Assembly: GCA_002694685.1 (NCBI GenBank)
Contig: NZMW01000001.1
Location: 186,001 to 250,000 of the forward strand
DNA from: Balneola sp.
GTDB taxonomy: Bacteria > Bacteroidota > Rhodothermia > Balneolales > Balneolaceae
Direction: 5' to 3'
DNA: 64,000 bases
Shown here: positions 1 through 64,000 of the stretch, in pieces
Layout of the letters: every line of letters begins with the position of its first letter
Position numbering within the stretch: position 1 is the stretch's first letter
Translations under genes and position numbers: made by a program
Notes under the pieces: generated by a model
What the model was told of the DNA's origin: nothing
The model's input: only the letters and a program-made list of their open reading frames with translations
Database searches by the model: none

Positions 1-356
1 TTGAGAATGGATCTCAGTCTGTTGCCGATCAGAAAGGAAGTGAAACAATAGTCGTTTTTTGGGCTAGCTGGTCAGATAAGTCAACATCTATGATGGATGA
101 AATTCAGAACTACACGGTTCAGAATGATTCTCTGGTTGTTTTGGCAGCACTGGTTAAAGATGCCACCGAGTCGCTTCCTAATGTTCCTCAATACCCCGGT
201 TTTAAATATGTTGATGGCACTCATTACTTCAACTACCTGAAGGTGCCGGGATTCCCAAGCTATATTTTATTCGATGAAGAAGGCCAAGTTCTGAATACGC
301 AAATTGGCTACGAAGAAGGCGTAGGCTTTGATTCCCTTAAAGTATATCTGCAATGA
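1..356 (+). CDS. Thioredoxin-like protein, C-terminal part (5' end outside window)
   Basis: The frame is open from the left edge, so the gene begins outside the window. The visible part reads as a thioredoxin/TlpA-like fold: a beta-strand VVFWASW, the segment that would hold the active site, then VPGFPSYILFDEEG, which matches the cis-proline strand (here FPS) and following beta-hairpin of the family. The redox CxxC is replaced by SDKS, so both cysteines are serine and ordinary dithiol exchange is not possible. It may be a structural or binding version of the fold. The stop codon overlaps the next start by 4 bases (ATGA), so it is probably translationally coupled to the pabC-like gene. The missing N-terminus prevents any statement on export. 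Confidence 0.7.
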   Translation, partial: ENGSQSVADQKGSETIVVFWASWSDKSTSMMDEIQNYTVQNDSLVVLAALVKDATESLPNVPQYPGFKYVDGTHYFNYLKVPGFPSYILFDEEGQVLNTQIGYEEGVGFDSLKVYLQ

Positions 357-1207
357 AAAACACGGACGCTGTTATTCTGAATGGGGAAGTGGTTCAAGAA
401 AATCAGGCACTAATATCTCCGTTCAACAGAGGAATGATGTATGGAGATGGATGCTTTGAAACTATTAGAAGCTATTCAGGAAAGTTTCTCGGCTGGGATA
501 TGCGCTTCGAGAGATTAAAGGGAGGGCTAGATTATCTAAATATTGACGCCCCATTCACTTCCCAAGAATTAAAAGAGCAGGTTTTAAGTCTGCTTAGCAA
601 GAATAGTCTTTCAAAAGCGGACGCCATGATTCGCCTTCAATGCTGGAGAAAAGGAGGGCGAGGCTATACTCCTTCATCATCTGAAGCTAACTGGATGATT
701 CAGGCTTCAGCACTATCTAAGCATCACAACGCGATTAACCTGATACTTGCAGAAACGCGCTGTATTCCCTCTGTAGCCCTCGAACGTAAATATAAGCTAA
801 GTAATGGCTTGAACTACATTAAGGCTGCTCAGGAGGCTAAGGAGAAGTCTGGAGATGATTCACTAATGCTAACCGTGAATGGGAAGATCAGTGAAACAAC
901 TTCAGCCAATATTTTTTGGGTAAAAGGGGATAAGGTTTTTACTCCGTCTGTTGAATGTGATCTGCTTCCGGGAGTAACCCGATCTATTGTTATTAATGTC
1001 ATACAGTCGTTAGGAATTCAGATTGAAGAAGGAGTATTTGATTTAGGAGCTATCGAAGAAGCTGAGGCTGTGTTCTGTACTAATTCTTTGAAGGAGATTT
1101 CAGAGGTGCAAAGTTTGGATGAACATAGATTTGAAGTTAGCCATCCATTGGTGCAAAAAATTAAAACAGGCTTTAACCGATTTAAGGAACAGGAACTAGA
1201 GGCATGA
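353..1207 (+). CDS. pabC: Class IV aminotransferase, probably 4-amino-4-deoxychorismate lyase (PabC-like)
   Basis: A fold-type IV PLP enzyme of 284 residues, normal for the family. Near the N-terminus it has NRGMMYGDGCFETIR (the YGDG-FET signature, about residues 25-39). The likely Schiff-base lysine is Lys148 in KYKLSNGLNYIKAA, and the cofactor-binding tail is GKISETTSANIFWV followed by LLPGVTRS. The family includes branched-chain aminotransferase, D-amino-acid aminotransferase and aminodeoxychorismate lyase, which sequence alone separates poorly. I favour the lyase, which makes p-aminobenzoate for folate, because the gene overlaps folC by 4 bases. It also overlaps the upstream thioredoxin-like gene by 4 bases, so the three form a tight operon. 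A branched-chain or D-amino-acid aminotransferase remains possible. Confidence 0.75.
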   Translation: MKNTDAVILNGEVVQENQALISPFNRGMMYGDGCFETIRSYSGKFLGWDMRFERLKGGLDYLNIDAPFTSQELKEQVLSLLSKNSLSKADAMIRLQCWRKGGRGYTPSSSEANWMIQASALSKHHNAINLILAETRCIPSVALERKYKLSNGLNYIKAAQEAKEKSGDDSLMLTVNGKISETTSANIFWVKGDKVFTPSVECDLLPGVTRSIVINVIQSLGIQIEEGVFDLGAIEEAEAVFCTNSLKEISEVQSLDEHRFEVSHPLVQKIKTGFNRFKEQELEA

Positions 1208-2457
1208 GCCGGTTTAAGTCAATCGATGATGTTTGGGCTTTTCTTGATGCTATTCCCATGTTTCAGAAATCAGGGACTTCGGCTGCCAACTTTTCTTTAG
1301 ATGCCATTCGGTCTTTTTGTGAAAAATTAGGGAATCCACAGAATAACTTTCCAAGTATTCACGTAGCCGGCACCAATGGAAAAGGCACAACCTGCTACCT
1401 CCTTGAAAAGATATATGCTGATGCCGGATTCAAAACAGGTCTTTTTACTTCCCCGCATCTTACCCGGTACAATGAACGTGTTAGAGTTGGCCAAAAAGAA
1501 ATTTCTGATGCCGAATTGCTGGAATTCTTCCAAGTTGCCGAAGATCTGTTCAATGAAATAAAACTAAGCTACTTTGAAATTAGCACGGTGTTGGCCTTTT
1601 GGTTTTTTGCTTATCAGGAAGTTGATATCGCCATTATAGAAACCGGTCTTGGCGGAAGGCTGGATTCCACAAATATCATCAATCCCGAAATATCAGTAAT
1701 TACCAGTATTGGCTTAGATCATCAGAATGTTCTGGGAGATACGTTGGAAGAGATAGCTCGCGAAAAAGCAGGTATTATTAAAGAGACAAAGCCGGTAGTT
1801 ATTGGCGATGTTTCAGGGACAGCTTTATCTGAAATCCGGAAAATAGCTCAGCAGAAGAAATCCGAAGTTTTACTTTCCAAAGAGTTAAAGCCTGAATGGG
1901 ACTTATCAGTTATCACGCTCAAAAAGGAAGAAATAGCATTCAAAACAAAATTCAGGGAAGCGGTAAACAAGTGGAATGTAGCCATAGTTTGGAAAGTGGT
2001 ACACGAACTACAGGAACGCTTTCCTGTTGAAGAGAAGTCCGTAGTATTTTCTATTGAAAGCTTTGAAGGAGCTCCCGGTAGGTTTGAAAAGATTCACCCC
2101 ACATATGAGTGGTACTTCAGTGGTTCTCATAATACGCAGGCTTTGGAATCATCGCTGAGCGCTGTGGAGGCTATGAAACCCCGTGCGGAAACAGTTCTGG
2201 TGTTTTCTGCAATGAAGGATAAGTTGAGTCCGGAGTTAATGAAATTCTTTGAGGGCTTCAGGCAAACCTATTTTATAGAACAGGAGGGCGAACGAGCTGC
2301 AAAATGGGTGGATATTAAGGAACTAATTGATGCTAGATTGTTAACTGAAGAGCGGAAAGAAATTATTTTGAAGGAATTGAAGACAGAGTTAGTAATTTTT
2401 ATGGGAAGTTTTTACTTTTATCCCATCGTTAAGCGATGGACTACAAACGTATCATAA
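1204..2457 (+). CDS. folC: Bifunctional folylpolyglutamate synthase / dihydrofolate synthase
   Basis: A Mur-ligase-family ATP-dependent amide ligase of 417 residues, typical for FolC. It joins glutamate to dihydropteroate and then adds further glutamates to folates. The P-loop is VAGTNGKGTT (about residues 54-63), followed by GLFTSPHL, the FolC substrate loop, and the ATP/metal segment IETGLGGRLDSTN. The C-terminal domain carries the late motif SGSHNTQAL. The start ATG overlaps the preceding stop (ATGA), so it is coupled to the pabC-like gene, and the two folate steps support each other's assignment. A gap of about 117 bases follows before rho, with no clear intrinsic terminator. Confidence 0.93.
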   Translation: MSRFKSIDDVWAFLDAIPMFQKSGTSAANFSLDAIRSFCEKLGNPQNNFPSIHVAGTNGKGTTCYLLEKIYADAGFKTGLFTSPHLTRYNERVRVGQKEISDAELLEFFQVAEDLFNEIKLSYFEISTVLAFWFFAYQEVDIAIIETGLGGRLDSTNIINPEISVITSIGLDHQNVLGDTLEEIAREKAGIIKETKPVVIGDVSGTALSEIRKIAQQKKSEVLLSKELKPEWDLSVITLKKEEIAFKTKFREAVNKWNVAIVWKVVHELQERFPVEEKSVVFSIESFEGAPGRFEKIHPTYEWYFSGSHNTQALESSLSAVEAMKPRAETVLVFSAMKDKLSPELMKFFEGFRQTYFIEQEGERAAKWVDIKELIDARLLTEERKEIILKELKTELVIFMGSFYFYPIVKRWTTNVS

Positions 2458-2574
2458 ACACACATCGCCTTTTTATCCTTACCTGATTGAATATCCAGTT
2501 TCGTTGTTACAATAAAGCAACACGATATTCGCCCCAAAGTTCAGTAAGAATCATATATATAACAGCCACATTTT

Positions 2575-4125
2575 ATGTCAGATAATGAAACCGCCGGAAT
2601 CTCGGCCGGGGAGTTAGAATCCTTAGAGGGGAAAAAGCTTCACGAATTACAAACAATAGCGAAATCTGTTGGTATTAAACGGGTTACCGGAGTACGTAAA
2701 GTTCAGTTGATCGAAAACATCAGGGAAGCTGCCAAGAATCAAAAATCTTCTTCTGATGACAAATCATCCAGTGAAAAAGATGATCGCCAGACGAATGATT
2801 CAGCTGAGAAAGATTCTGAAATGAAAAGCTATGGCGGACAGAACCATATTGTTTCGTACAAGAAGGAGGAGGAAAAGAAAGACGACTCCAAGAAAAAGAA
2901 GAAGCATACTCACAGCAACACGCGCCGAAAAGGACATGAGCATAATAAACTGCCTGAGTCGGATGCTACTTCTCTTGAAAAGCGAATCAAAGAACTTGAG
3001 CCTGATTTAGGACCTTATTTATTCAATGAGGGGACTCTGGAAATTCTGCCTGACGGGTATGGCTTCCTTCGCTCTGTGAATTATAATTATAAAGCCAGTC
3101 CGGACGATATTTATGTATCTCCATCTCAGATAAAGAGATTTCGACTGAAGCAGGGGGATTGTGTAATTGGGGTAATCCGTCCGCCTAAAGTAGGAGAGCG
3201 CTATTTTGCACTGCTCAGAATTGAAGGCGTAAATGGCCGTATTCCACACGACATGGATAACCGCCAGGACTTTGAAGAACTACTCCCCATTCACCCGGAT
3301 GACCGCTACCGCTTAGAGTTTGAGTCCAATAATTACTCTACACGATTCATTGATATGTTCGCTCCCGTAGGGAAAGGGCAGCGTGGGTTGATTGTAGCAC
3401 AGCCCAAAACAGGTAAAACTACTATTCTTAGAAATATTGCAAACGCAGTAGCCGCCAATCATCCTGAGACCAAGATTTTAATTGTATTGATTGATGAGCG
3501 CCCTGAAGAGGTTACCGAGATGGAGCGTTCTGTTAAAGGTGCAGAAGTAGCTGCTTCAACCTTTGATGAAAAGCCTGAAAATCACGTTGGTCTTGCTGAA
3601 ATCGTTTTTGAAAAAGCAAAACGATTGGTAGAAAGTGGTCATGATGTGTTGTTGCTCATGGATTCTATCACAAGATTGGCACGTGCCTATAACATTACAG
3701 CATCCAATAAAGGCCGTACAATGACCGGTGGTGTTGACTCAGAAGCATTGAAAGCACCACGTCAGTTATTCAGTTCTGCCCGTAACATCGAAAACGGTGG
3801 TTCACTTACTATTTTGGCAACTGCGTTGATCGACACCGGTTCCCGAATGGATGACGTAATCTTTGAGGAATTCAAGGGTACGGGTAACATGGAAATCTAT
3901 CTTGACCGACGAATTTCTGATCGCAGACTTTACCCGGCTATCGATATTTTCCGTTCCGGAACACGCCGCGAAGAGCTGCTGGTTTCTGATGCAGAACGAG
4001 AAAAAGTGGTTCTGCTTCGCCGATATCTGACGAATATGAGTCCGTTCGAAGCCATGGACTTCCTGCTCGAAAAAATTAAGGGTACGAGGAATAACGAAGA
4101 GTTTTTGATTTCTATGAATAAGTAA
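2575..4125 (+). CDS. rho: Transcription termination factor Rho with charged N-terminal insertion
   Basis: A hexameric RNA-dependent ATPase that ends transcription at rut-dependent sites. The order is: a helical N-terminal domain (about 15-55); a low-complexity, highly charged linker (about 56-132) rich in S, D, E and then K with [14 protein letters not shown]; the cold-shock-like RNA-binding domain (about 145-225, [15 protein letters not shown]); and the RecA-like ATPase. Walker A is AQPKTGKTT (275-283), Walker B is [12 protein letters not shown], and the catalytic region is [15 protein letters not shown]. At 516 residues it is nearly 100 longer than E. coli Rho, and the linker accounts for the difference. 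It stands alone with its own upstream region. Its stop lies 2 bases from the stop of a convergent gene, so no terminator fits between them. Confidence 0.97.
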
Positions 4126-4127
4126 GC

Positions 4128-4793
4128 TTAAGACTCTAACTCTTTAGATATTTTTTCATAAAGAGATCTGTTGAATTCAAGCATGCGTTCATATTGTGGA
4201 TTAAACATTTGAGTAAATGTATATACCCTACTCAGTTTTCCTTTCCATTCAATGTCGTTTACTAATACCTGATGGTCCCTGACATTGAATTCTACTCCAC
4301 GAAATACACCTAACTTGTCAAGTGAATGCATGAAGTTAAAATATTCTGACTGATACAGTTCAGATACGCTTTTCAAATGTGATCCAAAGGAATCGTAATA
4401 ATTAATGAGTTGATTTCTTAAATCTTCACTCGTAATCTCTTTTAGCATTCCTGAAGAAGAAAGTGATTCGTAATGGCTATTGGTTAAATTAAAGGTAGTA
4501 CCACCAAAAAACTCAGAAACTACATACTCCACATTCTCTTTATCAGGATCATCAGATGATAAAACTCCGTTCAATTCCTCAGTTGTGGCTAATTTAAGTG
4601 AATCAAAGTAGAGGATTGTTTTCAGCTGATCTTGGTCATATTCCAAATCCGTGAGTATTCCTTTTAAAGTGGCTCGTTCAAGATCTCGAAGTTGACTGTT
4701 CTGCCGATAATCCTCCGCTATAAATGAAAGAGTAACTGCTGAGAAGATGAGTACAAATTCTAAAAGTAATTTATAGACTGATTTCTTTTTCAT
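4128..4793 (-). CDS. Small membrane-anchored protein, DUF6090-like
   Basis: I chose the ATG at 4793 (221 residues) over the in-frame TTG 18 bases upstream because it places KKKSVYKLLLEF directly before the hydrophobic segment (about residues 10-27, FVLIFSAVTLSFIAEDY). The remainder is a soluble helical region ending in LESLYEK-type helices, probably periplasmic. The mid-protein stretch SHYESLSSSGMLKEI followed by LRNQLINYY resembles the conserved core of the DUF6090 family of Bacteroidota. That is from memory of the family, not a search. No catalytic motif is visible and the function is unknown. It converges tail to tail with rho, 2 bases apart, so their transcripts probably overlap. Confidence 0.65.
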   Translation of the reverse strand: MKKKSVYKLLLEFVLIFSAVTLSFIAEDYRQNSQLRDLERATLKGILTDLEYDQDQLKTILYFDSLKLATTEELNGVLSSDDPDKENVEYVVSEFFGGTTFNLTNSHYESLSSSGMLKEITSEDLRNQLINYYDSFGSHLKSVSELYQSEYFNFMHSLDKLGVFRGVEFNVRDHQVLVNDIEWKGKLSRVYTFTQMFNPQYERMLEFNRSLYEKISKELES

Positions 4794-4953
4794 GCTACCG
4801 CTTTTTTCCAAGAAAATAATAATTTGCAGGTAATTAATTATAGAAATATTGTGTTACGTTTTAGGTGCAATCAAGTTTCTGGGATGATTATGGGAACGAA
4901 AATACCAGGACTCGTTGATTTTCTTGTTTATTAACTGACCGCAATTAAGTAAA

Positions 4954-5222
4954 ATGAACAACTTTCTATTCCAACGGAGTAGGGTCAAATTTGCGCTTTT
5001 CTCCCTTTTTCTAGCCGCACTATCTAATACTATTTTCGCCCACTTGTAGAATTTGCTTCTATTACTGTTGGAGGACTATATATTTGGTACTAGAAATCAA
5101 ACAATCGAAAAGACGTATTTCTGAAAGTTATGGGAATGTTGGTTCTCTACCACATTTCTGTATTTACCTTTTACCTGATTCCAGTCAAGCATGATTTTTG
5201 GAGATGGGTTTTCAATCTTTAG
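4954..5222 (+). pseudogene. Possible remnant of a small two-helix membrane protein
   Basis: The 432-base gap 4812-5243 has no intact gene. From ATG 4954 a frame encodes a basic start and a hydrophobic helix (KFALFSLFLAALSNTIFAHL), then hits TAG at 5047. The same frame continues past the stop with NLLLLLLEDYIFGTRNQ up to TGA 5122. A second frame, open from 5094, takes over with LKVMGMLVLYHISVFTFYLI and ends at 5222. Read through the stop and one frameshift near 5120, this gives a roughly 88-residue protein with two membrane segments. That looks like a recently broken gene, but the stretch is short, no family is recognised and chance cannot be excluded. The rest of the gap shows nothing. Confidence 0.35.
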
Positions 5223-5243
5223 CTGAGCTGAAAGAATTAGAGA

Positions 5244-6095
5244 TCACTTCTCAACGTCTCTCAATACAAATTTTTTATCCTCATCCTGCTCTAATTTACC
5301 GGCTTTGGCATGAACTGAATGGTAGAAAAGCATGAGTGAATTTTCTTTGAGGGCTTGACGAAGTAACAGTGTTTTAGCCTTTTTGGATTGAATGGGATCA
5401 ATATCCATTTGCCGCATAGCATAGTGATTCAGGTGGTGTTCTGAAGGAACTAAATCTCCAAGAAAGTAGGCTGTTTCTCCGGAGTCTTGAATTTTCACAA
5501 TTTGATGTCCCGGCGTATGACCGCCCGTTCGGATAAGTTCGATGCCGGGTACTAATTCAAAATAAGTATCGGTAATCATCACCAGTTTATCTTCAGCGGC
5601 GAGCTTATAGAATTCATCTAATTCATATCCTGCTCCAAGGGTATTCTTTTTTTGATCAACCTGCTCGAGTGCGTAATACCATTCTTTCTTCTGAATGAAA
5701 TAGTTAGCGTAAGGCATAGTTGCCTGAGTTGAAGTAGATTCATCCACAAAAGTAGATCCTGCTGCATGATCAAAGTGTAAGTGACTTAAGACCACATGCG
5801 TAATATCAGCTGGAGATAAGCCGAAGATATCCAGATTGGTAAGGAGGTTAGAGGTGTCGTTGTATTTACTTTTATGATCTAAACCCCATCCGAGGCCGGT
5901 ATCCAGAAGGATATTCTGTTTTCCATTTCGAATTAGAATAGGGTTAATGCCGATTGTGGAAGAGCTTTTATTAAGGCCTTGTTTAACCTGCTTAGCGGTG
6001 ATGTCAGCTGAATCTATTTTTTGGAAGATGCCATCGTTATAGGCTTCAAAAATCCCTTCGCTTAATTGCTCAATTTCAAACCGACCTACTTTCAT
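5244..6095 (-). CDS. Metallo-beta-lactamase-fold hydrolase
   Basis: The protein has 283 residues and no signal peptide, so it is probably cytoplasmic. The metal-binding signature is SHLHFDHAA (HxHxDH at 105-110). Further ligands fit H193 in GGHTPGH, D214 in FLGDLVPS and H259 in FYHSVHA. LLDTGLGWG (about 63-71) is the usual strand before the active site. The whole pattern suits the glyoxalase II / N-acyl-homoserine-lactonase / AttM-like branch, but no residue here fixes the substrate, so lactonase is only one option. It is transcribed away from the FAD oxidoreductase at 6183 with about 90 bases between them, which must hold both promoters. Confidence 0.85.
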   Translation of the reverse strand: MKVGRFEIEQLSEGIFEAYNDGIFQKIDSADITAKQVKQGLNKSSSTIGINPILIRNGKQNILLDTGLGWGLDHKSKYNDTSNLLTNLDIFGLSPADITHVVLSHLHFDHAAGSTFVDESTSTQATMPYANYFIQKKEWYYALEQVDQKKNTLGAGYELDEFYKLAAEDKLVMITDTYFELVPGIELIRTGGHTPGHQIVKIQDSGETAYFLGDLVPSEHHLNHYAMRQMDIDPIQSKKAKTLLLRQALKENSLMLFYHSVHAKAGKLEQDEDKKFVLRDVEK

Positions 6096-6182
6096 AAAAA
6101 ATCGAATTAATCAAAAATTTAACAGGTTTGTATAAACTAATAAATCTTTGCTTTAGCGCAATTCATTTTATCTTTAGTACTT

Positions 6183-7787
6183 ATGAAAAAATACGACGCT
6201 ATTATTATCGGATCGGGACACAACGGCTTGGTTACCGCTTGTTATCTGGCAAAAAATGGATATGAAGTTTTAGTGCTTGAGCGCGACACCACTATTGGTG
6301 GTGCCGTTCGCACAGAGACTATGTTTGAGTCTAAAGAAAACCCCAATGGTTTCCGCATGGATGTGGGTTCTTCAGTTCATATAATGATTCACCAAACAGG
6401 AATTATCGAGCATTTGGAACTTGAGAAATATGGACTCGAGTATATCGACATGGATCCCATTATGTCGTATCCGGTTGCTACCGGGAAGGGGGTTATTCAC
6501 TTTTGGAAGGATGTAGAACGTACGCTGGAATCCATATCAAAAGTAGCACCCGAAGATGTTGAGAACTACAAAGAGTTTATCAAGTTCTGGGGCAAGATAA
6601 ACAAAGGTGTTTTGAAGGCCTTTATGACCAAACCTGCGGCTGGCAACATCATAGGGACCATGGCTAAAGCGCAGATCAAAGACGGAGCCATGTTCCGAAA
6701 AGGAGAACAGGCTTCCGGACTTCAGAAAATACTATCAAGCTATGGCAAGGTTGTAGATGATGCCTTCGATAGTCCGCATATGAAGGCTGCAATACTCTGG
6801 TTTGCTGCACAGTCCGGCCCGCTGCCCGATCACTCCGCTACGGGCGATTTTGCAGGCTGGCAGTCGATGTTGCATGAGAGTGGAGCCAAGCATCCAAGAG
6901 GTGGTAGCGGGATGCTCACCCAGGCCATGAAAAACATGATTGAAGCTCACGGTGGAGAAGTAAGAGCAGATCACCCCATAGAAAAAATTCTGATTGAAAA
7001 TAACAAAGCAATTGGAGTAAAAACCGAAAGTGGAGAAGAATTCAGAGCCGATACCATTGTTTCAAATGCGCACGTTCAAACCACAATGATGAAAATGGTT
7101 GGCCGGGAACATTTGGACGATTCCATGTTTAAGAAAGTGGAGGATATTAATGTCGGAAATGGTTTTGGGATGGTGATTCGGTGTGCCGTTGAAGAACTTC
7201 CTGATTACACAGCGGCACCGGGCGATCCCGATATTCACAACGGAATTCAGTTGCTTGCTCCATCCGTTCAGTACATGAATAATGCGATAGGTGACTACAC
7301 TAAAAAATTACCCCCTGAAAAGCCCGCGGTCTTGGCTATGACATTCTCAAAAATTGATCCTGATGTAGCTAAAGACGGAAAACACACCCTGTTTGCTTGG
7401 GCACAATGGCATCCCTACGAACTGGCTAACGGACTTAAATGGGATGACATCCGGGAAAGAGAGGCGCAGAAGATCTACGATGTAGTGACAGAATACGCTC
7501 CAAATATGAAGGATAAACTTATCGATTGGTACATACAGTCACCGGCTGATATAGAGAAAAAGCACGGTCTTTTAAAAGGAAATGTAATGCATGTTGAAAT
7601 GAGCTTCGACCAGATGTTTATGTTCCGTCCAATTCCTGAAATGAGTCAGTATGAAACTCCGATCAAAAATTTATATTTGGCAAGTGCGTCCTGCCATCCG
7701 GGAGGAGGAGTGTTTGGGGCGGCCGGACATAACGCTGCTCAAGTCATCCTTAAGAATAACAGAAAGAAATTATTTTCATTTAGCTGA
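6183..7787 (+). CDS. CrtI/CrtO-like FAD-dependent oxidoreductase
   Basis: A flavoprotein of the phytoene desaturase / carotene ketolase / amine oxidase superfamily, 534 residues. The N-terminal dinucleotide-binding motif is IIIGSGHNGLVTACYLAKNG (about 7-26), followed by the acidic strand end LVLERD and the GGAVRTET loop that binds FAD. The C-terminal cofactor motif is LYLASASCHPGGGVFGAAG, which matches the CrtO-like and PYROXD2-like branch better than classical CrtI. The active-site cysteine or histidine seen in other flavoenzyme families is absent, as expected. No carotenoid genes (crtB, crtY, crtE) lie nearby, so a role in carotenoid synthesis is unproven. The alr gene follows 9 bases downstream and is probably cotranscribed. 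Confidence 0.85.
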   Translation: MKKYDAIIIGSGHNGLVTACYLAKNGYEVLVLERDTTIGGAVRTETMFESKENPNGFRMDVGSSVHIMIHQTGIIEHLELEKYGLEYIDMDPIMSYPVATGKGVIHFWKDVERTLESISKVAPEDVENYKEFIKFWGKINKGVLKAFMTKPAAGNIIGTMAKAQIKDGAMFRKGEQASGLQKILSSYGKVVDDAFDSPHMKAAILWFAAQSGPLPDHSATGDFAGWQSMLHESGAKHPRGGSGMLTQAMKNMIEAHGGEVRADHPIEKILIENNKAIGVKTESGEEFRADTIVSNAHVQTTMMKMVGREHLDDSMFKKVEDINVGNGFGMVIRCAVEELPDYTAAPGDPDIHNGIQLLAPSVQYMNNAIGDYTKKLPPEKPAVLAMTFSKIDPDVAKDGKHTLFAWAQWHPYELANGLKWDDIREREAQKIYDVVTEYAPNMKDKLIDWYIQSPADIEKKHGLLKGNVMHVEMSFDQMFMFRPIPEMSQYETPIKNLYLASASCHPGGGVFGAAGHNAAQVILKNNRKKLFSFS

Positions 7788-7796
7788 GGTAAATCA

Positions 7797-8858
7797 TTGA
7801 GTTCAACACTGTACGTCAACTTTTCCAAAATTGGTCATAACCTTGAGGCAGTGAATGCAAAGATTGGTCCGGGAGTGCAGCGCATGGCTGTGGTGAAAGA
7901 TGAAGCTTATGGGCATGGAATGATACCGGTTGCTGAATACCTCCAAGATAAGGTTGAATGGTTTTGTGTAGCTCGAATTGATGAAGCAGTAAAGCTGAGA
8001 GAAGCCGGAATAAAGCTTCCGATTTTGGTTTTTGAAATTCCCCCACCTGGAAAAGAAAAGCTATTTAAAGAACATAATATTACAGCCAGCATTTCTGACC
8101 TATCCGTTTTTGAGAGGCTTGAAGCAGGAACAGATTGCCATCTTCATTTTGATACGGGCATGTTTAGGTTAGGAATATTGCCTGAAGATGCCGAGTCTAC
8201 TCTTGAGAAAATGCATACATATAGCCACCTAAATTACACCGGTATCTACACACACTTTGCAAACTCTGATGAAGCAAATCAGCCCAGGGTAGAAGTACAG
8301 CTTGAGAGTTTTAAAGAGATCCAATCTCAATTTCCTCAAAATCTATTGACCCATACTTGTAACAGCGGCGCTATTTTTTATTATGATGATAAAGATGTTT
8401 TTTTTGATGCTGTACGTCCCGGAGTTTGTTTGTATGGATATGCACCGGGATCGGTTGAAATTCCTGAGTTGAAACCGGTTGTGGAGTGGAAGTCAGACCT
8501 GGTTCAGATAAAGAAAATAAAGAAGGGGGATTTGGTGGGTTATGGAAGTCGCTGGCAAGCTCCTGAAAACGGCTGGTTAGGCATTATCTCTGTAGGATAC
8601 TCCGATGGGATTTTCCGTGGATTGAGCGGTAAATTCAGGGTTGAAATAGAAGGCAAAACCTACCAACAGGTGGGGACCATTAGTATGGATTACGTAGCCG
8701 TTTACTTAGAAAATGACATCCACGAAGTTGGAACTGAAGTTACGTTATTGAAAAATGGAGAGCTTTCTGCTAAGGAATGGGCCAAAGAGCTAAATACAAT
8801 TCCTTACGAAATAACCACTGCAATCTCACCTAAAGTGAAAAGAGTCTACAGAGACTAA
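7797..8858 (+). CDS. alr: Alanine racemase
   Basis: A PLP enzyme that interconverts L- and D-alanine for peptidoglycan; 353 residues, family-typical. The PLP lysine is K34 in AVVKDEAYGHG (the usual form is VVKANAYGHG). The second catalytic base is Y268 in ISVGYSDG. HFDTGMFRLG, the 'THFANSD' motif and SMDYVAV are further family signatures. The start is TTG at 7797: no ATG lies close enough to keep the N-terminal strand, and GAGGT at 7785-7789, overlapping the stop of the upstream gene, is a good ribosome binding site. The stop overlaps by 4 bases the stop of the convergent FKBP-like gene. Confidence 0.95.
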   Translation: MSSTLYVNFSKIGHNLEAVNAKIGPGVQRMAVVKDEAYGHGMIPVAEYLQDKVEWFCVARIDEAVKLREAGIKLPILVFEIPPPGKEKLFKEHNITASISDLSVFERLEAGTDCHLHFDTGMFRLGILPEDAESTLEKMHTYSHLNYTGIYTHFANSDEANQPRVEVQLESFKEIQSQFPQNLLTHTCNSGAIFYYDDKDVFFDAVRPGVCLYGYAPGSVEIPELKPVVEWKSDLVQIKKIKKGDLVGYGSRWQAPENGWLGIISVGYSDGIFRGLSGKFRVEIEGKTYQQVGTISMDYVAVYLENDIHEVGTEVTLLKNGELSAKEWAKELNTIPYEITTAISPKVKRVYRD

Positions 8859-9385
8859 AATACAATCTCTTCGACCTCTACTTCAATCCAGATTTCTTCG
8901 TCAGAATAGGTATAAGTACCACCTTGGCCGCTTATAATTGGAGGATCAAGAATAAGCACTCTTTTTTCACCCTCTTTCATTCCTAAAACACCCTCTTGGA
9001 ACTGAGCTTCTGTTATGATGGATGGATTTCTTCTGCCAATAGATGAAGTAATAAATTTCACATAATCGATGGATGGGCTTGTTGATCCATTAACATATGT
9101 ACTTGTAATCACATCACTCAGATCATCCCTGTACCTTTTCGTGTAGTAAAAATTTACCTGATCTCTTGGAGTAACTTCAATCTCACCAGATCCTTCTTCC
9201 AAAACATATATGATCAAGCCTGAATCAGTGGTATCAACACTGATAGGATTTGTAATAGATAATGGAGCAGGAACAGTTGAATAGTCAGTTCTGAATCTAT
9301 CGTTAGTATCACAAGAAATGGATAGAAAAAGAAAGGCGGCTAAAAAAGTAGCTAGAAAAAATCGTTGAGTAGGTATTGATTTCAT
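8855..9385 (-). CDS. FKBP-type peptidyl-prolyl isomerase-like lipoprotein
   Basis: I chose ATG 9385 (176 residues) rather than the TTG 27 bases upstream. It gives a clean lipoprotein signal: KSIPTQRFF, a hydrophobic stretch, then the lipobox LSISC. After a short linker, DSGLIIYVLEEGSGE and a 'VNFYYTKRY' strand, then QEGVLGMKEGEKRVLILDPP, match the FKBP fold, which has GLxxxVLxxGxG and F..GL.GMK.G.kr.l.IPP. The expected 'IPP' is DPP, and several active-site aromatics are not evident, so isomerase activity is uncertain. It probably sits on the inner face of the outer membrane or in the periplasm as a folding helper. It overlaps alr tail to tail. Confidence 0.75.
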   Translation of the reverse strand: MKSIPTQRFFLATFLAAFLFLSISCDTNDRFRTDYSTVPAPLSITNPISVDTTDSGLIIYVLEEGSGEIEVTPRDQVNFYYTKRYRDDLSDVITSTYVNGSTSPSIDYVKFITSSIGRRNPSIITEAQFQEGVLGMKEGEKRVLILDPPIISGQGGTYTYSDEEIWIEVEVEEIVF

Positions 9386-9516
9386 TTGGCTGATAAAGAA
9401 ATTCTTATTCAAAAGTATAAATGCTAAACTATTCGGATTGATTTTTATTTCACTAAAGATAAAGCTTCAAAGGCTTAAAACCATAGATGATTAGGGATTA
9501 TTCTATCCACAACTTA

Positions 9517-10359
9517 TTAGTCGGTGCCCGAAATTGCTTTATCAAGTTCCTTCTTCCGTTTACGGCCAGCGTAGCGGCTTATCCAAATGGAAAGTTCATA
9601 CAGCACAGTTAACGGTAATGCTATAAGGATCTGTGAAATAGGGTCGGGGGGAGTTAGCATCGCAGAGACGACTAGGGCAAATATAATGGAGTGCCGGCGA
9701 TATTTTTTGAGGAGTTCCGGGGTTAATATCCCAATTCTAGAAAGGGAATAACTGACCACCGGAATCTGAAAAATAACCCCACAGGCTACCACCCACATAG
9801 ATATTGAGCTGAAGTATTCATTGATGTCAAAATCATTACGTATGATGTCTGATATCTGGAACTGAGCAAAAAACTGCAAAGCAAAGGGAACTAAAATCAT
9901 ATACCCAAAACTTACACCCAACAAAAAGAAAAAGGTGATAAAGAAGGTGCTAAAGAAGGTTTTCTTTTTTTCTGATGATTCAAGAGCCGGCTCAATAAAT
10001 GCCCAGATCTGATAGATGAATATCGGAGACCCGATAATGAACCCGGTTACAAACAAGGTTCCCCAAAAGGTGAAAAACTGTCCGGGTAATCTTCGGCTTT
10101 GGAGTTCAAAATTAACGGCATCAACCCGAAGTAAGTCGTACATGAAAAAATCAGACCGTGTTGGTCCCAGCATTACTTTTTCAACAATAAAATCGGAGAA
10201 AATGAAGGCTATAACTACACCGACCATAACTCCAACCAGTCCTTTAACCAATCGCCATCTTAGTTCTTCAAGATGATCGAGGAAAGACATGGTATCGGTA
10301 CGGTTAGCGGGTTTCTTGGCCTTAGGCGGCTCACCTTCCATTATTTGACGTTGTTCCAA
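9517..10359 (-). CDS. tatC: Twin-arginine translocase subunit TatC
   Basis: An inner-membrane protein of 280 residues with six predicted helices. The N-terminal cytoplasmic motif MSFLDHLEELRWRL (about 24-37) is the TatC signature that binds twin-arginine signal peptides, and the conserved ALESSEKKKT loop and SAMLTPPDP motif follow. The listed start is TTG with AGGA seven bases upstream; ATG seven codons in and ATG at the signature are alternatives. It is the last gene of rpiB-glyA-tatC on the minus strand, 18 bases after glyA. No tatA/B gene is visible in the window. Confidence 0.95.
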   Translation of the reverse strand: MEQRQIMEGEPPKAKKPANRTDTMSFLDHLEELRWRLVKGLVGVMVGVVIAFIFSDFIVEKVMLGPTRSDFFMYDLLRVDAVNFELQSRRLPGQFFTFWGTLFVTGFIIGSPIFIYQIWAFIEPALESSEKKKTFFSTFFITFFFLLGVSFGYMILVPFALQFFAQFQISDIIRNDFDINEYFSSISMWVVACGVIFQIPVVSYSLSRIGILTPELLKKYRRHSIIFALVVSAMLTPPDPISQILIALPLTVLYELSIWISRYAGRKRKKELDKAISGTD

Positions 10360-10377
10360 AGTGGGGTCCTGTATTGC

Positions 10378-11676
10378 TTATGCAGTTACAAAATCATAGA
10401 GAGGGAAACGATCGCACAAATCACGTACTTCCTGCTCTACTGATTTGTGAATTTCTTCGTTTTCCGGGTTCTGTAATACTTTGTCGATCAACACCGCGAT
10501 TTGTTCAAATTCTGCTTCTTTTAGTCCGCGAGTTGTCATAGCAGGGGAGCCGATTCGGATACCGGAAGTTACAAATGGGCTTTCTGTATCGAATGGTACC
10601 ATATTCTTATTTACTGTGATGGCTGCATTTTCCAGAGCCTCTTCAGCAATCTTACCATTCAATCCTTTACTCCTAAGGTCAATCAGTATAAGGTGATTGT
10701 CAGTACCGCCACTTACCAAATCGTATCCCATTTCCATGAACTTATCGCCCATAGCCTTGGCATTTTTCTGGGTTTGTGTCTGGTACTCTTTAAAGTCATC
10801 CTGAAGTGCTTCTCCAAAGGCTACGGCTTTAGCGGCAATAACGTGCATCAGCGGACCGCCTTGGGTTCCTGGAAAAACTGCTGAGTCAAAAATTTCACCC
10901 CAGTTCTTGGTTCTCCCGGATTTGCGTGCGGTTACTCCAATCGTGTTTTCTCCATCTTTCCCTACTAAAATCATTCCGCCACGTGGTCCGCGTAATGTTT
11001 TGTGTGTAGTTGTAGTGATTACGTGAGAATGAGGCAGGGGATCGTTAAGATTGCCGGTGGCTATAAGTCCTGCAGTATGTGCCATATCCATCCAGAGCAG
11101 GGCACCAACTTCATCTGCGATACTCCGGAAAGCTTCGTAGTCATAGTCTCTGGTGTAAGCTGAAGCTCCGATTGAAATCATGGTTGGCTTAACTTCCAGT
11201 GCCCGGTCACGGATTACATTCATATCGAGGCGACCGGTTTCCTTGTTTACTCCATAAAACTCAGCATTATAGTTGATGCCTGAAAAGTTTACTGGAGATC
11301 CATGTGTAAGGTGCCCGCCGTGTGAAAGGTCAAATCCCAAAAGCGTATCACCCGGTTTCATACAGGCGAGATAAACAGCTGCATTTGCCGTAGCACCGGA
11401 ATGTGGCTGAACGTTTACCCAATCTGCTCCGAAAAGCTTTTTAGCTCGTTCAATTGCGTGATTCTCAACCACATCAACAAACTCACAACCTCCATAGTAT
11501 CTCTTCCCAGGATAGCCTTCAGCATACTTGTTGGTTAAGGTACTTCCCATGGCCGCTATAGTGGCTTTAGAAGCAAAGTTCTCGGAAGCAATTAATTCTA
11601 AGTTATAATTCTGACGATCGGCTTCTTTTTCAAGCAGGCTAAAAATTTCTGAATCTTGCTCTTGCAGGGATTTCAT
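10378..11676 (-). CDS. glyA: Serine hydroxymethyltransferase
   Basis: Converts serine plus tetrahydrofolate to glycine plus methylene-tetrahydrofolate, the main one-carbon supply. The protein has 432 residues. The PLP lysine is K226 in [14 protein letters not shown], one of the most invariant motifs in the family. [14 protein letters not shown] (about 23-36), [12 protein letters not shown] and HGGHLTHG are further signatures. It lies between rpiB (9 bases upstream) and tatC in a tight minus-strand operon. There is no glycine riboswitch or other leader upstream, since rpiB abuts it. Confidence 0.98.
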
Positions 11677-11685
11677 TAGCGGCTG

Positions 11686-12126
11686 TTACTTTTGTGTTAG
11701 GGATTCAATTTTGTTAACGCGTCTTTCGTGGCGGCCACCTTCAAATTTGGTAGTAAACCAGACTTCAAGAATTTCTTTGATTTGTGACTCATCCAATTCC
11801 CGACCGGGTAAACACATAATGTTGGCATTATTATGCTGGCGTGTAAGTTCAGCAGCTTTGGTAGAGTATGTGAGTCCTGCTCTTACTTTTGGGTATTTAT
11901 TAGCAGTCATACATACGCCTTGTCCACTTCCGCAAACCAAAACTCCCAGTTCGTGTTCGCCTTCATTTATCAGCTCTGATACTTTAATGGCAAAGTCCGG
12001 ATAGTCGACGGAATCTTCGGAGTGAGTGCCATAGTCAACAGGGGTATGGCCCATTTCTTCGAGTAACTTTTTAGCAATTTCCTTAGCGGGATATCCAGCG
12101 TGGTCGCTTGCTATAGGGATGATCAT
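11686..12126 (-). CDS. rpiB: Ribose-5-phosphate isomerase B
   Basis: Interconverts ribulose- and ribose-5-phosphate in the pentose phosphate pathway. The open frame includes an upstream TTG at 12129; the adjacent ATG at 12126 gives the normal RpiB start (MIIPIASDHAGYPAK) and 146 residues. Signatures are SDHAGY (phosphate binding), VCGSGQGVCM with the catalytic cysteine loop, and HNNANIMCLPGRE. It is the promoter-proximal gene of rpiB-glyA-tatC and diverges from the inositol-monophosphatase-family gene across about 140 bases. A LacAB-type sugar isomerase is an alternative, but the length and motifs suit RpiB. Confidence 0.95.
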   Translation of the reverse strand: MIIPIASDHAGYPAKEIAKKLLEEMGHTPVDYGTHSEDSVDYPDFAIKVSELINEGEHELGVLVCGSGQGVCMTANKYPKVRAGLTYSTKAAELTRQHNNANIMCLPGRELDESQIKEILEVWFTTKFEGGRHERRVNKIESLTQK

Positions 12127-12222
12127 CAATCTGTATTTTGGGTAAGAAATTGAAAAAAGAATATCCTCATTTTTTGCCTGATATTAAAGCCAACAATTAA
12201 GGAAATACCGCTTTTTAATATC

Positions 12223-12230
12223 TATCTTTG
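12223..12230 (+). promoter_or_regulatory. Possible -7 promoter element for the inositol-monophosphatase-family gene
   Basis: TATCTTTG matches the Bacteroidota -7 consensus TAnnTTTG and lies 36 bases before the TTG start at 12267. No clear TTTG -33 partner is seen, so this is suggestive only. Confidence 0.3.
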
Positions 12231-12266
12231 TTAAATCACACACTCTAATTAAACAATCAGTAGAAT

Positions 12267-13088
12267 TTGAATTACTCCAACGAGTTAGAAGTAGCAAAGA
12301 AAGCCGCAGAAGAAGCATCCGTAATAATTCGTGATTATGTCAGCCGAGCATCCTTCGATGTAAAACTTAAAGGAAAGAATGATTTAGTCACTGATGCTGA
12401 CGTAAACTCAGAGAAAAAAATCATCGAAATTATCCAGGCATCTTTTCCTGAGGATGAAATTTTGGCTGAAGAATCTCAGAAGAAAACCTCCTTGCCGGAT
12501 GGACGTGTTTGGATCATTGATCCGATTGACGGAACCACAAACTTTGCTCACGGTTTCCCGGTTTATTGCGTCTCTATTGCTTTATGGGAAGACAAGGAAC
12601 CCAAAGTTGGACTGGTTTTAGAAGTAGCCAATGACGAACTATTCACAGCGGTTGAGGGGCAGGGTGCATTTTTAAACGGGGAGTCGATTCAAATATCCCA
12701 AAATAATGACCCTTCATCTTCTTTGATTGGCACCGGCTTTCCCTATAACAACCTGGATCTGGTAGATAATTACCTGGTTCTGTTTAAAAGGATGATGGAG
12801 AAAACGCATGGTGTACGGCGTCCGGGTTCTGCTGCCTGGGACTTATGCAATGTTGCGTGTGGTAGGTTCGAAGGGTTTTATGAATATGGGTTGAGTCCCT
12901 GGGATGTAGCTGCAGGAGTGCTGATAATTCAGGAGGCCGGGGGAATTGTTACCGATTGGGCCGGCGAAGATGACTGGCTCTTTGGTCAGCGCATTATTGC
13001 CGGTAATCGATCACTCCAGGCATTCCTTCAAAAAGAAATCGAGGAGTGTTTTGATGCTTCTCAAATGAAAGGGAAGTTCACGGGATAG
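12267..13088 (+). CDS. Inositol-1-monophosphatase family protein
   Basis: A Mg2+-dependent sugar-phosphate phosphatase of 273 residues, SuhB-like in length. The metal sites are DLVTDADVNSEK (about 43-54), the glutamate of DEILAEES, IIDPIDGTTNFAHGFP (the IMPase signature 1) and GLSPWDVAAGVLIIQEAGG (signature 2). All metal ligands are present, so it should be active. Substrates in the family include inositol phosphate, histidinol phosphate, fructose bisphosphate and 3'-phosphoadenosine 5'-phosphate; the sequence does not decide. The start is TTG; there is no ATG before the conserved helix. It stands alone on the plus strand, divergent from rpiB. Confidence 0.92.
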   Translation: MNYSNELEVAKKAAEEASVIIRDYVSRASFDVKLKGKNDLVTDADVNSEKKIIEIIQASFPEDEILAEESQKKTSLPDGRVWIIDPIDGTTNFAHGFPVYCVSIALWEDKEPKVGLVLEVANDELFTAVEGQGAFLNGESIQISQNNDPSSSLIGTGFPYNNLDLVDNYLVLFKRMMEKTHGVRRPGSAAWDLCNVACGRFEGFYEYGLSPWDVAAGVLIIQEAGGIVTDWAGEDDWLFGQRIIAGNRSLQAFLQKEIEECFDASQMKGKFTG

Positions 13089-13166
13089 CTTTCTTAAAGG
13101 CAGTTTAAATTGAAAAGAGGTCTAAAATTATTTCATCTGCATATATGACATAGCTAAATAAAGATG

Positions 13167-13174
13167 TAATTTTG
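13167..13174 (+). promoter_or_regulatory. Possible -7 promoter element before the GNAT/ATP-grasp fusion gene
   Basis: TAATTTTG fits the TAnnTTTG consensus of Bacteroidota promoters, 23 bases before the ATG at 13198. No convincing -33 box is visible. Confidence 0.3.
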
Positions 13175-13197
13175 GAATATAATTAACTGCCTTTCAC

Positions 13198-15162
13198 ATG
13201 GATATTTCAATCAGGAGATCCCGGTTAAGCGACCTCGATCTTTTGCTTCATCTTGAACGTAAATCGTTTCCTTATTTTCAACAGAGTTCCCGAAGAACCC
13301 TCGACCTAAGCCTAAAGAGCAACTTTCAGCAGGTATGGATTGCGGAAGCTCAACAAGAAACGGGCGTTGAAGCTATTGGGAGCTTAGTGCTCTACATGTA
13401 CAAGAAGACGATCCGAATTTTTTCTGTTGTAGTGGATCCTGATCTTCAAGGAAAAGGCATTGGAAGCACACTCTTGGAAAAAGTGCACAGCATTGCTTTG
13501 GAGAAAGGTGCTGAACGTATTTCACTCGAAGTCTATGCAGAGAACAGGAAGCTTATCAACTGGTACAAAAAAGCGGGTTTCAGTTCTACTGAATTGCTCA
13601 GTGATTATTACGAATTGGGACGGGATGGTCTGCGGATGGTTAAAGAGTTGCCCAAGGCGGAGTTTAAAAACCGTATATCGAACATTATTGTAGTAGATGA
13701 TCCTAAAAATTGGAAGCTTGACATTGAAAATGTCGAAGTCGTTTCTTCGGCTGACTATACCTCCAACAAAGGGATGTTTTCAGAGCGATCTTTGCGCGTT
13801 TTTAACTTATGTAATTCCTATAAGTATCAAAGTATAGGCTATTATGTGTCCCTTTTAGCATCCGCAAGAGAACATAGAGCAATTCCTAATGTAACTACAA
13901 TCAGGGATTTTAAAGATACAGGAGCAATCAGTTCAATAGCAGATGATATTGAAGAAGTTATACAGAAGGCTTTGCAAAAAAGAGGAGAAAATAAGCTGAG
14001 TTTAAATGTGTACTTCGGGCATACAATTGATCCGGCTTTTAAAGTATTAGGGCAAAAGCTGTATCACCTGTTTGAGGCCCCGATGTTTCAGGTGCAATTC
14101 AGCAAAGGGCAATTCTGGGAAGTAAAGAAAATAGTCCCCCTAAGTTTAAATAAAGTGAAACCGGAAGACTTGCTTTCTGTTCAGGAATTTGCAGCTATTT
14201 ATTTCAAGTCCAGAAGATTTAAACGGACGAAACTCAAGAGTTATAAATACTATTTGGCCATTCTGGTTAATCCTGAAGAAGCGAATCCACCATCAAACAA
14301 AAAAGCGCTTAAGAATTTTGAAAAAGCAGCTGATGAGCTGGATATCTACACAGAATTCATCACAAAAGAAGACTATAACCGACTGTCGGAATTTGATGCC
14401 CTATTTATTCGGGAAACTACAAACGTAAATGAGTACACCTATCAATTTTCGAGGAAAGCTTATGCTGAGGGTTTAGCTGTAATCGACGATCCCTGGTCTA
14501 TTTTGAGATGTTCAAACAAAATCTATCTGCATGAGCGCTTAAAAATGAACAACATACGAACACCGGAAACGCAGGTCTTTTTTAAAAACTCCATTAAGCA
14601 AAATAGTCTTAAGAATTTGAGCTATCCGTTAATCCTAAAGCAGCCGGATAGTGCCTTTTCTCTTGGAGTAATCAAAGTGAATGATGAGAGTGAGCTAAAG
14701 GAATCGCTGAACCTATTATTTAAAAAATCCGATCTGGTTCTTGCCCAAGAATTCCTTCCATCCGACTATGATTGGCGAATCGGTGTGCTTGATAATGAAC
14801 CAGTGTTTGCTTGTAAATATTTCATGGCAAAAGATCATTGGCAGATCTATAATTGGAAAGGAGCCAAGAAAAATCAGGAGGGGGCAGCAACTACTGTACT
14901 GATTGAAGAAGTACCTAAACAGGTACTGAAATTAGCTACTAAAGCAGCAGCTTTAATGGGGAATGGTTTATATGGTGTGGATCTAAAAATGGTTGGTGAT
15001 AAGGCGTATGTAATCGAGGTTAATGACAACCCAAATATTGACTCCGGTGTTGAAGACAAAGCCTCTGGTATTGATCTCTACAAGAAGGTGATCAAATCTC
15101 TCGTTACTCGTATTGAAATGTCCAGGAACATAGAACGATTTGTGAGTGTTGAGCCAAATTGA
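13198..15162 (+). CDS. GNAT acetyltransferase / RimK-N-like / ATP-grasp ligase fusion
   Basis: A 654-residue three-domain protein. Residues 1-150 are a GNAT acyltransferase with the acetyl-CoA loop QGKGIGS (84-90) and the tail NWYKKAGF. Residues about 160-370 look like the RimK-like ATP-grasp N-terminal domain (called RLAN in Pfam, from memory). Residues about 390-650 are an ATP-grasp ligase: YPLILKQPDSAFSLGVIKV (ATP lysines), LAQEFLPSDYDWRIGVL, and the Mg2+ site EVNDNPNIDSG (from 607). Such ligases join an amine to an acyl phosphate, as in glutamate tagging by RimK. The fused GNAT could supply or cap the product. No partner ligase or peptidase gene lies beside it, so substrate and product are unknown. 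It stands alone with its own upstream region. Confidence 0.85.
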   Translation: MDISIRRSRLSDLDLLLHLERKSFPYFQQSSRRTLDLSLKSNFQQVWIAEAQQETGVEAIGSLVLYMYKKTIRIFSVVVDPDLQGKGIGSTLLEKVHSIALEKGAERISLEVYAENRKLINWYKKAGFSSTELLSDYYELGRDGLRMVKELPKAEFKNRISNIIVVDDPKNWKLDIENVEVVSSADYTSNKGMFSERSLRVFNLCNSYKYQSIGYYVSLLASAREHRAIPNVTTIRDFKDTGAISSIADDIEEVIQKALQKRGENKLSLNVYFGHTIDPAFKVLGQKLYHLFEAPMFQVQFSKGQFWEVKKIVPLSLNKVKPEDLLSVQEFAAIYFKSRRFKRTKLKSYKYYLAILVNPEEANPPSNKKALKNFEKAADELDIYTEFITKEDYNRLSEFDALFIRETTNVNEYTYQFSRKAYAEGLAVIDDPWSILRCSNKIYLHERLKMNNIRTPETQVFFKNSIKQNSLKNLSYPLILKQPDSAFSLGVIKVNDESELKESLNLLFKKSDLVLAQEFLPSDYDWRIGVLDNEPVFACKYFMAKDHWQIYNWKGAKKNQEGAATTVLIEEVPKQVLKLATKAAALMGNGLYGVDLKMVGDKAYVIEVNDNPNIDSGVEDKASGIDLYKKVIKSLVTRIEMSRNIERFVSVEPN

Positions 15163-15262
15163 TTGCTTACATCAAAAAACATGTAGGCAATCGGAAAAGC
15201 TATTTTCTAAAAACTCGCAATAGTATATATTGATCACCTAAGCTCATGAAATACTATTAGAT

Positions 15263-16720
15263 ATGAAAAATTTTCTCATGAACCGTAATTTTTTAAAAAC
15301 TATTAGCTCAAGAATCATACTGAGTAGTATTGGTTTTATGCTTCTAATCTTTGTTTGGAAAGGATGCAAGACCGTAAACGATGATGGGAATAATTCTCCC
15401 GAGCTTTGGTTGACAACGGCCGACGGTCAGGCTCTGTTTCAAAAACTTGAAGACAGATTAAGAAAAGCAGACTCAAATTCCGGCAATCCAGTAATAAATA
15501 TTAACTCGAATACTACCTATCAGACTATAGATGGTTTTGGATATTCTTTAACAGGAGGTAGCGCCCTTCACTTAAATAATATGGATGCTTCGGCCAGAGA
15601 AAGCATTCTAAACGAATTATTTGGGGAAGGAGAAGGCAAAATAGGAGTTAGCTATTTAAGGGTTAGTATAGGAGCTTCTGATCTTGATCCAGCTCCATTT
15701 TCATACAACGAATTACCCGCTGGTCAGACGGATGAAAGTATGGAAAATTTCAGCCTTGACCCAGATAGGGAGTATTTGATTCCGGTACTAAAAGAAATAT
15801 TAGATATCTATCCAGACTTAAAGATTCTGGGTTCACCTTGGTCGGCGCCTACCTGGATGAAAACCAGTAAATCTACAATAGGTGGAAGGCTAATGCCGGA
15901 GTATTATGACGCATATGCGTTGTATTTCGTTAAATATATTCAAGGAATGGCTGATGAAGGTATTCCTATAGATGCAATCACGGTACAGAACGAACCTTTG
16001 CACGACAGCAATAATCCAAGTATGTACATGGAAGCAAGTGAACAGGCTGATTTCGTGAAAAATCACTTAGGACCTGCTTTCGATGAGGCCGGAATTGATA
16101 CCAAGATTATTATTTGGGATCACAATGCTGATAATCCACAGTATCCGATTAGTATTATGAACGACCCCGAAGCAAAACAGTATGTGGACGGTTCTGCTTT
16201 TCATTTGTATGGGGGAGATATCTCAGCTTTAAGCACTGTCCATAATGCACACCCGGATAAGAACCTGTATTTCACTGAGCAATGGATTGGAGCCCCCGGT
16301 AACTTTTCATCTGACTTATCATGGCATATCCGTGAGTTGATTGTTGGCGCCACCAGAAACTGGAGCCGTAATGTATTGGAGTGGAATTTAGCGGCCGACC
16401 CTAACCAAGATCCACATACGGATGGAGGGTGTACACAATGCCTGGGGGCTTTAACAATTGATGGAAATGAAGTTACTCGAAATCCTGCCTATTATATCAT
16501 TGCTCATGCTTCGAAGTTTGTAAGACCGGGGTCTGTACGTATTCAATCTAATGAGATCGAAGGATTGCCAAACGTTGCTTTCAAGAACCCTGATGGACAG
16601 ATTGTATTGGTTGTTTTAAACGACACAGATTCAGGAATTGATTTTGATATCTCTGTTGACGGAGAAGTGAAATCTCTCACGTTATTCTCGGGTTCAGTGG
16701 GGACTGTTGTCTGGGATTAA
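15263..16720 (+). CDS. GH30-family glycosidase, probable surface or periplasmic lipoprotein
   Basis: A retaining beta-glycosidase of 485 residues. After a hydrophobic signal there is a cysteine at 35 (FVWKGC), a non-canonical but plausible lipobox. The GH30 opening motif IDGFGYSLTGGSA (about 89-101) is clear. The acid/base is E244 in ITVQNEPLH and the nucleophile is E339 in LYFTEQWIG. The small beta-sandwich side domain follows (NDTDSGIDFDISVDG). GH30 covers glucosylceramidase, beta-1,6-glucanase and xylanase types. The fold with SPWSAPTWMKT and the linked GH3 gene suggest a beta-glucan, possibly beta-1,6-linked, but this is inference. ATG 15263 is used; ATG at codon 6 also gives a full signal. 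Confidence 0.9.
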   Translation: MKNFLMNRNFLKTISSRIILSSIGFMLLIFVWKGCKTVNDDGNNSPELWLTTADGQALFQKLEDRLRKADSNSGNPVININSNTTYQTIDGFGYSLTGGSALHLNNMDASARESILNELFGEGEGKIGVSYLRVSIGASDLDPAPFSYNELPAGQTDESMENFSLDPDREYLIPVLKEILDIYPDLKILGSPWSAPTWMKTSKSTIGGRLMPEYYDAYALYFVKYIQGMADEGIPIDAITVQNEPLHDSNNPSMYMEASEQADFVKNHLGPAFDEAGIDTKIIIWDHNADNPQYPISIMNDPEAKQYVDGSAFHLYGGDISALSTVHNAHPDKNLYFTEQWIGAPGNFSSDLSWHIRELIVGATRNWSRNVLEWNLAADPNQDPHTDGGCTQCLGALTIDGNEVTRNPAYYIIAHASKFVRPGSVRIQSNEIEGLPNVAFKNPDGQIVLVVLNDTDSGIDFDISVDGEVKSLTLFSGSVGTVVWD

Positions 16721-16739
16721 GGTGAACTGAATTCACCTT
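16719..16739 (+). terminator. Hairpin at the end of the GH30 gene
   Basis: AAGGTGAA (16719-16726), a 5-base loop, and TTCACCTT (16732-16739) form a perfect 8-bp stem starting in the stop codon, followed by a pyrimidine-rich stretch. It is a moderate intrinsic terminator. The next 250 bases up to 16989 are AT-rich without a gene. Confidence 0.55.
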
Positions 16740-16989
16740 TCCCCTTTATACCTATTCAGCGATTGAGAATGTATGAAGCTTAAATTCTTAGTTTTTGATC
16801 TAAGAATGAGGTAGTAATCTTAACAGAGTAAGATGCTTAGCTAGTCCAGTTTTTTCCGAACTCTACTTTGCCTAATTAAAGTTGACAAAACTGAATAATA
16901 ATATATAAACTCCAATCCCCTGAGCCGCTAATATTGCAAACAAATTTACTGAATGAACTTCAGGAGTTCCGCACACTTACATCTTTGAT

Positions 16990-18762
16990 ATGAAGAAAAC
17001 ACTTTACTGGGTTATAACGCTGCTTTTCCCATTTCTGCTATTAGGTCTGGTTGAAATTTTACTTAGAATAAGTGGCTACAATGAGGATGCCCAAAGTCTT
17101 TTTGTTGAAGTTCCTACTCAACCTGAATATGTAGCTACAAATCCAGCTTTTGTATCCAGGTATTTTCCGTCCTTCAGGCCTCAGGTTGCAATATCTCCCT
17201 TCCTAAAAGAGAAAGAAGAAGATACTTTTCGTGTTTTTGTGATGGGCGGTTCTTCTACACAGGGCTTTCCTTATAATTTCTATAGCAGCTTTTCTACACA
17301 GTTAGAACAAAGACTGCTTATGGAAACAAAGGGACTCAATATTGAGTTAGTTAACCTTGGGATGACTGCCGTAAACAGCTTTGTGATTTGGGATTTAAGT
17401 AGCCGGCTGGTGGAGTATAAGCCCGATGCTGTCATTATCTATGCTGGCCATAATGAGTACTATGGTTCTTTTGGGGTTGGCAGTACACAGTTTGGTTTTG
17501 GTGAGGGAGTAGGCCTTAAGCGTCTTATGTTGAACCTAAAGAATTGGAGATTGTACCAGTTCATAGAAGACATTATGCGACCTGAAGATACTGCTGATTC
17601 TGACAATCGGACTATGATGGCGAAAGTAGTAAAAGATGCTGAAATAGGTATTGAAAGTGAGCTATTTGAAGCAGGAATAAGTCAATTTCAGGAAAACATA
17701 TCTGACGTTCTGGATCGGTTTGAGAATCAATCAGTGCCTGTATTTATAGGGACCGTAGCCTCTAATCTGAAAGATCAGGCTCCATTAGGAGATAACGATG
17801 AAGCAATTTCCAGTTTTACGAAAGGAGTGAGGCTATTTGAAGAAGGGGAAGTAAATTCGGCAAGCGATGCTTTCTTTCAAGCCAAAGAATTAGATGCAAT
17901 TCGCTTCAGAGCTCCTGAAAAAATAAATGAGGTTATTAGTACCGAAGCTTATGAGTATGGAGCTGAAGTTGTCGATGTTAACTCTTTGGCAGAAAATAAG
18001 TCTCGAAGTACAATTCCTGATTCGAGTTTCTTTGTTGATCATCTTCATCCAGATTGGGAAGGACATCAAGCTATTGCAGATCTTTTCTTTGAAGTGATGG
18101 TTAACAAGCTGGAAAATATCAAAGCGGCTTATTCACCCAACATATTGTTTGAAAGGACATCAACTACACAATTTGAAAAAATATATTCAACGGTTCCCGT
18201 TGATCGGTTGACATCAGGTTATCCATTTCAAAAAGGGTTAAGTGAAGAAGCGGAATATGCTGGCTTCCAACGATTGTATGATGCCCATCAGGCCAGATCG
18301 TACGTGGATTCTATAGCAGCAACTTCATGGAGGATGCAGCGCCCGGTTTCACTAGCTCTGACTGACGTTATCAATTATAGCTCAAACCAACGGGATTCAC
18401 TTTCAGTGGTTAAGCATTATCAACAACTTGCTTACTGGCAGATCTATAATGAGAATCTCCTTAAGAAAGGTGTCGCTTACGCTATTAATAGTCGAAAATT
18501 TGATACCTATTCGGCACAATTGCTTCACATCATATTAAGTATAGAACGGGATGACCCTTACTTTTCAAATTCATTAGCTGCTCTATATCTAATACATAAA
18601 GATTTGGATAGGGCAGAGGAATGGCTAGAAGAGTCAAAAGCATTAGATGAACAGTCGCAGTTACTGTGGTATAACTATGCCAGGCTTTATGCCTTAAGAG
18701 GAGATACAACAAATGCGAGGAGTGCATTTGAGAAGTATATAAATATCCGGAACGCCCAGTAG
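16990..18762 (+). CDS. Membrane-anchored SGNH/GDSL-type hydrolase with C-terminal TPR-like repeats
   Basis: The protein has 590 residues. One N-terminal membrane segment (about 5-26, WVITLLFPFLLLGLVEILL) points to anchoring with the rest outside the cytoplasm. The SGNH blocks are: FVMGGSSTQGFP with the likely nucleophile S88; the block II glycine in VNLGMTAVNS; GHNEYYG with N155; and DHLHPDWEGH with D350 and H353. SFTKGVRLFEEGEVNSASDA (about 275-294) and the last 60 residues (DLDRAEEWLEESKALDEQ, ALRGDTTNARSAFE) resemble TPR helices. Relatives remove acyl groups from carbohydrates or lipids. Its place between two glycosidases suggests a glycan esterase, which is inference. It converges on the GH3 gene. 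Confidence 0.8.
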   Translation: MKKTLYWVITLLFPFLLLGLVEILLRISGYNEDAQSLFVEVPTQPEYVATNPAFVSRYFPSFRPQVAISPFLKEKEEDTFRVFVMGGSSTQGFPYNFYSSFSTQLEQRLLMETKGLNIELVNLGMTAVNSFVIWDLSSRLVEYKPDAVIIYAGHNEYYGSFGVGSTQFGFGEGVGLKRLMLNLKNWRLYQFIEDIMRPEDTADSDNRTMMAKVVKDAEIGIESELFEAGISQFQENISDVLDRFENQSVPVFIGTVASNLKDQAPLGDNDEAISSFTKGVRLFEEGEVNSASDAFFQAKELDAIRFRAPEKINEVISTEAYEYGAEVVDVNSLAENKSRSTIPDSSFFVDHLHPDWEGHQAIADLFFEVMVNKLENIKAAYSPNILFERTSTTQFEKIYSTVPVDRLTSGYPFQKGLSEEAEYAGFQRLYDAHQARSYVDSIAATSWRMQRPVSLALTDVINYSSNQRDSLSVVKHYQQLAYWQIYNENLLKKGVAYAINSRKFDTYSAQLLHIILSIERDDPYFSNSLAALYLIHKDLDRAEEWLEESKALDEQSQLLWYNYARLYALRGDTTNARSAFEKYINIRNAQ

Positions 18763-18773
18763 GCAGTTCCGGA
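18746..18773. terminator. Hairpin between convergent SGNH and GH3 genes
   Basis: TCCGGAAC (18746-18753) and GTTCCGGA (18766-18773) are perfectly complementary, with GCC/GGC able to extend the stem inside the loop. It spans the stop codon of the SGNH gene. No real T-tract follows on either strand, so it may be a 3'-end stabilising hairpin rather than a strong terminator. Confidence 0.45.
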
Positions 18774-18793
18774 AAATGTAAGGTATAACAGTC

Positions 18794-21031
18794 TTAATCT
18801 GTAAGGGTAAATTCTTGAGAATGATCGCCAACAGTAAGTGTGAAAGCACCAGCTTCCAATAATAAATTTCCATTTTTATCAGGGAAGGAAAGGTTCTCCA
18901 TTGGATTAATGGTAAAGCTCAGGGTTTTTTCTTCACCGGCTTCCAACTCAATCTTTTCGAAATGCTGAAGCTCTTTAACCGGTCGGGTAATGGACGCATA
19001 TGCATCGCTTAAAAACCAGAGTACTGCTTCTTTACCAGTGATATCACCAGTATTTTTTACCGTAACGGTTGCCTCAATAGTTCCATCCTTAGATACTTCA
19101 GTTGAGGATAGTTTAAGGTCAGAATACTCAAAAGAGGTATAGCTCAATCCAGCACCAAATTCATACAAAGTAGTACCTACAAACTCTTCATTAGCTTGAG
19201 TACTTGGAGTGAAAACGGCGACTTTATGATTATACGGATAGAATACACCCGGGAATTTAGGGTAGGTGATTGGTAGTTTTGCACTTGGAACTTCCATTCC
19301 CGAAATAATATTGGCAATAGCTTTTCCGCCTTCATTGCCTGGTAAGCCAGCAAAAAGTACTGCATCTACATTATCAACCATATCGGTTATGATTCTAGGT
19401 CGGCCACCCACATAAACGAAGATTTTGGCAGCATCCACACCGGATGTAGCATCAATCAGGTTTTGTTGTTCGTTGGGAAGGAGGAGGGTGTTAATGTTAC
19501 CAACACCTTCTGTGTACGGAGTTTCACCCATTGCATAAAACACAGCATCTGCAGAATTAGCTTTTGCCATAATAGTTTCCATATTCTGGCTGCTGATGTC
19601 ATCAATATATTCTACAGAAGCATTAGGGAATGCTTTTTGTGTTGCGGTGAAGATTGTTTCTACATCATCAGGATATCGTTCTTCATCGCCACCTTGCCAC
19701 GCTAATGTCCAGCCACCGTTTAGATTTCTCTTAGAATTAGCCGATGGCCCAACCACTAGAATATTTTGGACATCACTTGAAAGCGGAAGTACATTATTCT
19801 CATTCTTAAGCAAAACAATAGATTCAACAGCTGCTTTGTAAGCCAATTCTTTATGTTCGTCTTTTCCAATCAAGTCTAATCTATCATCACTTGGATATGG
19901 GTTTTCAAATAGACCAAGTTCAAACTTGAGCTTTAGAATTCGTCGAACAGAAAGGTCTAATCGTTCTTCAGTAATACGGCCTTCCTGAACCAACTCAATC
20001 AGTGCATTTGTGAATGAAAGGTCGTAAGGCGTCATACTCATATCAATACCGGCCTCAACAGCAAGGAAAGTAGCTTCTTTGAGGTTTGGAGCAACGCGGT
20101 GCTTGGTAACCAGTTGATCAATATCAGCCCAGTCAGTTACAGCTACGCCTTCAAAACCAAGGTGGTCGCGCAGAAGTCCGGTAAGTAGTTCTTTTGATGC
20201 ATGAACAGGAACTCCATTAATCTCTGCACTATTAATCATGACTGTACTAATACCAGCCTCTATTGCAGATTTAAATGCAGGAACAAAGAATTCGTGAAGG
20301 TGCTGATCGGGGATAAGAGCAGGCGTTCGGTCCCAGCCTTCAATTGGATCAGAATATCCAATAAAGTGTTTCGCCGTAGCAGCTTGTTTGTAAGGTGCTG
20401 TCTCAGGATTATTCTGAAGTGATTTTACATATTCAGCTCCCATTACTTCAGCTACATACGGATCTTCACCGTAGGTCTCATAAATACGTGGCCAAAGCGG
20501 ATTTTTACCCAAATCTAAAACAGGAGCAAATATCCAGTGGTGACCTAAATCTGCTGATTCAATACCTGTAACACGAGCATTTTGTCTGGCATGTTCTGGC
20601 TCAAACGTGGCGCCAATGTTTAAGTTATGAGGGAAGATGGTACTGTTAGCTATGTAACTAGCTCCGTGCATGTGATCAATACCATAAATAATGGGAATCT
20701 CTAATCTGGAGTTATCCATAGAAATTTCCATGAGCTCCGACATGTAAGTGAACCATTGGTCAGCAGGAACGGCTTCACCATTTAAAAAAGAACCAATGTG
20801 GTGATTCTTAATCAGGTTAATCGCTTTTTCCCTAACAAGGTTTACATCATTTTGCTCACCATTTACAATAGTGGTGATGTTAAGTTGGGTCATTTGACCA
20901 GCTTTTTCCTCAACGGTCATCTGATCAATAAGTTGGTCTATCTTTTGATCAATTGAGGCATCTTGAGCCAACGTATAATTGGCAACCAGCGTCAGTAATA
21001 GTGTAAGTAACGGGATTATTCTTTTATTCAT
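18794..21031 (-). CDS. GH3 beta-glucosidase, exported
   Basis: An exo-acting retaining beta-glycosidase of 745 residues. A signal peptide (residues 1-22, ending ANYTLAQ) sends it to the periplasm. The catalytic nucleophile is D300 in GVAVTDWADI. KHFIGY (221-226) and GIDMSM are GH3 core motifs, and the (alpha/beta) sandwich and C-terminal fibronectin-III-like domain (about 650-740) follow, so all three usual domains are present. GH3 enzymes of this size (BglX type) release glucose from beta-glucan oligomers. It lies 13 bases downstream of the lacI-family gene and is almost certainly cotranscribed, so it is probably controlled by that repressor. Confidence 0.95.
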   Translation of the reverse strand: MNKRIIPLLTLLLTLVANYTLAQDASIDQKIDQLIDQMTVEEKAGQMTQLNITTIVNGEQNDVNLVREKAINLIKNHHIGSFLNGEAVPADQWFTYMSELMEISMDNSRLEIPIIYGIDHMHGASYIANSTIFPHNLNIGATFEPEHARQNARVTGIESADLGHHWIFAPVLDLGKNPLWPRIYETYGEDPYVAEVMGAEYVKSLQNNPETAPYKQAATAKHFIGYSDPIEGWDRTPALIPDQHLHEFFVPAFKSAIEAGISTVMINSAEINGVPVHASKELLTGLLRDHLGFEGVAVTDWADIDQLVTKHRVAPNLKEATFLAVEAGIDMSMTPYDLSFTNALIELVQEGRITEERLDLSVRRILKLKFELGLFENPYPSDDRLDLIGKDEHKELAYKAAVESIVLLKNENNVLPLSSDVQNILVVGPSANSKRNLNGGWTLAWQGGDEERYPDDVETIFTATQKAFPNASVEYIDDISSQNMETIMAKANSADAVFYAMGETPYTEGVGNINTLLLPNEQQNLIDATSGVDAAKIFVYVGGRPRIITDMVDNVDAVLFAGLPGNEGGKAIANIISGMEVPSAKLPITYPKFPGVFYPYNHKVAVFTPSTQANEEFVGTTLYEFGAGLSYTSFEYSDLKLSSTEVSKDGTIEATVTVKNTGDITGKEAVLWFLSDAYASITRPVKELQHFEKIELEAGEEKTLSFTINPMENLSFPDKNGNLLLEAGAFTLTVGDHSQEFTLTD

Positions 21032-21044
21032 GATGTGTGATTGT

Positions 21045-22049
21045 TTAGGATGAATGTCGAACTGAAAGTGAAACAGGAATGATGCTTAGTATTCCGCTAT
21101 GATCGTAAGGCGCATTAATTTTTTCTTTAAGTAGATTGAATGTCTTGTTCCCCAAAATATTGTAATCGGTATGGACAGAGGTAATAGAAGGGTGAACGTA
21201 TTCACAAATTGGAAGATCATCGTATCCTGCTATTGCTATATCATTGGGGATGTCTAAACCATTTTTAGTGGCATGTTCGAGGAAGCCAAGGCACATGTAG
21301 TCATTACTGGCAAAAATTGCCCGGGGCTTATTCTCTAGTTTTGAATAAGTTTCAAAAGCATCCCTGCCAGATTCAAAAGTGTAATCTCCTTCAAATTGCC
21401 AGGTTAGATTGATATCGTCTTTTTGCCCTATAAAGTCAGTAAAACCATTTTTTCTAAGTAAGGCCTCATTCTTGTTGTGAGGTCCGGTAATGATTCCTAC
21501 ATCCTTATAGTCTCTTTCGTAAAAATGTTTGGCTACTAAATAACCACCCCGGTACGAGTCAAAAGTGATGGTATCTAAAATTGGATTAAAGAGAGGAGCC
21601 ATAGAAATCAAAGAAAAACTCTTCGGTACTTTCTTAATAACTTCTTTGTAGTCTTTTTCCTGTAAAGCGGGGAGGAAAAGGATAGCAGCATCTATAGAGT
21701 TATTACTCAGGTTCTTTATGAATTCAGGCAGATTGTTTTTATCCGAATCAAAAATGTAAAAGGATAACGAGATGTTCTCGGACTGAGCCGCGTTATTTAA
21801 TCCATAGAAAAAGGTGGAATAAAACTCGTCAGGATAGAAAGAACTTATGAGCGCAACTTGAAGCGTAGATTTATAATCATACTGTTGGTTTAGAAGCCGG
21901 GAATTGATAGGGTAATTTAATTCTTGGGCAGTACGAATAGTTTGCTCTACGTTATCTGAACTGGTTTTTGAATCGCCTCTTAAAATTCTGGAAACAGTTG
22001 ATATAGAGAGTCCGGTTTGGTCTGCAATATCTTTTAAAGTTGTCTTCAT
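21045..22049 (-). CDS. LacI-family transcriptional regulator
   Basis: A sugar-responsive repressor of 334 residues. The N-terminal helix-turn-helix is TLKDIADQTGLSISTVSRIL (about 4-23) with the hinge PINSRLLNQ, and the periplasmic-binding-protein-like effector domain follows (FASNDYMCLGFLEHA, IAGYDDLPICEYVHPSITSV). The helix-turn-helix and effector motifs are intact. It starts an operon with the GH3 gene and diverges from the T9SS-sorted binding protein across 364 bases that hold three AGCGCTT-cored sites. It most likely represses the GH3 gene, the uptake genes and itself; the inducer is probably a small glucan. Confidence 0.95.
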   Translation of the reverse strand: MKTTLKDIADQTGLSISTVSRILRGDSKTSSDNVEQTIRTAQELNYPINSRLLNQQYDYKSTLQVALISSFYPDEFYSTFFYGLNNAAQSENISLSFYIFDSDKNNLPEFIKNLSNNSIDAAILFLPALQEKDYKEVIKKVPKSFSLISMAPLFNPILDTITFDSYRGGYLVAKHFYERDYKDVGIITGPHNKNEALLRKNGFTDFIGQKDDINLTWQFEGDYTFESGRDAFETYSKLENKPRAIFASNDYMCLGFLEHATKNGLDIPNDIAIAGYDDLPICEYVHPSITSVHTDYNILGNKTFNLLKEKINAPYDHSGILSIIPVSLSVRHSS

Positions 22050-22110
22050 AAGGTATTCTAGAAACTGTAATTATTAGCTAATAGTAGAAAATTATTCAAA
22101 AACATGAAAA

Positions 22111-22126
22111 ATATTCTCAAGAATAT
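22111..22126. promoter_or_regulatory. Palindrome upstream of the lacI-family gene
   Basis: ATATTCT, two bases, AGAATAT form a 16-base near-perfect palindrome 62-77 bases before the regulator start. It differs from the AGCGCT sites, so it could be a site for another regulator or part of the AT-rich promoter. Confidence 0.3.
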
Positions 22127-22145
22127 AAATAATTATCAGTCACAT

Positions 22146-22160
22146 TGGTAGCGCTTTGCA
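22146..22160. promoter_or_regulatory. Candidate LacI-family operator O1
   Basis: TGGTAGCGCTTTGCA has the CG-centred palindromic core AGCGCT typical of LacI-family operators. It shares TGGTAGCGCTTT with O3. It lies about 100 bases before the regulator start. Confidence 0.6.
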
Positions 22161-22194
22161 TAGTATTTGTCTAAATAGAATTAATTAGATGATC

Positions 22195-22208
22195 AAAAAG
22201 CGCTTACA
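22195..22208. promoter_or_regulatory. Candidate LacI-family operator O2 (inverted)
   Basis: AAAAAGCGCTTACA; its complement TGTAAGCGCTTTTT aligns with O1 and O3 around AGCGCTTT. It is 49 bases from O1, centre to centre. Confidence 0.6.
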
Positions 22209-22286
22209 TTCTACCTGTTGGGATAAATTAGCACTCATATGAAATAAATTCTCACTTCAGAGAAAAAAATAGCTTTTAAAAAGTTG

Positions 22287-22294
22287 TATCTTTG
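22287..22294 (+). promoter_or_regulatory. Possible -7 promoter element of the uptake operon
   Basis: TATCTTTG fits the Bacteroidota TAnnTTTG element and lies between O2 and O3. No convincing -33 box is seen. Confidence 0.4.
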
Positions 22295-22335
22295 GAAGGG
22301 ATTCTATAAAATAGGGGGCGGGCTAATACCTGATC

Positions 22336-22349
22336 TGGTAGCGCTTTTA
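22336..22349. promoter_or_regulatory. Candidate LacI-family operator O3
   Basis: TGGTAGCGCTTTTA, nearly the same as O1, 65 bases before the start of the T9SS-sorted binding protein gene and about 45 bases after the TATCTTTG element. That places it within the leader region, where a bound repressor would block elongation. Confidence 0.6.
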
Positions 22350-22413
22350 AATAATAAGTTGCTATTTCAGGTACAAAATCCTGTAAAATCATAACCAACA
22401 AAACAGAAATATT

Positions 22414-24636
22414 ATGACTAAAGCTACTATTTTTAGATCAGCAGCCCTTCTTGTGGGTGTAGTATTAATTTCTGGTTTTTCTAGTTTAACTAATGCACAA
22501 AAAATTACTCTTGAAGAAGAGTTTATCTTTTTTATTGACGGTGCAAATGTGGAAATACCAGCTAACGAAGGGGTTAATGTAGTTGACCCTTTAAATCCGG
22601 ATGGTGATAACAACGTTTACAGAATCGATTACGGAACATACCGTGAAGCAGGTTTTAGGTTTACAAACGGTGATCCGGCGGAAAATGGAGCGGATATGTC
22701 TGACTTTACAGCAGACAATTACGGTGAAACCGACACTCTATTTTTCAAGCTACTCTCAGATACAGCAAATGGAGTTGCTGGTAGAGGTAATGTATTTGTA
22801 GCGTTTTTTGACACCGATACCGGTATCAACTACGAGACAGATAATCTACCATTTAGAATGAGATGGACTATTCCTGCCTGGGCTCATGATGGCCAATGGC
22901 ATGAATTTGCAATTCCATTACCTCCTCGTACAACTGCGGCTTTAGACTCAGCAAATGCAGGTGTAACGCTTACCGGTGATTCTTTACAAGTTGAAGTTGA
23001 CACGCTCTTTTCAAATTGGGATTACCCAGGTGCCTGGTCTAACCCTGGTATTGGTGGAAACTCAGCCGGTGACTTTATAGGTAAAGGAGTTGAAGGTTAC
23101 ATGGATTTTGACTGGGAGTCTGTTAAATATGTTGGTGTACATTGGGATTATGATGATGCTACCGTAGGTGGTGGTGGCCCAATTTACTATGATGATTTTT
23201 ATATTGGCTCTTCAAGCACCGATCTTGAAACTACACCTCCAGCAGCAACAACATCTGTTACAGTTGAGGGTGTTGAAAATACACACAGCATTTCTTGGAC
23301 TGCTGTTCCCGGAGCTGCTGCTTATAACATCTACTTTAGCGAATCAGCAATTACAGATGTTCCTGCTTCCGGTGTATCTCAAATTGGAACCGTTTCCGCT
23401 GATGGTGAATTAACTTTCACAAATTCTATTCAGGTTCCTCATGCTAGTCTAGCTGGTGACATTACTTCATACTATGCTGTAACGGCCGTGTCTGGTCTTG
23501 GAGCTGAAAGTGACGTTACAAGTTCTAGTATTGAAGGAAATGTATCGACTCTTAACAGTTATGCTTATGAGTTCAGCGATGATGAAATTTCCACTGTTTT
23601 AGAAGCTATTGGTGGAGGCACTATTCCAGATGCCGCAACTTTAGCCGGTCTTTTTCCAGACGGATATGTTCCATTTACAATCGACCAAGATCGTTTTTAT
23701 TTAGAAAACGGTACTGCTCCGGATAATAATGAAGATCTTTCAAGCAAAACATGGTTAGCCTTTGGTTCTACAAATCAAGAGTTTATCATATATAATGAGA
23801 TTTCAGATGAAGCATACCAATTCCCTGCAACTGAAACAGGCGCAGGCGCAGCTTGGGCTTATGACAGTTTTGAAATGGGGCTAGGTAACTATTCACCAGA
23901 ATCATTCATTATAGGTTCTACTCATGACGATATGTTGAGAGGTGAAAACCCTGATTACCAATTCCGTGGCGGATCATTTGCTGATGGCACTGGATACATT
24001 CATGAAAGTTGGTTTATTAATGCTTTAATACCTAACTCAGAGACTGTTGTTGAAGAAACAGACTACGGTTACCGTACTCTTACTTTGATTAATACTGTTA
24101 ACCTAAGTGGTACTGGATCTGTAAATCCTGATGCAACACCTGATGAAGCATTTGATTTCCCAGGTGGTACTGAAGTGAAAACATATCCGTTTAATATTGC
24201 TATTAATGATAGTGATGAGACTAACGGTGCTCGTGAACGTCAGGTGTCATGGTCTAACAAAGCTGGTGGTGACGGATGGTGGAATACACCTTCTAAATGG
24301 CAAGTAATTGCGTTTGTTGGTAAAGATGCTACGGTATCTAACGATGAAACAAATACTGCACAACCACTTACTTTTAGTTTAGAGCAAAATTATCCTAACC
24401 CTTTTAACCCAACTACAAACATTAGCTTCACGTTACCAAGTGCTACACAGGTTACTTTAGAAGTATTCAATATGTTGGGTCAAAAAGTTGCAACTCTCAT
24501 CAAAAACGAGTCTATGGCAGTAGGAAGTCATACACAAAACTTTGATGCATCTAACCTGTCATCCGGTCTATATATTTATAGAATTAGTGCAGGATCATCA
24601 TTTGTTCAATCGAAAAAAATGATGTTGATCAAGTAA
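22414..24636 (+). CDS. T9SS-sorted secreted carbohydrate-binding-type protein
   Basis: The protein has 740 residues. A signal peptide (residues about 1-28, ending LTNAQ) is followed by a beta-sandwich region (about 30-275). Its MRWTIPAWAHDGQWHEFAIP and PIYYDDFYIG patterns look like a carbohydrate-binding jelly roll. A fibronectin-III-like domain follows (about 280-375, NTHSISWTAVPGAAAYNIY), then an unassigned region. The C-terminal T9SS type A sorting domain (about 660-740) has LEQNYPNPFNPTTNI, VFNMLGQKVATL and LSSGLYIYRI. No glycosidase catalytic motif is visible. It is probably a cell-surface glycan-binding protein, in the role SGBP proteins play in Bacteroidetes loci. It is the first gene of the uptake run and lies behind the LacI-type operators. 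Confidence 0.8.
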   Translation: MTKATIFRSAALLVGVVLISGFSSLTNAQKITLEEEFIFFIDGANVEIPANEGVNVVDPLNPDGDNNVYRIDYGTYREAGFRFTNGDPAENGADMSDFTADNYGETDTLFFKLLSDTANGVAGRGNVFVAFFDTDTGINYETDNLPFRMRWTIPAWAHDGQWHEFAIPLPPRTTAALDSANAGVTLTGDSLQVEVDTLFSNWDYPGAWSNPGIGGNSAGDFIGKGVEGYMDFDWESVKYVGVHWDYDDATVGGGGPIYYDDFYIGSSSTDLETTPPAATTSVTVEGVENTHSISWTAVPGAAAYNIYFSESAITDVPASGVSQIGTVSADGELTFTNSIQVPHASLAGDITSYYAVTAVSGLGAESDVTSSSIEGNVSTLNSYAYEFSDDEISTVLEAIGGGTIPDAATLAGLFPDGYVPFTIDQDRFYLENGTAPDNNEDLSSKTWLAFGSTNQEFIIYNEISDEAYQFPATETGAGAAWAYDSFEMGLGNYSPESFIIGSTHDDMLRGENPDYQFRGGSFADGTGYIHESWFINALIPNSETVVEETDYGYRTLTLINTVNLSGTGSVNPDATPDEAFDFPGGTEVKTYPFNIAINDSDETNGARERQVSWSNKAGGDGWWNTPSKWQVIAFVGKDATVSNDETNTAQPLTFSLEQNYPNPFNPTTNISFTLPSATQVTLEVFNMLGQKVATLIKNESMAVGSHTQNFDASNLSSGLYIYRISAGSSFVQSKKMMLIK

Positions 24637-24673
24637 TGGTCACAGGTATATTTATTTAATCATACTAAAATTC

Positions 24674-24705
24674 AATAGGCATAGCTTCTAAAGGCTATGC
24701 CTATT
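24674..24705 (+). terminator. Perfect 12-bp hairpin between binding protein and receptor genes
   Basis: AATAGGCATAGC (24674-24685), an 8-base loop and GCTATGCCTATT (24694-24705) pair without mismatch. What follows (TCAAATAATATTCTT) is T-poor, so it would act as a partial terminator, an RNA end that protects the upstream message, or a processing site. The in-frame ATG at 24697 lies inside the right arm, which argues against it as a start. Confidence 0.65.
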
Positions 24706-24720
24706 TCAAATAATATTCTT

Positions 24721-27462
24721 ATGAAGGTATTCACAGTTTTTAAAGGACTACTTTATCTTTTTGTCTTCCTGCTTGCCACAAATTCCGTATCTGCATTTCA
24801 AACCGGGAAAATTGCTGGCGAAGTTAAAGATGAATCCGGCGATCCCTTAATTGGTGTTTCCGTTTATATTGAAGGAACTACTAAAGGGATAAACTCTGAC
24901 GTTGATGGCAGATATAACATTAATAATGTTGATGCAGGAACGTATGTAGTAATTTTTCAATACTTGGGATACGCTACATATAGAGTTGAAAACGTAGAGG
25001 TATTTGTTGATCAAACAACAAGAATTGATGCTACACTTAAAGAATCAGTAATAGAAGGTGAAGAAGTTGTTGTAACAGCTGAAAGGCCAATTGTAGAAAA
25101 AGATAGAACTACAACTACAGCCTACATCAGTTCAGAACAATTAGAAGATTTACCGGTTGTTAACTTATCAGATGCTATTAATAATCAGGCCGGTGTTGTA
25201 GATGGTCACTTCCGAGGAGGGAGGACAGGTGAAGTTGCCTATTTGGTAAATGGCGTACCTATTAATAATGCATATAACAATTCTGCTGCATTTACAGTTG
25301 AGCAGAACATGGTTTCTAGTCTCCAGGTTATTAGTGGTGTTTTTAATGCAGAGTATGGACAGGCCTTAAGTGGTGTTGTAGATATTGTAACTAAGGGTGT
25401 TCCAGAAGATTGGTCAGGTAATTTCCTAGCGTATACAGGTAATATTGTAAGTAATAGAGAACTTGAATTTATAAGTCGAGAAACAGGTCCGGGACCATTT
25501 CTCGCAAGTGATGATTTTGTCAGTGAAACAGTTTCATATACTGAAGCTGCTCCCTTTTTAGAGAACAGAGATGTTCAGGTCTCAATTGGAGGCCCTATTA
25601 TAGATGAAAAACTGGGTGTTCGTGTATCCCTCAGATACCTTAAAGACCCTGGTCATCTTATTGGAAAAGACTTATTCCGACCTTCTGATCAGTCCTTTGG
25701 GCTAAGTAACAGTGCGAGGAATAATTGGCTTATTGAATCTACCGGAACCGGTGATTATGTATCCATGAACTACCAAGATCGGTATTCTCTAAACTCGTCA
25801 CTTGTTTATGAAGTAAACAGCCGCTTTAAAATTGATTACAACTTGTTTCTTCAAAAATCGGACGGTCAAGGTTATAACCACGCTTTTAAATACAACCCTA
25901 ATGGAGTAAACGAATACCATAACCTTTCTCAGAATCATATTTTGGGAATGAAGTATGTATTTGGTCAGAAATCTTTCGCCAACCTTTCGTTTAGTTACCT
26001 AAATGATACAGGTGGTTCTTGGTTGCATACTCCACCGGAAGATTCTTTAAACCTTTCCAGTGCTTATGTACCTGTAGAGCAAAACACTCAGCAGGGTAGA
26101 GAAGCTTTTGCTGTTGGAGGGAACCAACTATTTTCTACACGTGATATAGTTCAGACTTCCGGTGTTGTTGGAAGTTTTACTTCACAGCTAAACAGTGTAG
26201 TGTCTATTAAGACTGGCTTTTCGGGAAGATTTCATAATCTAGACGTTAATACTTTTGGTATCACAGTGTTGAATGACGAGCCAAGAGTTAACGACAGCCC
26301 GTATGACACCTATGCTCTTGACGTCAGCCCTTATGAAGCTGCAGCATATGCTCAAACAAAAATTGAGTATCCAAACCTGATTGTTAATGCAGGTCTTCGA
26401 GCTGACTATTTTAATCCAAATTTTACAGTGCCAAGAGATTGGACACAGGCTTCAAGAGCAACGATTTCTGACCCAGAGAATCCGACAGAAACAATTTCTA
26501 ACAGGGTTGAGGCTGATGACACTTTTCAATTGAGTCCTCGCTTAGGAATCGCATTCCCAATTTCTGAAACAGGAGTAATGCGCTTTTCAGCGGGATTATT
26601 CTTTCAAACACCTCAGTTGTCTATTCTTTATACCAACTCTGAGTACGAGAAAAATCCAGCTGCTTCTCCAGCACAGTTTGGTAATGCAAATTTAGATCCT
26701 GAGAGAACACTTTCATTTGAGGTTGGACTACAACAAGGTATTACTGAAACGTTGGGACTCGATTTCACCATTTTCTCTAAGGATATCAGAAACCTTACAG
26801 GTGTTGAGTTTGGACGAGCTTTCGACGGACAGAATATCTCAAGATTTATAAATCTTGACTACGGTACCATTAAGGGAACAACACTATCACTTTACCAAAG
26901 AGGAGATGGCCCAATTTCATGGACTATTGATTACACTCTCCAGTTTGCTAAAGGATCAGCCTCAAACCCAACAGACGCATTTAACCGCTTCCAGGCTGGT
27001 TTAGAGCCTACAATTAAGCTTAGAAGACTTGATTGGGACAGAAGAAATGTATTGAACAACACTCTAACTTACCGAACAAATATTGGGCTTACCATCTCTG
27101 CTATAAGTAGCTTACAGACAGGAACACCATATACAACACTCAGAAGAGACAGAACTTCCTTCATAGATAATAATGAAGATAAGCCTGTTTGGTTTAACAC
27201 TGACATGAGACTTTACTACAAACCGGTAAAATTAAGTCAAGACGTTCAGTTCTTCCTCCAAATTGATAACGTTTTCGATACCAGAGCTCAGTGGTCGGTA
27301 TTCAATGACACCGGAGTTTCATACGAATCCGAAAGACTGGCTGATATCCAAAGAGGTAATTCTATTCCCGGTGGTTTGAATAGCTTCGAAGAATTCATCT
27401 ACAATCAGTCAATGGAAGGTCCTCCAAGAACTGTTAAAGCAGGACTTAGATATACATTTTGA
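24721..27462 (+). CDS. TonB-dependent outer-membrane receptor with carboxypeptidase-regulatory-like domain
   Basis: I chose ATG 24721 because the upstream ATG 24697 is inside a hairpin. This start gives a clean signal peptide (residues 1-25) and a 913-residue protein. A CarboxypepD_reg-like domain (about 29-107, GEVKDESGDPLIGVSVYIEG) is followed by a TonB-box-like stretch EEVVVTAERP (about 114-123), the plug (about 125-228, AYLVNGVPINN, EYGQALSGVVDIVTKG) and a long beta-barrel ending in RYTF, the terminal aromatic needed for assembly. This is the energy-driven import pore for an oligosaccharide or similar solute. No SusD gene follows. The end touches the next gene's open frame. Confidence 0.93.
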   Translation: MKVFTVFKGLLYLFVFLLATNSVSAFQTGKIAGEVKDESGDPLIGVSVYIEGTTKGINSDVDGRYNINNVDAGTYVVIFQYLGYATYRVENVEVFVDQTTRIDATLKESVIEGEEVVVTAERPIVEKDRTTTTAYISSEQLEDLPVVNLSDAINNQAGVVDGHFRGGRTGEVAYLVNGVPINNAYNNSAAFTVEQNMVSSLQVISGVFNAEYGQALSGVVDIVTKGVPEDWSGNFLAYTGNIVSNRELEFISRETGPGPFLASDDFVSETVSYTEAAPFLENRDVQVSIGGPIIDEKLGVRVSLRYLKDPGHLIGKDLFRPSDQSFGLSNSARNNWLIESTGTGDYVSMNYQDRYSLNSSLVYEVNSRFKIDYNLFLQKSDGQGYNHAFKYNPNGVNEYHNLSQNHILGMKYVFGQKSFANLSFSYLNDTGGSWLHTPPEDSLNLSSAYVPVEQNTQQGREAFAVGGNQLFSTRDIVQTSGVVGSFTSQLNSVVSIKTGFSGRFHNLDVNTFGITVLNDEPRVNDSPYDTYALDVSPYEAAAYAQTKIEYPNLIVNAGLRADYFNPNFTVPRDWTQASRATISDPENPTETISNRVEADDTFQLSPRLGIAFPISETGVMRFSAGLFFQTPQLSILYTNSEYEKNPAASPAQFGNANLDPERTLSFEVGLQQGITETLGLDFTIFSKDIRNLTGVEFGRAFDGQNISRFINLDYGTIKGTTLSLYQRGDGPISWTIDYTLQFAKGSASNPTDAFNRFQAGLEPTIKLRRLDWDRRNVLNNTLTYRTNIGLTISAISSLQTGTPYTTLRRDRTSFIDNNEDKPVWFNTDMRLYYKPVKLSQDVQFFLQIDNVFDTRAQWSVFNDTGVSYESERLADIQRGNSIPGGLNSFEEFIYNQSMEGPPRTVKAGLRYTF

Positions 27463-27512
27463 TGTTAAAAAAATTAGAAATCAGAGAAACAAAGAATATC
27501 AGACAGACAAGT

Positions 27513-30500
27513 ATGAAGAAGAGTAGAAATTTATTCCTGATCATATGCATGCTCTTATTTTCAGGAAGCCTAATGGCGCAAGGAATTCCTGATGAGTATA
27601 ATGGAGTAATTTATCGTGGTGAATCTGAGTCGATAGCTAGGGGAGTGCTGGATGGAAACCTTATCCAAACTAACTTCCGAAATCATGGTGAGTTTTCCAG
27701 ATGGAATGACATTCCGTGGGGAGTTTGGCCTCGAGATATCGGTGGTCGCCATATTGATGGAGTAGGTGTTATTATTGCCGGTTTTGTAAACGGTAATCGT
27801 TCAGATTATCCTGATTTCTATAATGGAGCCGCTGATACCCTTTTGAATCCGGTCATCATCAACTATAGACAAGCTGGATTACGACAAAGCCCTTTTACAG
27901 GAGAGGCATGGGGATGGCTTCCGCTTCCGGGATTTAATAACCCAGAAAGAGTAGATCCGGTTACATCCGTTCTCACTCCAACTCCGGCCTTAAGTACGGA
28001 TCCTAGCTCTTGGCCAGAATTTTGGCCTGACAGGCTGAATGAATCTGACGCTGGATGGCCAGGAACCTGGAATGGTCGTGATGGTCGTTTAGCAAATGCT
28101 GATCAGGAGTCTTTTTATGTGATGGATGACTTTTCTGATGACGAATATGCAGTAGATCCTGAAACGGGCGAACCATACAGTCCATTTGGAGTGTATTATC
28201 CAAGTCCTCAGTCAGATTCTACTATGGGTGGTTTAGGCTTACAAATGCAGGTCCGTGTTTTCCAATGGGCAAACATACTTGCTGAGGATACTATGTTTTT
28301 GATCTACAGAATTACAAACAAAGGAGACTTCGATCAAGAGCGCCTTTATTTTGTTCAGATTGTAGATTACGGATTAGGTAATGAGGAAGATGATGATAAC
28401 GCCGCTTATGATCCCTTACTTGATGTTGTATATGGTTGGGATAGTAATGGAATAGGTACGCCGACAACCGGAGGCGGTAACTATGAATTGGGATATACGG
28501 GTTTTGCCTTTCTTGAATCTCCGGCTGATAGCGATGATTTAGTTGATGCTGATCAGGACGGTATTACAGATGAATCTCGATTTGATAATAATATTATGAC
28601 GCCTATCGTTGGACAAGCCGCAATCGAGGCAGAGGTTGAGGCACGATACGACCGTGCAGCGTTTGAAAATTACTATGGTCCTTTAGAAGATCGCCCGGCT
28701 TACATTGCAGGTATTTGGTACCCTGAAGATGAAGAATTAGACTGGGTAGGTTATTCTGATGAAAATAATAATGGTGTTTATGATCAAGGCGAATTAATAA
28801 ACGATGATTATGGCCGAGATGGTCTTGGACCTTTTGACTTAGATTATGTAGGTCCTGACGAAGGAGAAGCTGATGGAATGCCTACTCAAGGAGAGCCTAA
28901 CTTTAATGAATTGGATGTTGATGAATCAGATCAGATTGGCTTAACAGGTTTTGACTTGAACACCCGTCCATTTTACGAAAGTGGTAATAACCTTAGAGAT
29001 GATACCTGGCTATTCGAGCGTATTGTTTTGAGTGAGTTTCCACTTGGCCAAGAGCCGGTACAATCTGTTGCAGATGATGAGCCATTTGCGCTTTTTATGT
29101 CAGGAGAAGTACAACTTTCCAGCGAGAATACTCCAAATGGCAAGTCAACAGACTTCTTCTCTACAGCATGGATTTTTGGTGATAATGAGGAAGATTTCTT
29201 CAAAAATAGAAGAACTGTTCAAAACATTTATAATGCTGATTATACGTTTGCTCAACCCCCAACTACACCTATACTTACTGCAGATGCAGGAGATAGAAGA
29301 GTAGTACTATCATGGGATGAGGCAGCAGTTGAGAGTTATGACCGTTTTCTTCAGGATTTTGATTTTGAGGGCTTCAAGTTATTCCGCAGTACAAATAATG
29401 TATTTACGGACGCCAGAACTATTACGGATGTAAATGGTGCTCCTACTTATTATGATCCAATTGCACAATTTGACTTGGATAACGATATCAGTGGCACTGT
29501 TCCGGTATTGGAAGGCGATGCAATTTTTGATCTTGGAAGCAACACAGGTCTACAATTCAACTATGTTGATACTACCGTCACAAATGGTAAAACTTACTAT
29601 TACGCTATCGTAGCTTACGACAGAGGCTTTCAACCTGAAGATGGCTCAACCGCTTTAGGTATTGATCCTCAGGAAAATACCTTCAACATTTCTGTAGATT
29701 TAGCTGGTAATGTAACAGGGACTTCAGTAAACGCAGCTGTAGTTGTTCCTAAGACAAATCCACTTGGGTATACTTTAGGTGGGTCAACTACTGATCTTAG
29801 CACTTTAACAACTGGTGATGGTACAGGAAGGGCTAATGTGAACATTGTATCTGAAAATCTAATTGATGAATCAAAGCAATACCAAGTTAACTTCTTTGAC
29901 ACGATGTCAACTTCAGGAGATTTTAGAAATACTTCAGGCTTTGAAATGGTTGAGTTAACAACTTCAGATACAATTATAGCACGTACTGAGTTTACACCTT
30001 CAACCAGTGTAATTGATGGATTTACCTTTGAAATGGAGAATAATCCACCTACTGAGGTTATTGATAGTAGAACCGGATATATCTCTAATTCAGGATCAGA
30101 GAATGAATTATTCAGTCTTAATCCAAATGAACTGGATGGACTGGAAACAGACTGGGTAATTACACTAACCAAAAATATTCTTACACCAACAGGAATCTCA
30201 ACAGGGGGATTTGTAAGAAGCGATTCTGACTTCGAACTCACATGGGTAGGACCCAATGATACGCAGTACTCGCCTCCTTTTATATTGGGTGGGCAATTTA
30301 CTAGAATCGATATACCGGTCTTTGCCAGAAATATTAGTACTGATACGGATGTAGTACTTTTAGTAATTGACCAAGATGAAAATGGTGAATTCAATTCAGG
30401 TGACAACTTAGTAGTTACTGAGCGACAGCCAAACGGCCAGTATAGATATAGGTATAACCTTCAATTCAATGCACAAGGTAGTGGAACTCCTCCTTCTGCT

Positions 30501-30917
30501 GGTGATAAGATCCGTATATCAAGTACTCGTTCATTTGGTAACGGAGATACATTCCAGTTTGGAGTTACTAAAGCCTCTATTGATAACGAGCTTGCTTCGT
30601 CTCAAATGGATGATATTTATGTTGCCCCGAATCCATACATAGGTGCTGCTGAATGGGAGCGAAGTTCAGGACAAGTTGGGCGTGGAGAAAGGAAGATATA
30701 CTTCTACAATCTACCCCGAAAATGTACAATCAGAATTTTCAACGTTAGAGGTGAATTGATTAACACTCTTAACCATGACGGTGCAATTGATGACGGTGCT
30801 ATTTCCTGGGATTTAAGGACTGCTAATAATGAAGATATAGCATACGGGGTCTATTTCTATCACGTATCAGCAGAAGGGATAGGCGAATATGTAGACAAAT
30901 TTGCAATCGTCAAGTAG
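27513..30917 (+). CDS. Large secreted protein with T9SS-type C-terminus and Ca2+-loop-like repeats
   Basis: The frame is open from a TTG at 27459, but ATG 27513 starts directly at a signal peptide (KKSRNLFLIICMLLFSGSLMAQ), giving 1134 residues. There are no recognised catalytic residues. Acidic loops resembling calcium-binding DxDxDG repeats occur at DADQDGITDE, DENNNGVYDQGE and DQDENGEFNSGD. A fibronectin-like segment (APTTPILTADAGDRRVVLSW) lies mid-protein. The end (VAPNPYIGA ... IRIFNVRGELINTL ... GVYFYHV) is a T9SS sorting domain with the usual APNP entry and GxY late strand. It lies between the receptor and a PorV-like barrel, so a surface complex with them is a reasonable inference. Its function is unknown. 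Confidence 0.7.
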   Translation: MKKSRNLFLIICMLLFSGSLMAQGIPDEYNGVIYRGESESIARGVLDGNLIQTNFRNHGEFSRWNDIPWGVWPRDIGGRHIDGVGVIIAGFVNGNRSDYPDFYNGAADTLLNPVIINYRQAGLRQSPFTGEAWGWLPLPGFNNPERVDPVTSVLTPTPALSTDPSSWPEFWPDRLNESDAGWPGTWNGRDGRLANADQESFYVMDDFSDDEYAVDPETGEPYSPFGVYYPSPQSDSTMGGLGLQMQVRVFQWANILAEDTMFLIYRITNKGDFDQERLYFVQIVDYGLGNEEDDDNAAYDPLLDVVYGWDSNGIGTPTTGGGNYELGYTGFAFLESPADSDDLVDADQDGITDESRFDNNIMTPIVGQAAIEAEVEARYDRAAFENYYGPLEDRPAYIAGIWYPEDEELDWVGYSDENNNGVYDQGELINDDYGRDGLGPFDLDYVGPDEGEADGMPTQGEPNFNELDVDESDQIGLTGFDLNTRPFYESGNNLRDDTWLFERIVLSEFPLGQEPVQSVADDEPFALFMSGEVQLSSENTPNGKSTDFFSTAWIFGDNEEDFFKNRRTVQNIYNADYTFAQPPTTPILTADAGDRRVVLSWDEAAVESYDRFLQDFDFEGFKLFRSTNNVFTDARTITDVNGAPTYYDPIAQFDLDNDISGTVPVLEGDAIFDLGSNTGLQFNYVDTTVTNGKTYYYAIVAYDRGFQPEDGSTALGIDPQENTFNISVDLAGNVTGTSVNAAVVVPKTNPLGYTLGGSTTDLSTLTTGDGTGRANVNIVSENLIDESKQYQVNFFDTMSTSGDFRNTSGFEMVELTTSDTIIARTEFTPSTSVIDGFTFEMENNPPTEVIDSRTGYISNSGSENELFSLNPNELDGLETDWVITLTKNILTPTGISTGGFVRSDSDFELTWVGPNDTQYSPPFILGGQFTRIDIPVFARNISTDTDVVLLVIDQDENGEFNSGDNLVVTERQPNGQYRYRYNLQFNAQGSGTPPSAGDKIRISSTRSFGNGDTFQFGVTKASIDNELASSQMDDIYVAPNPYIGAAEWERSSGQVGRGERKIYFYNLPRKCTIRIFNVRGELINTLNHDGAIDDGAISWDLRTANNEDIAYGVYFYHVSAEGIGEYVDKFAIVK

Positions 30918-30919
30918 TC

Positions 30920-31999
30920 ATGAAGAATATAAAAAGTAAGATTCTAACACATCAGATTATGAAGCCTCTTTCTACATTAATTGTATTACTCTTTTTAGTT
31001 AGCTCGGTGTCACTACATGCTCAAAGCAGGGTAGGTACTACAGCCGCTCCATTTCTCACACTGGGAGTTGGAGCTAAAGGCTCAGCCTTAGGACACGCGA
31101 ATACCGTGATTACTTCAGGTGCGGAGGGGCTTTTTTGGAACCCCGCAACTATTGCTCTAAAGAATGAGGGTGGTACTTACAGCTCGGGATATCTTTCCTA
31201 TAATCAACTTTTTGTTGATGTCAGCGCCTATGCCTCCGGATTAGTGTTTAATATTTCAGAAGGCAAAAGCTTTGGTATAGGCCTGAACTACCTTGACTAT
31301 GGTAGAATGGATATACGAACGGTAGAACTTCAGGAGGGAACAGGTGCTTCATTTGGTGCTCATGATCTAAGCATTGGATTATCTTATGCTCAAAACCTTA
31401 CCGAATCCTTTTACTTTGGTGGAACGGCTAAGTTAATTCAGCAGAAAATCTATGATATGAGCGCTGAAACCTTTGCATTCGACTTTGGATTTACTCTTTT
31501 AACAGACTATCTAAATGGTATGAAGCTTGGTGCAACCATAAGTAACTTTGGTGGAAGTATGCAGATGGGGGGTATTAACGCTGAGTACCTGATTGATGTT
31601 GATGAAACAAGTGAAGGTAATAATGAATCCGTTCCAGGTCGTATCTTCATGGACGAATGGGATCTGCCGTTATCATTCAGGTTTGGTGTAGCGCTTCCGG
31701 TTATTAAGCAAGACAATTTAGAGCTACTGCTACTGACTGATGCTCAACAAACCAACGATAATGATCTTAATTTAGACACGGGTTCTCAACTCAGCTATAT
31801 CACCAATACAATTAAGTTTCATGCCAGAGCAGGTTATAAAGATCTACTTTTAGGTGATCAGGTTGATTCGCACTTTACATATGGAGCAGGCTTCACACTA
31901 AAAACAGCCAGCGGCGTTGCTCTTGGCTTTGATTTTGCCCAAGTTCCATTTGAGTATTTAGGCAACACGACGTTAATTGATATAAAATTATACTTCTAA
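30920..31999 (+). CDS. PorV/PorQ-family outer-membrane protein
   Basis: The protein has 359 residues. Two starts are possible: ATG 30920, two bases after the preceding stop, or ATG 30959, which begins a clean signal peptide (KPLSTLIVLLFLVSSVSLHAQ). The N-terminal signature TTAAPFLTLGVGAKGSALG, followed by SGAEGLFWNPATIAL, is the PorV/PorQ pattern, and the rest is alternating beta-strands of a FadL-like barrel ending in KLYF. In T9SS, PorV binds sorting-domain cargo at the outer membrane and hands it to the attachment machinery. A dedicated copy next to a T9SS-type exoprotein suggests it handles that protein. It is not proven to be PorV itself. Confidence 0.8.
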   Translation: MKNIKSKILTHQIMKPLSTLIVLLFLVSSVSLHAQSRVGTTAAPFLTLGVGAKGSALGHANTVITSGAEGLFWNPATIALKNEGGTYSSGYLSYNQLFVDVSAYASGLVFNISEGKSFGIGLNYLDYGRMDIRTVELQEGTGASFGAHDLSIGLSYAQNLTESFYFGGTAKLIQQKIYDMSAETFAFDFGFTLLTDYLNGMKLGATISNFGGSMQMGGINAEYLIDVDETSEGNNESVPGRIFMDEWDLPLSFRFGVALPVIKQDNLELLLLTDAQQTNDNDLNLDTGSQLSYITNTIKFHARAGYKDLLLGDQVDSHFTYGAGFTLKTASGVALGFDFAQVPFEYLGNTTLIDIKLYF

Positions 32000-33721
32000 A
32001 TGTTTCAACCCAGTTTATTGAAAAAGAATAGCCACCTACATTTTAAGTGGCTATTCTTTTTTTGTGTTATAGGCTCATCTTTGTTTTTAGCAAACTGTTC
32101 TCAAGAGAAAGAATCCGAACAAGTAATTGCTACTGTTAATGATTCGGAAATTACGGTATCCGATTTTGAACAAAAATATGTTGGTTACCTGATCAAAACA
32201 GGACGAAATGATATTAAGAACGAACGTTATCGATATTTAAGTGAGCTAATTGATAATCTAGCTGTAGCCGATGCGGCTATTCAAAAGAATTATCTAGGCA
32301 ACCAAACTTATCAGGATGCTATTTGGTATCAGAAGAGAAAATCCCTCGCTGATATCTACTTTGTGGATCAAATGAATGAGCGAATTGAAAACCCATCAGA
32401 AGAGGACGTTCGATTAGCTTTCGCCAAGTCAAAACGTAAAGTATATGTAAGGCATCTGTTTTCTAAAGACGAAGACAAACTCTACAGGTATTACAATAGG
32501 CTTGAGGCCGGCGAGAATTTTGTAGACTTGGCCAATGAGTTTTATGGTACTGCAGAGTATGACTCCACGGCTGGCTATCTAGGTCCCATTTCATATTATG
32601 GAATTGATGATAATTTTGCGGAAACAGCTTTTTCGATAAATGAAGGGGGATATTCAGAACCAATAAGAACAAGCTTTGGCTATCATATTATTTATGTGGA
32701 GAAAGTATTGTTTGAGGCTATGTTAACCGAAAGCGAATATCAGATTCGGAAAGAAGGAATTCAGAATAAAGTTAAGCAACGAAATCAAGCTCTCGAGGCT
32801 AATGCTTACATCCGTGATTTGATGAGTAAGGTGAATATAGAAATGAATCGCGAACCCCTTGTCAGTTTGATGGAGGAAATCAGAAATTTACCATCAATAC
32901 AAGAAATAGATCGTGAGCAAGAAGATGGAGACATGGAGGGAGCCACATGGAATGATGGTAAACTCGATGAATTGGCATTAGAAGTTGATGAGCAGTCAGT
33001 ACTAGGGACCTATGTATTGCTTGGTGAAAGAATTGATTTCACCATAGAAGATTATTTGAACTGGCTCCCATATTTGCCTTTAAACGAATCAAGGAACCGA
33101 ACTGGAGCATCAGTAGGAAGAGCGTTGCGTAACGAGGTCTTAATGCGTTTAGCTAAAGAAGAAGGTTATGAAAATGACGATAGAGTCAATAAGAAAGTAA
33201 AAGACCGAGGAATGGAAGTTCTTTCCGATCTATATCAACAGGAACTTATTCAAATAGCATTACAGGACACCTCAGAAACAGAAATCCCGGAGAACTTCCG
33301 CAACCAGGTAATTCGGAATCGAAGTTATAATATTGAGACCAGCTACTGGAAAATTCCTGCTACATCTCTGGAAGAAGCAAAAGTAATCAGACGGGATATT
33401 TTGTCAGGGACTCCTCCGCAAACATTTCCTAACTATACCTCGATAGAGCAGGCAAGTTTGTCGCCAATAGATGCTGATTACAGATTAGTGTCGAAAGCTA
33501 CTGTTGGCTCACCAGTTACAGCAAGTTCTGAAACACAAGGATGGGTGGTATTAAATGTAAACGACAAAGAGTTTATTCAAATTTCTGTGGATGACCCAGG
33601 TAAAGAGGTTGAGAAAATGTATCGCGTATTAAACTTCCTAGACACAAAAATAGATAGCATGCGATCTGCTTCAGATGTGGTCATCGATACAACGCTATTT
33701 GACGAAATTTATGAGCTTTAA
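32000..33721 (+). CDS. Parvulin-type (PPIC) peptidyl-prolyl isomerase lipoprotein, SurA/PrsA-like
   Basis: The protein has 573 residues. The ATG directly follows the preceding stop; TTG at codon 7 is an alternative. A hydrophobic signal ends at the lipobox SLFLANC (about 28-34). A helical chaperone-like region (VNDSEITVSDFEQKYVGYL) precedes one PPIC domain (about 142-240, VYVRHLFSKDEDKLYR, GYLGPISYYG, IRTSFGYHIIYVE), and a second, poorly conserved helical and PPIC-like half follows. SurA-like proteins help outer-membrane barrels fold. As the last gene of the uptake run it may serve the receptor and PorV-like barrel. Unusually, an intrinsic-terminator-like hairpin lies in its signal-peptide codons. 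Confidence 0.88.
   Translation: MFQPSLLKKNSHLHFKWLFFFCVIGSSLFLANCSQEKESEQVIATVNDSEITVSDFEQKYVGYLIKTGRNDIKNERYRYLSELIDNLAVADAAIQKNYLGNQTYQDAIWYQKRKSLADIYFVDQMNERIENPSEEDVRLAFAKSKRKVYVRHLFSKDEDKLYRYYNRLEAGENFVDLANEFYGTAEYDSTAGYLGPISYYGIDDNFAETAFSINEGGYSEPIRTSFGYHIIYVEKVLFEAMLTESEYQIRKEGIQNKVKQRNQALEANAYIRDLMSKVNIEMNREPLVSLMEEIRNLPSIQEIDREQEDGDMEGATWNDGKLDELALEVDEQSVLGTYVLLGERIDFTIEDYLNWLPYLPLNESRNRTGASVGRALRNEVLMRLAKEEGYENDDRVNKKVKDRGMEVLSDLYQQELIQIALQDTSETEIPENFRNQVIRNRSYNIETSYWKIPATSLEEAKVIRRDILSGTPPQTFPNYTSIEQASLSPIDADYRLVSKATVGSPVTASSETQGWVVLNVNDKEFIQISVDDPGKEVEKMYRVLNFLDTKIDSMRSASDVVIDTTLFDEIYEL
32021..32063 (+). terminator. Perfect 15-bp hairpin with T-tract inside the parvulin coding region
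   Basis: AAAAAGAATAGCCAC (32021-32035), an 11-base loop and GTGGCTATTCTTTTT (32047-32061) pair perfectly, and seven T's run through 32063. It has every feature of an intrinsic terminator but lies in codons 8-22 of the parvulin gene. It should end most transcripts after the PorV-like gene and leave low expression of the isomerase. Translating ribosomes would melt it, so coupling could control read-through. Confidence 0.75.
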
Positions 33722-33726
33722 AACCC

Positions 33727-34470
33727 TTACCGGTTTATAGAACTTTCAAAAAACAAATCCATGCTTTTTAGAGGTGCAGGATTCAGGTGATATTTAAACG
33801 GTTCCCCATATTCAAAGCCTGCCAAATGACCAAAGTATCGAGCTCTTGCTTCAAGCTGCTTAAAATAGTTTTCTGACGAAATATAGGTCTCTGGTTCATC
33901 ACCCGGGTCTGACACATTAAATTGAGTATTAAAGGCGAGCATACTCTTCTTTTTTGTCTCCCAATGATTTGAAATATCAAATACAAAGTCAGGTTCAAAT
34001 GGCCGGTCTTGCATGTAGTGCAAAATATGGGAGGGGCGGAAAGCTTCTTGTTTTTTCCCTTCATTATCTGAAGTATGAATCTTCTTTAAACCAGAATAAA
34101 ACAAGGCATCAATACAAAGGTTTGTGCCTTTAGCATGATCAGGGTGTCGGTCAAAGGGGGCCCCGACTATACATATATGTGGTTTAGTCACCCGAACCTG
34201 CTCAATAATTTTTAACTGATTTTCTCTGGTATTTGGGATAAGTGAGTCACCCAGATCTAGATTCTTTCGAAATGAAATTCCCAAAACTTCAGAAGCTTTC
34301 TTAACTTCTTCAGCTCTGGTTTCTTGGGTACCGCGTGTGCCCATTTCACCTTTTGTGAGATCTATAATGCCCACTTTTTTACCTTGTGAAGTTAAGGCTG
34401 CAATGGTTCCGCCACAGTTTAATTCAGCATCATCAGGATGGGAAGCAAATACAAGTACATCTAATTTCAT
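33727..34470 (-). CDS. bshB1: Bacillithiol biosynthesis deacetylase BshB1
   Basis: A PIG-L-family Zn-dependent deacetylase of 247 residues that removes acetyl from N-acetylglucosaminyl-malate, the second step of bacillithiol synthesis. The opening LVFASHPDDAELNCGG (about 6-21) has the metal-binding HPDD. DLTKGEMGTRGTQETRAEE follows, the pattern that marks BshB1 against other PIG-L proteins. FDRHPDHAKG holds the third metal histidine. Bacteroidota commonly use bacillithiol, so this fits. It converges on the parvulin gene with 5 bases between stops, and diverges from the export permeases. bshA and bshC are not in the window. Confidence 0.9.
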   Translation of the reverse strand: MKLDVLVFASHPDDAELNCGGTIAALTSQGKKVGIIDLTKGEMGTRGTQETRAEEVKKASEVLGISFRKNLDLGDSLIPNTRENQLKIIEQVRVTKPHICIVGAPFDRHPDHAKGTNLCIDALFYSGLKKIHTSDNEGKKQEAFRPSHILHYMQDRPFEPDFVFDISNHWETKKKSMLAFNTQFNVSDPGDEPETYISSENYFKQLEARARYFGHLAGFEYGEPFKYHLNPAPLKSMDLFFESSINR

Positions 34471-34541
34471 AAAGTAAATTTTATCGCTAAAAGAGAATTA
34501 TTTAAGGTATTCATTAAAAATAACACAAAAGTATTTTTTTC

Positions 34542-34549
34542 TAAATTTG
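34542..34549 (+). promoter_or_regulatory. Possible -7 promoter element of the export-system operon
   Basis: TAAATTTG matches TAnnTTTG, 59 bases before the first permease start. The -33 region is a run of A/T without a clear TTTG. Confidence 0.35.
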
Positions 34550-34607
34550 GCGTAACGAAATAAAATAATTTTCGTAGCAGGTACATCAACTCACCCCAAA
34601 TACTAGC

Positions 34608-35837
34608 ATGAGAATAGCTAACAGTTTTATTGAAGGATTTCGGATCGCTCTTCAGGCGCTTAAAGTCAACAAAATCAGATCTACACTTACTGCCCTTTGT
34701 ATAATCATCGGGATTACCATGGTAACTATTGTTGACTCAGTTACTACCGGTATGGATGTTACTTTTGAAAAAAGCATGGCAATGATGGGGCAGAATGTGG
34801 TGTACGTTCAAAAATGGCCATGGGGCATGGGCGGAGAATATAAGTGGTGGGAGTATAGAAATAGGAAAGAGATTGAGCTGGAGTATGTTGAGCAAATAAG
34901 AGATTACAGCAGATATGCAAATAATGTAACAGCAGCTGCAAATAGAGGTACTTCCGTTCGTTATAAAGATAAGAGTGCTGAAGGAGTGGGGTTAAGTGGT
35001 GCCACGGCAAATTATTTGGAAATACAGGGTCTCAACATTGCTGAGGGAAGAATGTATGTGGAGCAGGAAGTGCGTTCCGGTTCAAAAGTTGCGGTAATTG
35101 GAAATACATTGATGGAATCTCTGTTTGAATTGGAATCTGCACTAGGTAAACAAATTCGGGTCGGAGGGCAAAAATTCACAGTAGTTGGAATTCTGGAAAA
35201 ACAGGGAAAATTTCTAGGATTAGAGGATACTGACAACCGGATCATCATTCCAATTTCAGCATATAAACAGATATATGGTTTAAGGTATGGCTTACAAATT
35301 GGCGTCCAGTTTCCTTCTCAAGAAGTCATGAAAGAAGGTGAGTACGAACTCGAAGGAATCATGAGACGAATTCGGCAATTAGATGCTACAGCCGATAATG
35401 ATTTTGCACTGAATAAACCCGAAGCATTTAAGGAACAACTTGAAGGTATGAAAGCCGGTATTTATGCGGTAGGCTTTATACTAAGTGGCTTATCTTTACT
35501 GATTGGGGGTATTGGTGTGATGAATATTATGTTTGTTTCTGTAAGAGAGCGAACAAAAGAAATTGGAATAAGAAAAGCTGTGGGTGCGAAGTCATGGGAA
35601 ATACTGACTCAATTTCTGCTGGAAGCAATCGCTATTTGTTTGTTAGGTGGAATTATTGGGGTTGCACTGGCTGGCGGATTAACCATTCTAATTAATCAGG
35701 TTTTTGTGGCTGTAATGAATGTAAGCGTAGTAATAGTAGCATTTAGTATATGTACGTTTGTTGGGGTTACTTTTGGTTTTATTCCTGCTTACCGTGCCGC
35801 AAAATCAGATCCAATTGAATCACTGAGGTTCGAATAA
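34608..35837 (+). CDS. ABC transporter permease, MacB/FtsX type (first copy)
   Basis: The protein has 409 residues with the MacB topology: a first membrane helix (about 21-40), a large periplasmic domain (MacB_PCD, about 45-265), then three C-terminal helices with FtsX features (LIGGIGVMNIMFVSVRERTKEIGIRKAVGA, then a final RAAKSDPIESLRFE). The conserved cytoplasmic ERTKEIGIRKAVGA contacts the ATPase. There is no ATPase domain in this chain, unlike E. coli MacB; a separate ATPase lies at 41077. The second permease follows 2 bases later, so the two probably form a heterodimer. The family exports peptides, lipids or antibiotics, or drives lipoprotein extraction; the substrate is unknown. Confidence 0.92.
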   Translation: MRIANSFIEGFRIALQALKVNKIRSTLTALCIIIGITMVTIVDSVTTGMDVTFEKSMAMMGQNVVYVQKWPWGMGGEYKWWEYRNRKEIELEYVEQIRDYSRYANNVTAAANRGTSVRYKDKSAEGVGLSGATANYLEIQGLNIAEGRMYVEQEVRSGSKVAVIGNTLMESLFELESALGKQIRVGGQKFTVVGILEKQGKFLGLEDTDNRIIIPISAYKQIYGLRYGLQIGVQFPSQEVMKEGEYELEGIMRRIRQLDATADNDFALNKPEAFKEQLEGMKAGIYAVGFILSGLSLLIGGIGVMNIMFVSVRERTKEIGIRKAVGAKSWEILTQFLLEAIAICLLGGIIGVALAGGLTILINQVFVAVMNVSVVIVAFSICTFVGVTFGFIPAYRAAKSDPIESLRFE

Positions 35838-35839
35838 AA

Positions 35840-37066
35840 ATGCATATCAAAGAAACAACTGCACAAGCTATAGATTCTATCAGGGCGAATAAGCTTCGTT
35901 CTTTCCTTACGCTGTTAGCCTTAGTAATTGGTGTTTTTTCTGTCATTGTTTCTACTACAGCGGTTGCTGTTTTAGATAACTACTTCAAAAATACGCTTAG
36001 TATAATGGGAAGTGACGTAATCACCATCCAGAAAACACCTGCAGTGCAAATGGGGGAACTGGATAAAAACATTCGAAATCGAAAGAATATTGGATTTGAA
36101 GAAGCTCTCACTCTTGAAGAGCAAATGAACATAGCAGAGGGAATGAGTCCTTATGAAACTTTTTCCGCTTCTAAAATAGTATTCCAGGATGAAGAAACGG
36201 AACCCAACGTAATGGTAAGAGGAAGTAATTCAAATTTCCTGGAAAACAACGCGTACGATCTCGAAGATGGGCGAAATTTTACCGGCGATGATGTTCAGTA
36301 CGGCAGAAGTTTTGCAATTATTGGCAAGGATGTGCAAGATGCTTTGTTCAAAAATGAATATCCGTTAGGTAAAACCATCCGCTTTGATGGGCGTCAGTAT
36401 CAGGTGATTGGAATTCTTGAAGCTAAGGGACAGGTTTTCGGTCAGTCCTTTGATAACTTTGTTTTAATCCCTTACACAACGGCCTTAAATGTATATGGAG
36501 GCAGAGATAGAAATATTTCAGTCCAGGTTCGGGCTCCTGGGATTTCCTTCATTGACCGTACCGTAGAAGAACTCACCGGCATAATGCGAGTTATCAGGAA
36601 AGTAGCACCGGGTGATGTAAATGATTTTGAAATTGAAACAAATGAATCGCTCTCAGGGACATTCGATGCTTTTACAAGTGCCTTGTATATGGGGGGATTC
36701 GCAATAGGTTTTATTACTCTGTTAGGAGCCGGTATTGGTGTTATGAACATCATGTTAGTTTCAGTTTCTGAACGGACCAGAGAGATTGGGATTCGAAAAG
36801 CGGTAGGAGCAACACGAAAAGCTATTGTAAGTCAGTTTTTGATGGAGGCCATATTCATATGCCAAATAGGTGGTGTAATAGGGATGATCTTTGGCATTGG
36901 TGTCGGAAACCTGATGGCGGTATGGATAGAAACGGAACCGGTAATACCTTTATGGTCGGTAGCAGGTGGGTTTTTCGGAATGTTGATTGTTGGGTTGGTT
37001 TTTGGAGTATATCCTGCTTTTAAAGCTGCTAAGCTAGATCCTATAGAAAGTTTACGCTACGAATAA
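35840..37066 (+). CDS. ABC transporter permease, MacB/FtsX type (second copy)
   Basis: The protein has 408 residues, with the same plan as its neighbour: one N-terminal membrane helix, a periplasmic MacB-type domain, and three helices near the C-terminus, with MNIMLVSVSERTREIGIRKA and the ending AAKLDPIESLRYE. It is clearly paralogous to the first permease but diverged through the periplasmic domain, so a heteromeric pair is more likely than a recent duplication. It lies 2 bases after the first gene. A mismatch-containing hairpin (37072-37101) follows before the small YqjD-like gene. Confidence 0.92.
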   Translation: MHIKETTAQAIDSIRANKLRSFLTLLALVIGVFSVIVSTTAVAVLDNYFKNTLSIMGSDVITIQKTPAVQMGELDKNIRNRKNIGFEEALTLEEQMNIAEGMSPYETFSASKIVFQDEETEPNVMVRGSNSNFLENNAYDLEDGRNFTGDDVQYGRSFAIIGKDVQDALFKNEYPLGKTIRFDGRQYQVIGILEAKGQVFGQSFDNFVLIPYTTALNVYGGRDRNISVQVRAPGISFIDRTVEELTGIMRVIRKVAPGDVNDFEIETNESLSGTFDAFTSALYMGGFAIGFITLLGAGIGVMNIMLVSVSERTREIGIRKAVGATRKAIVSQFLMEAIFICQIGGVIGMIFGIGVGNLMAVWIETEPVIPLWSVAGGFFGMLIVGLVFGVYPAFKAAKLDPIESLRYE

Positions 37067-37071
37067 CTTTT

Positions 37072-37101
37072 TGCAATGGAATGATTTAAGCATCCAATGC
37101 A
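37072..37101 (+). terminator. Weak hairpin after the permease pair
   Basis: TGCAATGGA (37072-37080) and TCCAATGCA (37093-37101) pair over 9 positions with one A/A mismatch, followed by a T-rich ATTTCTTATATT. It is a weak terminator or attenuator between permeases and the small genes. Confidence 0.35.
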
Positions 37102-37133
37102 ATTTCTTATATTAAAGAAAAAAATAGGGCATT

Positions 37134-37346
37134 ATGAACGAAGAAATCATCCAAAATATAAATGAACGCCTTGATCGAGCAATTGATAAGGGCCGAGAAA
37201 TCCTGGAAGACGAAGATCTTCAGGTTCGACTAGAAGAACTAAAGGATAAGTCGGAATCAACCATTCGCAAAAATCCGCTTAAATCTGTTGCTGTAGGATT
37301 AGCTGTTGGATTTATTGCAGCCAAAATTTTCACATCAAAGGACTAA
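37134..37346 (+). CDS. YqjD/ElaB-like (DUF883-type) small membrane protein
   Basis: The protein has 70 residues. A charged, helical N-terminal half (IQNINERLDRAIDKGREILE, then VRLEELKDKSEST) leads to RKNPLKSVAVGLAVGFIAAKIF, a C-terminal membrane helix of the glycine-rich DUF883/YqjD pattern. E. coli YqjD is a C-tail-anchored inner-membrane protein that binds ribosomes in stationary phase; similarity of role here is inference. It is the first of three small genes that resemble a yqjD-yqjE-like set; the next starts 6 bases later. Confidence 0.7.
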   Translation: MNEEIIQNINERLDRAIDKGREILEDEDLQVRLEELKDKSESTIRKNPLKSVAVGLAVGFIAAKIFTSKD

Positions 37347-37352
37347 ATCCGA

Positions 37353-37772
37353 ATGGAAGATTTAGGTAGCAGAATAAAACAAATTACCCGCGAGCTTAAA
37401 CAATATGTTGAAACTCGTTTAGAATTGACGGTCCTAAATGTAAGTGATAAGGTCACTTATATTATAGGTCAGTCCATTCAACAGCTTTTTGGCTATACTA
37501 TTTTGGCTTTGGGTTTAGTATTTGGACTGGTCGCTTTGGCCATTTACCTTGGAGATGTGTTTGATGCAGAATGGGCTGGCTATGCAATAGTAGGTGCTCC
37601 ATTCTTTATCTTAGGTCTTATATTTGTAACTGTGAAACCTAAATCCATAGCAAAGAGAATTCAGGCTCAACTACTTGCCGAGTTGTTAGATACTAAGCCT
37701 GTCAAAGAGAAAGAGACAATAGAGCTTCCTACGCGAGAAATTCACACTAAAGATTCTGATGAAAATGTCTGA
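37353..37772 (+). CDS. YqjE/holin-superfamily-III-like membrane protein
   Basis: The protein has 139 residues. An amphipathic start (IKQITRELKQYVETRLELTVLNVSDKV) is followed by two membrane segments (about 49-70, LFGYTILALGLVFGLVALAIYL, and about 78-95, GYAIVGAPFFILGLIFVTV) and a charged tail. That is the layout of YqjE and the 'holin-X' family. Despite that family's name it is not a phage lysis gene here, as there are no phage genes around. It starts 6 bases after the YqjD-like gene and overlaps the next gene, so all three are coupled. Confidence 0.7.
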   Translation: MEDLGSRIKQITRELKQYVETRLELTVLNVSDKVTYIIGQSIQQLFGYTILALGLVFGLVALAIYLGDVFDAEWAGYAIVGAPFFILGLIFVTVKPKSIAKRIQAQLLAELLDTKPVKEKETIELPTREIHTKDSDENV

Positions 37773-38142
37773 AGAAAAATTATCAAACCTTGAAAAGAAA
37801 AAGCAGCAGCTTGAAAATGAGTTAGCTAGTATACAAAACGGATTGGATAAATCTATTGACAGTGTGAAGGAGGGGGTTTCTGATAATATGGACCCTAAAA
37901 ACCTTATTAAGAAATATCCGTTACCCATTGTTGGTGCTTCTATTGTTGTTGGGTTTTTGATAGGTCGGAATAAAGATACTAACAACATTTCTTCCCCAAG
38001 AAAATATTCTTCTGGTACCGATTCAGCAATTTCTAAAGAGATTAAACGTATGCTCGCCAAAAAAGGTTTGAGTCTGTTTTTAGATTTTCTTGATGGTAAA
38101 GTGGCTGAACTAAAAGAAAAGAATAGAGAGTCAGCCGACTAA
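37765..38142 (+). CDS. Small coiled-coil protein with one membrane helix
   Basis: Uses ATG 37765 (125 residues), overlapping the YqjE-like stop by 8 bases; ATG 37759 is the alternative. A coiled-coil start (EEKLSNLEKKKQQLENELAS, residues about 3-22) and a DUF883-like middle (NLIKKYPLPIVGASIVVGFLIGR) with one helix are followed by a basic tail (SKEIKRMLAKKGLSLFLDFL). It is a second YqjD-like protein or a YqjK counterpart. Function is unknown; it completes the three-gene cassette. Confidence 0.6.
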   Translation: MSEEKLSNLEKKKQQLENELASIQNGLDKSIDSVKEGVSDNMDPKNLIKKYPLPIVGASIVVGFLIGRNKDTNNISSPRKYSSGTDSAISKEIKRMLAKKGLSLFLDFLDGKVAELKEKNRESAD

Positions 38143-38173
38143 TTTTACAACTATTTAGCTACACGCTGTAAAA
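38143..38173. repeat. Inverted repeat upstream of the TolC-like gene
   Basis: TTTTACA (38143-38149) and TGTAAAA (38167-38173) form 7-bp arms 17 bases apart, just after the small-gene cassette. It could end that cassette's transcript or be a regulator site. Confidence 0.3.
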
Positions 38174-38262
38174 GGATATAAAAGTCGAAAATTTAGCAAC
38201 TAATCTGTAACTATTTTCGTCACTCTTCGTGTACAACCTGTTAACAAAAACGAATTTCAATC

Positions 38263-39648
38263 ATGAAAAGACTTCTTTCATCTACGCTATTTGCACTTCT
38301 ATTTTTAGTAACGTCAACGCTTTCAGCTCAGGACGTCCGAACAATTTCACTTCAGGAAGCTATCGATATAGCACTTGAGAATAACTACCAGCTAAAGCAG
38401 GCTGAGAATAATCTTGCGCTTTCTAACGAAAATATTAAAAGCGAGTATGCGGATTTTGCTCCTTCAATAACCAGTAGTCTAAGTGGTTCGAGATCTACAG
38501 GTCAACAGTTTATTGCTGACCGTTTGAGCGAGCCGGGTCTTAACCCTTTTGTTGATGTGACTTCTCAATCTTTTAGTGGTCGATTAAGCGCAAACCTTAC
38601 CATATTTGATGGTTTTAATAATATAAATTCACTTCGAGCCAGTGAGCAATCCAAGCTTTCATCAGAAGAAAGTTTACAGCGAGCTAGAGAGCAGGTTATT
38701 TTCAATGCTGCGTCTCGTTATTTACAGGTTTTACTGGATGGACAGCTGTTAGAAATAGCTCAAGAGAATCTTGAAAATTCACAACAACAACTTGAGCAGG
38801 TAACAGCACAGGTTGAGGTAGGATCTCGCCCTTCTGTGGATCTATACAACCAGGAAGCACAGGTAGCTGCTGATGAATTGAGTGTAACTCAACAGGAAAA
38901 CAGTCTCAAATTCAGCAAATTGGTGCTTGTAAGGCAACTACAAATCGATCCATTGGGTAATTACGAGTTTGTAGTACCTGAAACTCAGACTGAGGTGCGC
39001 GAAGCTGAGAACATGAATTATAGTTTAAGTGAGCTGATTGATCAGGCAATTCTAAATCGGTCAGACCTTAAGAGTGAAATTGCCGATATCAGAGTTTTAG
39101 AGTATCAGCTAGATATAGCTAAAGGAAGTTTATATCCTTCTGTTTCAGCTAGTGCTTCGGTTTCTTCAAGATATAGTGATCAGTATTCTTTGCCAGGTGA
39201 AGGGAATGTAGGTTTCAATGATCAGTTTTTTGACCAACAGGTTAACCGATCTTTAGGGTTGTCCGTTAACATTCCAATCTTCCAAAATTGGAATCGAATG
39301 TTCAACATTCAGTCTTCAAAAATTCAGCTTAAGAATGCAGAATTGTCTTTTGATAATTCTAAGCTTCAGGTTATTCAGGAAGTTACACAGGCATACAACG
39401 ACTACACTTCATACATCAAACAGCTGCAAGCTTCTGAAAAATCAAGACGAGCAAGTGAACGTGCATTTGAGACTCAGCAGGAAAGATACAATGTTGGTTC
39501 AAGCACATTAATCGAATTGAGCCAGGCACAAGCAAGTTATGTTGAAGCACAATCTAACTACACACAAGCAATGTATAATTTGATATTTCAAGAGAAGTTG
39601 CTTGACTACTACTTAGGTAAACTCAGTGGCGACAGCGTAGAATTCTAA
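38263..39648 (+). CDS. TolC-family outer-membrane efflux protein
   Basis: The protein has 461 residues. A signal peptide (1-23, ending STLSAQ) precedes two tandem repeats rich in long helices: ISLQEAIDIALENNYQLKQAENNL (about 29-52) and ELIDQAILNRSDLKSEIADI (about 255-274), each opening the TolC 'OEP' domain. The closing stretch (YNVGSSTLIELSQAQASYVEAQSNYTQAMYNL) is the characteristic ending helix. This is the trimeric exit duct through the outer membrane. It lies just before the adaptor and ATPase genes, so it belongs to this exporter. Confidence 0.93.
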   Translation: MKRLLSSTLFALLFLVTSTLSAQDVRTISLQEAIDIALENNYQLKQAENNLALSNENIKSEYADFAPSITSSLSGSRSTGQQFIADRLSEPGLNPFVDVTSQSFSGRLSANLTIFDGFNNINSLRASEQSKLSSEESLQRAREQVIFNAASRYLQVLLDGQLLEIAQENLENSQQQLEQVTAQVEVGSRPSVDLYNQEAQVAADELSVTQQENSLKFSKLVLVRQLQIDPLGNYEFVVPETQTEVREAENMNYSLSELIDQAILNRSDLKSEIADIRVLEYQLDIAKGSLYPSVSASASVSSRYSDQYSLPGEGNVGFNDQFFDQQVNRSLGLSVNIPIFQNWNRMFNIQSSKIQLKNAELSFDNSKLQVIQEVTQAYNDYTSYIKQLQASEKSRRASERAFETQQERYNVGSSTLIELSQAQASYVEAQSNYTQAMYNLIFQEKLLDYYLGKLSGDSVEF

Positions 39649-39682
39649 AAACATAATTAATTTAAAGGGATAGGTAAGGGAA

Positions 39683-41056
39683 ATGGCGAATAAGAAATCA
39701 TCAACAAAAAAACTGTTGATATGGATAGGTGGAGTTCTGGGTGTTGTAATTGCTCTGGGTTTAACTCTAAGGATGACCGGGGTCATTGGGCAGTCAGATT
39801 CGGGAAAACAGGTAGAAACAGCTACTGCGAAGCTTAAGACCATAACACAGTTAGTCTCAGCTTCCGGTAAGGTACAGCCTGAGATCGAAGTTATTATTCG
39901 TCCGGATGTTTCGGGTGAAATTATAGAACTGGCCGTTAAAGAGGGTGATTTTGTTCGTGAAGGGGATTTGCTTGTCCGAATCAAGCCCGACATCTATCAA
40001 GCTCAGATTGATAACTTAAATGCAGCTTTGTTGACTCAAAAAGCTCGCCTCGAGCAAACCAGAGCATCTCTTATACAAGCTGAAGCGGCATACAAACGTG
40101 ACAAGCAACTATACGACAAAGAACTGATTTCTGAGATGGAATACATTCAAACGAAATCAGAGCTCGATGCTCAGAAAGCAAGTTTAAAAGCATCCGAGTA
40201 TCAAATTCAAAGTGCTGAAGCTCAACTGCGTCAGGCTCAAGAAGAACTAGAGCAAACCGTGATAAGAGCTCCTCAGAATGGTACCGTAACTGGTCTGGGT
40301 GTAGAGGAAGGCGAGAGAGTGCTTGGTAATTCGCAAATGGCAGGTACGGAAATGATGCGGGTTTCTCTCTTAGACCGTATGGAAGTATTAGTTGAAGTGA
40401 ATGAGAACGACATTGTAAACGTAGACTTTGCGGATACCACCCGAATTGAAGTAGACGCTTATCCGGAAAGAAGATTCAACGGGGTTGTAACTGAAATTGC
40501 AAACTCAGCAAGGGTAACAGGTTCCGGGACTAATGAGCAGGTTACGAATTACCAGGTAAAAGTTCGAATTGTTACACCTCACAACCTTGACAGCAGTCCT
40601 GATAAGTTGGTTAGAACGGAGAGTTCAGAAGATCCTGAACAAATGTTTGTTCCAAAATTCCGTCCAGGAATGTCTGCTACAGTTGATATAGAAACTCAAA
40701 CTGCGGTAAATGTTGTATCAGTTCCTATTCAGGCAGTAACGGTTCGCGATTTTGCTAAAGACAGCAAGACTCAGAAAGCGGAACAAGATTCAGCTGAAAT
40801 GATTCTTGCAAGCTCTCAGGATGAAGACTTAGTTATCAAGGATGAGGATATTCGTAAGGTGGTATTTGTTGTAGAAAATGGAAATGCAATCCGTAAAGAA
40901 GTTGAGACAGGGATCAGTGATAACACACATATTCAAATTCTCTCAGGTATTAGTGCAGGGGAAGAAATTGTAATTGGTAGTTACCGTACTCTTTCTAATA
41001 GCTTGAAAGATGGTGATAAGGTTACTGTCAACAATAAGACTGTTTCGTTCAATTAA
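39683..41056 (+). CDS. MacA/HlyD-type periplasmic adaptor protein
   Basis: A membrane fusion protein of 457 residues. One N-terminal helix (about 11-31, LLIWIGGVLGVVIALGLTL) anchors it, followed by a beta-barrel/lipoyl part (TITQLVSASGKVQPEIEVII, GDFVREGDLLVRI). A coiled-coil hairpin (about 115-195, ALLTQKARLEQTRASLIQA with repeats) reaches toward TolC. The second lipoyl half is TVIRAPQNGTVTGL, and a barrel with a C-terminal membrane-proximal domain follows. It bridges the permeases and the TolC-like duct. It lies 34 bases after tolC and 20 before the ATPase. Confidence 0.93.
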   Translation: MANKKSSTKKLLIWIGGVLGVVIALGLTLRMTGVIGQSDSGKQVETATAKLKTITQLVSASGKVQPEIEVIIRPDVSGEIIELAVKEGDFVREGDLLVRIKPDIYQAQIDNLNAALLTQKARLEQTRASLIQAEAAYKRDKQLYDKELISEMEYIQTKSELDAQKASLKASEYQIQSAEAQLRQAQEELEQTVIRAPQNGTVTGLGVEEGERVLGNSQMAGTEMMRVSLLDRMEVLVEVNENDIVNVDFADTTRIEVDAYPERRFNGVVTEIANSARVTGSGTNEQVTNYQVKVRIVTPHNLDSSPDKLVRTESSEDPEQMFVPKFRPGMSATVDIETQTAVNVVSVPIQAVTVRDFAKDSKTQKAEQDSAEMILASSQDEDLVIKDEDIRKVVFVVENGNAIRKEVETGISDNTHIQILSGISAGEEIVIGSYRTLSNSLKDGDKVTVNNKTVSFN

Positions 41057-41076
41057 TCTAATTTTATTCAATTCAT

Positions 41077-41799
41077 ATGTCTAAAAAGCCAGTCATTCAA
41101 ATCACAGATCTAACAAAAGTTTATCAAATGGGTAGTACGGAAGTACATGCCCTGGCTGGTGTAACTTTTGACATTCTAGAGAATGAATATATAGCCATTA
41201 TGGGGCCTTCGGGGTCTGGTAAGTCAACATTAATGAATATGATTGGTTGCCTCGATACGCCCTCAACCGGAGAGTATATTCTGAATAATAATAATGTAAG
41301 CACGATGGATGATGCTGAACTTGCTGAAGTTCGGAATCGTGAAATTGGGTTCGTTTTCCAGACTTTTAATCTACTCCCAAGAACTTCTTGCCTGGCTAAT
41401 GCTGAACTCCCACTTATTTATGCAGGTATGAAATCAGCTGAACGTAAAGAGCGGGCAAAAGAGGTACTTACCAAAGTAGGCTTAGGGGATAGGGTTGATC
41501 ACAAGCCTAATGAATTATCAGGTGGGCAGCGTCAGCGTGTTGCTATTGCCAGAGCTTTAGTTAATAACCCGTCTATTCTTCTTGCCGATGAGCCAACGGG
41601 TAACCTTGATACCAAAACGGGAGATGAGATTATGATGCTTTTTGAAGAGCTTTATCGTCAGGGAAATACCATTATTGTGGTTACTCACGAACAAGAAATT
41701 GCAGATCACGCCCGCCGAATTGTGCGTTTAAGAGATGGGGTTATCGAACTCGATGAGAAAGTTGAGAAGCCTATTTTGGCTGATTACCAGATTGCTTAA
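41077..41799 (+). CDS. ABC transporter ATP-binding protein, MacB/LolD type
   Basis: The protein has 240 residues. Walker A is GPSGSGKST (about 44-52), the Q-loop is [12 protein letters not shown], the signature is [15 protein letters not shown], Walker B is [12 protein letters not shown] and the switch histidine is in VTHEQEI. The short length and the [16 protein letters not shown] start fit the MacB/LolD subfamily, which powers FtsX-type permeases by mechanotransmission. The two permeases at 34608-37066 are its likely partners although seven genes' worth of operon, including tolC and the adaptor, separate them. It is the last gene of the exporter, ending before a convergent terminator region. 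Confidence 0.95.
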
Positions 41800-41855
41800 T
41801 TAAGGTGAGTTCGAGACAACAAATGAGTTTAACAGACTAAAGAATCGCGATTAAG

Positions 41856-41954
41856 GTCATTCCCGTGAAGGCAGGAATCTCTAAATATAGCCATAGAATC
41901 AGCTATTGATTCCTGTAAAAGCAATAAGATTTCGGGCATTCGCCGCGAAATGAC
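41856..41954. repeat. Degenerate REP-like palindromic element
   Basis: The region between the ATPase gene and the terminator starts GTCATTCCCG and ends AATGAC in inverted orientation, about 100 bases apart. It contains hairpins, such as ATTCCCGTGAAGGCAGGAAT and ATTTCGGGCATTCGCCGCGAAAT. The GTCATTCCC...GGAAT pattern is common in dispersed bacterial intergenic repeats. It looks like a decayed small mobile element. No gene is seen in 41800-42027. Confidence 0.5.
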
Positions 41955-42027
41955 GACTCAACGTATAAAAGCACGTATCCTTACATCGAATAGACTTTAA
42001 TTAGGTAAGCTTAAAAGTATAAGTAAT

Positions 42028-42056
42028 AAAAAAGGCGCTCATTGAGCGCCTTTTTT
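42028..42056. terminator. Bidirectional intrinsic terminator
   Basis: A6 GGCGCTC (42034-42040), loop ATT, GAGCGCC (42044-42050) T6. The stem is 7 bp and perfect with an A-tract on one side and T-tract on the other, so it serves both the plus-strand exporter operon and the minus-strand DUF6588 gene. Confidence 0.9.
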
Positions 42057-42082
42057 GTTTTAAAGAATATGTCTTCACTGGT

Positions 42083-43210
42083 TTATCGTAAGCCGAACCC
42101 AACACCTACATTAAAAGCAGAATAAGTAGATTGGGTATAGCTAGCAGAAATTCTAAAGATAGCCAGGCTGAATCGGAAACCTGCAAAAGCACGAATTTTA
42201 TTATCACCTTCAATCTCCAAGTCAATAGGAGATTCGATAGCTTCAATTCGTTTTTCTTTTTCATTCATAGGATCGTTAGCGTAATCCGGGTTAAATGAGG
42301 TTATTGGATACATTCCTGGTGTAGCCAAGGTTGTTTTTGAAGTCTCATAACCTAATCCTCCATATACAGAAATGAACGGGAGTGTTTTACCAACAATCGC
42401 GTTGAATGTAGTTGCTGTAGTTTCAAGGTCAATGCTTTGGTCATCCCAGGTAGTAGCAGGGAATGTGTTCTCAATTTCAGCATTTCCACCCTGAGGTACT
42501 TCAGGATTTACATTAAAGTTAGCATTTGCACTGAATTTGGTATAGCCAACCTGAACGGAGATATCGACAGGAAGTAGTTTGCCACCCGGAAGCCATTGGT
42601 TGATCCCATGTTTCACACCAACACCAAACATACCAACACCGGCATCCACAACTGGAGCAGTGAATTCAGGTACATATCGTACGGTAATGTCAGTGTCTTT
42701 AATAATACCAACACTAGCCTGAATCATTGGTGCAGGGGCATAAGCAAAACCGGTTCCACCTGGAAGGCCAAATTCAGTAACTAGCTCATCTTGTCCTGTT
42801 TGGGGATTCTCCAAATAAACACCCATTGTAGTATTGGTGCTTTTGTCTCCGGCTATAGTGGACGTTTCAGCACTTCCAGAAGTAAGCTCAAGCTGACTTA
42901 AGTTGAGGGCTGTTACATCAAAAACCTTTTCGCTGGATGGAATGGTTGCAGCAGCTACATTTAAACTGATATCGAAACCAAGAGTAGGGTGCGCTTTGGC
43001 AGTGTTAAACCATCCGGTGTTTAAATCTGCGCCAAAACCCTTTGTATATGGAGCGAGAAAACTCTCCATTAAAATATTTGCATCTGCAGCACCACCTCTC
43101 AAGATAGCCCCCGCATCCCCGAGTTGAGCTTGTACATTGCCAGCCGTAGAAAGACCGACTAATGCAATAGCACATAATCCTTTTATTATTTTCTTAAAAT
43201 TCATAACCAT
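42083..43210 (-). CDS. DUF6588-like outer-membrane beta-barrel protein
   Basis: The protein has 375 residues. The signal peptide (about 1-28) ends in NVQAQLGD. After it come alternating hydrophobic strands with glycine-rich turns (FGADLNTGWFNTAKAHPTLGF, VGVKHGINQWLPGGKLLPVD) and a final strand FNVGVGFGLR. GDAGAILRGGAADANILMES and the KFSANANF strands resemble the DUF6588 family of Bacteroidota outer-membrane proteins, from memory of the family. Function is unknown. ATG 43210 or ATG 43204 (MNFKK) are both possible starts. It stands alone on the minus strand between rsgA and the shared terminator. Confidence 0.65.
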   Translation of the reverse strand: MVMNFKKIIKGLCAIALVGLSTAGNVQAQLGDAGAILRGGAADANILMESFLAPYTKGFGADLNTGWFNTAKAHPTLGFDISLNVAAATIPSSEKVFDVTALNLSQLELTSGSAETSTIAGDKSTNTTMGVYLENPQTGQDELVTEFGLPGGTGFAYAPAPMIQASVGIIKDTDITVRYVPEFTAPVVDAGVGMFGVGVKHGINQWLPGGKLLPVDISVQVGYTKFSANANFNVNPEVPQGGNAEIENTFPATTWDDQSIDLETTATTFNAIVGKTLPFISVYGGLGYETSKTTLATPGMYPITSFNPDYANDPMNEKEKRIEAIESPIDLEIEGDNKIRAFAGFRFSLAIFRISASYTQSTYSAFNVGVGFGLR

Positions 43211-43304
43211 TTGTACTCCATGATGTTTGTTTTATGTTATGTATCAATATCTAAATAATTTTGGAGATAGGGAATACCCATATTAGGGTAAAATCATAGC
43301 TGCT

Positions 43305-44210
43305 TTAAAGCGAATCCAGCATGTTTATATATGAATTATAACGACTGACGGCTATTTCTCCTTTTTCAAAAGCATCTGCTACACCGCATTTTGGTTCGTG
43401 GGCGTGCGTACAGTTGCTGAATTGGCAATTTTGTCTGGGTTCTATCATCTCTGGAAAAAATAGGGATAATTCCCAAGGTTCAATATTTACAAGCCCAAAC
43501 TCTCGAATACCCGGAGTGTCTGCAATATATCCACCAAAGCTTAAGGGAATAAGCCGGGCAAAAGTGGTGGTGTGTTTTCCTTTATTTGAAAAGTCAGATA
43601 CTTCATTCACCTTAAGGTTGTAGGAGGGATCAATGGCATTAACCAGGCTTGTTTTTCCAACTCCTGATGGTCCTATGAAAGCTGAAGTACAATCTGTGAG
43701 TTGGTCTTTTAGCTTTTGAAGGGATTCTTCCTCTTCAATACTTGTGATTAAAAAAGTATAGCCTAAATCTGAATACAATTCGGAAAGTTCTTGCGCAAAC
43801 TCTAAACCACCGCTTTTAGCTAAATCGATTTTATTAAGAATGATTACTGGCTTGACCTCATATGCTTCACAGGTAACTAAGAAACGATCTATAAACCCTT
43901 CCTTAACCATTGGTTGCTTGATTGACTGTACCACACAAGCCTGATCAAGATTTGAAACAAGGATTTGTTCGCCTTTTTTTCCATGCGTAGCTTGACGGGT
44001 AATGTAGTTCTCCCGGTCATGTATCTTTTCAATATTACCGGTTCCATCATCATTCAGATTGAAATCAACCCAATCACCTACAGCAATGGGATTGGTAACT
44101 TCTTTTCCATTTAACCGAAACCGGCCGGGTAAACGGGATTCAATGATTTCTTCTCCGTTATCAACTAGATACCAGCTTCCGGTAGACTGTATGACTCTTC
44201 CTTTTTGCAT
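43305..44210 (-). CDS. rsgA: Ribosome small-subunit-dependent GTPase A
   Basis: A circularly permuted GTPase that helps mature the 30S subunit. I chose ATG 44210 because KGRVIQSTGSWYLV is the normal beginning of RsgA; an ATG 33 bases upstream would add an extra tail. The length is 301 residues. An OB-fold (about 1-70) precedes the GTPase: G4 NKID (126-129), P-loop GPSGVGKTS (180-188), G3 DTPGI. Zn-binding cysteines follow in CQFSNCTHAHEPKCGV near the C-terminus. It lies downstream of lon, separated by lon's terminator, so it is transcribed separately. Confidence 0.95.
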   Translation of the reverse strand: MQKGRVIQSTGSWYLVDNGEEIIESRLPGRFRLNGKEVTNPIAVGDWVDFNLNDDGTGNIEKIHDRENYITRQATHGKKGEQILVSNLDQACVVQSIKQPMVKEGFIDRFLVTCEAYEVKPVIILNKIDLAKSGGLEFAQELSELYSDLGYTFLITSIEEEESLQKLKDQLTDCTSAFIGPSGVGKTSLVNAIDPSYNLKVNEVSDFSNKGKHTTTFARLIPLSFGGYIADTPGIREFGLVNIEPWELSLFFPEMIEPRQNCQFSNCTHAHEPKCGVADAFEKGEIAVSRYNSYINMLDSL

Positions 44211-44282
44211 ATCCAAAAATACGGAAGGATAGGGGATTAACAAGCGTTTTTCTGGATTGATTAAAACCTGCTATAAAATAAA

Positions 44283-44307
44283 AAGAGCGGACATTTAGCC
44301 CGCTCTT
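44283..44307 (-). terminator. Intrinsic terminator downstream of lon
   Basis: Read on the minus strand, AAGAGCGG, a 9-base loop, CCGCTCTT, then TTTATTTTAT. It has an 8-bp stem with a T-rich tail, 26 bases past the lon stop. Confidence 0.85.
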
Positions 44308-44332
44308 AAATCATGCATATAAAATGATGTTG

Positions 44333-46876
44333 TTAGTCATTATCTCGACTAACAATTTCTACACCTTCGGCCGGCATTTTACCATTCTTGCCAGATACAG
44401 ATTCCTTATGAGCATCGCTCACTTTAAAGAAGTCTGATGCATTTTGCACCGGCTCTTTTTCAAGGATGATATCCAGCAGTGGATCCATACGCTCCAAATA
44501 TTCAACTTCAAGATCGCCGAGTACATCTTCTTCGATTTCGGCTACATCTTTTTCGTTTTTCTTAGGAAGCAGTACTTTTTTGATGCCTGCTCGTTTTGCA
44601 GCAAGAACTTTTTCTTTAATTCCACCAACCGGAAGAACGAGTCCCCTAAGTGTGATTTCTCCGGTCAATGCAATACTTCCTTTAACTTTACGCTGGGTAA
44701 AGATGGAGGCAATTGCGGACATTAGAGAAACACCGGCGGAAGGTCCGTCTTTTGGTACAGCGCCTGCCGGTACGTGGACGTGTAAATCCCAGTATTTAAA
44801 TGCTTCTTCAGGAATGCCAATCTCTTCAGAATGTGCTTTGAGGTACGAAACAGCCAACATCGCTGACTCTTTCATGACATCTCCCAGCTGACCGGTGATA
44901 TTCAATTTACCTGATCCCTTGGAAACGCTAGCCTCAATAAAGAGGATGTCGCCACCGTAAGGGGTCCATGCCATTCCTGTTGCTACACCGGGAACCGTAG
45001 TTCGCTCGGCAGCATCACTGAAGAATTTACGTTTACCGAGGAACTCTTCCACATCATCAGCTTCTACATCAAACTCCTCAATTTCATTAGAGGCAATTTT
45101 TGCTGCAACACCTCGGCAGCAACCTGCAATCTGTCGTTCCAGGTTACGAACTCCTGATTCACGTGTGTACTGATCAATTAACCTTTCGATAGATTCATCG
45201 GTAAAAGAAATTTGCTCTTTTTTAAGGCCGTTTTCTTCAACTTGTTTTGGAATCAGATACTTCTTGGCAATCTGAGTTTTCTCTTCCAGTGTGTATCCAC
45301 TGATGTTGATAATCTCCATACGATCTTTCAGAGGAGCAGGAATTGTATCCAGTGAGTTTGCAGTGGCTATGAACATCACTTTGGAGAGATCATATTCCAG
45401 CTCAAGATAATTATCCGTGAAGGTATCATTCTGTTCCGGATCAAGAACCTCAAGAAGGGCTGAAGTTGGATCGCCTCTGTAATCGGCGCCCACTTTATCA
45501 ATCTCATCAAGCATGATCACTGGATTACCTTTACCAGCTTTCTTCATAGAACGGATAATTCGTCCTGGCAATGCACCGATATAAGTTCTGCGGTGACCGC
45601 GAACCTCAGCTTCGTCACGAATTCCACCTAAGCTAAACCGCTCAAATTCGCGATTTAAAGCTCTTGCAATGGATTTGCCTAAACTGGTCTTACCAACTCC
45701 CGGAGGTCCATAAAAACAAAGGATAGGAGCCTTCATGTCTTGTTTAAGCTTGAGAACGGCAAGATATTCTACAATACGCTTCTTAACCTTCTCTAAACCA
45801 TAGTGATCTTCATCGAGAACTTTTCTGGCAAATTCCAGATCCAGTTTATCTTCAGAAAATTCTTCCCAGGGCAGATCTAAAATCCATTCCACATAACTAT
45901 AGATAATGCCATAATTAGGGGAGGCATTTGGAGTCATCTCCAATCGCTGTAATTCTTTTTCGGCAGTTTCTCTGGCTTCGTCTGGAAGCTTTTTGGCTTT
46001 CAGCTTGTCCCGAAGCTTTTCAATATCCTGTTGTTCGGCATCCTCACCGAGCTCTTCCTGAATAGCTTTCATCTGCTGACGGAGATAGAACTCTCGCTGC
46101 TGGTCATCAATATCAGACTTAACCTTGGTGCGAATTTTTTCGCTCATGTCCAGCACCTGGACTTCCTTTTCAAGAAAGCCCATCACTTTGTCAAGGTTGT
46201 CGGAAAATTTGCGGACTTCCAGAATGGACTGTTTATCAGAAACAGAAACGTTCAGGTTTGATGAAATGAAATTCAACAGGAATGTCGGGCTGTTGATATT
46301 GTTTACAGCAATTGATGCCTCCGAAGGAATGTTGGGAGACATGTTTATAATTTTAGAAGCTGTTTCTTTGATATTTCGAACCGATGCATCAAGCTCAAGT
46401 CCTTCAATATCCATTTCTTTAGCATAGGGCTCGACATCCGCCTTAAAGTAAGGATCACTTTGAGTGAACTGTTTCACTTTAAAGTTTGATTTACCCTGAA
46501 TGACAATACTCTTGCTGCCATCGGGCATCTTGATAAGTTTTAGAATCTGAGCAACTGTACCAATTTTGTGAAGGTCTTTGTACTCAGGTTCTTCAATGTC
46601 TTCATTCTTTTGTGTGACTACACCAATAGTCTTATCTCCATCATAAGCTTCTTTTACAAGAGCTAAGGAGCGATCACGACCAACAGTAATTGGAACAACC
46701 ACACCGGGAAATAGAACTGTATTTTTGAGCGGAAGAATAGGGAGAGAATCAGGAATTTCAGCTTCCGTTAATTCTTTCTCTTCCTCTTCAGACATAAGAG
46801 GTATAGCTTGCTCAAAATCATCAAAGTTATCGTCAGACTGATCTAAGTTCTCAAATAAATCAAAGCGCTGTTTCAT
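44333..46876 (-). CDS. lon: ATP-dependent protease Lon
   Basis: A AAA+ serine protease of 847 residues when started at ATG 46876 (MKQRFDLFENL); the frame is open further upstream but without support. The acidic start is followed by the LON substrate-binding domain (about 40-250, LPILPLKNTVLFPGVVVPI), the AAA+ core with Walker A GPPGVGKTS (390-397) and LDEIDKVG, and the protease domain with the catalytic dyad in PKDGPSAGVS and GGIKEKVLAAKRAG. It degrades damaged and regulatory proteins in the cytoplasm. It has its own terminator at 44283. Confidence 0.97.
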   Translation of the reverse strand: MKQRFDLFENLDQSDDNFDDFEQAIPLMSEEEEKELTEAEIPDSLPILPLKNTVLFPGVVVPITVGRDRSLALVKEAYDGDKTIGVVTQKNEDIEEPEYKDLHKIGTVAQILKLIKMPDGSKSIVIQGKSNFKVKQFTQSDPYFKADVEPYAKEMDIEGLELDASVRNIKETASKIINMSPNIPSEASIAVNNINSPTFLLNFISSNLNVSVSDKQSILEVRKFSDNLDKVMGFLEKEVQVLDMSEKIRTKVKSDIDDQQREFYLRQQMKAIQEELGEDAEQQDIEKLRDKLKAKKLPDEARETAEKELQRLEMTPNASPNYGIIYSYVEWILDLPWEEFSEDKLDLEFARKVLDEDHYGLEKVKKRIVEYLAVLKLKQDMKAPILCFYGPPGVGKTSLGKSIARALNREFERFSLGGIRDEAEVRGHRRTYIGALPGRIIRSMKKAGKGNPVIMLDEIDKVGADYRGDPTSALLEVLDPEQNDTFTDNYLELEYDLSKVMFIATANSLDTIPAPLKDRMEIINISGYTLEEKTQIAKKYLIPKQVEENGLKKEQISFTDESIERLIDQYTRESGVRNLERQIAGCCRGVAAKIASNEIEEFDVEADDVEEFLGKRKFFSDAAERTTVPGVATGMAWTPYGGDILFIEASVSKGSGKLNITGQLGDVMKESAMLAVSYLKAHSEEIGIPEEAFKYWDLHVHVPAGAVPKDGPSAGVSLMSAIASIFTQRKVKGSIALTGEITLRGLVLPVGGIKEKVLAAKRAGIKKVLLPKKNEKDVAEIEEDVLGDLEVEYLERMDPLLDIILEKEPVQNASDFFKVSDAHKESVSGKNGKMPAEGVEIVSRDND

Positions 46877-47003
46877 AAATAAAATATCTGCAGTTTTTTT
46901 GTTTTGCTTTAATAAAGGCAAATACGGAGCCAGATCATTCACTTTAAACAAACCGTCAGTACCACCCACTGTCTGTCAGTAAAGTAGGGCAAAGTGGCAG
47001 GCA

Positions 47004-48512
47004 TTAAAAGTGAAACTGGAGGGTAGCTACTGAAACTCCGGTTACGGTAGGTTTATTGGTGAAAGAATTAGGGGTGAGTACTGCTGCTAAAGAAAAATCC
47101 CATTTTTTGGTTTCAATGGCAGTCCCTACACTAACAAAGTTTGGCCGCTGCCCCTTGAAAGAAATCCCGCCTCTGAGCGGTAAAAATTTGAGTGGACGTA
47201 TTTCCATCCCAAGGGAGGAGATTAATTTGGTTGAATTGAAGGCATTATTTGTTAGGCCAATGCTAACATCACCCATTAATTTCAGTCGGTTAATTTCAAA
47301 TAGCGCACCTCCGTGCATTGCCATTGGCAGAAGGGTTGAAAAGCCTCCGCTTTCACTGCTCGTTAAAGCAAACGGATTTTCTTCTCCATATTGATCAATA
47401 AAATCTAAATATTGACCTTTTGCCCCAATAAAAATTTCATCAATTACAGAATTTGGTGCCGTTACGCTAGCCATGGTATCCTGTGTAGCAGTAACAGAAA
47501 TACCCTCATCCTGATAAGAAATAAACCCAATATCCGTCATTGAAAATGATAACCGTAAAGAGCGCTCGGTTGGCTGTTGATTGGGGCGAATGGCGGATAA
47601 ATCACTGCCAAAGGTGATTAAGTAAGTTACCCCAATATCCAGGCCTGCTCCAATTCCTGCAATGGAAAAAGGGGTGCTGTTGAAGGCTTGTTCGTTCGCA
47701 TTTTCTACCGAAGAACCATTCAGGAAAGCATCTGTGGCAGTTCCAAATTCGCCGGTTGCGTCGTAAGAAAAGGACTCTACTCTAGTTGTGGTGTTCCCTT
47801 GCTGGGTATAAACATTTTCCCAAACGGCACTTTGGTAACTTCCACCCATTACTACTTTTGGGGCTATACCAATCACAAAGTTATCGAGGCGGGGTGTGAG
47901 TCCAGTTAAAAACTGAAAAGACTCAGCATAGCCAAAAGAAATTTCATGTAAACTTTGATAGCGATGAATTAGCGAACGGTCAAGAACCAGATCGTCATCC
48001 TGGTTTTGTTCAAAAGTACCCGTATACCATCCTTTACCTACTTTATAGTTAGATGATGTTCTGGTTCTTAGGGCGATAGAAAACGAGCGGTTTTCTTTTT
48101 TCCATTTCATCCCCAGAAGGGTAACGTCATATCGAGTAGTGTTGTCTGAGAGGGTATTATTTGCCGGATAATTGTCATCCAGGATTTCATCTCTGTCTAT
48201 ACCAAACTGACTGGAGATATTTCGAGAATAAACGCCGGTATGGTCAAGGGCATTTTCAAACTGCTGATTAGGATCATCGAAGTTTTGAAATGAGTTAAAA
48301 TAAAAGCCTGCAATGCCCACTCCAATAGAAAAATCCCCTTGGCGATCTCTTATCATTAAGTTCGCGGGATTGTAGAAATTGGCGTTATAATCGGTGATAT
48401 AAGTACTTCCGCCGCCACCCAATGCGAGGTTACGCGGAGTCAATACCGCCTGTGCGCTAACTGAAGTAACGCTCAAACACAGAAATAGCAGTATAATTAA
48501 AGCCTGCCTCAT
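47004..48512 (-). CDS. DUF5723/PorV-like outer-membrane beta-barrel protein
   Basis: The protein has 502 residues. A signal peptide (about 1-20, ending SVSAQ) precedes LTPRNLALGGGGSTYITDYN and YNPANLMIRDR, the 'G..A....d..a.yyNPA.l' start seen in DUF5723, PorV/PorQ and FadL-like barrels. The remainder is alternating strands (FSIGVGIAGFYFNSF, SIALRTRTSSNYKVG) ending in the strand VATLQFHF. It is probably an outer-membrane barrel; neither a transport substrate nor a T9SS role can be fixed. It is on the minus strand, 38 bases after the uvrD gene start-to-stop, and may be cotranscribed with it. Confidence 0.7.
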   Translation of the reverse strand: MRQALIILLFLCLSVTSVSAQAVLTPRNLALGGGGSTYITDYNANFYNPANLMIRDRQGDFSIGVGIAGFYFNSFQNFDDPNQQFENALDHTGVYSRNISSQFGIDRDEILDDNYPANNTLSDNTTRYDVTLLGMKWKKENRSFSIALRTRTSSNYKVGKGWYTGTFEQNQDDDLVLDRSLIHRYQSLHEISFGYAESFQFLTGLTPRLDNFVIGIAPKVVMGGSYQSAVWENVYTQQGNTTTRVESFSYDATGEFGTATDAFLNGSSVENANEQAFNSTPFSIAGIGAGLDIGVTYLITFGSDLSAIRPNQQPTERSLRLSFSMTDIGFISYQDEGISVTATQDTMASVTAPNSVIDEIFIGAKGQYLDFIDQYGEENPFALTSSESGGFSTLLPMAMHGGALFEINRLKLMGDVSIGLTNNAFNSTKLISSLGMEIRPLKFLPLRGGISFKGQRPNFVSVGTAIETKKWDFSLAAVLTPNSFTNKPTVTGVSVATLQFHF

Positions 48513-48550
48513 AAATGTCCTAATAAGCTAACTGGGGTAAATGATATTTT

Positions 48551-50836
48551 TTAATCGATAACCTGTAAAGGTGCTGCTCTGAGCATAAGCTTCTTTTGCC
48601 CTCTGTCCTTGAAAAATACAACAACTTTAGCATCCATTCCTAATCCAGACCTACTTATTATCTTTCCGGGACCAAACTTATCATGCTCAACCTGTGTGCC
48701 TACCTGAAATGGATCCTCTCCATCTTCATAGTCGTATTGAATGGTTGCTGAGGGTGATTTGAAAGTCTTTTTTGCACGAGATTGCTTCCAGTCATATTCT
48801 ATCTTCGTGCCCGAATCACCGGATTCTTTGTTTTCAAAGCGGTCTTTCTTCTGGGTAATGGTAGCACCGGTTTCAGTTTGCACCACACCGGGATCTACTT
48901 CATCCAAAAAGCGGGAGCGGGCCTGCCTGAGTTCTTCACCAAATTTAAATCGGCTTCTGCAATGGCTAAAGAATAATCGCTCTTCAGCCCGAGTTATAGC
49001 AACATAAAACAACCGTCGCTCTTCCTCAGTATCTACTTCAAAATTAGCCCTGCCACCCATAGGGAAGAGGTTTTCCTCCAATCCTACAATGAATACACAT
49101 GAAAATTCGAGTCCTTTTGAGGCATGAACCGTCATTAAAGTTATAGCCGGTTTGTCCTTATCGTGCTTGTCGGAATCGGTTATAAGGCTAATTTCTTGCA
49201 AGAAGGCACTGAGTGATACTTTCTCTTTGCCTTTCTCATAATAGGAGATCGCATTTTGAAGCTCAATGATGTTATCTCGGCGCATCATGGATTCGTGTGA
49301 ATTTTCCTCGACCAATGCGCGCATATAACCGGATTGCTCCAGCATAGCTTTAACCGTGTCCATAAGACTTTCACCATTCTCGAGATTATGACGCAGACGG
49401 TTAATCATGTCCACAAATTCCCGGACCCGAGCTTTGGCCGGTTTGTAGACATCTAATTCTTCAACATTCTGAATAATGGACCATATAGAGCTGCCTTCCT
49501 CGCGAGCCTGCTTTAGCAGATCTTGTATCGATTTATTTCCAATTCCCCGTGAAGGTTCGTTGATGATCCGAAGCAAATTAGTCTCATCATGCGGGTTAAC
49601 CAATAGCGTTAAATATGCAAGAACGTCTTTAATTTCCTTTCGCTGATAGAAGGAAAGTCCACCAACGAGCTGGTATGTTAAGTCCTTGCGACGCAATGCT
49701 TCTTCAAAAACACGTGACTGATAGTTTGTGCGATAGAGGATGGCAAACTGATTGTTCTTATAGCCATGCTTCATCTTCAAATTCTGAATATGAGTCGCCA
49801 CCCGATTGGCTTCATCCCGCTCGTCAAAGTTTTCTAAAACCGTAATTCGCTCGCCATAATCCTGTTCAGTCCACAGCGTTTTATCCAGCTGTTTGGTGTT
49901 CTGTTTAATGATGGAATCTGCACACTGCAGGATAGCTTTTGTAGATCGATAGTTTTGCTCCAGAGGAACCTGAGTCGCCTCTTCATAATCTTCCTTGAAG
50001 TTCAGGATGTTAGAAATATCGGCTCCACGAAATGAGTAGATACTTTGGGCATCATCACCTACTACACAAATGTTTTTGTACTTATCGGCCAGCATTTTCG
50101 TGACTTTATACTGGGCATGGTTGGTATCCTGATACTCATCAATAAGTATATACTTGAATCGATCCTGATACTTCTCCAGAATGTCGGGATGTTCTTGAAA
50201 AAGCTGAATGGGCTTTACCAACAGATCATCAAAATCCATGGCGTTACTTTGCTTCAAGCGCTTATTGTAGATCTTATATACTCGAGCAGTGATATCATCA
50301 AGCGTACTGCTTACAAAGCGCTCCTGGTAGGTATCGGCTTCGATAAGCTGGTTTTTAGAATCACTGATTTTGTTGTGAATAGCTTTTGGCTTGATCTCTT
50401 TTGGATCAAAATTCAATTCCTGAAGGATTTGTTTAATCACTGTTTGAGAATCACTGGTATCATAAATAGTGAAGTCTGAACCAAAACCAATTTTCTCGGC
50501 CTCAAACCGCAATATCTTGGAAAAGATAGAGTGGAAGGTTCCCATCCAGAGCTTTTTACCTTTATCTCCAATCAGGTTCTGGATACGCTCTTTCATCTCT
50601 CGAGCGGCTTTATTGGTAAAGGTAAGAGCCAGTATTTGCTCAGGAGCCGCTTTGTACTGTTGAAGCAGGTAGGCGATGCGATAAGTTAGCACGCGTGTTT
50701 TTCCGGAACCGGCACCAGCTACAATTAAAAGTGGGCCGTCGGTATGCGTGACGGCTTGTTTCTGCCGTTTATTCAACCCGGTAAGAAAATCCGGACGTCC
50801 TTTGGGTTCTTCTGATGGAAGTGAAAATGTTTTCAT
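48551..50836 (-). CDS. UvrD/PcrA-type ATP-dependent DNA helicase
   Basis: An SF1A 3'-5' helicase of 761 residues. Motifs are Q-motif LNKRQKQAVTH, Walker A GAGSGKT (41-47), Ia LALTFTNKAAREMKER, Walker B YILIDEYQDTN, III VVGDDAQSIYSFRGAD, IV LEQNYRST, V LMTVHASKGLEFSCVF and VI YVAITRAEERLF. A C-terminal Tudor-like part (GTQVEHDKFGPGKII) is typical of PcrA, which contacts RNA polymerase. It acts in mismatch/excision repair and clearing of stalled polymerases. UvrD and PcrA names are used loosely; I give no symbol. Confidence 0.95.
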   Translation of the reverse strand: MKTFSLPSEEPKGRPDFLTGLNKRQKQAVTHTDGPLLIVAGAGSGKTRVLTYRIAYLLQQYKAAPEQILALTFTNKAAREMKERIQNLIGDKGKKLWMGTFHSIFSKILRFEAEKIGFGSDFTIYDTSDSQTVIKQILQELNFDPKEIKPKAIHNKISDSKNQLIEADTYQERFVSSTLDDITARVYKIYNKRLKQSNAMDFDDLLVKPIQLFQEHPDILEKYQDRFKYILIDEYQDTNHAQYKVTKMLADKYKNICVVGDDAQSIYSFRGADISNILNFKEDYEEATQVPLEQNYRSTKAILQCADSIIKQNTKQLDKTLWTEQDYGERITVLENFDERDEANRVATHIQNLKMKHGYKNNQFAILYRTNYQSRVFEEALRRKDLTYQLVGGLSFYQRKEIKDVLAYLTLLVNPHDETNLLRIINEPSRGIGNKSIQDLLKQAREEGSSIWSIIQNVEELDVYKPAKARVREFVDMINRLRHNLENGESLMDTVKAMLEQSGYMRALVEENSHESMMRRDNIIELQNAISYYEKGKEKVSLSAFLQEISLITDSDKHDKDKPAITLMTVHASKGLEFSCVFIVGLEENLFPMGGRANFEVDTEEERRLFYVAITRAEERLFFSHCRSRFKFGEELRQARSRFLDEVDPGVVQTETGATITQKKDRFENKESGDSGTKIEYDWKQSRAKKTFKSPSATIQYDYEDGEDPFQVGTQVEHDKFGPGKIISRSGLGMDAKVVVFFKDRGQKKLMLRAAPLQVID

Positions 50837-50881
50837 GTAAAATCTCTATTTAACCACTGTTATTTAAAATTGAACAGGTGG

Positions 50882-53569
50882 TTATCCTTCAAAATCTTTG
50901 AGTTGCTCGCGTAGTTTCGCAAGACTGTCTTCGGTATCGGATTTCTTTTTCTTCTCAAGCTCAACTACGTTTTCAGGGGCATTGTTTACAAATCCCTTAT
51001 TGGCGAGCTTTTTCTCTATTCCATTTAAAAATCCTTCGAGGCGATCAATTTCTTTCTGGATGCGCTCTCGCTCTTTACCAAAATCTACTAAACCTTCCAG
51101 GGGCACAAAAATTTCATTTCCACCAACAATAGAGGAGGAGTATACTTTAGGCTTCTCGATTTCAGTAGAAACGGTTAAAGACTTTAAATTCTCAAGTTTT
51201 TCAAGTATAGAGCGGTTTTTGAGGATGGCATCGGCAGTTGATTGCTCTTTGGTATTGATTAAAACTTCGAGCTCTTCTTTTGGTGATACATTTACCTCAG
51301 AACGGATATTTCTAAGCGAAGAAACGATCTGCTGCATTGAAGCAAACAGAGCTATATCGTCTTCATTCGACTTCGCTTCATCAACTTTAGGCCACTCAGA
51401 AACTAAAAGAGCCTCATCGGTACTTCTTTCCTTAATGTGCTGGTAAATCTCTTCACTGATAAATGGCATAAAAGGGTGGAGGAGCTTCATCAGCTGTTCG
51501 AAGAACCCAAGAGCTGTATTGAGTTTAGCTACGGGGATATTCTCTCCATAAACCTCAGGCTTGGCTAACTCAATGTACCAGTCACAGAAATCATCCCAGA
51601 TCAGTGAATACACTTTTTTAAGGGCATCATTCAGCTTGTAGTTATCGAAGTCTTTATTTACACCAACGATGGTTTCCTGAATACGGGCGGCCATCCAGCG
51701 ATCAGAAAGATCATCTTCATTGATCTCAGTGGTTGGATTATATTCTACACCTTCTTCCATATTCATGGTGAGAAAGCGGAAGGCATTCCAGATTTTATTA
51801 CAGAAGTTTCGGCCTTGTTCACAAAGCTTCTCATCAAATGGGAGGTCGTTTCCGGCTGGAGTGGCAAAAAGCATTCCCATACGGATTCCATCAGCACCAT
51901 ACTGACCAATGAGTTCAATAGGATCGGGTGAATTACCCAAACTTTTACTCATCTTACGGCCTTTCTTATCACGGACAATACCGGTGTAATACACATTATC
52001 AAACGGCTTCTTGTCCATGTATTCGTAACCGGCAATAATCATACGGGCAACCCAGAAAAACATGATTTCCGGTGCGGTGACTAAGTCTTTGGTAGGGTAG
52101 TAATACTCTAATTCCTTATTGGCTTTTCCTGTTTTTATGTATTCAGGATCAAACACAGAAATCGGCCATAGCCATGATGAAAACCAGGTATCTAACACAT
52201 CTTCATCTTGTTTAAGTTCAGAAGCGGTTAAATCGGCATTACCGGATTTTTCCTGAGCTTTTTTAACTGCTTCTGCCTCAGATTTAGCTACAACAAAATC
52301 ATCATCGCCTTCCCCATAATAATAAGCAGGAATTCGGTGGCCCCACCAAAGCTGACGGGAAATACACCAGTCGCGCACATTCTCCATCCAGTGACGGTAG
52401 GTGTTTTTGAATTTAGCGGGTTGAAATTCAACCGTGTCATCCATTACGTTTTCAAGGGCAGGCTGAGAGAGTTCCTTCATAGAAACCCACCATTGCAATG
52501 AAAGTCGAGGCTCAATCACAGCATCCGTACGCTCAGAAAAACCTACTTTATTTTTATAATCTTCAATTTCTACCAGTTGATCAATTTCATCCAGATCTTT
52601 GGCAATCTGCTTACGCACATCAAAGCGATCCATGCCTATGTAAAGCTCGCCTTCTTCGCTTACAGTACCATCTTCATTCATCATGTTGATGGTTTCGAGA
52701 TTGTGCTTCTCGCCAAGATTGTAATCATTTTCGTCGTGAGCAGGTGTCACTTTCAAGCAACCTGTTCCGAATTCGACATCCACATAATCATCCAGAATAA
52801 TCGGTACTTCGCGATTTACTAATGGGACAATCACTTTTTTGCCATGGAGGTGGGTGTAGCGCTCGTCATGCGGGTTGATACAAACGGCAGTATCTCCGAG
52901 AATAGTCTCAGGCCTAGTTGTAGCGATAGTTACAAAGTCATCTTCGCCCACAATCTTATACTTCACATGATAAAGCTTGGAATCTACTTCCTTGTGAATT
53001 ACTTCTTCATCACTCAAAGCCGTTTTAGCGACCGGATCCCAGTTAATCATTCGGGCTCCACGATAAATCTTGCCTTTCTCAAAAAGGTCAACAAACACAT
53101 CAAGCACACTTTCTGAGTACTCTTCATCCATGGTAAAGGAAGTACGATCCCAATCACAACTGGCTCCAAGTTTTTTGAGCTGCTCCAGAATAATTCCCCC
53201 ATGTTCATGCGTCCATTCCCAGGCATGCTCCATGAATTCATCACGACTCAGATCGCTTTTCTTGATATTCTTTTCGCGAAGTCTGCGCACGACTTTCGCT
53301 TCCGTTGCAATAGACGCGTGATCTGTTCCAGGAACCCAGCAGGCATTGTAGCCCTGCATACGCGCACGACGTATCAACACATCCTGGATGGTATTGTTGA
53401 GCATGTGTCCCATATGAAGGACACCTGTTACGTTAGGAGGAGGGATGACAACAGTGAAAGACTCTCGGTCATCAGGAGTGGAGTGGAAGTACTCGTTTTC
53501 CATCCAGTAAGCGTACCATTTGTCCTCAATTTTAGAGGCGTCGTATTGTGCGGGGATTTCTTTACTCAA
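50882..53569 (-). CDS. valS: Valyl-tRNA synthetase
   Basis: The protein has 895 residues. The class I signature HIGH is HMGH in PPPNVTGVLHMGHMLNNT, and KMSKS occurs in GRKMSKSLGNSPDP. The editing (CP1) domain has TTRPETILGDTAV. The anticodon-binding helical domain and a C-terminal coiled-coil (EKERIQKEIDRLEGFLN, VELEKKKKSD) complete the chain. The start codon is TTG, since the N-terminal SKEIPAQYDASKIEDKWY is normal for ValRS and no ATG precedes it in frame. It charges tRNA-Val; misactivated threonine is cleared by the editing site. A REP-like cluster lies just upstream. Confidence 0.98.
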   Translation of the reverse strand: MSKEIPAQYDASKIEDKWYAYWMENEYFHSTPDDRESFTVVIPPPNVTGVLHMGHMLNNTIQDVLIRRARMQGYNACWVPGTDHASIATEAKVVRRLREKNIKKSDLSRDEFMEHAWEWTHEHGGIILEQLKKLGASCDWDRTSFTMDEEYSESVLDVFVDLFEKGKIYRGARMINWDPVAKTALSDEEVIHKEVDSKLYHVKYKIVGEDDFVTIATTRPETILGDTAVCINPHDERYTHLHGKKVIVPLVNREVPIILDDYVDVEFGTGCLKVTPAHDENDYNLGEKHNLETINMMNEDGTVSEEGELYIGMDRFDVRKQIAKDLDEIDQLVEIEDYKNKVGFSERTDAVIEPRLSLQWWVSMKELSQPALENVMDDTVEFQPAKFKNTYRHWMENVRDWCISRQLWWGHRIPAYYYGEGDDDFVVAKSEAEAVKKAQEKSGNADLTASELKQDEDVLDTWFSSWLWPISVFDPEYIKTGKANKELEYYYPTKDLVTAPEIMFFWVARMIIAGYEYMDKKPFDNVYYTGIVRDKKGRKMSKSLGNSPDPIELIGQYGADGIRMGMLFATPAGNDLPFDEKLCEQGRNFCNKIWNAFRFLTMNMEEGVEYNPTTEINEDDLSDRWMAARIQETIVGVNKDFDNYKLNDALKKVYSLIWDDFCDWYIELAKPEVYGENIPVAKLNTALGFFEQLMKLLHPFMPFISEEIYQHIKERSTDEALLVSEWPKVDEAKSNEDDIALFASMQQIVSSLRNIRSEVNVSPKEELEVLINTKEQSTADAILKNRSILEKLENLKSLTVSTEIEKPKVYSSSIVGGNEIFVPLEGLVDFGKERERIQKEIDRLEGFLNGIEKKLANKGFVNNAPENVVELEKKKKSDTEDSLAKLREQLKDFEG

Positions 53570-53593
53570 AACTTCAGACTTGTTTAAACAATT

Positions 53594-53726
53594 TGGTTCC
53601 GACGCAGAGCGTTCGGAACCAGTTTATTAGTATTAAGATTGAATTATTGATTTAGTACTCGCTCCTGATACTCTGTTGGAACGAAAAGTAATCTAACTCT
53701 CGCTACATACGCTCTGCGTTGTAGCG
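53594..53726. repeat. Cluster of three REP-like palindromes
   Basis: Three hairpins fill the gap between valS and rsmB. H1 (53594-53621) is TGGTTCCGACGC/GCGTTCGGAACCA with one bulged base. H2 (53657-53684) is the weaker CTCGCTCCTGATACTCTGTTGGAACGA. H3 (53701-53726) is CGCTACATACGC/GCGTTGTAGCG with one bulge. The cores ACGCAGAGCGT (H1) and ACGCTCTGCGT (H3) are reverse complements, so H1 is inverted relative to H2/H3. That is the layout of REP/BIME elements spread by single-strand transposases, an inference here since no such gene is in the window. Confidence 0.65.
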
Positions 53727-53742
53727 GACAAATATGATTTAT

Positions 53743-55062
53743 CTATTTAACTCTTTTCAGAAGAACACCAAAGTGCCCATCACAACCATGCTTATGAGGA
53801 AGTGTTTGGTAGGATAGTTTATCCTCAGCTAACACTTCTTCTGGTAGATAATCATCTAGTGGCTCAAGCTCAAAATTGTCATATTTATCCAGGAACTTGG
53901 TGATTTGGTCCATGTTTTCTTCCGGCTCCAGTGAGCAGGTGCTGTAAACCAATCGACCGCCACGCTTCACCATGTTGCCAGCCTCTTCCAGGAGTTGTTC
54001 CTGAAGTTCTACAGCGTTCTTCAGACCTTCTTCGTCTCTTCTCCAGCGTAAGTCAGCTCGTTTACTGAGTACTCCTGTTCCGGTACAAGGCGCATCCAGA
54101 AGAACGGCATCAGCTAAACCAAGAGAAACTTCAAGCACATCACCACGGCGGATCTTAATATTCTCTGCACCATAATTAAGGGCGCTTTCTGCAAGTTTCT
54201 CTAATCGCTCAGAGGAAATATCAACAGAAAGGATTTCACCTTCACCTTGCATGAGGTCAGACATCATGATCGACTTAGTACCGGGTGCGGCACAAAGATC
54301 AAAAACTTTTTCTCCCGGCTGGGGATCAAGAATAGTAGGGGCAAAACCGGCTGCTATATCCTGAACCAGACAAATTCCTTTAGATAATAATCCTTTTGAG
54401 ATAAACGGCTGTACAGAATCTACCTGATAGTAATAAGGAAGCCAGTCGCTTGGCTTAACTTCAACGTCCATTTTTTCCATGCGGAGCTCAAAATTCTCAG
54501 GCTTGGTTCGGATGGTATTAACACGCACATAATAATGGGGGCGGGAGTTATTCGCTTGCATCAACTGGAATGCTTCCCGCTCACCAAAACGTTTTCTCCA
54601 TCGCTCAACCATCCATTCCGGATGAGAGAAAGTAGTAGCTACTAATTTGTTTCGATCCTTAAAAGCAGGCTTCGGTAGGTTCTTGCCATCTCTTTGCATA
54701 TTACGCATGATGGCATTAACAAGGTCTCCGGTTCTTGAACCTAACTTCATCTTTGCAATCTCAACAGCTTCGTTGATCGCTGCATAGTCAGGCGTGCTAT
54801 CCATAAATAGCATATCATAGATAGCCAGTCGAAGGATATTTTTTAGTCCCGGCTTCATTTCATCAACAGCAACGCTCGAGAATTCATCAATCAGGAAATC
54901 CAGATAGCTTCGCTTGCGCAAAATATTCTGAACGTATTCTCTGACCTGAGCACGTTCTCTGGTTTCCAGTTCATTAGCTGGTTCAAAATCCAGATTTTGA
55001 TTCACATCAAATTCAATGAGAATGTCTACACTTACCGAGCGTTCTGATAATTCAGTTTCCAA
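53743..55062 (-). CDS. rsmB: 16S rRNA (cytosine-5-)-methyltransferase RsmB/Sun
   Basis: The protein has 439 residues. An N-terminal NusB-like domain (about 30-150, AINEAVEIAKMKLGSRTGDLVNAIMRNM) is followed by an RNA m5C methyltransferase core: DLCAAPGTKSIMMSDLM (SAM loop), LLDAPCTGTGVLSKRADLRW (catalytic-type cysteine of PCT) and YSTCSLEPEENMDQI (second cysteine). Both Cys residues needed for the family are present. It methylates C967-type positions of 16S rRNA in E. coli. The start is TTG at 55062; no in-frame ATG precedes the NusB domain. It lies between the REP cluster and the DUF4139 gene, on the minus strand. Confidence 0.95.
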   Translation of the reverse strand: METELSERSVSVDILIEFDVNQNLDFEPANELETRERAQVREYVQNILRKRSYLDFLIDEFSSVAVDEMKPGLKNILRLAIYDMLFMDSTPDYAAINEAVEIAKMKLGSRTGDLVNAIMRNMQRDGKNLPKPAFKDRNKLVATTFSHPEWMVERWRKRFGEREAFQLMQANNSRPHYYVRVNTIRTKPENFELRMEKMDVEVKPSDWLPYYYQVDSVQPFISKGLLSKGICLVQDIAAGFAPTILDPQPGEKVFDLCAAPGTKSIMMSDLMQGEGEILSVDISSERLEKLAESALNYGAENIKIRRGDVLEVSLGLADAVLLDAPCTGTGVLSKRADLRWRRDEEGLKNAVELQEQLLEEAGNMVKRGGRLVYSTCSLEPEENMDQITKFLDKYDNFELEPLDDYLPEEVLAEDKLSYQTLPHKHGCDGHFGVLLKRVK

Positions 55063-55147
55063 AGGAGTCGAGTTTTATAATTGTGATTACCTGCTACAAA
55101 AAAAGGTGATTGTTGTCACCTTAAAGTCTTGGACAATGCAATAAAAG

Positions 55148-55171
55148 GAGCCGCGTTTTAAAGCGCGGCTC
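55148..55171 (-). terminator. Intrinsic terminator after the DUF4139 gene
   Basis: Read on the minus strand, GAGCCGCG and CGCGGCTC pair over 8 bp (more with A/T pairs in the loop), followed by CTTTTATT. It lies about 65 bases past the DUF4139 stop and before rsmB. Confidence 0.85.
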
Positions 55172-55237
55172 AATAGCCTGTAAAGATAAAATTTTAACAG
55201 GGGAGTTGCTAATAGAAGTATGTGCTAAATAAGATTT

Positions 55238-56818
55238 TTATAGAGATAATTCTCTTCCTTTTGGATATCGGAGTCTATAGCTGAATTTTATACTTTTTGA
55301 TTGACCAGGATCGAGCTGTACAAACCAAGTAATGATACCTGTTTCATCGTTTATGTCGCCTTTGGATAGGTTTATCTTTTCAACCACGATATCTTCATTG
55401 TTTGAAATCGGAATCAGATCTTTAACGTTTATACTGATTTCCGTGTCTTTATTATTTCTAAGATTGATTTCCCAGGTATAATTTTCTTCCACTTTATTTC
55501 CGAAGAAAGTATTTTCGCTGTACTCACGGAGTTTCTTTCTTTTAACATTAATTCCCTGATCTACGCCCAGTGAAACTTGCAGGCTGTCTTCAAAAGAGTC
55601 TGTTGATATGGAAGTAGACCCGACATATGCATTGTCGAAATAAATTGAAGCCTGACCCGGAATAAGATCAAATTCATTCCAGTCATTTATGCTAGCCGTT
55701 AAATACGCTTTTTCTGAAAACCTGGGGATTGTGGCATAGATATATTTAGCGGGTAATTCTTCTTTACGGAATTCCACTGTGTATTCTTTTCCGTTTGAAG
55801 GGACCGAATAAGGCGTCTCAATGGTATAACTGAAAGTGGTTTGATTTTGATTGAACCGTGTAACAGGATTTAGCGCCATTTCGGCTTCCAAGTTAACGCC
55901 ATCCGAATAACTGGGCATAGCCATTTCTTCATATGCCACTTGTTTTGTCTGAATAACTTGGTTCTCTCTGAAGCCTATAAAGTGTGGATTAATCTCAGGC
56001 AATGTAGAGTTTAGAGACGGGTTACCGGAGCTAACGGTTAAAGAAACATTCTCCCAGTCTACTCCTGTATTTTGATAGATTCCGGCTTTGTAGTTCAAAC
56101 TAAGAGGGGCGTTTATATCGGTCCCTCTAATATCGTAAGAAGGTTTCCAGCCTGCATTTCTTACCAAGTAAGTAAGTTGAAATGTCAATGCTTGATCTGT
56201 ATCAGACTGTACTTCTGCTATGACTTCGGCAAACCGGTTCTGCTGTCCACGACTTTGCTCTTGAATCTGAGCCTGTATCTTATTGAGCTCTCTTTGCTTC
56301 TCCTGAATGTTTTTTTGCAGAGTGATTTTCTCCTTTTCCAGTTTTGATGCTCGTTCTCGATAAAGGTCGAGCAGTTGCGAGAGTTCTGCCGCTGAAAGAT
56401 GATTGTTGTTTATGATGTTGTTGCTGTTGCCTAATAACCCGGTTTCCCGTTCAATGACAGCTAGTTCTGCTTGAGAAAATTTAACCTCTTGCTGAACAGT
56501 TTCCAGTTGCTGCTTTAATTTTGAAACAACCGGGTTGTTGTTTGGTTGGTTGAAGTAATCAAACTTTTGGTTCAGGGATAAAATGGTAAATGAGCCGTCG
56601 GCTTGTAACTGAATGCTTCTGTAATTGAGAGTAGGAGATAGGTTCTTAAATACGATAATATTTCTGCCAGCTTTTAACTCAATTTCTTGTTGATGCTCAA
56701 TTTGAGCCTGTTGCCGGAATACAATTACTTTGTCAATCTCAGCTTCAATGGATAAGGTGTCAGAAAAAGTGGGAATTATACTTAATGCTGATAAAAAGAT
56801 AATTAGAAAGGCATTCAT
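55238..56818 (-). CDS. DUF4139-domain (MuiA-like) exported protein
   Basis: The protein has 526 residues. A short signal peptide (about 1-19, ending PTFSD) is followed by DUF4140-like strands (IEAEIDKVIVFRQQAQIEHQ), a long coiled-coil (about 95-195, KLEKEKITLQKNIQEKQREL), and the DUF4139 beta-rich region (LTYLVRNAGWKPSYDIRG, YKAGIYQNTGVDWENVSLTVSSGNP). The stretch YTVEFRKEELPAKYIYATIP and the C-terminal FSYRLRYPKGREL are typical. The family was first named after a mucoidy inhibitor; the biochemical function is unknown. It is periplasmic or surface-attached. It diverges from atpD across 256 bases, which show no gene. Confidence 0.85.
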   Translation of the reverse strand: MNAFLIIFLSALSIIPTFSDTLSIEAEIDKVIVFRQQAQIEHQQEIELKAGRNIIVFKNLSPTLNYRSIQLQADGSFTILSLNQKFDYFNQPNNNPVVSKLKQQLETVQQEVKFSQAELAVIERETGLLGNSNNIINNNHLSAAELSQLLDLYRERASKLEKEKITLQKNIQEKQRELNKIQAQIQEQSRGQQNRFAEVIAEVQSDTDQALTFQLTYLVRNAGWKPSYDIRGTDINAPLSLNYKAGIYQNTGVDWENVSLTVSSGNPSLNSTLPEINPHFIGFRENQVIQTKQVAYEEMAMPSYSDGVNLEAEMALNPVTRFNQNQTTFSYTIETPYSVPSNGKEYTVEFRKEELPAKYIYATIPRFSEKAYLTASINDWNEFDLIPGQASIYFDNAYVGSTSISTDSFEDSLQVSLGVDQGINVKRKKLREYSENTFFGNKVEENYTWEINLRNNKDTEISINVKDLIPISNNEDIVVEKINLSKGDINDETGIITWFVQLDPGQSKSIKFSYRLRYPKGRELSL

Positions 56819-57071
56819 AATAACAGGTATTAGTTAAAGGATGCATCAACATCTTCATACCTCAGCACAAATAAACCCGCATTATGATGTTACCTATTAA
56901 AGAGAGGAATGCTGATTTATTGGTATTTGGAAAGTGCTTCTTTGTTCAGAATAAATCATAAGAATTTTGATTGCCTCTCTTTATGTATCTGCCTATCTTA
57001 ACCAGCCTTTGCAGAAGTGCATTATTTGATCTTTCAAATATCAAAGAAAAACTAATAAAATCGCGATTTAG

Positions 57072-58574
<1,503 letters not shown>

Positions 58575-58592
58575 ATCTGACAAAATCTAATT

Positions 58593-58850
58593 ATGAGCAC
58601 ATTCAATGCACAAATACTTACACCCAACGGCTCTCTTTTTGAGGGAGAAGTAAGCGGTGTAAAACTTCCCGGCTCGCAAGGCAGTTTTGAAGTTAAAGCA
58701 AATCACGCACCCATAGTTTCAACCTTAGAAAAAGGTATTGTACTAGTACGCAAAGATGATGGAGACGCTAATTTTTCAATCTCAGGTGGATTTGTTGAAG
58801 TCAATAACAACAAACTAACCTTGCTTGCGGAATCAGTAGAAGAAGCCTGA
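58593..58850 (+). CDS. atpC: F1 ATP synthase epsilon subunit, short form
   Basis: The protein has 85 residues and only the N-terminal beta-sandwich (FNAQILTPNGSLFEGEV, LPGSQGSFEVKANHAPIVS, FSISGGFVEVNNNKLTLLAE). The C-terminal helical hairpin of about 45-50 residues found in E. coli epsilon is absent; the frame ends with TAG-free TGA directly after the sandwich. Without that hairpin the classic self-inhibition by epsilon cannot occur. It lies 18 bases after atpD and is followed by an intrinsic terminator. Confidence 0.95.
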   Translation: MSTFNAQILTPNGSLFEGEVSGVKLPGSQGSFEVKANHAPIVSTLEKGIVLVRKDDGDANFSISGGFVEVNNNKLTLLAESVEEA

Positions 58851-58878
58851 TTTTGTAATAATTACTTTTTTGTGTTTG

Positions 58879-58906
58879 AAAGCCGGTGGGAACATCGGCT
58901 TTTTTA
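58879..58906 (+). terminator. Intrinsic terminator after atpDC
   Basis: AAAGCCGGTG (58879-58888), GGAA loop, CATCGGCTTT (58893-58902) with one G/T wobble, then TTTT. It is a strong rho-independent terminator 29 bases past atpC. Confidence 0.92.
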
Positions 58907-58953
58907 TTTGGGTGATTGTACTATATTGATAGTATTAAATCTAATTTCATGCC

Positions 58954-59859
58954 ATGAAAACATTAGTACTCGTAGTAAGCATTTTAATTCCGTTCACAAT
59001 TGTTGCCCAACAACAAACGGATACAACATTCGCAGTGGATATTGACTCACCAAAGTATTCGATAGGTGAAGGGCCGGTGATCTGTTTTGATTCAGCTCAT
59101 AATAATTTTCATACACTAAATGGAGGATTTGCTCCAACAGCTTTTATCCTAAAGAAAGATGGATACCGAACTATTGATTTTTCAGAGTATGCAGATACAA
59201 TGGAAAAGCTGGATGGGTGTGAAATTTATCTCACAGTAAATCCTCTTCATGAGAGCAATTTGGGGAACTGGCAATTACCGAATCCTCCGGTGTATTCTCT
59301 TGCCGAAGTTGAAACCATAAAGCAATGGGTGGAAGAGGGAGGAAGTCTGTTTATGATCGCAGACCATATGCCATTCCCGGGAGCGGCCTCAAATCTTGCA
59401 GAGACTTTTGGTTTTGAGTTTAGTAATGGATTTGCTCAGTTAAATAAAAATGGAAATACACCGGATATTTTCAGTATTGACAATCGAAGGCTTATTTCAA
59501 GCCCTGTAACTAAAGGAATAACTTCAGTGACCTCTTTTACGGGATCAGCATTTAAATATCCCTCAGAAGCAACACCAGTGATGCTTTTTATGGAAGGGGA
59601 TCGAAGTCTTGAGCCTGAGATTGCCTGGCAGTTTAGCGATACCACCCAAACCGTGGATTTAGCTGGTTACGCACAAGGAGCCATAATGGAACATGGAGAA
59701 GGTAAGATAGCTGTATTTGGTGAAGCAGCTATGTTTACGGCTCAAACCATTTCAAATGAACAAGGGGAGTTTAGGTTTGGGCTTAACAATCGAAATGTTG
59801 CACCGCAAAACCTTCAGTTTTTGCTAAATATTGTTCATTGGCTGGATGAAGCCCAGTAA
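58954..59859 (+). CDS. Exported GATase-like-fold protein (DUF4350/ThuA-like)
   Basis: The protein has 301 residues. A signal peptide (1-18, ending TIVAQ) precedes a flavodoxin/GATase-like core: GPVICFDSAHNNFHT, TIKQWVEEGGSLFMIADHMPFPGAA, and a closing strand GKIAVFGEAAMFTAQ. The 'W...GGsLl.iaDH.p.p' pattern resembles the glutamine-amidotransferase-like domains of DUF4350 or ThuA proteins, from memory. The nucleophile Cys of true amidotransferases is not where expected, so it is probably a binding or structural version. It sits alone after the atpDC terminator and converges on the PBP gene with 2 bases between stops. Confidence 0.6.
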   Translation: MKTLVLVVSILIPFTIVAQQQTDTTFAVDIDSPKYSIGEGPVICFDSAHNNFHTLNGGFAPTAFILKKDGYRTIDFSEYADTMEKLDGCEIYLTVNPLHESNLGNWQLPNPPVYSLAEVETIKQWVEEGGSLFMIADHMPFPGAASNLAETFGFEFSNGFAQLNKNGNTPDIFSIDNRRLISSPVTKGITSVTSFTGSAFKYPSEATPVMLFMEGDRSLEPEIAWQFSDTTQTVDLAGYAQGAIMEHGEGKIAVFGEAAMFTAQTISNEQGEFRFGLNNRNVAPQNLQFLLNIVHWLDEAQ

Positions 59860-59861
59860 AA

Positions 59862-62186
59862 TTACCAGCCTATTTTTCCTTTATCCTTATCCCTGACTAA
59901 CTCATTTTGAGTTTTTTCAGGATCTTCAGGCATCACAAATCCCGGTGGTGGTTCAAAGGCATCGTACTTCCAGTAAGCATCTTCATCAGCAGTGGCATAG
60001 TTAATAAAGGTGCCAACAATAGGTAGTGCTGATCGTGCTCCCTGTCCAATAGAATAAGAGATATTTTGATTAAATCGAATTTTTAAATCGTTACCACCAA
60101 CCCATGCACCCATAACTACATGGGGCATCATACCTACAAACCAGTTATCGGAGGCGTTGTTTGTAGTTCCTGTTTTGCCGGCCACATCTTGCCTTATACC
60201 ATATACGTTACGAAGCCGTACTCCCGTTCCATAGAAATCTTCGCCCCCTCTAATAACTCCACGCAGCATATCAGTAATGATATAGGCTGTTTCCGGACTG
60301 ATAACTTCCTTAGTATAATCCGGATAGAATTCCTTCAAAATATTACCTTGGCGATCTTCAATTCGGGTAATGGCAATCGGCTCAATGTGAACTCCTTTGT
60401 TGGCAAAGGTTGTATATGCACTGGTAAGCTCGAGAAGAGAAACTTCTGCAGTCCCTAATGCAATAGAAGGATAGGCAGGAGTTTTGCTCATATCGATACC
60501 AAGGTTGGAAGCCATATCCTTAATCTTTCGTGCAGCGGGATCAAGCTCCCAAAGTTTATTGGTTCCGGGTGCACCTGCAAGTTCAGGTAAAAGGCGAACG
60601 GTTACATTGTTCATACTTCTTGCCAATGCTTCCCGCAGTGGCACCATAACATTTCCTTCTGCAACACTTTCATCTTTAGGATTCCATATTTTGCCCTGAC
60701 GGTCACGGAAAGTCACCGGGAATTTGGAAAACTTGTGATATGGTTTAAACCCATTATCTATGGCAACAGAATAAACAAAAGGTTTAAAAGTAGATCCCGC
60801 CTGTCGCTTAGACTGATAGACATGATCGTACTGTACACTTCCATAATCAGTACCACCTACCCATGCTAGTACATTTCCATTGGTAGGTTCTATGGCTACA
60901 AATCCTGCTTCAAGCTTGGTCTTCGCTCTTTTAACAGAATCAACAAAAGCGGAATCTGCGAAAAGGGAATCAAACACAACCTTCTCAATTTTTGTATCAA
61001 ACTTAGCAAAGCCATTTTTATAGCGATCAGTTTCACGCAAATATTCTCTTAAGAAAGTAGGATTATCTTCCCAGAAAATATCCATGTAGTCCCCGCCGGA
61101 CGAAGTCCATTCATTCTCGAATATATTCTGAAGCGAATCTAACTTCGTTTTTACGGCACGTTCAGCATGCTTTTGAAGCCTGGAATCAATAGTTGTATAA
61201 ATGACTAGGCCATCTTTGTACAGATCATACCCATTTTCGTTGAGCCAGGGCTGAACTTGCTGCCTAACATATTCTCCAAAATAACGACTTTGACGGCCGG
61301 TTTTGAAAGGAGGGTGGTAATCAAGTTCAATAGGAGCCTCAGTTAAGGAGACATACTCCAAATCAGATAAGAAATTTCGTTTGTACATCTGAGACAATAC
61401 AATATCGCGACGTTGTTTTGATTTCTCAGGAAATAACCGCGGGTTGTAGGCGTAGATCGCCTGGAGTGAACCAATCATTGTTGCAGCCTCAGCTACCGAT
61501 AGTTCTTTAGCAGGTTTTCCATAATGGGTTTGAGCTGCAGCTTCGATTCCAAAAGTAGAATTAGGAAACTCAACGGTGTTTAGATACATCTCAGCAATTT
61601 CGCGCTTGGTGTATCGTCGTTCAAGCTGAGTGGCTGTAATCATTTCCCGAAACTTACGGGCAATAGAAAAATCCTGACCAATCTTTTTGTACAAGTTACG
61701 AGCTAACTGTTGACTAATAGTGGAAGCTCCCTGCCATCGTCCATTTATAAGGTGCCAGGGTATGGCAAGGGTCGCATACATGTCAATTCCCCAGTGGGTG
61801 TAAAAGCGATGATCTTCTGTAGCAACCAAAGCGTCAATTACATGGGGAGAAATGTTTTCGTATCGAACCCACTTTCTGTTTTCAGTGAAGTATTTATCTA
61901 AGGTAGCGCCGTCTCTGGATCGAACTTCAGAGGCAATTGCCGTTTCCGGATTTTCAAATTCATCAGTAGAAGGGAGACCTTGAAACAAGAAAAACACATA
62001 TCCAACTACACATAGAAAAAGAACCCCAAATATACTACCACCCCAGATCCATGCTTTCCGATAGGATGTTGTAGAAGAAGATTCGGATTTGGCTTTTTCT
62101 TTACGTTCAGCCAAGATCTTTTTCCGGTATTCGGGATCGTTGAAATATCTCTTATTGTCTATTGGTTCTTTATGCTCTTCACTCAT
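59862..62186 (-). CDS. Bifunctional class A penicillin-binding protein (PBP1A-like)
   Basis: The protein has 774 residues. One membrane helix (about 48-69) is followed by the GT51 glycosyltransferase with TEDHRFYTHWGID (the catalytic glutamate) and ASTISQQLARNLYK. The transpeptidase follows with SxxK in AGSTFKPFVYSVA, SMN in ARSMNNVTV and KTG in AGKTGTTNNASDNWFVG. It polymerises and cross-links peptidoglycan. The C-terminal PASTA repeats seen in some PBPs are absent. It is the last gene of the polyprenyl synthase-lpxH-PBP operon on the minus strand, 6 bases after lpxH. The lipid-carrier and lipid A genes beside it suit envelope synthesis. Confidence 0.96.
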   Translation of the reverse strand: MSEEHKEPIDNKRYFNDPEYRKKILAERKEKAKSESSSTTSYRKAWIWGGSIFGVLFLCVVGYVFFLFQGLPSTDEFENPETAIASEVRSRDGATLDKYFTENRKWVRYENISPHVIDALVATEDHRFYTHWGIDMYATLAIPWHLINGRWQGASTISQQLARNLYKKIGQDFSIARKFREMITATQLERRYTKREIAEMYLNTVEFPNSTFGIEAAAQTHYGKPAKELSVAEAATMIGSLQAIYAYNPRLFPEKSKQRRDIVLSQMYKRNFLSDLEYVSLTEAPIELDYHPPFKTGRQSRYFGEYVRQQVQPWLNENGYDLYKDGLVIYTTIDSRLQKHAERAVKTKLDSLQNIFENEWTSSGGDYMDIFWEDNPTFLREYLRETDRYKNGFAKFDTKIEKVVFDSLFADSAFVDSVKRAKTKLEAGFVAIEPTNGNVLAWVGGTDYGSVQYDHVYQSKRQAGSTFKPFVYSVAIDNGFKPYHKFSKFPVTFRDRQGKIWNPKDESVAEGNVMVPLREALARSMNNVTVRLLPELAGAPGTNKLWELDPAARKIKDMASNLGIDMSKTPAYPSIALGTAEVSLLELTSAYTTFANKGVHIEPIAITRIEDRQGNILKEFYPDYTKEVISPETAYIITDMLRGVIRGGEDFYGTGVRLRNVYGIRQDVAGKTGTTNNASDNWFVGMMPHVVMGAWVGGNDLKIRFNQNISYSIGQGARSALPIVGTFINYATADEDAYWKYDAFEPPPGFVMPEDPEKTQNELVRDKDKGKIGW

Positions 62187-62192
62187 AGTCTC

Positions 62193-62963
62193 TTATTTAG
62201 TGCCTTCGAAAGGTACAAAATTTTTCGATGTTGCTTTCCACTTAACGAGCTTCATTCCATCTTTGTTATACAAAGCCAGCGTCCTGTGGTTAAAAAAGGT
62301 TCCTAAGTTTATATAGCTTCCGCGGGGAAATGTTTCCACTCTCGGCACATGGTCGTGTCCACTTAAAATATAGTCTAAATTGTGCCTTTGGAAGATTTTT
62401 TTAGCTTGTCTATTCAGTGGCTCGGGATTCACATAATTACGCCTACGGGTTAAAGAAGAAAACATCTTCATAGTAGCTAGTCCGGCTTTTGGCGGTAAAA
62501 TCTTTTGATAAGTACTCACAAAACGCGGGTCTCTTAGAAGTTGATGAAAAGCCGCACGGGGAAAATCAATTTTGTTTGCAGCCACTCCATCGCCATGCAT
62601 TAGCAATAATCTCTTGTCTTCAATTTCAAGTAGTCTAAAGTTGGGCTCCATCTCAAAACCCCGTTCTTTAAAATGCCCGAATGTCCAGTTATCGTGATTG
62701 CCTGTTATATAAAGCGCGGGTTCAATGGCCTCGTTATAACGTTCAAATGCGTCCAGGACTCTCTTACCTAAATCAGGCACAAATCCTTTTTCCGGGTATT
62801 CCATCCAGTAATCAAATAGATCACCAAGCACATGAATTTTAATTTCTTCGTCAATACAATGTTGAATGAGCGCGATTAAATCTTCTTCAATCTGTCGATT
62901 TGTTTCTGAAGAAAATGCACCGAGATGTACATCAGAGAGGAAAAGATACTTCGTAAACTTCAT
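62193..62963 (-). CDS. lpxH: UDP-2,3-diacylglucosamine hydrolase (LpxH-like)
   Basis: A calcineurin-like metallophosphoesterase of 256 residues that cuts UDP-2,3-diacylglucosamine in lipid A synthesis. Its metal motifs are FLSDVHLGAF, VLGDLFDYWMEYP, ITGNHDNW, LLMHGDG and SGHDHVPRVE. The 'GDLFDYW' and 'GNHD' pattern with a basic insert marks LpxH-like proteins. It is 5 bases after the polyprenyl synthase gene and 6 before the PBP gene, so the three are one operon. A broader phosphoesterase role is less likely. Confidence 0.85.
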   Translation of the reverse strand: MKFTKYLFLSDVHLGAFSSETNRQIEEDLIALIQHCIDEEIKIHVLGDLFDYWMEYPEKGFVPDLGKRVLDAFERYNEAIEPALYITGNHDNWTFGHFKERGFEMEPNFRLLEIEDKRLLLMHGDGVAANKIDFPRAAFHQLLRDPRFVSTYQKILPPKAGLATMKMFSSLTRRRNYVNPEPLNRQAKKIFQRHNLDYILSGHDHVPRVETFPRGSYINLGTFFNHRTLALYNKDGMKLVKWKATSKNFVPFEGTK

Positions 62964-62968
62964 GTACT

Positions 62969-63988
62969 TTATTTTTTCCGGGTGATCACAAAGTGAATGA
63001 GGTCGGCGAAGTCCTGTTTAGCTTGTGAGTCAGGAAGTTTATTTAGTGCTTCTATGGCTTCATTCGCATAATCATACATGCTTTGTTTGGCATATTCCAT
63101 TCCGTCACTTTCATGCACAAAGGAGACAATCTTATCTACATCTTTGGATGTTTTTTTACGCTTCTTCATTAAGGCCCGAATGTTAGCAGACTCTTTTTTC
63201 GAAGCATGCTCAAAAGCTTTGATCAAAGGGAGCGTTACTTTACGTTCCTGTATATCGTTTCGGGTAGGTTTCCCGATATCATAGACTCCATAATCGAATA
63301 AATCATCTCTGATCTGGAAAGCGATACCTATACACATTCCGATCTCGCTCATTAGCTCATGCATCTCTTCATCGTCGGTAGCAGACACAGCACCACACTC
63401 ACAGCATGTAGAAATAAGGCTGGCTGTTTTTTCTGAAATAATCTGGAAATATCGTTCTTCCGTCATATTAAAAAGTCCGGCTGTCTTGAGCTGGCGAAGT
63501 TCACCTTCACTCATTTTTTGTACTGCCCTGGATTGCACTTTAAGGAGCTGATGTTCTTCATTCTCCAAAGCAATGAGTAAGCCTTTTGAAAGCAGGTAAT
63601 CACCTAATAATACCCCTGCTTTATTCTTCCAGATTTTGTTGATGCTCACAAAACCACGGCGTGAATCTGCTTCATCTACCACGTCATCATGTATTAGGGT
63701 GGCGGTATGGAGGAGTTCAATCATAGTAGCTGCTATATAACTTCTCTGATTGATGTCTCCGAATAAGTTCGCACTCATAAAAACAAGAGTCGGTCGGAGT
63801 TCCTTTCCTTTTTGCCGTAAAAGGTAATTAATGATTTGATCCAGCAGAAAAACATCTGACTGTATAGTATTTTTAAAAAAGCTTCTAAATTCTGTAAGAT
63901 TTTCCGAGACAGGAGAGGTTATTTTTTTTAAAGTCTTGCGGGTAACGGTCTCAGAATTTATCTGTTCTAACTCTTGGTTATCGGTCAT
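62969..63988 (-). CDS. Polyprenyl diphosphate synthase (trans-isoprenyl chain)
   Basis: The protein has 339 residues from ATG 63988 (a TTG three bases earlier at 63991 is also open). The first Asp-rich motif is TLIHDDVVDEADSRRG (DDxxD) and the second is IRDDLFDY (DDxxD). GKELRPTLVFMSA is the family's substrate-binding stretch. It extends allylic diphosphates, likely for a quinone side chain or similar. The product length is not determined by eye. It leads the minus-strand operon with lpxH and PBP; the promoter lies at or beyond the right edge. Confidence 0.93.
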   Translation of the reverse strand: MTDNQELEQINSETVTRKTLKKITSPVSENLTEFRSFFKNTIQSDVFLLDQIINYLLRQKGKELRPTLVFMSANLFGDINQRSYIAATMIELLHTATLIHDDVVDEADSRRGFVSINKIWKNKAGVLLGDYLLSKGLLIALENEEHQLLKVQSRAVQKMSEGELRQLKTAGLFNMTEERYFQIISEKTASLISTCCECGAVSATDDEEMHELMSEIGMCIGIAFQIRDDLFDYGVYDIGKPTRNDIQERKVTLPLIKAFEHASKKESANIRALMKKRKKTSKDVDKIVSFVHESDGMEYAKQSMYDYANEAIEALNKLPDSQAKQDFADLIHFVITRKK

Positions 63989-64000
63989 CAATTGTGTTGA

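What the first reader, a model, noticed from the sequence alone, without database searches (positions are those of the whole stretch)
32021..32063. Perfect terminator-type hairpin embedded in the signal-peptide codons of a parvulin lipoprotein
A 15-bp perfect stem with a seven-T tail lies in codons 8-22, at the junction with the PorV-like gene. Transcription should mostly end there unless ribosomes melt the stem. This could tie expression of the folding factor to translation of the preceding gene. Intrinsic terminators are usually kept outside coding DNA; the 15 perfect pairs argue for selection.
Basis: seen in the sequence. Interest (0 to 1): 0.65.

Follow-up and report, generated by a model that had tools for sequence, protein, structure and literature searches.

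The report
Terminator hidden inside signal-peptide codons
A stop-transcription hairpin appears to sit inside the first codons of a gene for a secreted folding helper, and a set of related bacteria keep the hairpin even where its letters and the encoded amino acids differ, so one short stretch of DNA may serve both as protein code and as a partial off-switch.

Summary
The hairpin is real: a 15-bp perfect stem, 11-nt loop and T7 tract at 32021-32063. It lies in codons 8-22 of a SurA-like parvulin lipoprotein whose ATG abuts the TAA of a PorV-like gene. It is not chance. Ten of 19 orthologues in its clade (one of the other nine unreadable) carry a stem with a T-rich tail 20-27 nt after the ATG; the six core pairs form in 60 of 60 cells. 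Between the two Gracilimonas-group genomes and the other eight, three core pairs differ on both sides and four residues differ, yet pairing is kept. In all ten, at most 38 of 1000 synonymous recodings fold as well. Six more cases at this gene junction have other stem sequences; 43 of 60 junctions have none. In length, energy, tail and distance from the stop codon the site fits this genome's own terminator-like hairpins; its loop is longer. Best reading: porV's intrinsic terminator, overlapped by the next gene's start, so that every full-length lipoprotein mRNA must read through it, probably setting a low lipoprotein-to-PorV ratio. Coupling to translation is possible but untested; the E. coli yardstick is mixed. 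There are no expression data: termination is inferred.

The parts
27459..30917 (+). Large secreted-type ORF (1152 aa as listed), upstream gene of the presumed operon
   Evidence: ORF list; no Pfam family at E 0.01; by eye its C-terminal end resembles that of the ORF before the PorV-like gene in L043
30920..31999 (+). PorV-like outer-membrane protein gene (359 aa), stop TAA 31997-31999
   Evidence: Pfam PorV PF19572, 35.5 bits, cut-off 27; an ORF with a PorV-type C-terminal end (short motif) was found upstream in 60 of 71 class-wide loci
32000..33721 (+). SurA-like parvulin lipoprotein gene (573 aa)
   Evidence: Pfam Rotamase PF00639 E 6.4e-11; relatives
32000..32002 (+). Start codon ATG, zero gap after the porV stop
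32000..32095 (+). Signal-peptide codons (MFQPSLLKKNSHLHFKWLFFFCVIGSSLFLAN), lipobox Cys at 32096-32098; judged by eye, no predictor run
   Evidence: sequence; Cys33 invariant in alignment A1 of 12 orthologues
32021..32035 (+). 5' arm of terminator-type hairpin, AAAAAGAATAGCCAC
32036..32046 (+). Loop, 11 nt
32047..32061 (+). 3' arm of terminator-type hairpin, GTGGCTATTCTTTTT
32057..32063 (+). T7 tract, five T shared with the stem base
   Evidence: 6-8 T in 8 nt after the core in the 12 hairpins measured

Best explanation
The hairpin is the intrinsic terminator of the porV transcript, placed where this genome puts such hairpins (about 20-30 nt after the stop codon), and the next gene's reading frame begins upstream of it, at the porV stop. 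RNA polymerase leaving porV meets the hairpin and T7 tract. Most transcripts end there, giving a porV mRNA with a stable 3' hairpin; a minority read through and make the parvulin lipoprotein. Because the start codon lies before the hairpin, no mRNA for the full-length lipoprotein can avoid it, whatever its promoter. The element therefore acts as a fixed-ratio valve: much PorV, little folding factor. Ribosomes finishing porV, or starting the lipoprotein, may raise readthrough somewhat. Shown: the hairpin, its place, its conservation with double changes that also change residues, its likeness to local terminator-like hairpins, and its recurrence. Inferred: that it terminates, how efficiently, and the ratio-setting purpose.
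For: (1) Position and shape recur: 10 of 19 rows of the window's ortholog clade have a stem plus 6-8 T in 8 nt starting at ATG+20 to +27. (2) On the 10-row alignment 78.5% of 177 cells pair and 18 cells carry double changes, neither reached by any of 500 shuffles; slid controls pair 32-60%. (3) Three core pairs differ on both sides between G000/G001 and the other eight: Ser-His and Trp-Leu in place of Gly-Cys and Gln-Pro (Arg-Pro in G015 and G031). (4) Synonymous recoding: MFE z -2.1 to -3.6 in all ten, 1 to 38 of 1000 recodings as good; z -1.8 to +0.1 in seven hairpin-free relatives. (5) In the eight GGCTGC-type genes 7 of 110 invariant residues also have an invariant codon; 3 of the 4 invariant residues in the first 45 columns do (Gly GGC 8/8, Cys TGC 8/8, Phe TTT 8/8), Fisher p 6e-4. 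(6) Recurrence with other stems: G057, G216 and G219/G229/G230/G233, with two double-changed pairs in the last group. (7) 28 terminator-like hairpins after ORFs of this genome: median 25 nt after the stop (quartiles 22-29), WC 11, T 7 of 8, -17.5 kcal/mol; the site: 20 nt, 15, 7, -19.9. (8) T-rich side: + strand 6-8 of 8 in 12 of 12; - strand 7 in the two genomes of the window's group and 3-5 in the other ten.
Against: No RNA data. The T tract is partly explained by Phe codons; I did not test whether it exceeds the peptide's expectation. Two of the five measures are less striking: pairs with double change 16 of 500 shuffles, further pair types 224 of 500. Longest perfect stem is not exceptional under recoding in G031 (656 of 1000), G033 (134), G018 (114) and G015 (71). 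43 of the 60 junctions with a PorV-type end have no such stem. The three core double changes separate one pair of genomes from the rest, so they may be one episode, and their direction is open. In the f19 set (4 sequences) covariation is modest (37 of 500 shuffles as high; slid controls pair 38-83%) and MFE z is only -1.7 and -1.4 for G230 and G233; G057's stem is matched by 116 of 1000 recodings.
Confidence: 0.6

Rival explanations
1. Ribosome-gated attenuator: readthrough depends on a ribosome that finishes porV and restarts at the abutting ATG, or starts the lipoprotein, and melts the stem; lipoprotein synthesis then follows porV translation.
For: porV stop to stem is 20-28 nt in 11 of 16 cases, inside or at the edge of the 27-nt range in which a ribosome at the stop codon represses a terminator in E. 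coli; ATG lies at -1 to +1 nt from the stop in the ten clade cases and G057. Translation through a terminator raises readthrough in the S. gallolyticus pil1 leader (passages).
Against: In E. coli a terminator 30 bp into the next ORF lost only about 10% efficiency through that ORF's translation. Five cases have stop-to-stem distances of 39-44 nt. No conserved antiterminator partner upstream. Whether transcription and translation are coupled in this phylum I did not find out.
Confidence: 0.2
2. mRNA 3'-end stabiliser: the hairpin marks a processing or exonuclease-stop site that protects porV mRNA, and the T tract is incidental.
For: Stem conserved; would equally favour an end after porV.
Against: T-rich tail of 6-8 in 8 nt on the downstream side in 12 of 12 hairpins measured, less on the other side in ten of them; local terminator-like hairpins look similar.
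Confidence: 0.1
3. Peptide-driven accident: Lys-rich n-region (AAA) and Phe-rich h-region (TTT) of a signal peptide happen to pair.
For: A-rich and T-rich codons supply outer A-U pairs; G000 has 38 of 1000 recodings with as low an energy; stem length is unexceptional in G031.
Against: A stem as long is found in 4 of 1000 recodings of G000, 0 of G001, 8 of G021; invariant codons are concentrated in the hairpin; residues differ while pairing is kept.
Confidence: 0.04
4. Mis-called start: the hairpin is an ordinary intergenic terminator and the lipoprotein starts downstream from its own promoter.
For: One such artefact was found in this genome (L110).
Against: Between hairpin and lipobox Cys the window frame has no ATG or GTG, and its one TTG (32081) leaves five residues before the Cys; the basic residues of the signal peptide are inside the hairpin codons; G021 has no ATG, GTG or TTG there by inspection. 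The frame is kept without indels between the arms in ten rows.
Confidence: 0.05
5. DNA-level palindrome: a binding site for a dimeric regulator.
For: Two arms about 21 bp apart are compatible with a dyad operator (inference).
Against: U-G pairs in G015 and G031 break the DNA dyad but not the RNA stem; different arm sequences at a similar codon position in other lineages; T tract on one side in ten of 12.
Confidence: 0.03

Closest known systems
Intrinsic (Rho-independent) terminators
   Same: G-C core, A-U base merging into a T7 tract, 20-28 nt after the upstream stop in 11 of 16 cases; similar to 28 local hairpins
   Different: Lies wholly inside the coding sequence of the next gene, after its start codon, and both arms encode signal-peptide residues; loop longer than the local ones
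E. coli pyrBI-type and S. gallolyticus pil1 leader attenuation (PMC3894217, passages; pyrBI only as mentioned in PMC4824070)
   Same: A terminator inside or next to a translated ORF, where ribosomes could open it
   Different: The ORF that spans the hairpin is the structural gene itself, not a leader peptide, and ribosome dependence is untested
Terminator tR2 construct W48 (PMC4824070 section 12)
   Same: Nearly the same geometry: terminator 30 bp after the start codon of an ORF that follows an upstream gene
   Different: Artificial; tested in E. coli; its ORF ends 16 bp after the terminator
ampC attenuator at the end of the frd operon of E. coli (recalled, not looked up)
   Same: Terminator of an upstream operon also controls the next gene
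   Different: As recalled, it lies before the next gene's start codon, not in its codons
ORF-internal 3' ends of E. coli (PMC7815308, passages)
   Same: 3' ends inside coding sequence, one with an intrinsic terminator score
   Different: Other loci in E. coli; the passages I saw do not treat conservation by compensatory change

Membership tests
Intrinsic terminator | Stable stem with G-C core | tested here: met
   15 WC pairs, 5 G-C, -19.9 kcal/mol for the stem region
Intrinsic terminator | T-rich tract directly after or in the base of the stem | tested here: met
   T7 at 32057-32063; 6-8 T in 8 nt in the 12 hairpins measured
Intrinsic terminator | Lies shortly after a gene end | tested here: met
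   20 nt after the porV stop; 28 local examples: median 25, quartiles 22-29
Intrinsic terminator | Releases RNA polymerase | not testable with these tools
   no RNA 3'-end or in vitro data
trp-type attenuator | Separate short leader peptide whose ORF covers the control region | tested here: not met
   The ORF spanning the hairpin is the 573-aa structural gene
trp-type attenuator | Alternative antiterminator pairing, conserved | tested here: not met
   Exact complements to either arm in the upstream 250 nt reach 5-7 nt at scattered places, and none of 5 nt or more exists in G015 and G042; imperfect pairings were not searched
pyrBI-type attenuator | Terminator within a translated ORF, no antiterminator needed | tested here: met
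   In frame in codons 8-22; 16 cases at this junction; translation itself inferred from the ORF
pyrBI-type attenuator | Termination relieved by closely following ribosomes | not testable with these tools
   needs reporters or RNA-seq

The most novel reading that the evidence does not exclude
A leaderless attenuator: the signal-peptide codons of a periplasmic folding factor themselves form the attenuator. Transcription ends there unless ribosomes leaving porV restart at the abutting ATG fast enough to melt the stem, so the supply of the folding factor is tied to how briskly its neighbouring outer-membrane barrel is being made. The arrangement may have arisen more than once (five gains or losses on the best tree, at least four forced by starred branches), because signal peptides, basic then hydrophobic, are unusually tolerant of an A-rich / G-C / T-rich hairpin.
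Probability: 0.18. Interest if true: 0.78.

Novelty: new variant of a known kind. Interest (0 to 1): 0.56.

Why it matters
Intrinsic terminators are usually sought outside genes. Here a terminator-type hairpin has been kept inside coding DNA in part of a bacterial family, with residues giving way while the pairing holds, and similar cases recur at the same gene junction in other families of the class. If it works as proposed, signal peptides can carry a second, RNA-level message, which would explain odd conserved residues in a signal peptide, and the site would be a natural reporter for whether RNA polymerase and ribosomes are coupled in this little-studied group. It also shows how scans that skip coding DNA or limit loop length miss such elements.

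Tried and rejected
Chance or low-complexity pairing: disfavoured by shuffles, synonymous recoding and codon invariance. A dispersed repeat or mobile hairpin: the own-genome DNA search gave only the site and its own reverse complement. A known RNA family: Rfam gave seven hits at E up to 1 in 31800-32300 (microRNA, sRNA and IS128 models), all below their gathering scores. PorV paralogues as a source: of 16 PorV-like hits in 10 genomes of the genus, the 14 other than the window's own and its G001 orthologue show no stem (6 pairs, 4 G-C) with a T tail just after the stop. Antiterminator: no conserved exact partner. Start-codon artefact: weighed because of L110 and judged unlikely for this gene. 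The first look at relatives did not turn minus-strand loci round; it was redone. In one search several start codons were mis-called; the scan was redone from the PorV stop. In one search, 71 loci were scanned, 11 dropped for lack of a recognisable PorV-type end, 17 of the remaining 60 flagged, and G220 (6 pairs, poor tail) set aside by me, leaving 16. G024 has a run of N in the region: it counts as lacking the stem and was left out. The tree holds 47 of the 71 loci: I left out the 16 partial pieces, G024, G094, G214, G220, G221, G156, G150 and G225. G218 (match begins at the contig end) was not fetched; of the matches without a new locus, 16 were fetched and the others lie in genomes of the order already held. 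A tmRNA was sought because terminated transcripts would be non-stop for the lipoprotein frame; one match over the cut-off is present, which proves nothing about this site; that search also rang in archaeal controls, so weak matches mean little.

Full report
What is there. The window holds, on the + strand, a large secreted-type ORF (27459-30917), a PorV-like gene (30920-31999) and a 573-aa SurA-like parvulin lipoprotein gene (32000-33721); a PIG-L gene follows on the other strand. The lipoprotein ATG touches the porV TAA. In codons 8-22 lies a 15-bp perfect stem, 11-nt loop and T7 tract; the region folds at z -5.2 against shuffles. The consensus scan, which allows loops up to 8 nt, did not list it.

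Where it comes from. The window lies in a genome of 3.95 Mb in 17 contigs. Its genus contains a genome, G003, with a contig of 162485 bases, the length of the Gracilimonas mengyeensis DSM 21985 contig NZ_FXTP01000014.1 that holds the same match, so the genus is probably Gracilimonas (inference). Relatives that could be named are mostly metagenome assemblies labelled Balneolaceae, Balneola, Balneolales, Rhodothermia or Bacteroidetes; that the family f1 is Balneolaceae is inferred from these labels.

Is it chance within this genome? In 464 kb (window plus 400 kb of sample stretches) seven comparable stem+T hairpins lie in same-strand ORFs, and this one has the longest stem. One of the seven was an ordinary terminator under an over-extended ORF.

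Conservation. The protein search found matches in 76 of 96 genomes at E 0.001, many of them short or weak. With alignment A1 the family search found 22 of 92 genomes at E 1e-60 and the order search 25 of 128 at 1e-70. In the tree, the window's ortholog clade has 19 rows; ten have a stem with a T-rich tail starting 20-27 nt after the ATG, with the ATG within 1 nt of the porV stop. The nine without form one nested clade, one row of which (G024) is unreadable because of N; this suggests an ancestral hairpin and one loss there.

Selection on the RNA. In the ten-row alignment 78.5% of 177 cells pair and 18 cells carry double changes; no shuffle of 500 reaches either figure, while two other measures are less striking (pairs with double change, 16 of 500; further pair types, 224 of 500). 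Sliding the partner lowers pairing to 32-60%. The six core pairs are formed in all ten rows. Three of them are A-U, C-G and A-U in G000/G001 where the other eight have G-C, U-A or U-G, and G-C; with them Ser-His stands for Gly-Cys and Trp-Leu for Gln-Pro (Arg-Pro in G015 and G031). Which state is older is open: the two trees place G000/G001 differently. U-G pairs in G015 and G031 keep an RNA stem but would break a DNA dyad. Keeping each peptide and resampling codons gives energies above the real ones in all ten (z -2.1 to -3.6; 1 to 38 of 1000 as good), while seven hairpin-free relatives lie between -1.8 and +0.1; the cruder longest-perfect-stem measure is not exceptional in G031 (656 of 1000), G033 (134), G018 (114) and G015 (71). 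In the eight GGCTGC-type genes 110 residues are invariant but 7 have an invariant codon; three of those 7 are among the four invariant residues of the first 45 columns (Fisher p 6e-4). A conserved peptide alone does not explain this.

Recurrence. A class search with a distant relative's protein matched 70 of 244 genomes at E 1e-50. Scanning 160 nt from the PorV stop in 71 loci, 60 had a recognisable PorV-type end and 17 a stem+T (at least 6 WC pairs, 4 G-C, 5 T of 8, loop up to 13); 16 remain after I dropped one weak case. In all 17 the best stem lies after a start codon in the lipoprotein frame; none lies between stop and start. Besides the ten these are G057 (another family of the order), G216, and four members of family f19 (G219, G229, G230, G233) with stems such as GGGCGGTG/CACCGCCC and AAGGCAGTG/CACTGCCTT at ATG+17 to +19; G216 begins with GTG and belongs to the same family f19. 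The four show two double-changed pairs, one of them synonymous on both sides, though with four sequences the covariation is weak (37 of 500 shuffles as high; slid controls pair 38-83%). Under recoding their z-scores run from -1.4 to -4.4 and 3 to 9 of 1000 have as long a stem; G216 z -3.5; G057 z -1.65 with 116 of 1000 stems as long. On a 47-row tree the trait needs five changes, at least four forced by starred branches. Forty-three of the 60 junctions lack it.

Why a terminator. Twenty-eight terminator-like hairpins after ORFs in the sampled genome lie a median 25 nt after the stop (quartiles 22-29), with median 11 WC pairs, 7 T of 8 and -17.5 kcal/mol; this site has 20 nt, 15, 7 and -19.9. 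Its 11-nt loop exceeds all 28 (3-8 nt). In the 12 hairpins measured the + side has 6-8 T of 8; the - strand side has 7 in G000 and G001 and 3-5 in the other ten. So it looks like porV's normal terminator with the next gene's start placed in front of it.

Mechanism. Because the start codon precedes the hairpin, every mRNA for the full-length lipoprotein must read through it. The likeliest effect is a fixed, low ratio of lipoprotein to PorV (inference). Ribosome influence is uncertain. In E. coli, tR2 was repressed when it began close to the upstream stop, with 27 nt as the threshold and large sequence dependence (TE about 0.8 at 18 bp in one series and 0.12 at 17 bp in another), and a terminator 30 bp into the following ORF kept all but about 10% of its efficiency despite translation, its transcripts being non-stop (PMC4824070: abstract, sections 9, 11 and 12, and passages). 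Distances here are 20-28 nt in 11 cases and 39-44 in five. Translation-opened terminators do exist, for example S. gallolyticus pil1 (PMC3894217, passages). For runaway transcription I saw passages of PMC13323073; the word start 'bacteroid' does not occur in its main text.

Novelty. Nine paper searches (one search returned nothing) listed, as far as titles and starts of abstracts show, no report of a conserved terminator in signal-peptide codons or of this junction; the library lacks most subscription papers. PMC7815308 (passages) describes ORF-internal 3' ends in E. coli. I rate this a new variant of a known kind: a terminator-type hairpin doing double duty as signal-peptide code.

Noticed in passing
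L080, L082, L083, L084 (just after the stop of a PorV paralogue): Another PorV paralogue in several genomes of the genus is followed by a nearly identical leader (AAACTGC...GCAGAAACAATAACA..., AGGAGCAACTATGAAAAAGGTTACAACC), more conserved than expected of spacer; possible 5' UTR element.
   Followed up: no
L110, about 7965-7991, - strand: An ordinary terminator between two genes lies in an over-extended ORF; the upstream gene's stop codon is inside the hairpin.
   Followed up: yes
L059 (G030), ATG+17 to +34: The orthologue G030, counted as hairpin-free, has a perfect 18-nt palindrome CCCGAACAATTGTTCGGG in its N-terminal codons without a T tail, plus a weaker stem (8 WC pairs) further on.
   Followed up: partly
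L069 (G129): The lipoprotein match has one in-frame TAA; sequencing error or decay cannot be told apart here.
   Followed up: no
window 27459-30917: Large ORF before porV with no Pfam family at E 0.01; by eye its C-terminal end resembles that of the ORF before the PorV-like gene in L043, perhaps a secreted substrate.
   Followed up: no
window 24674-24705, - strand: Another long terminator-like stem (12 pairs, loop 8) listed by the consensus scan.
   Followed up: no
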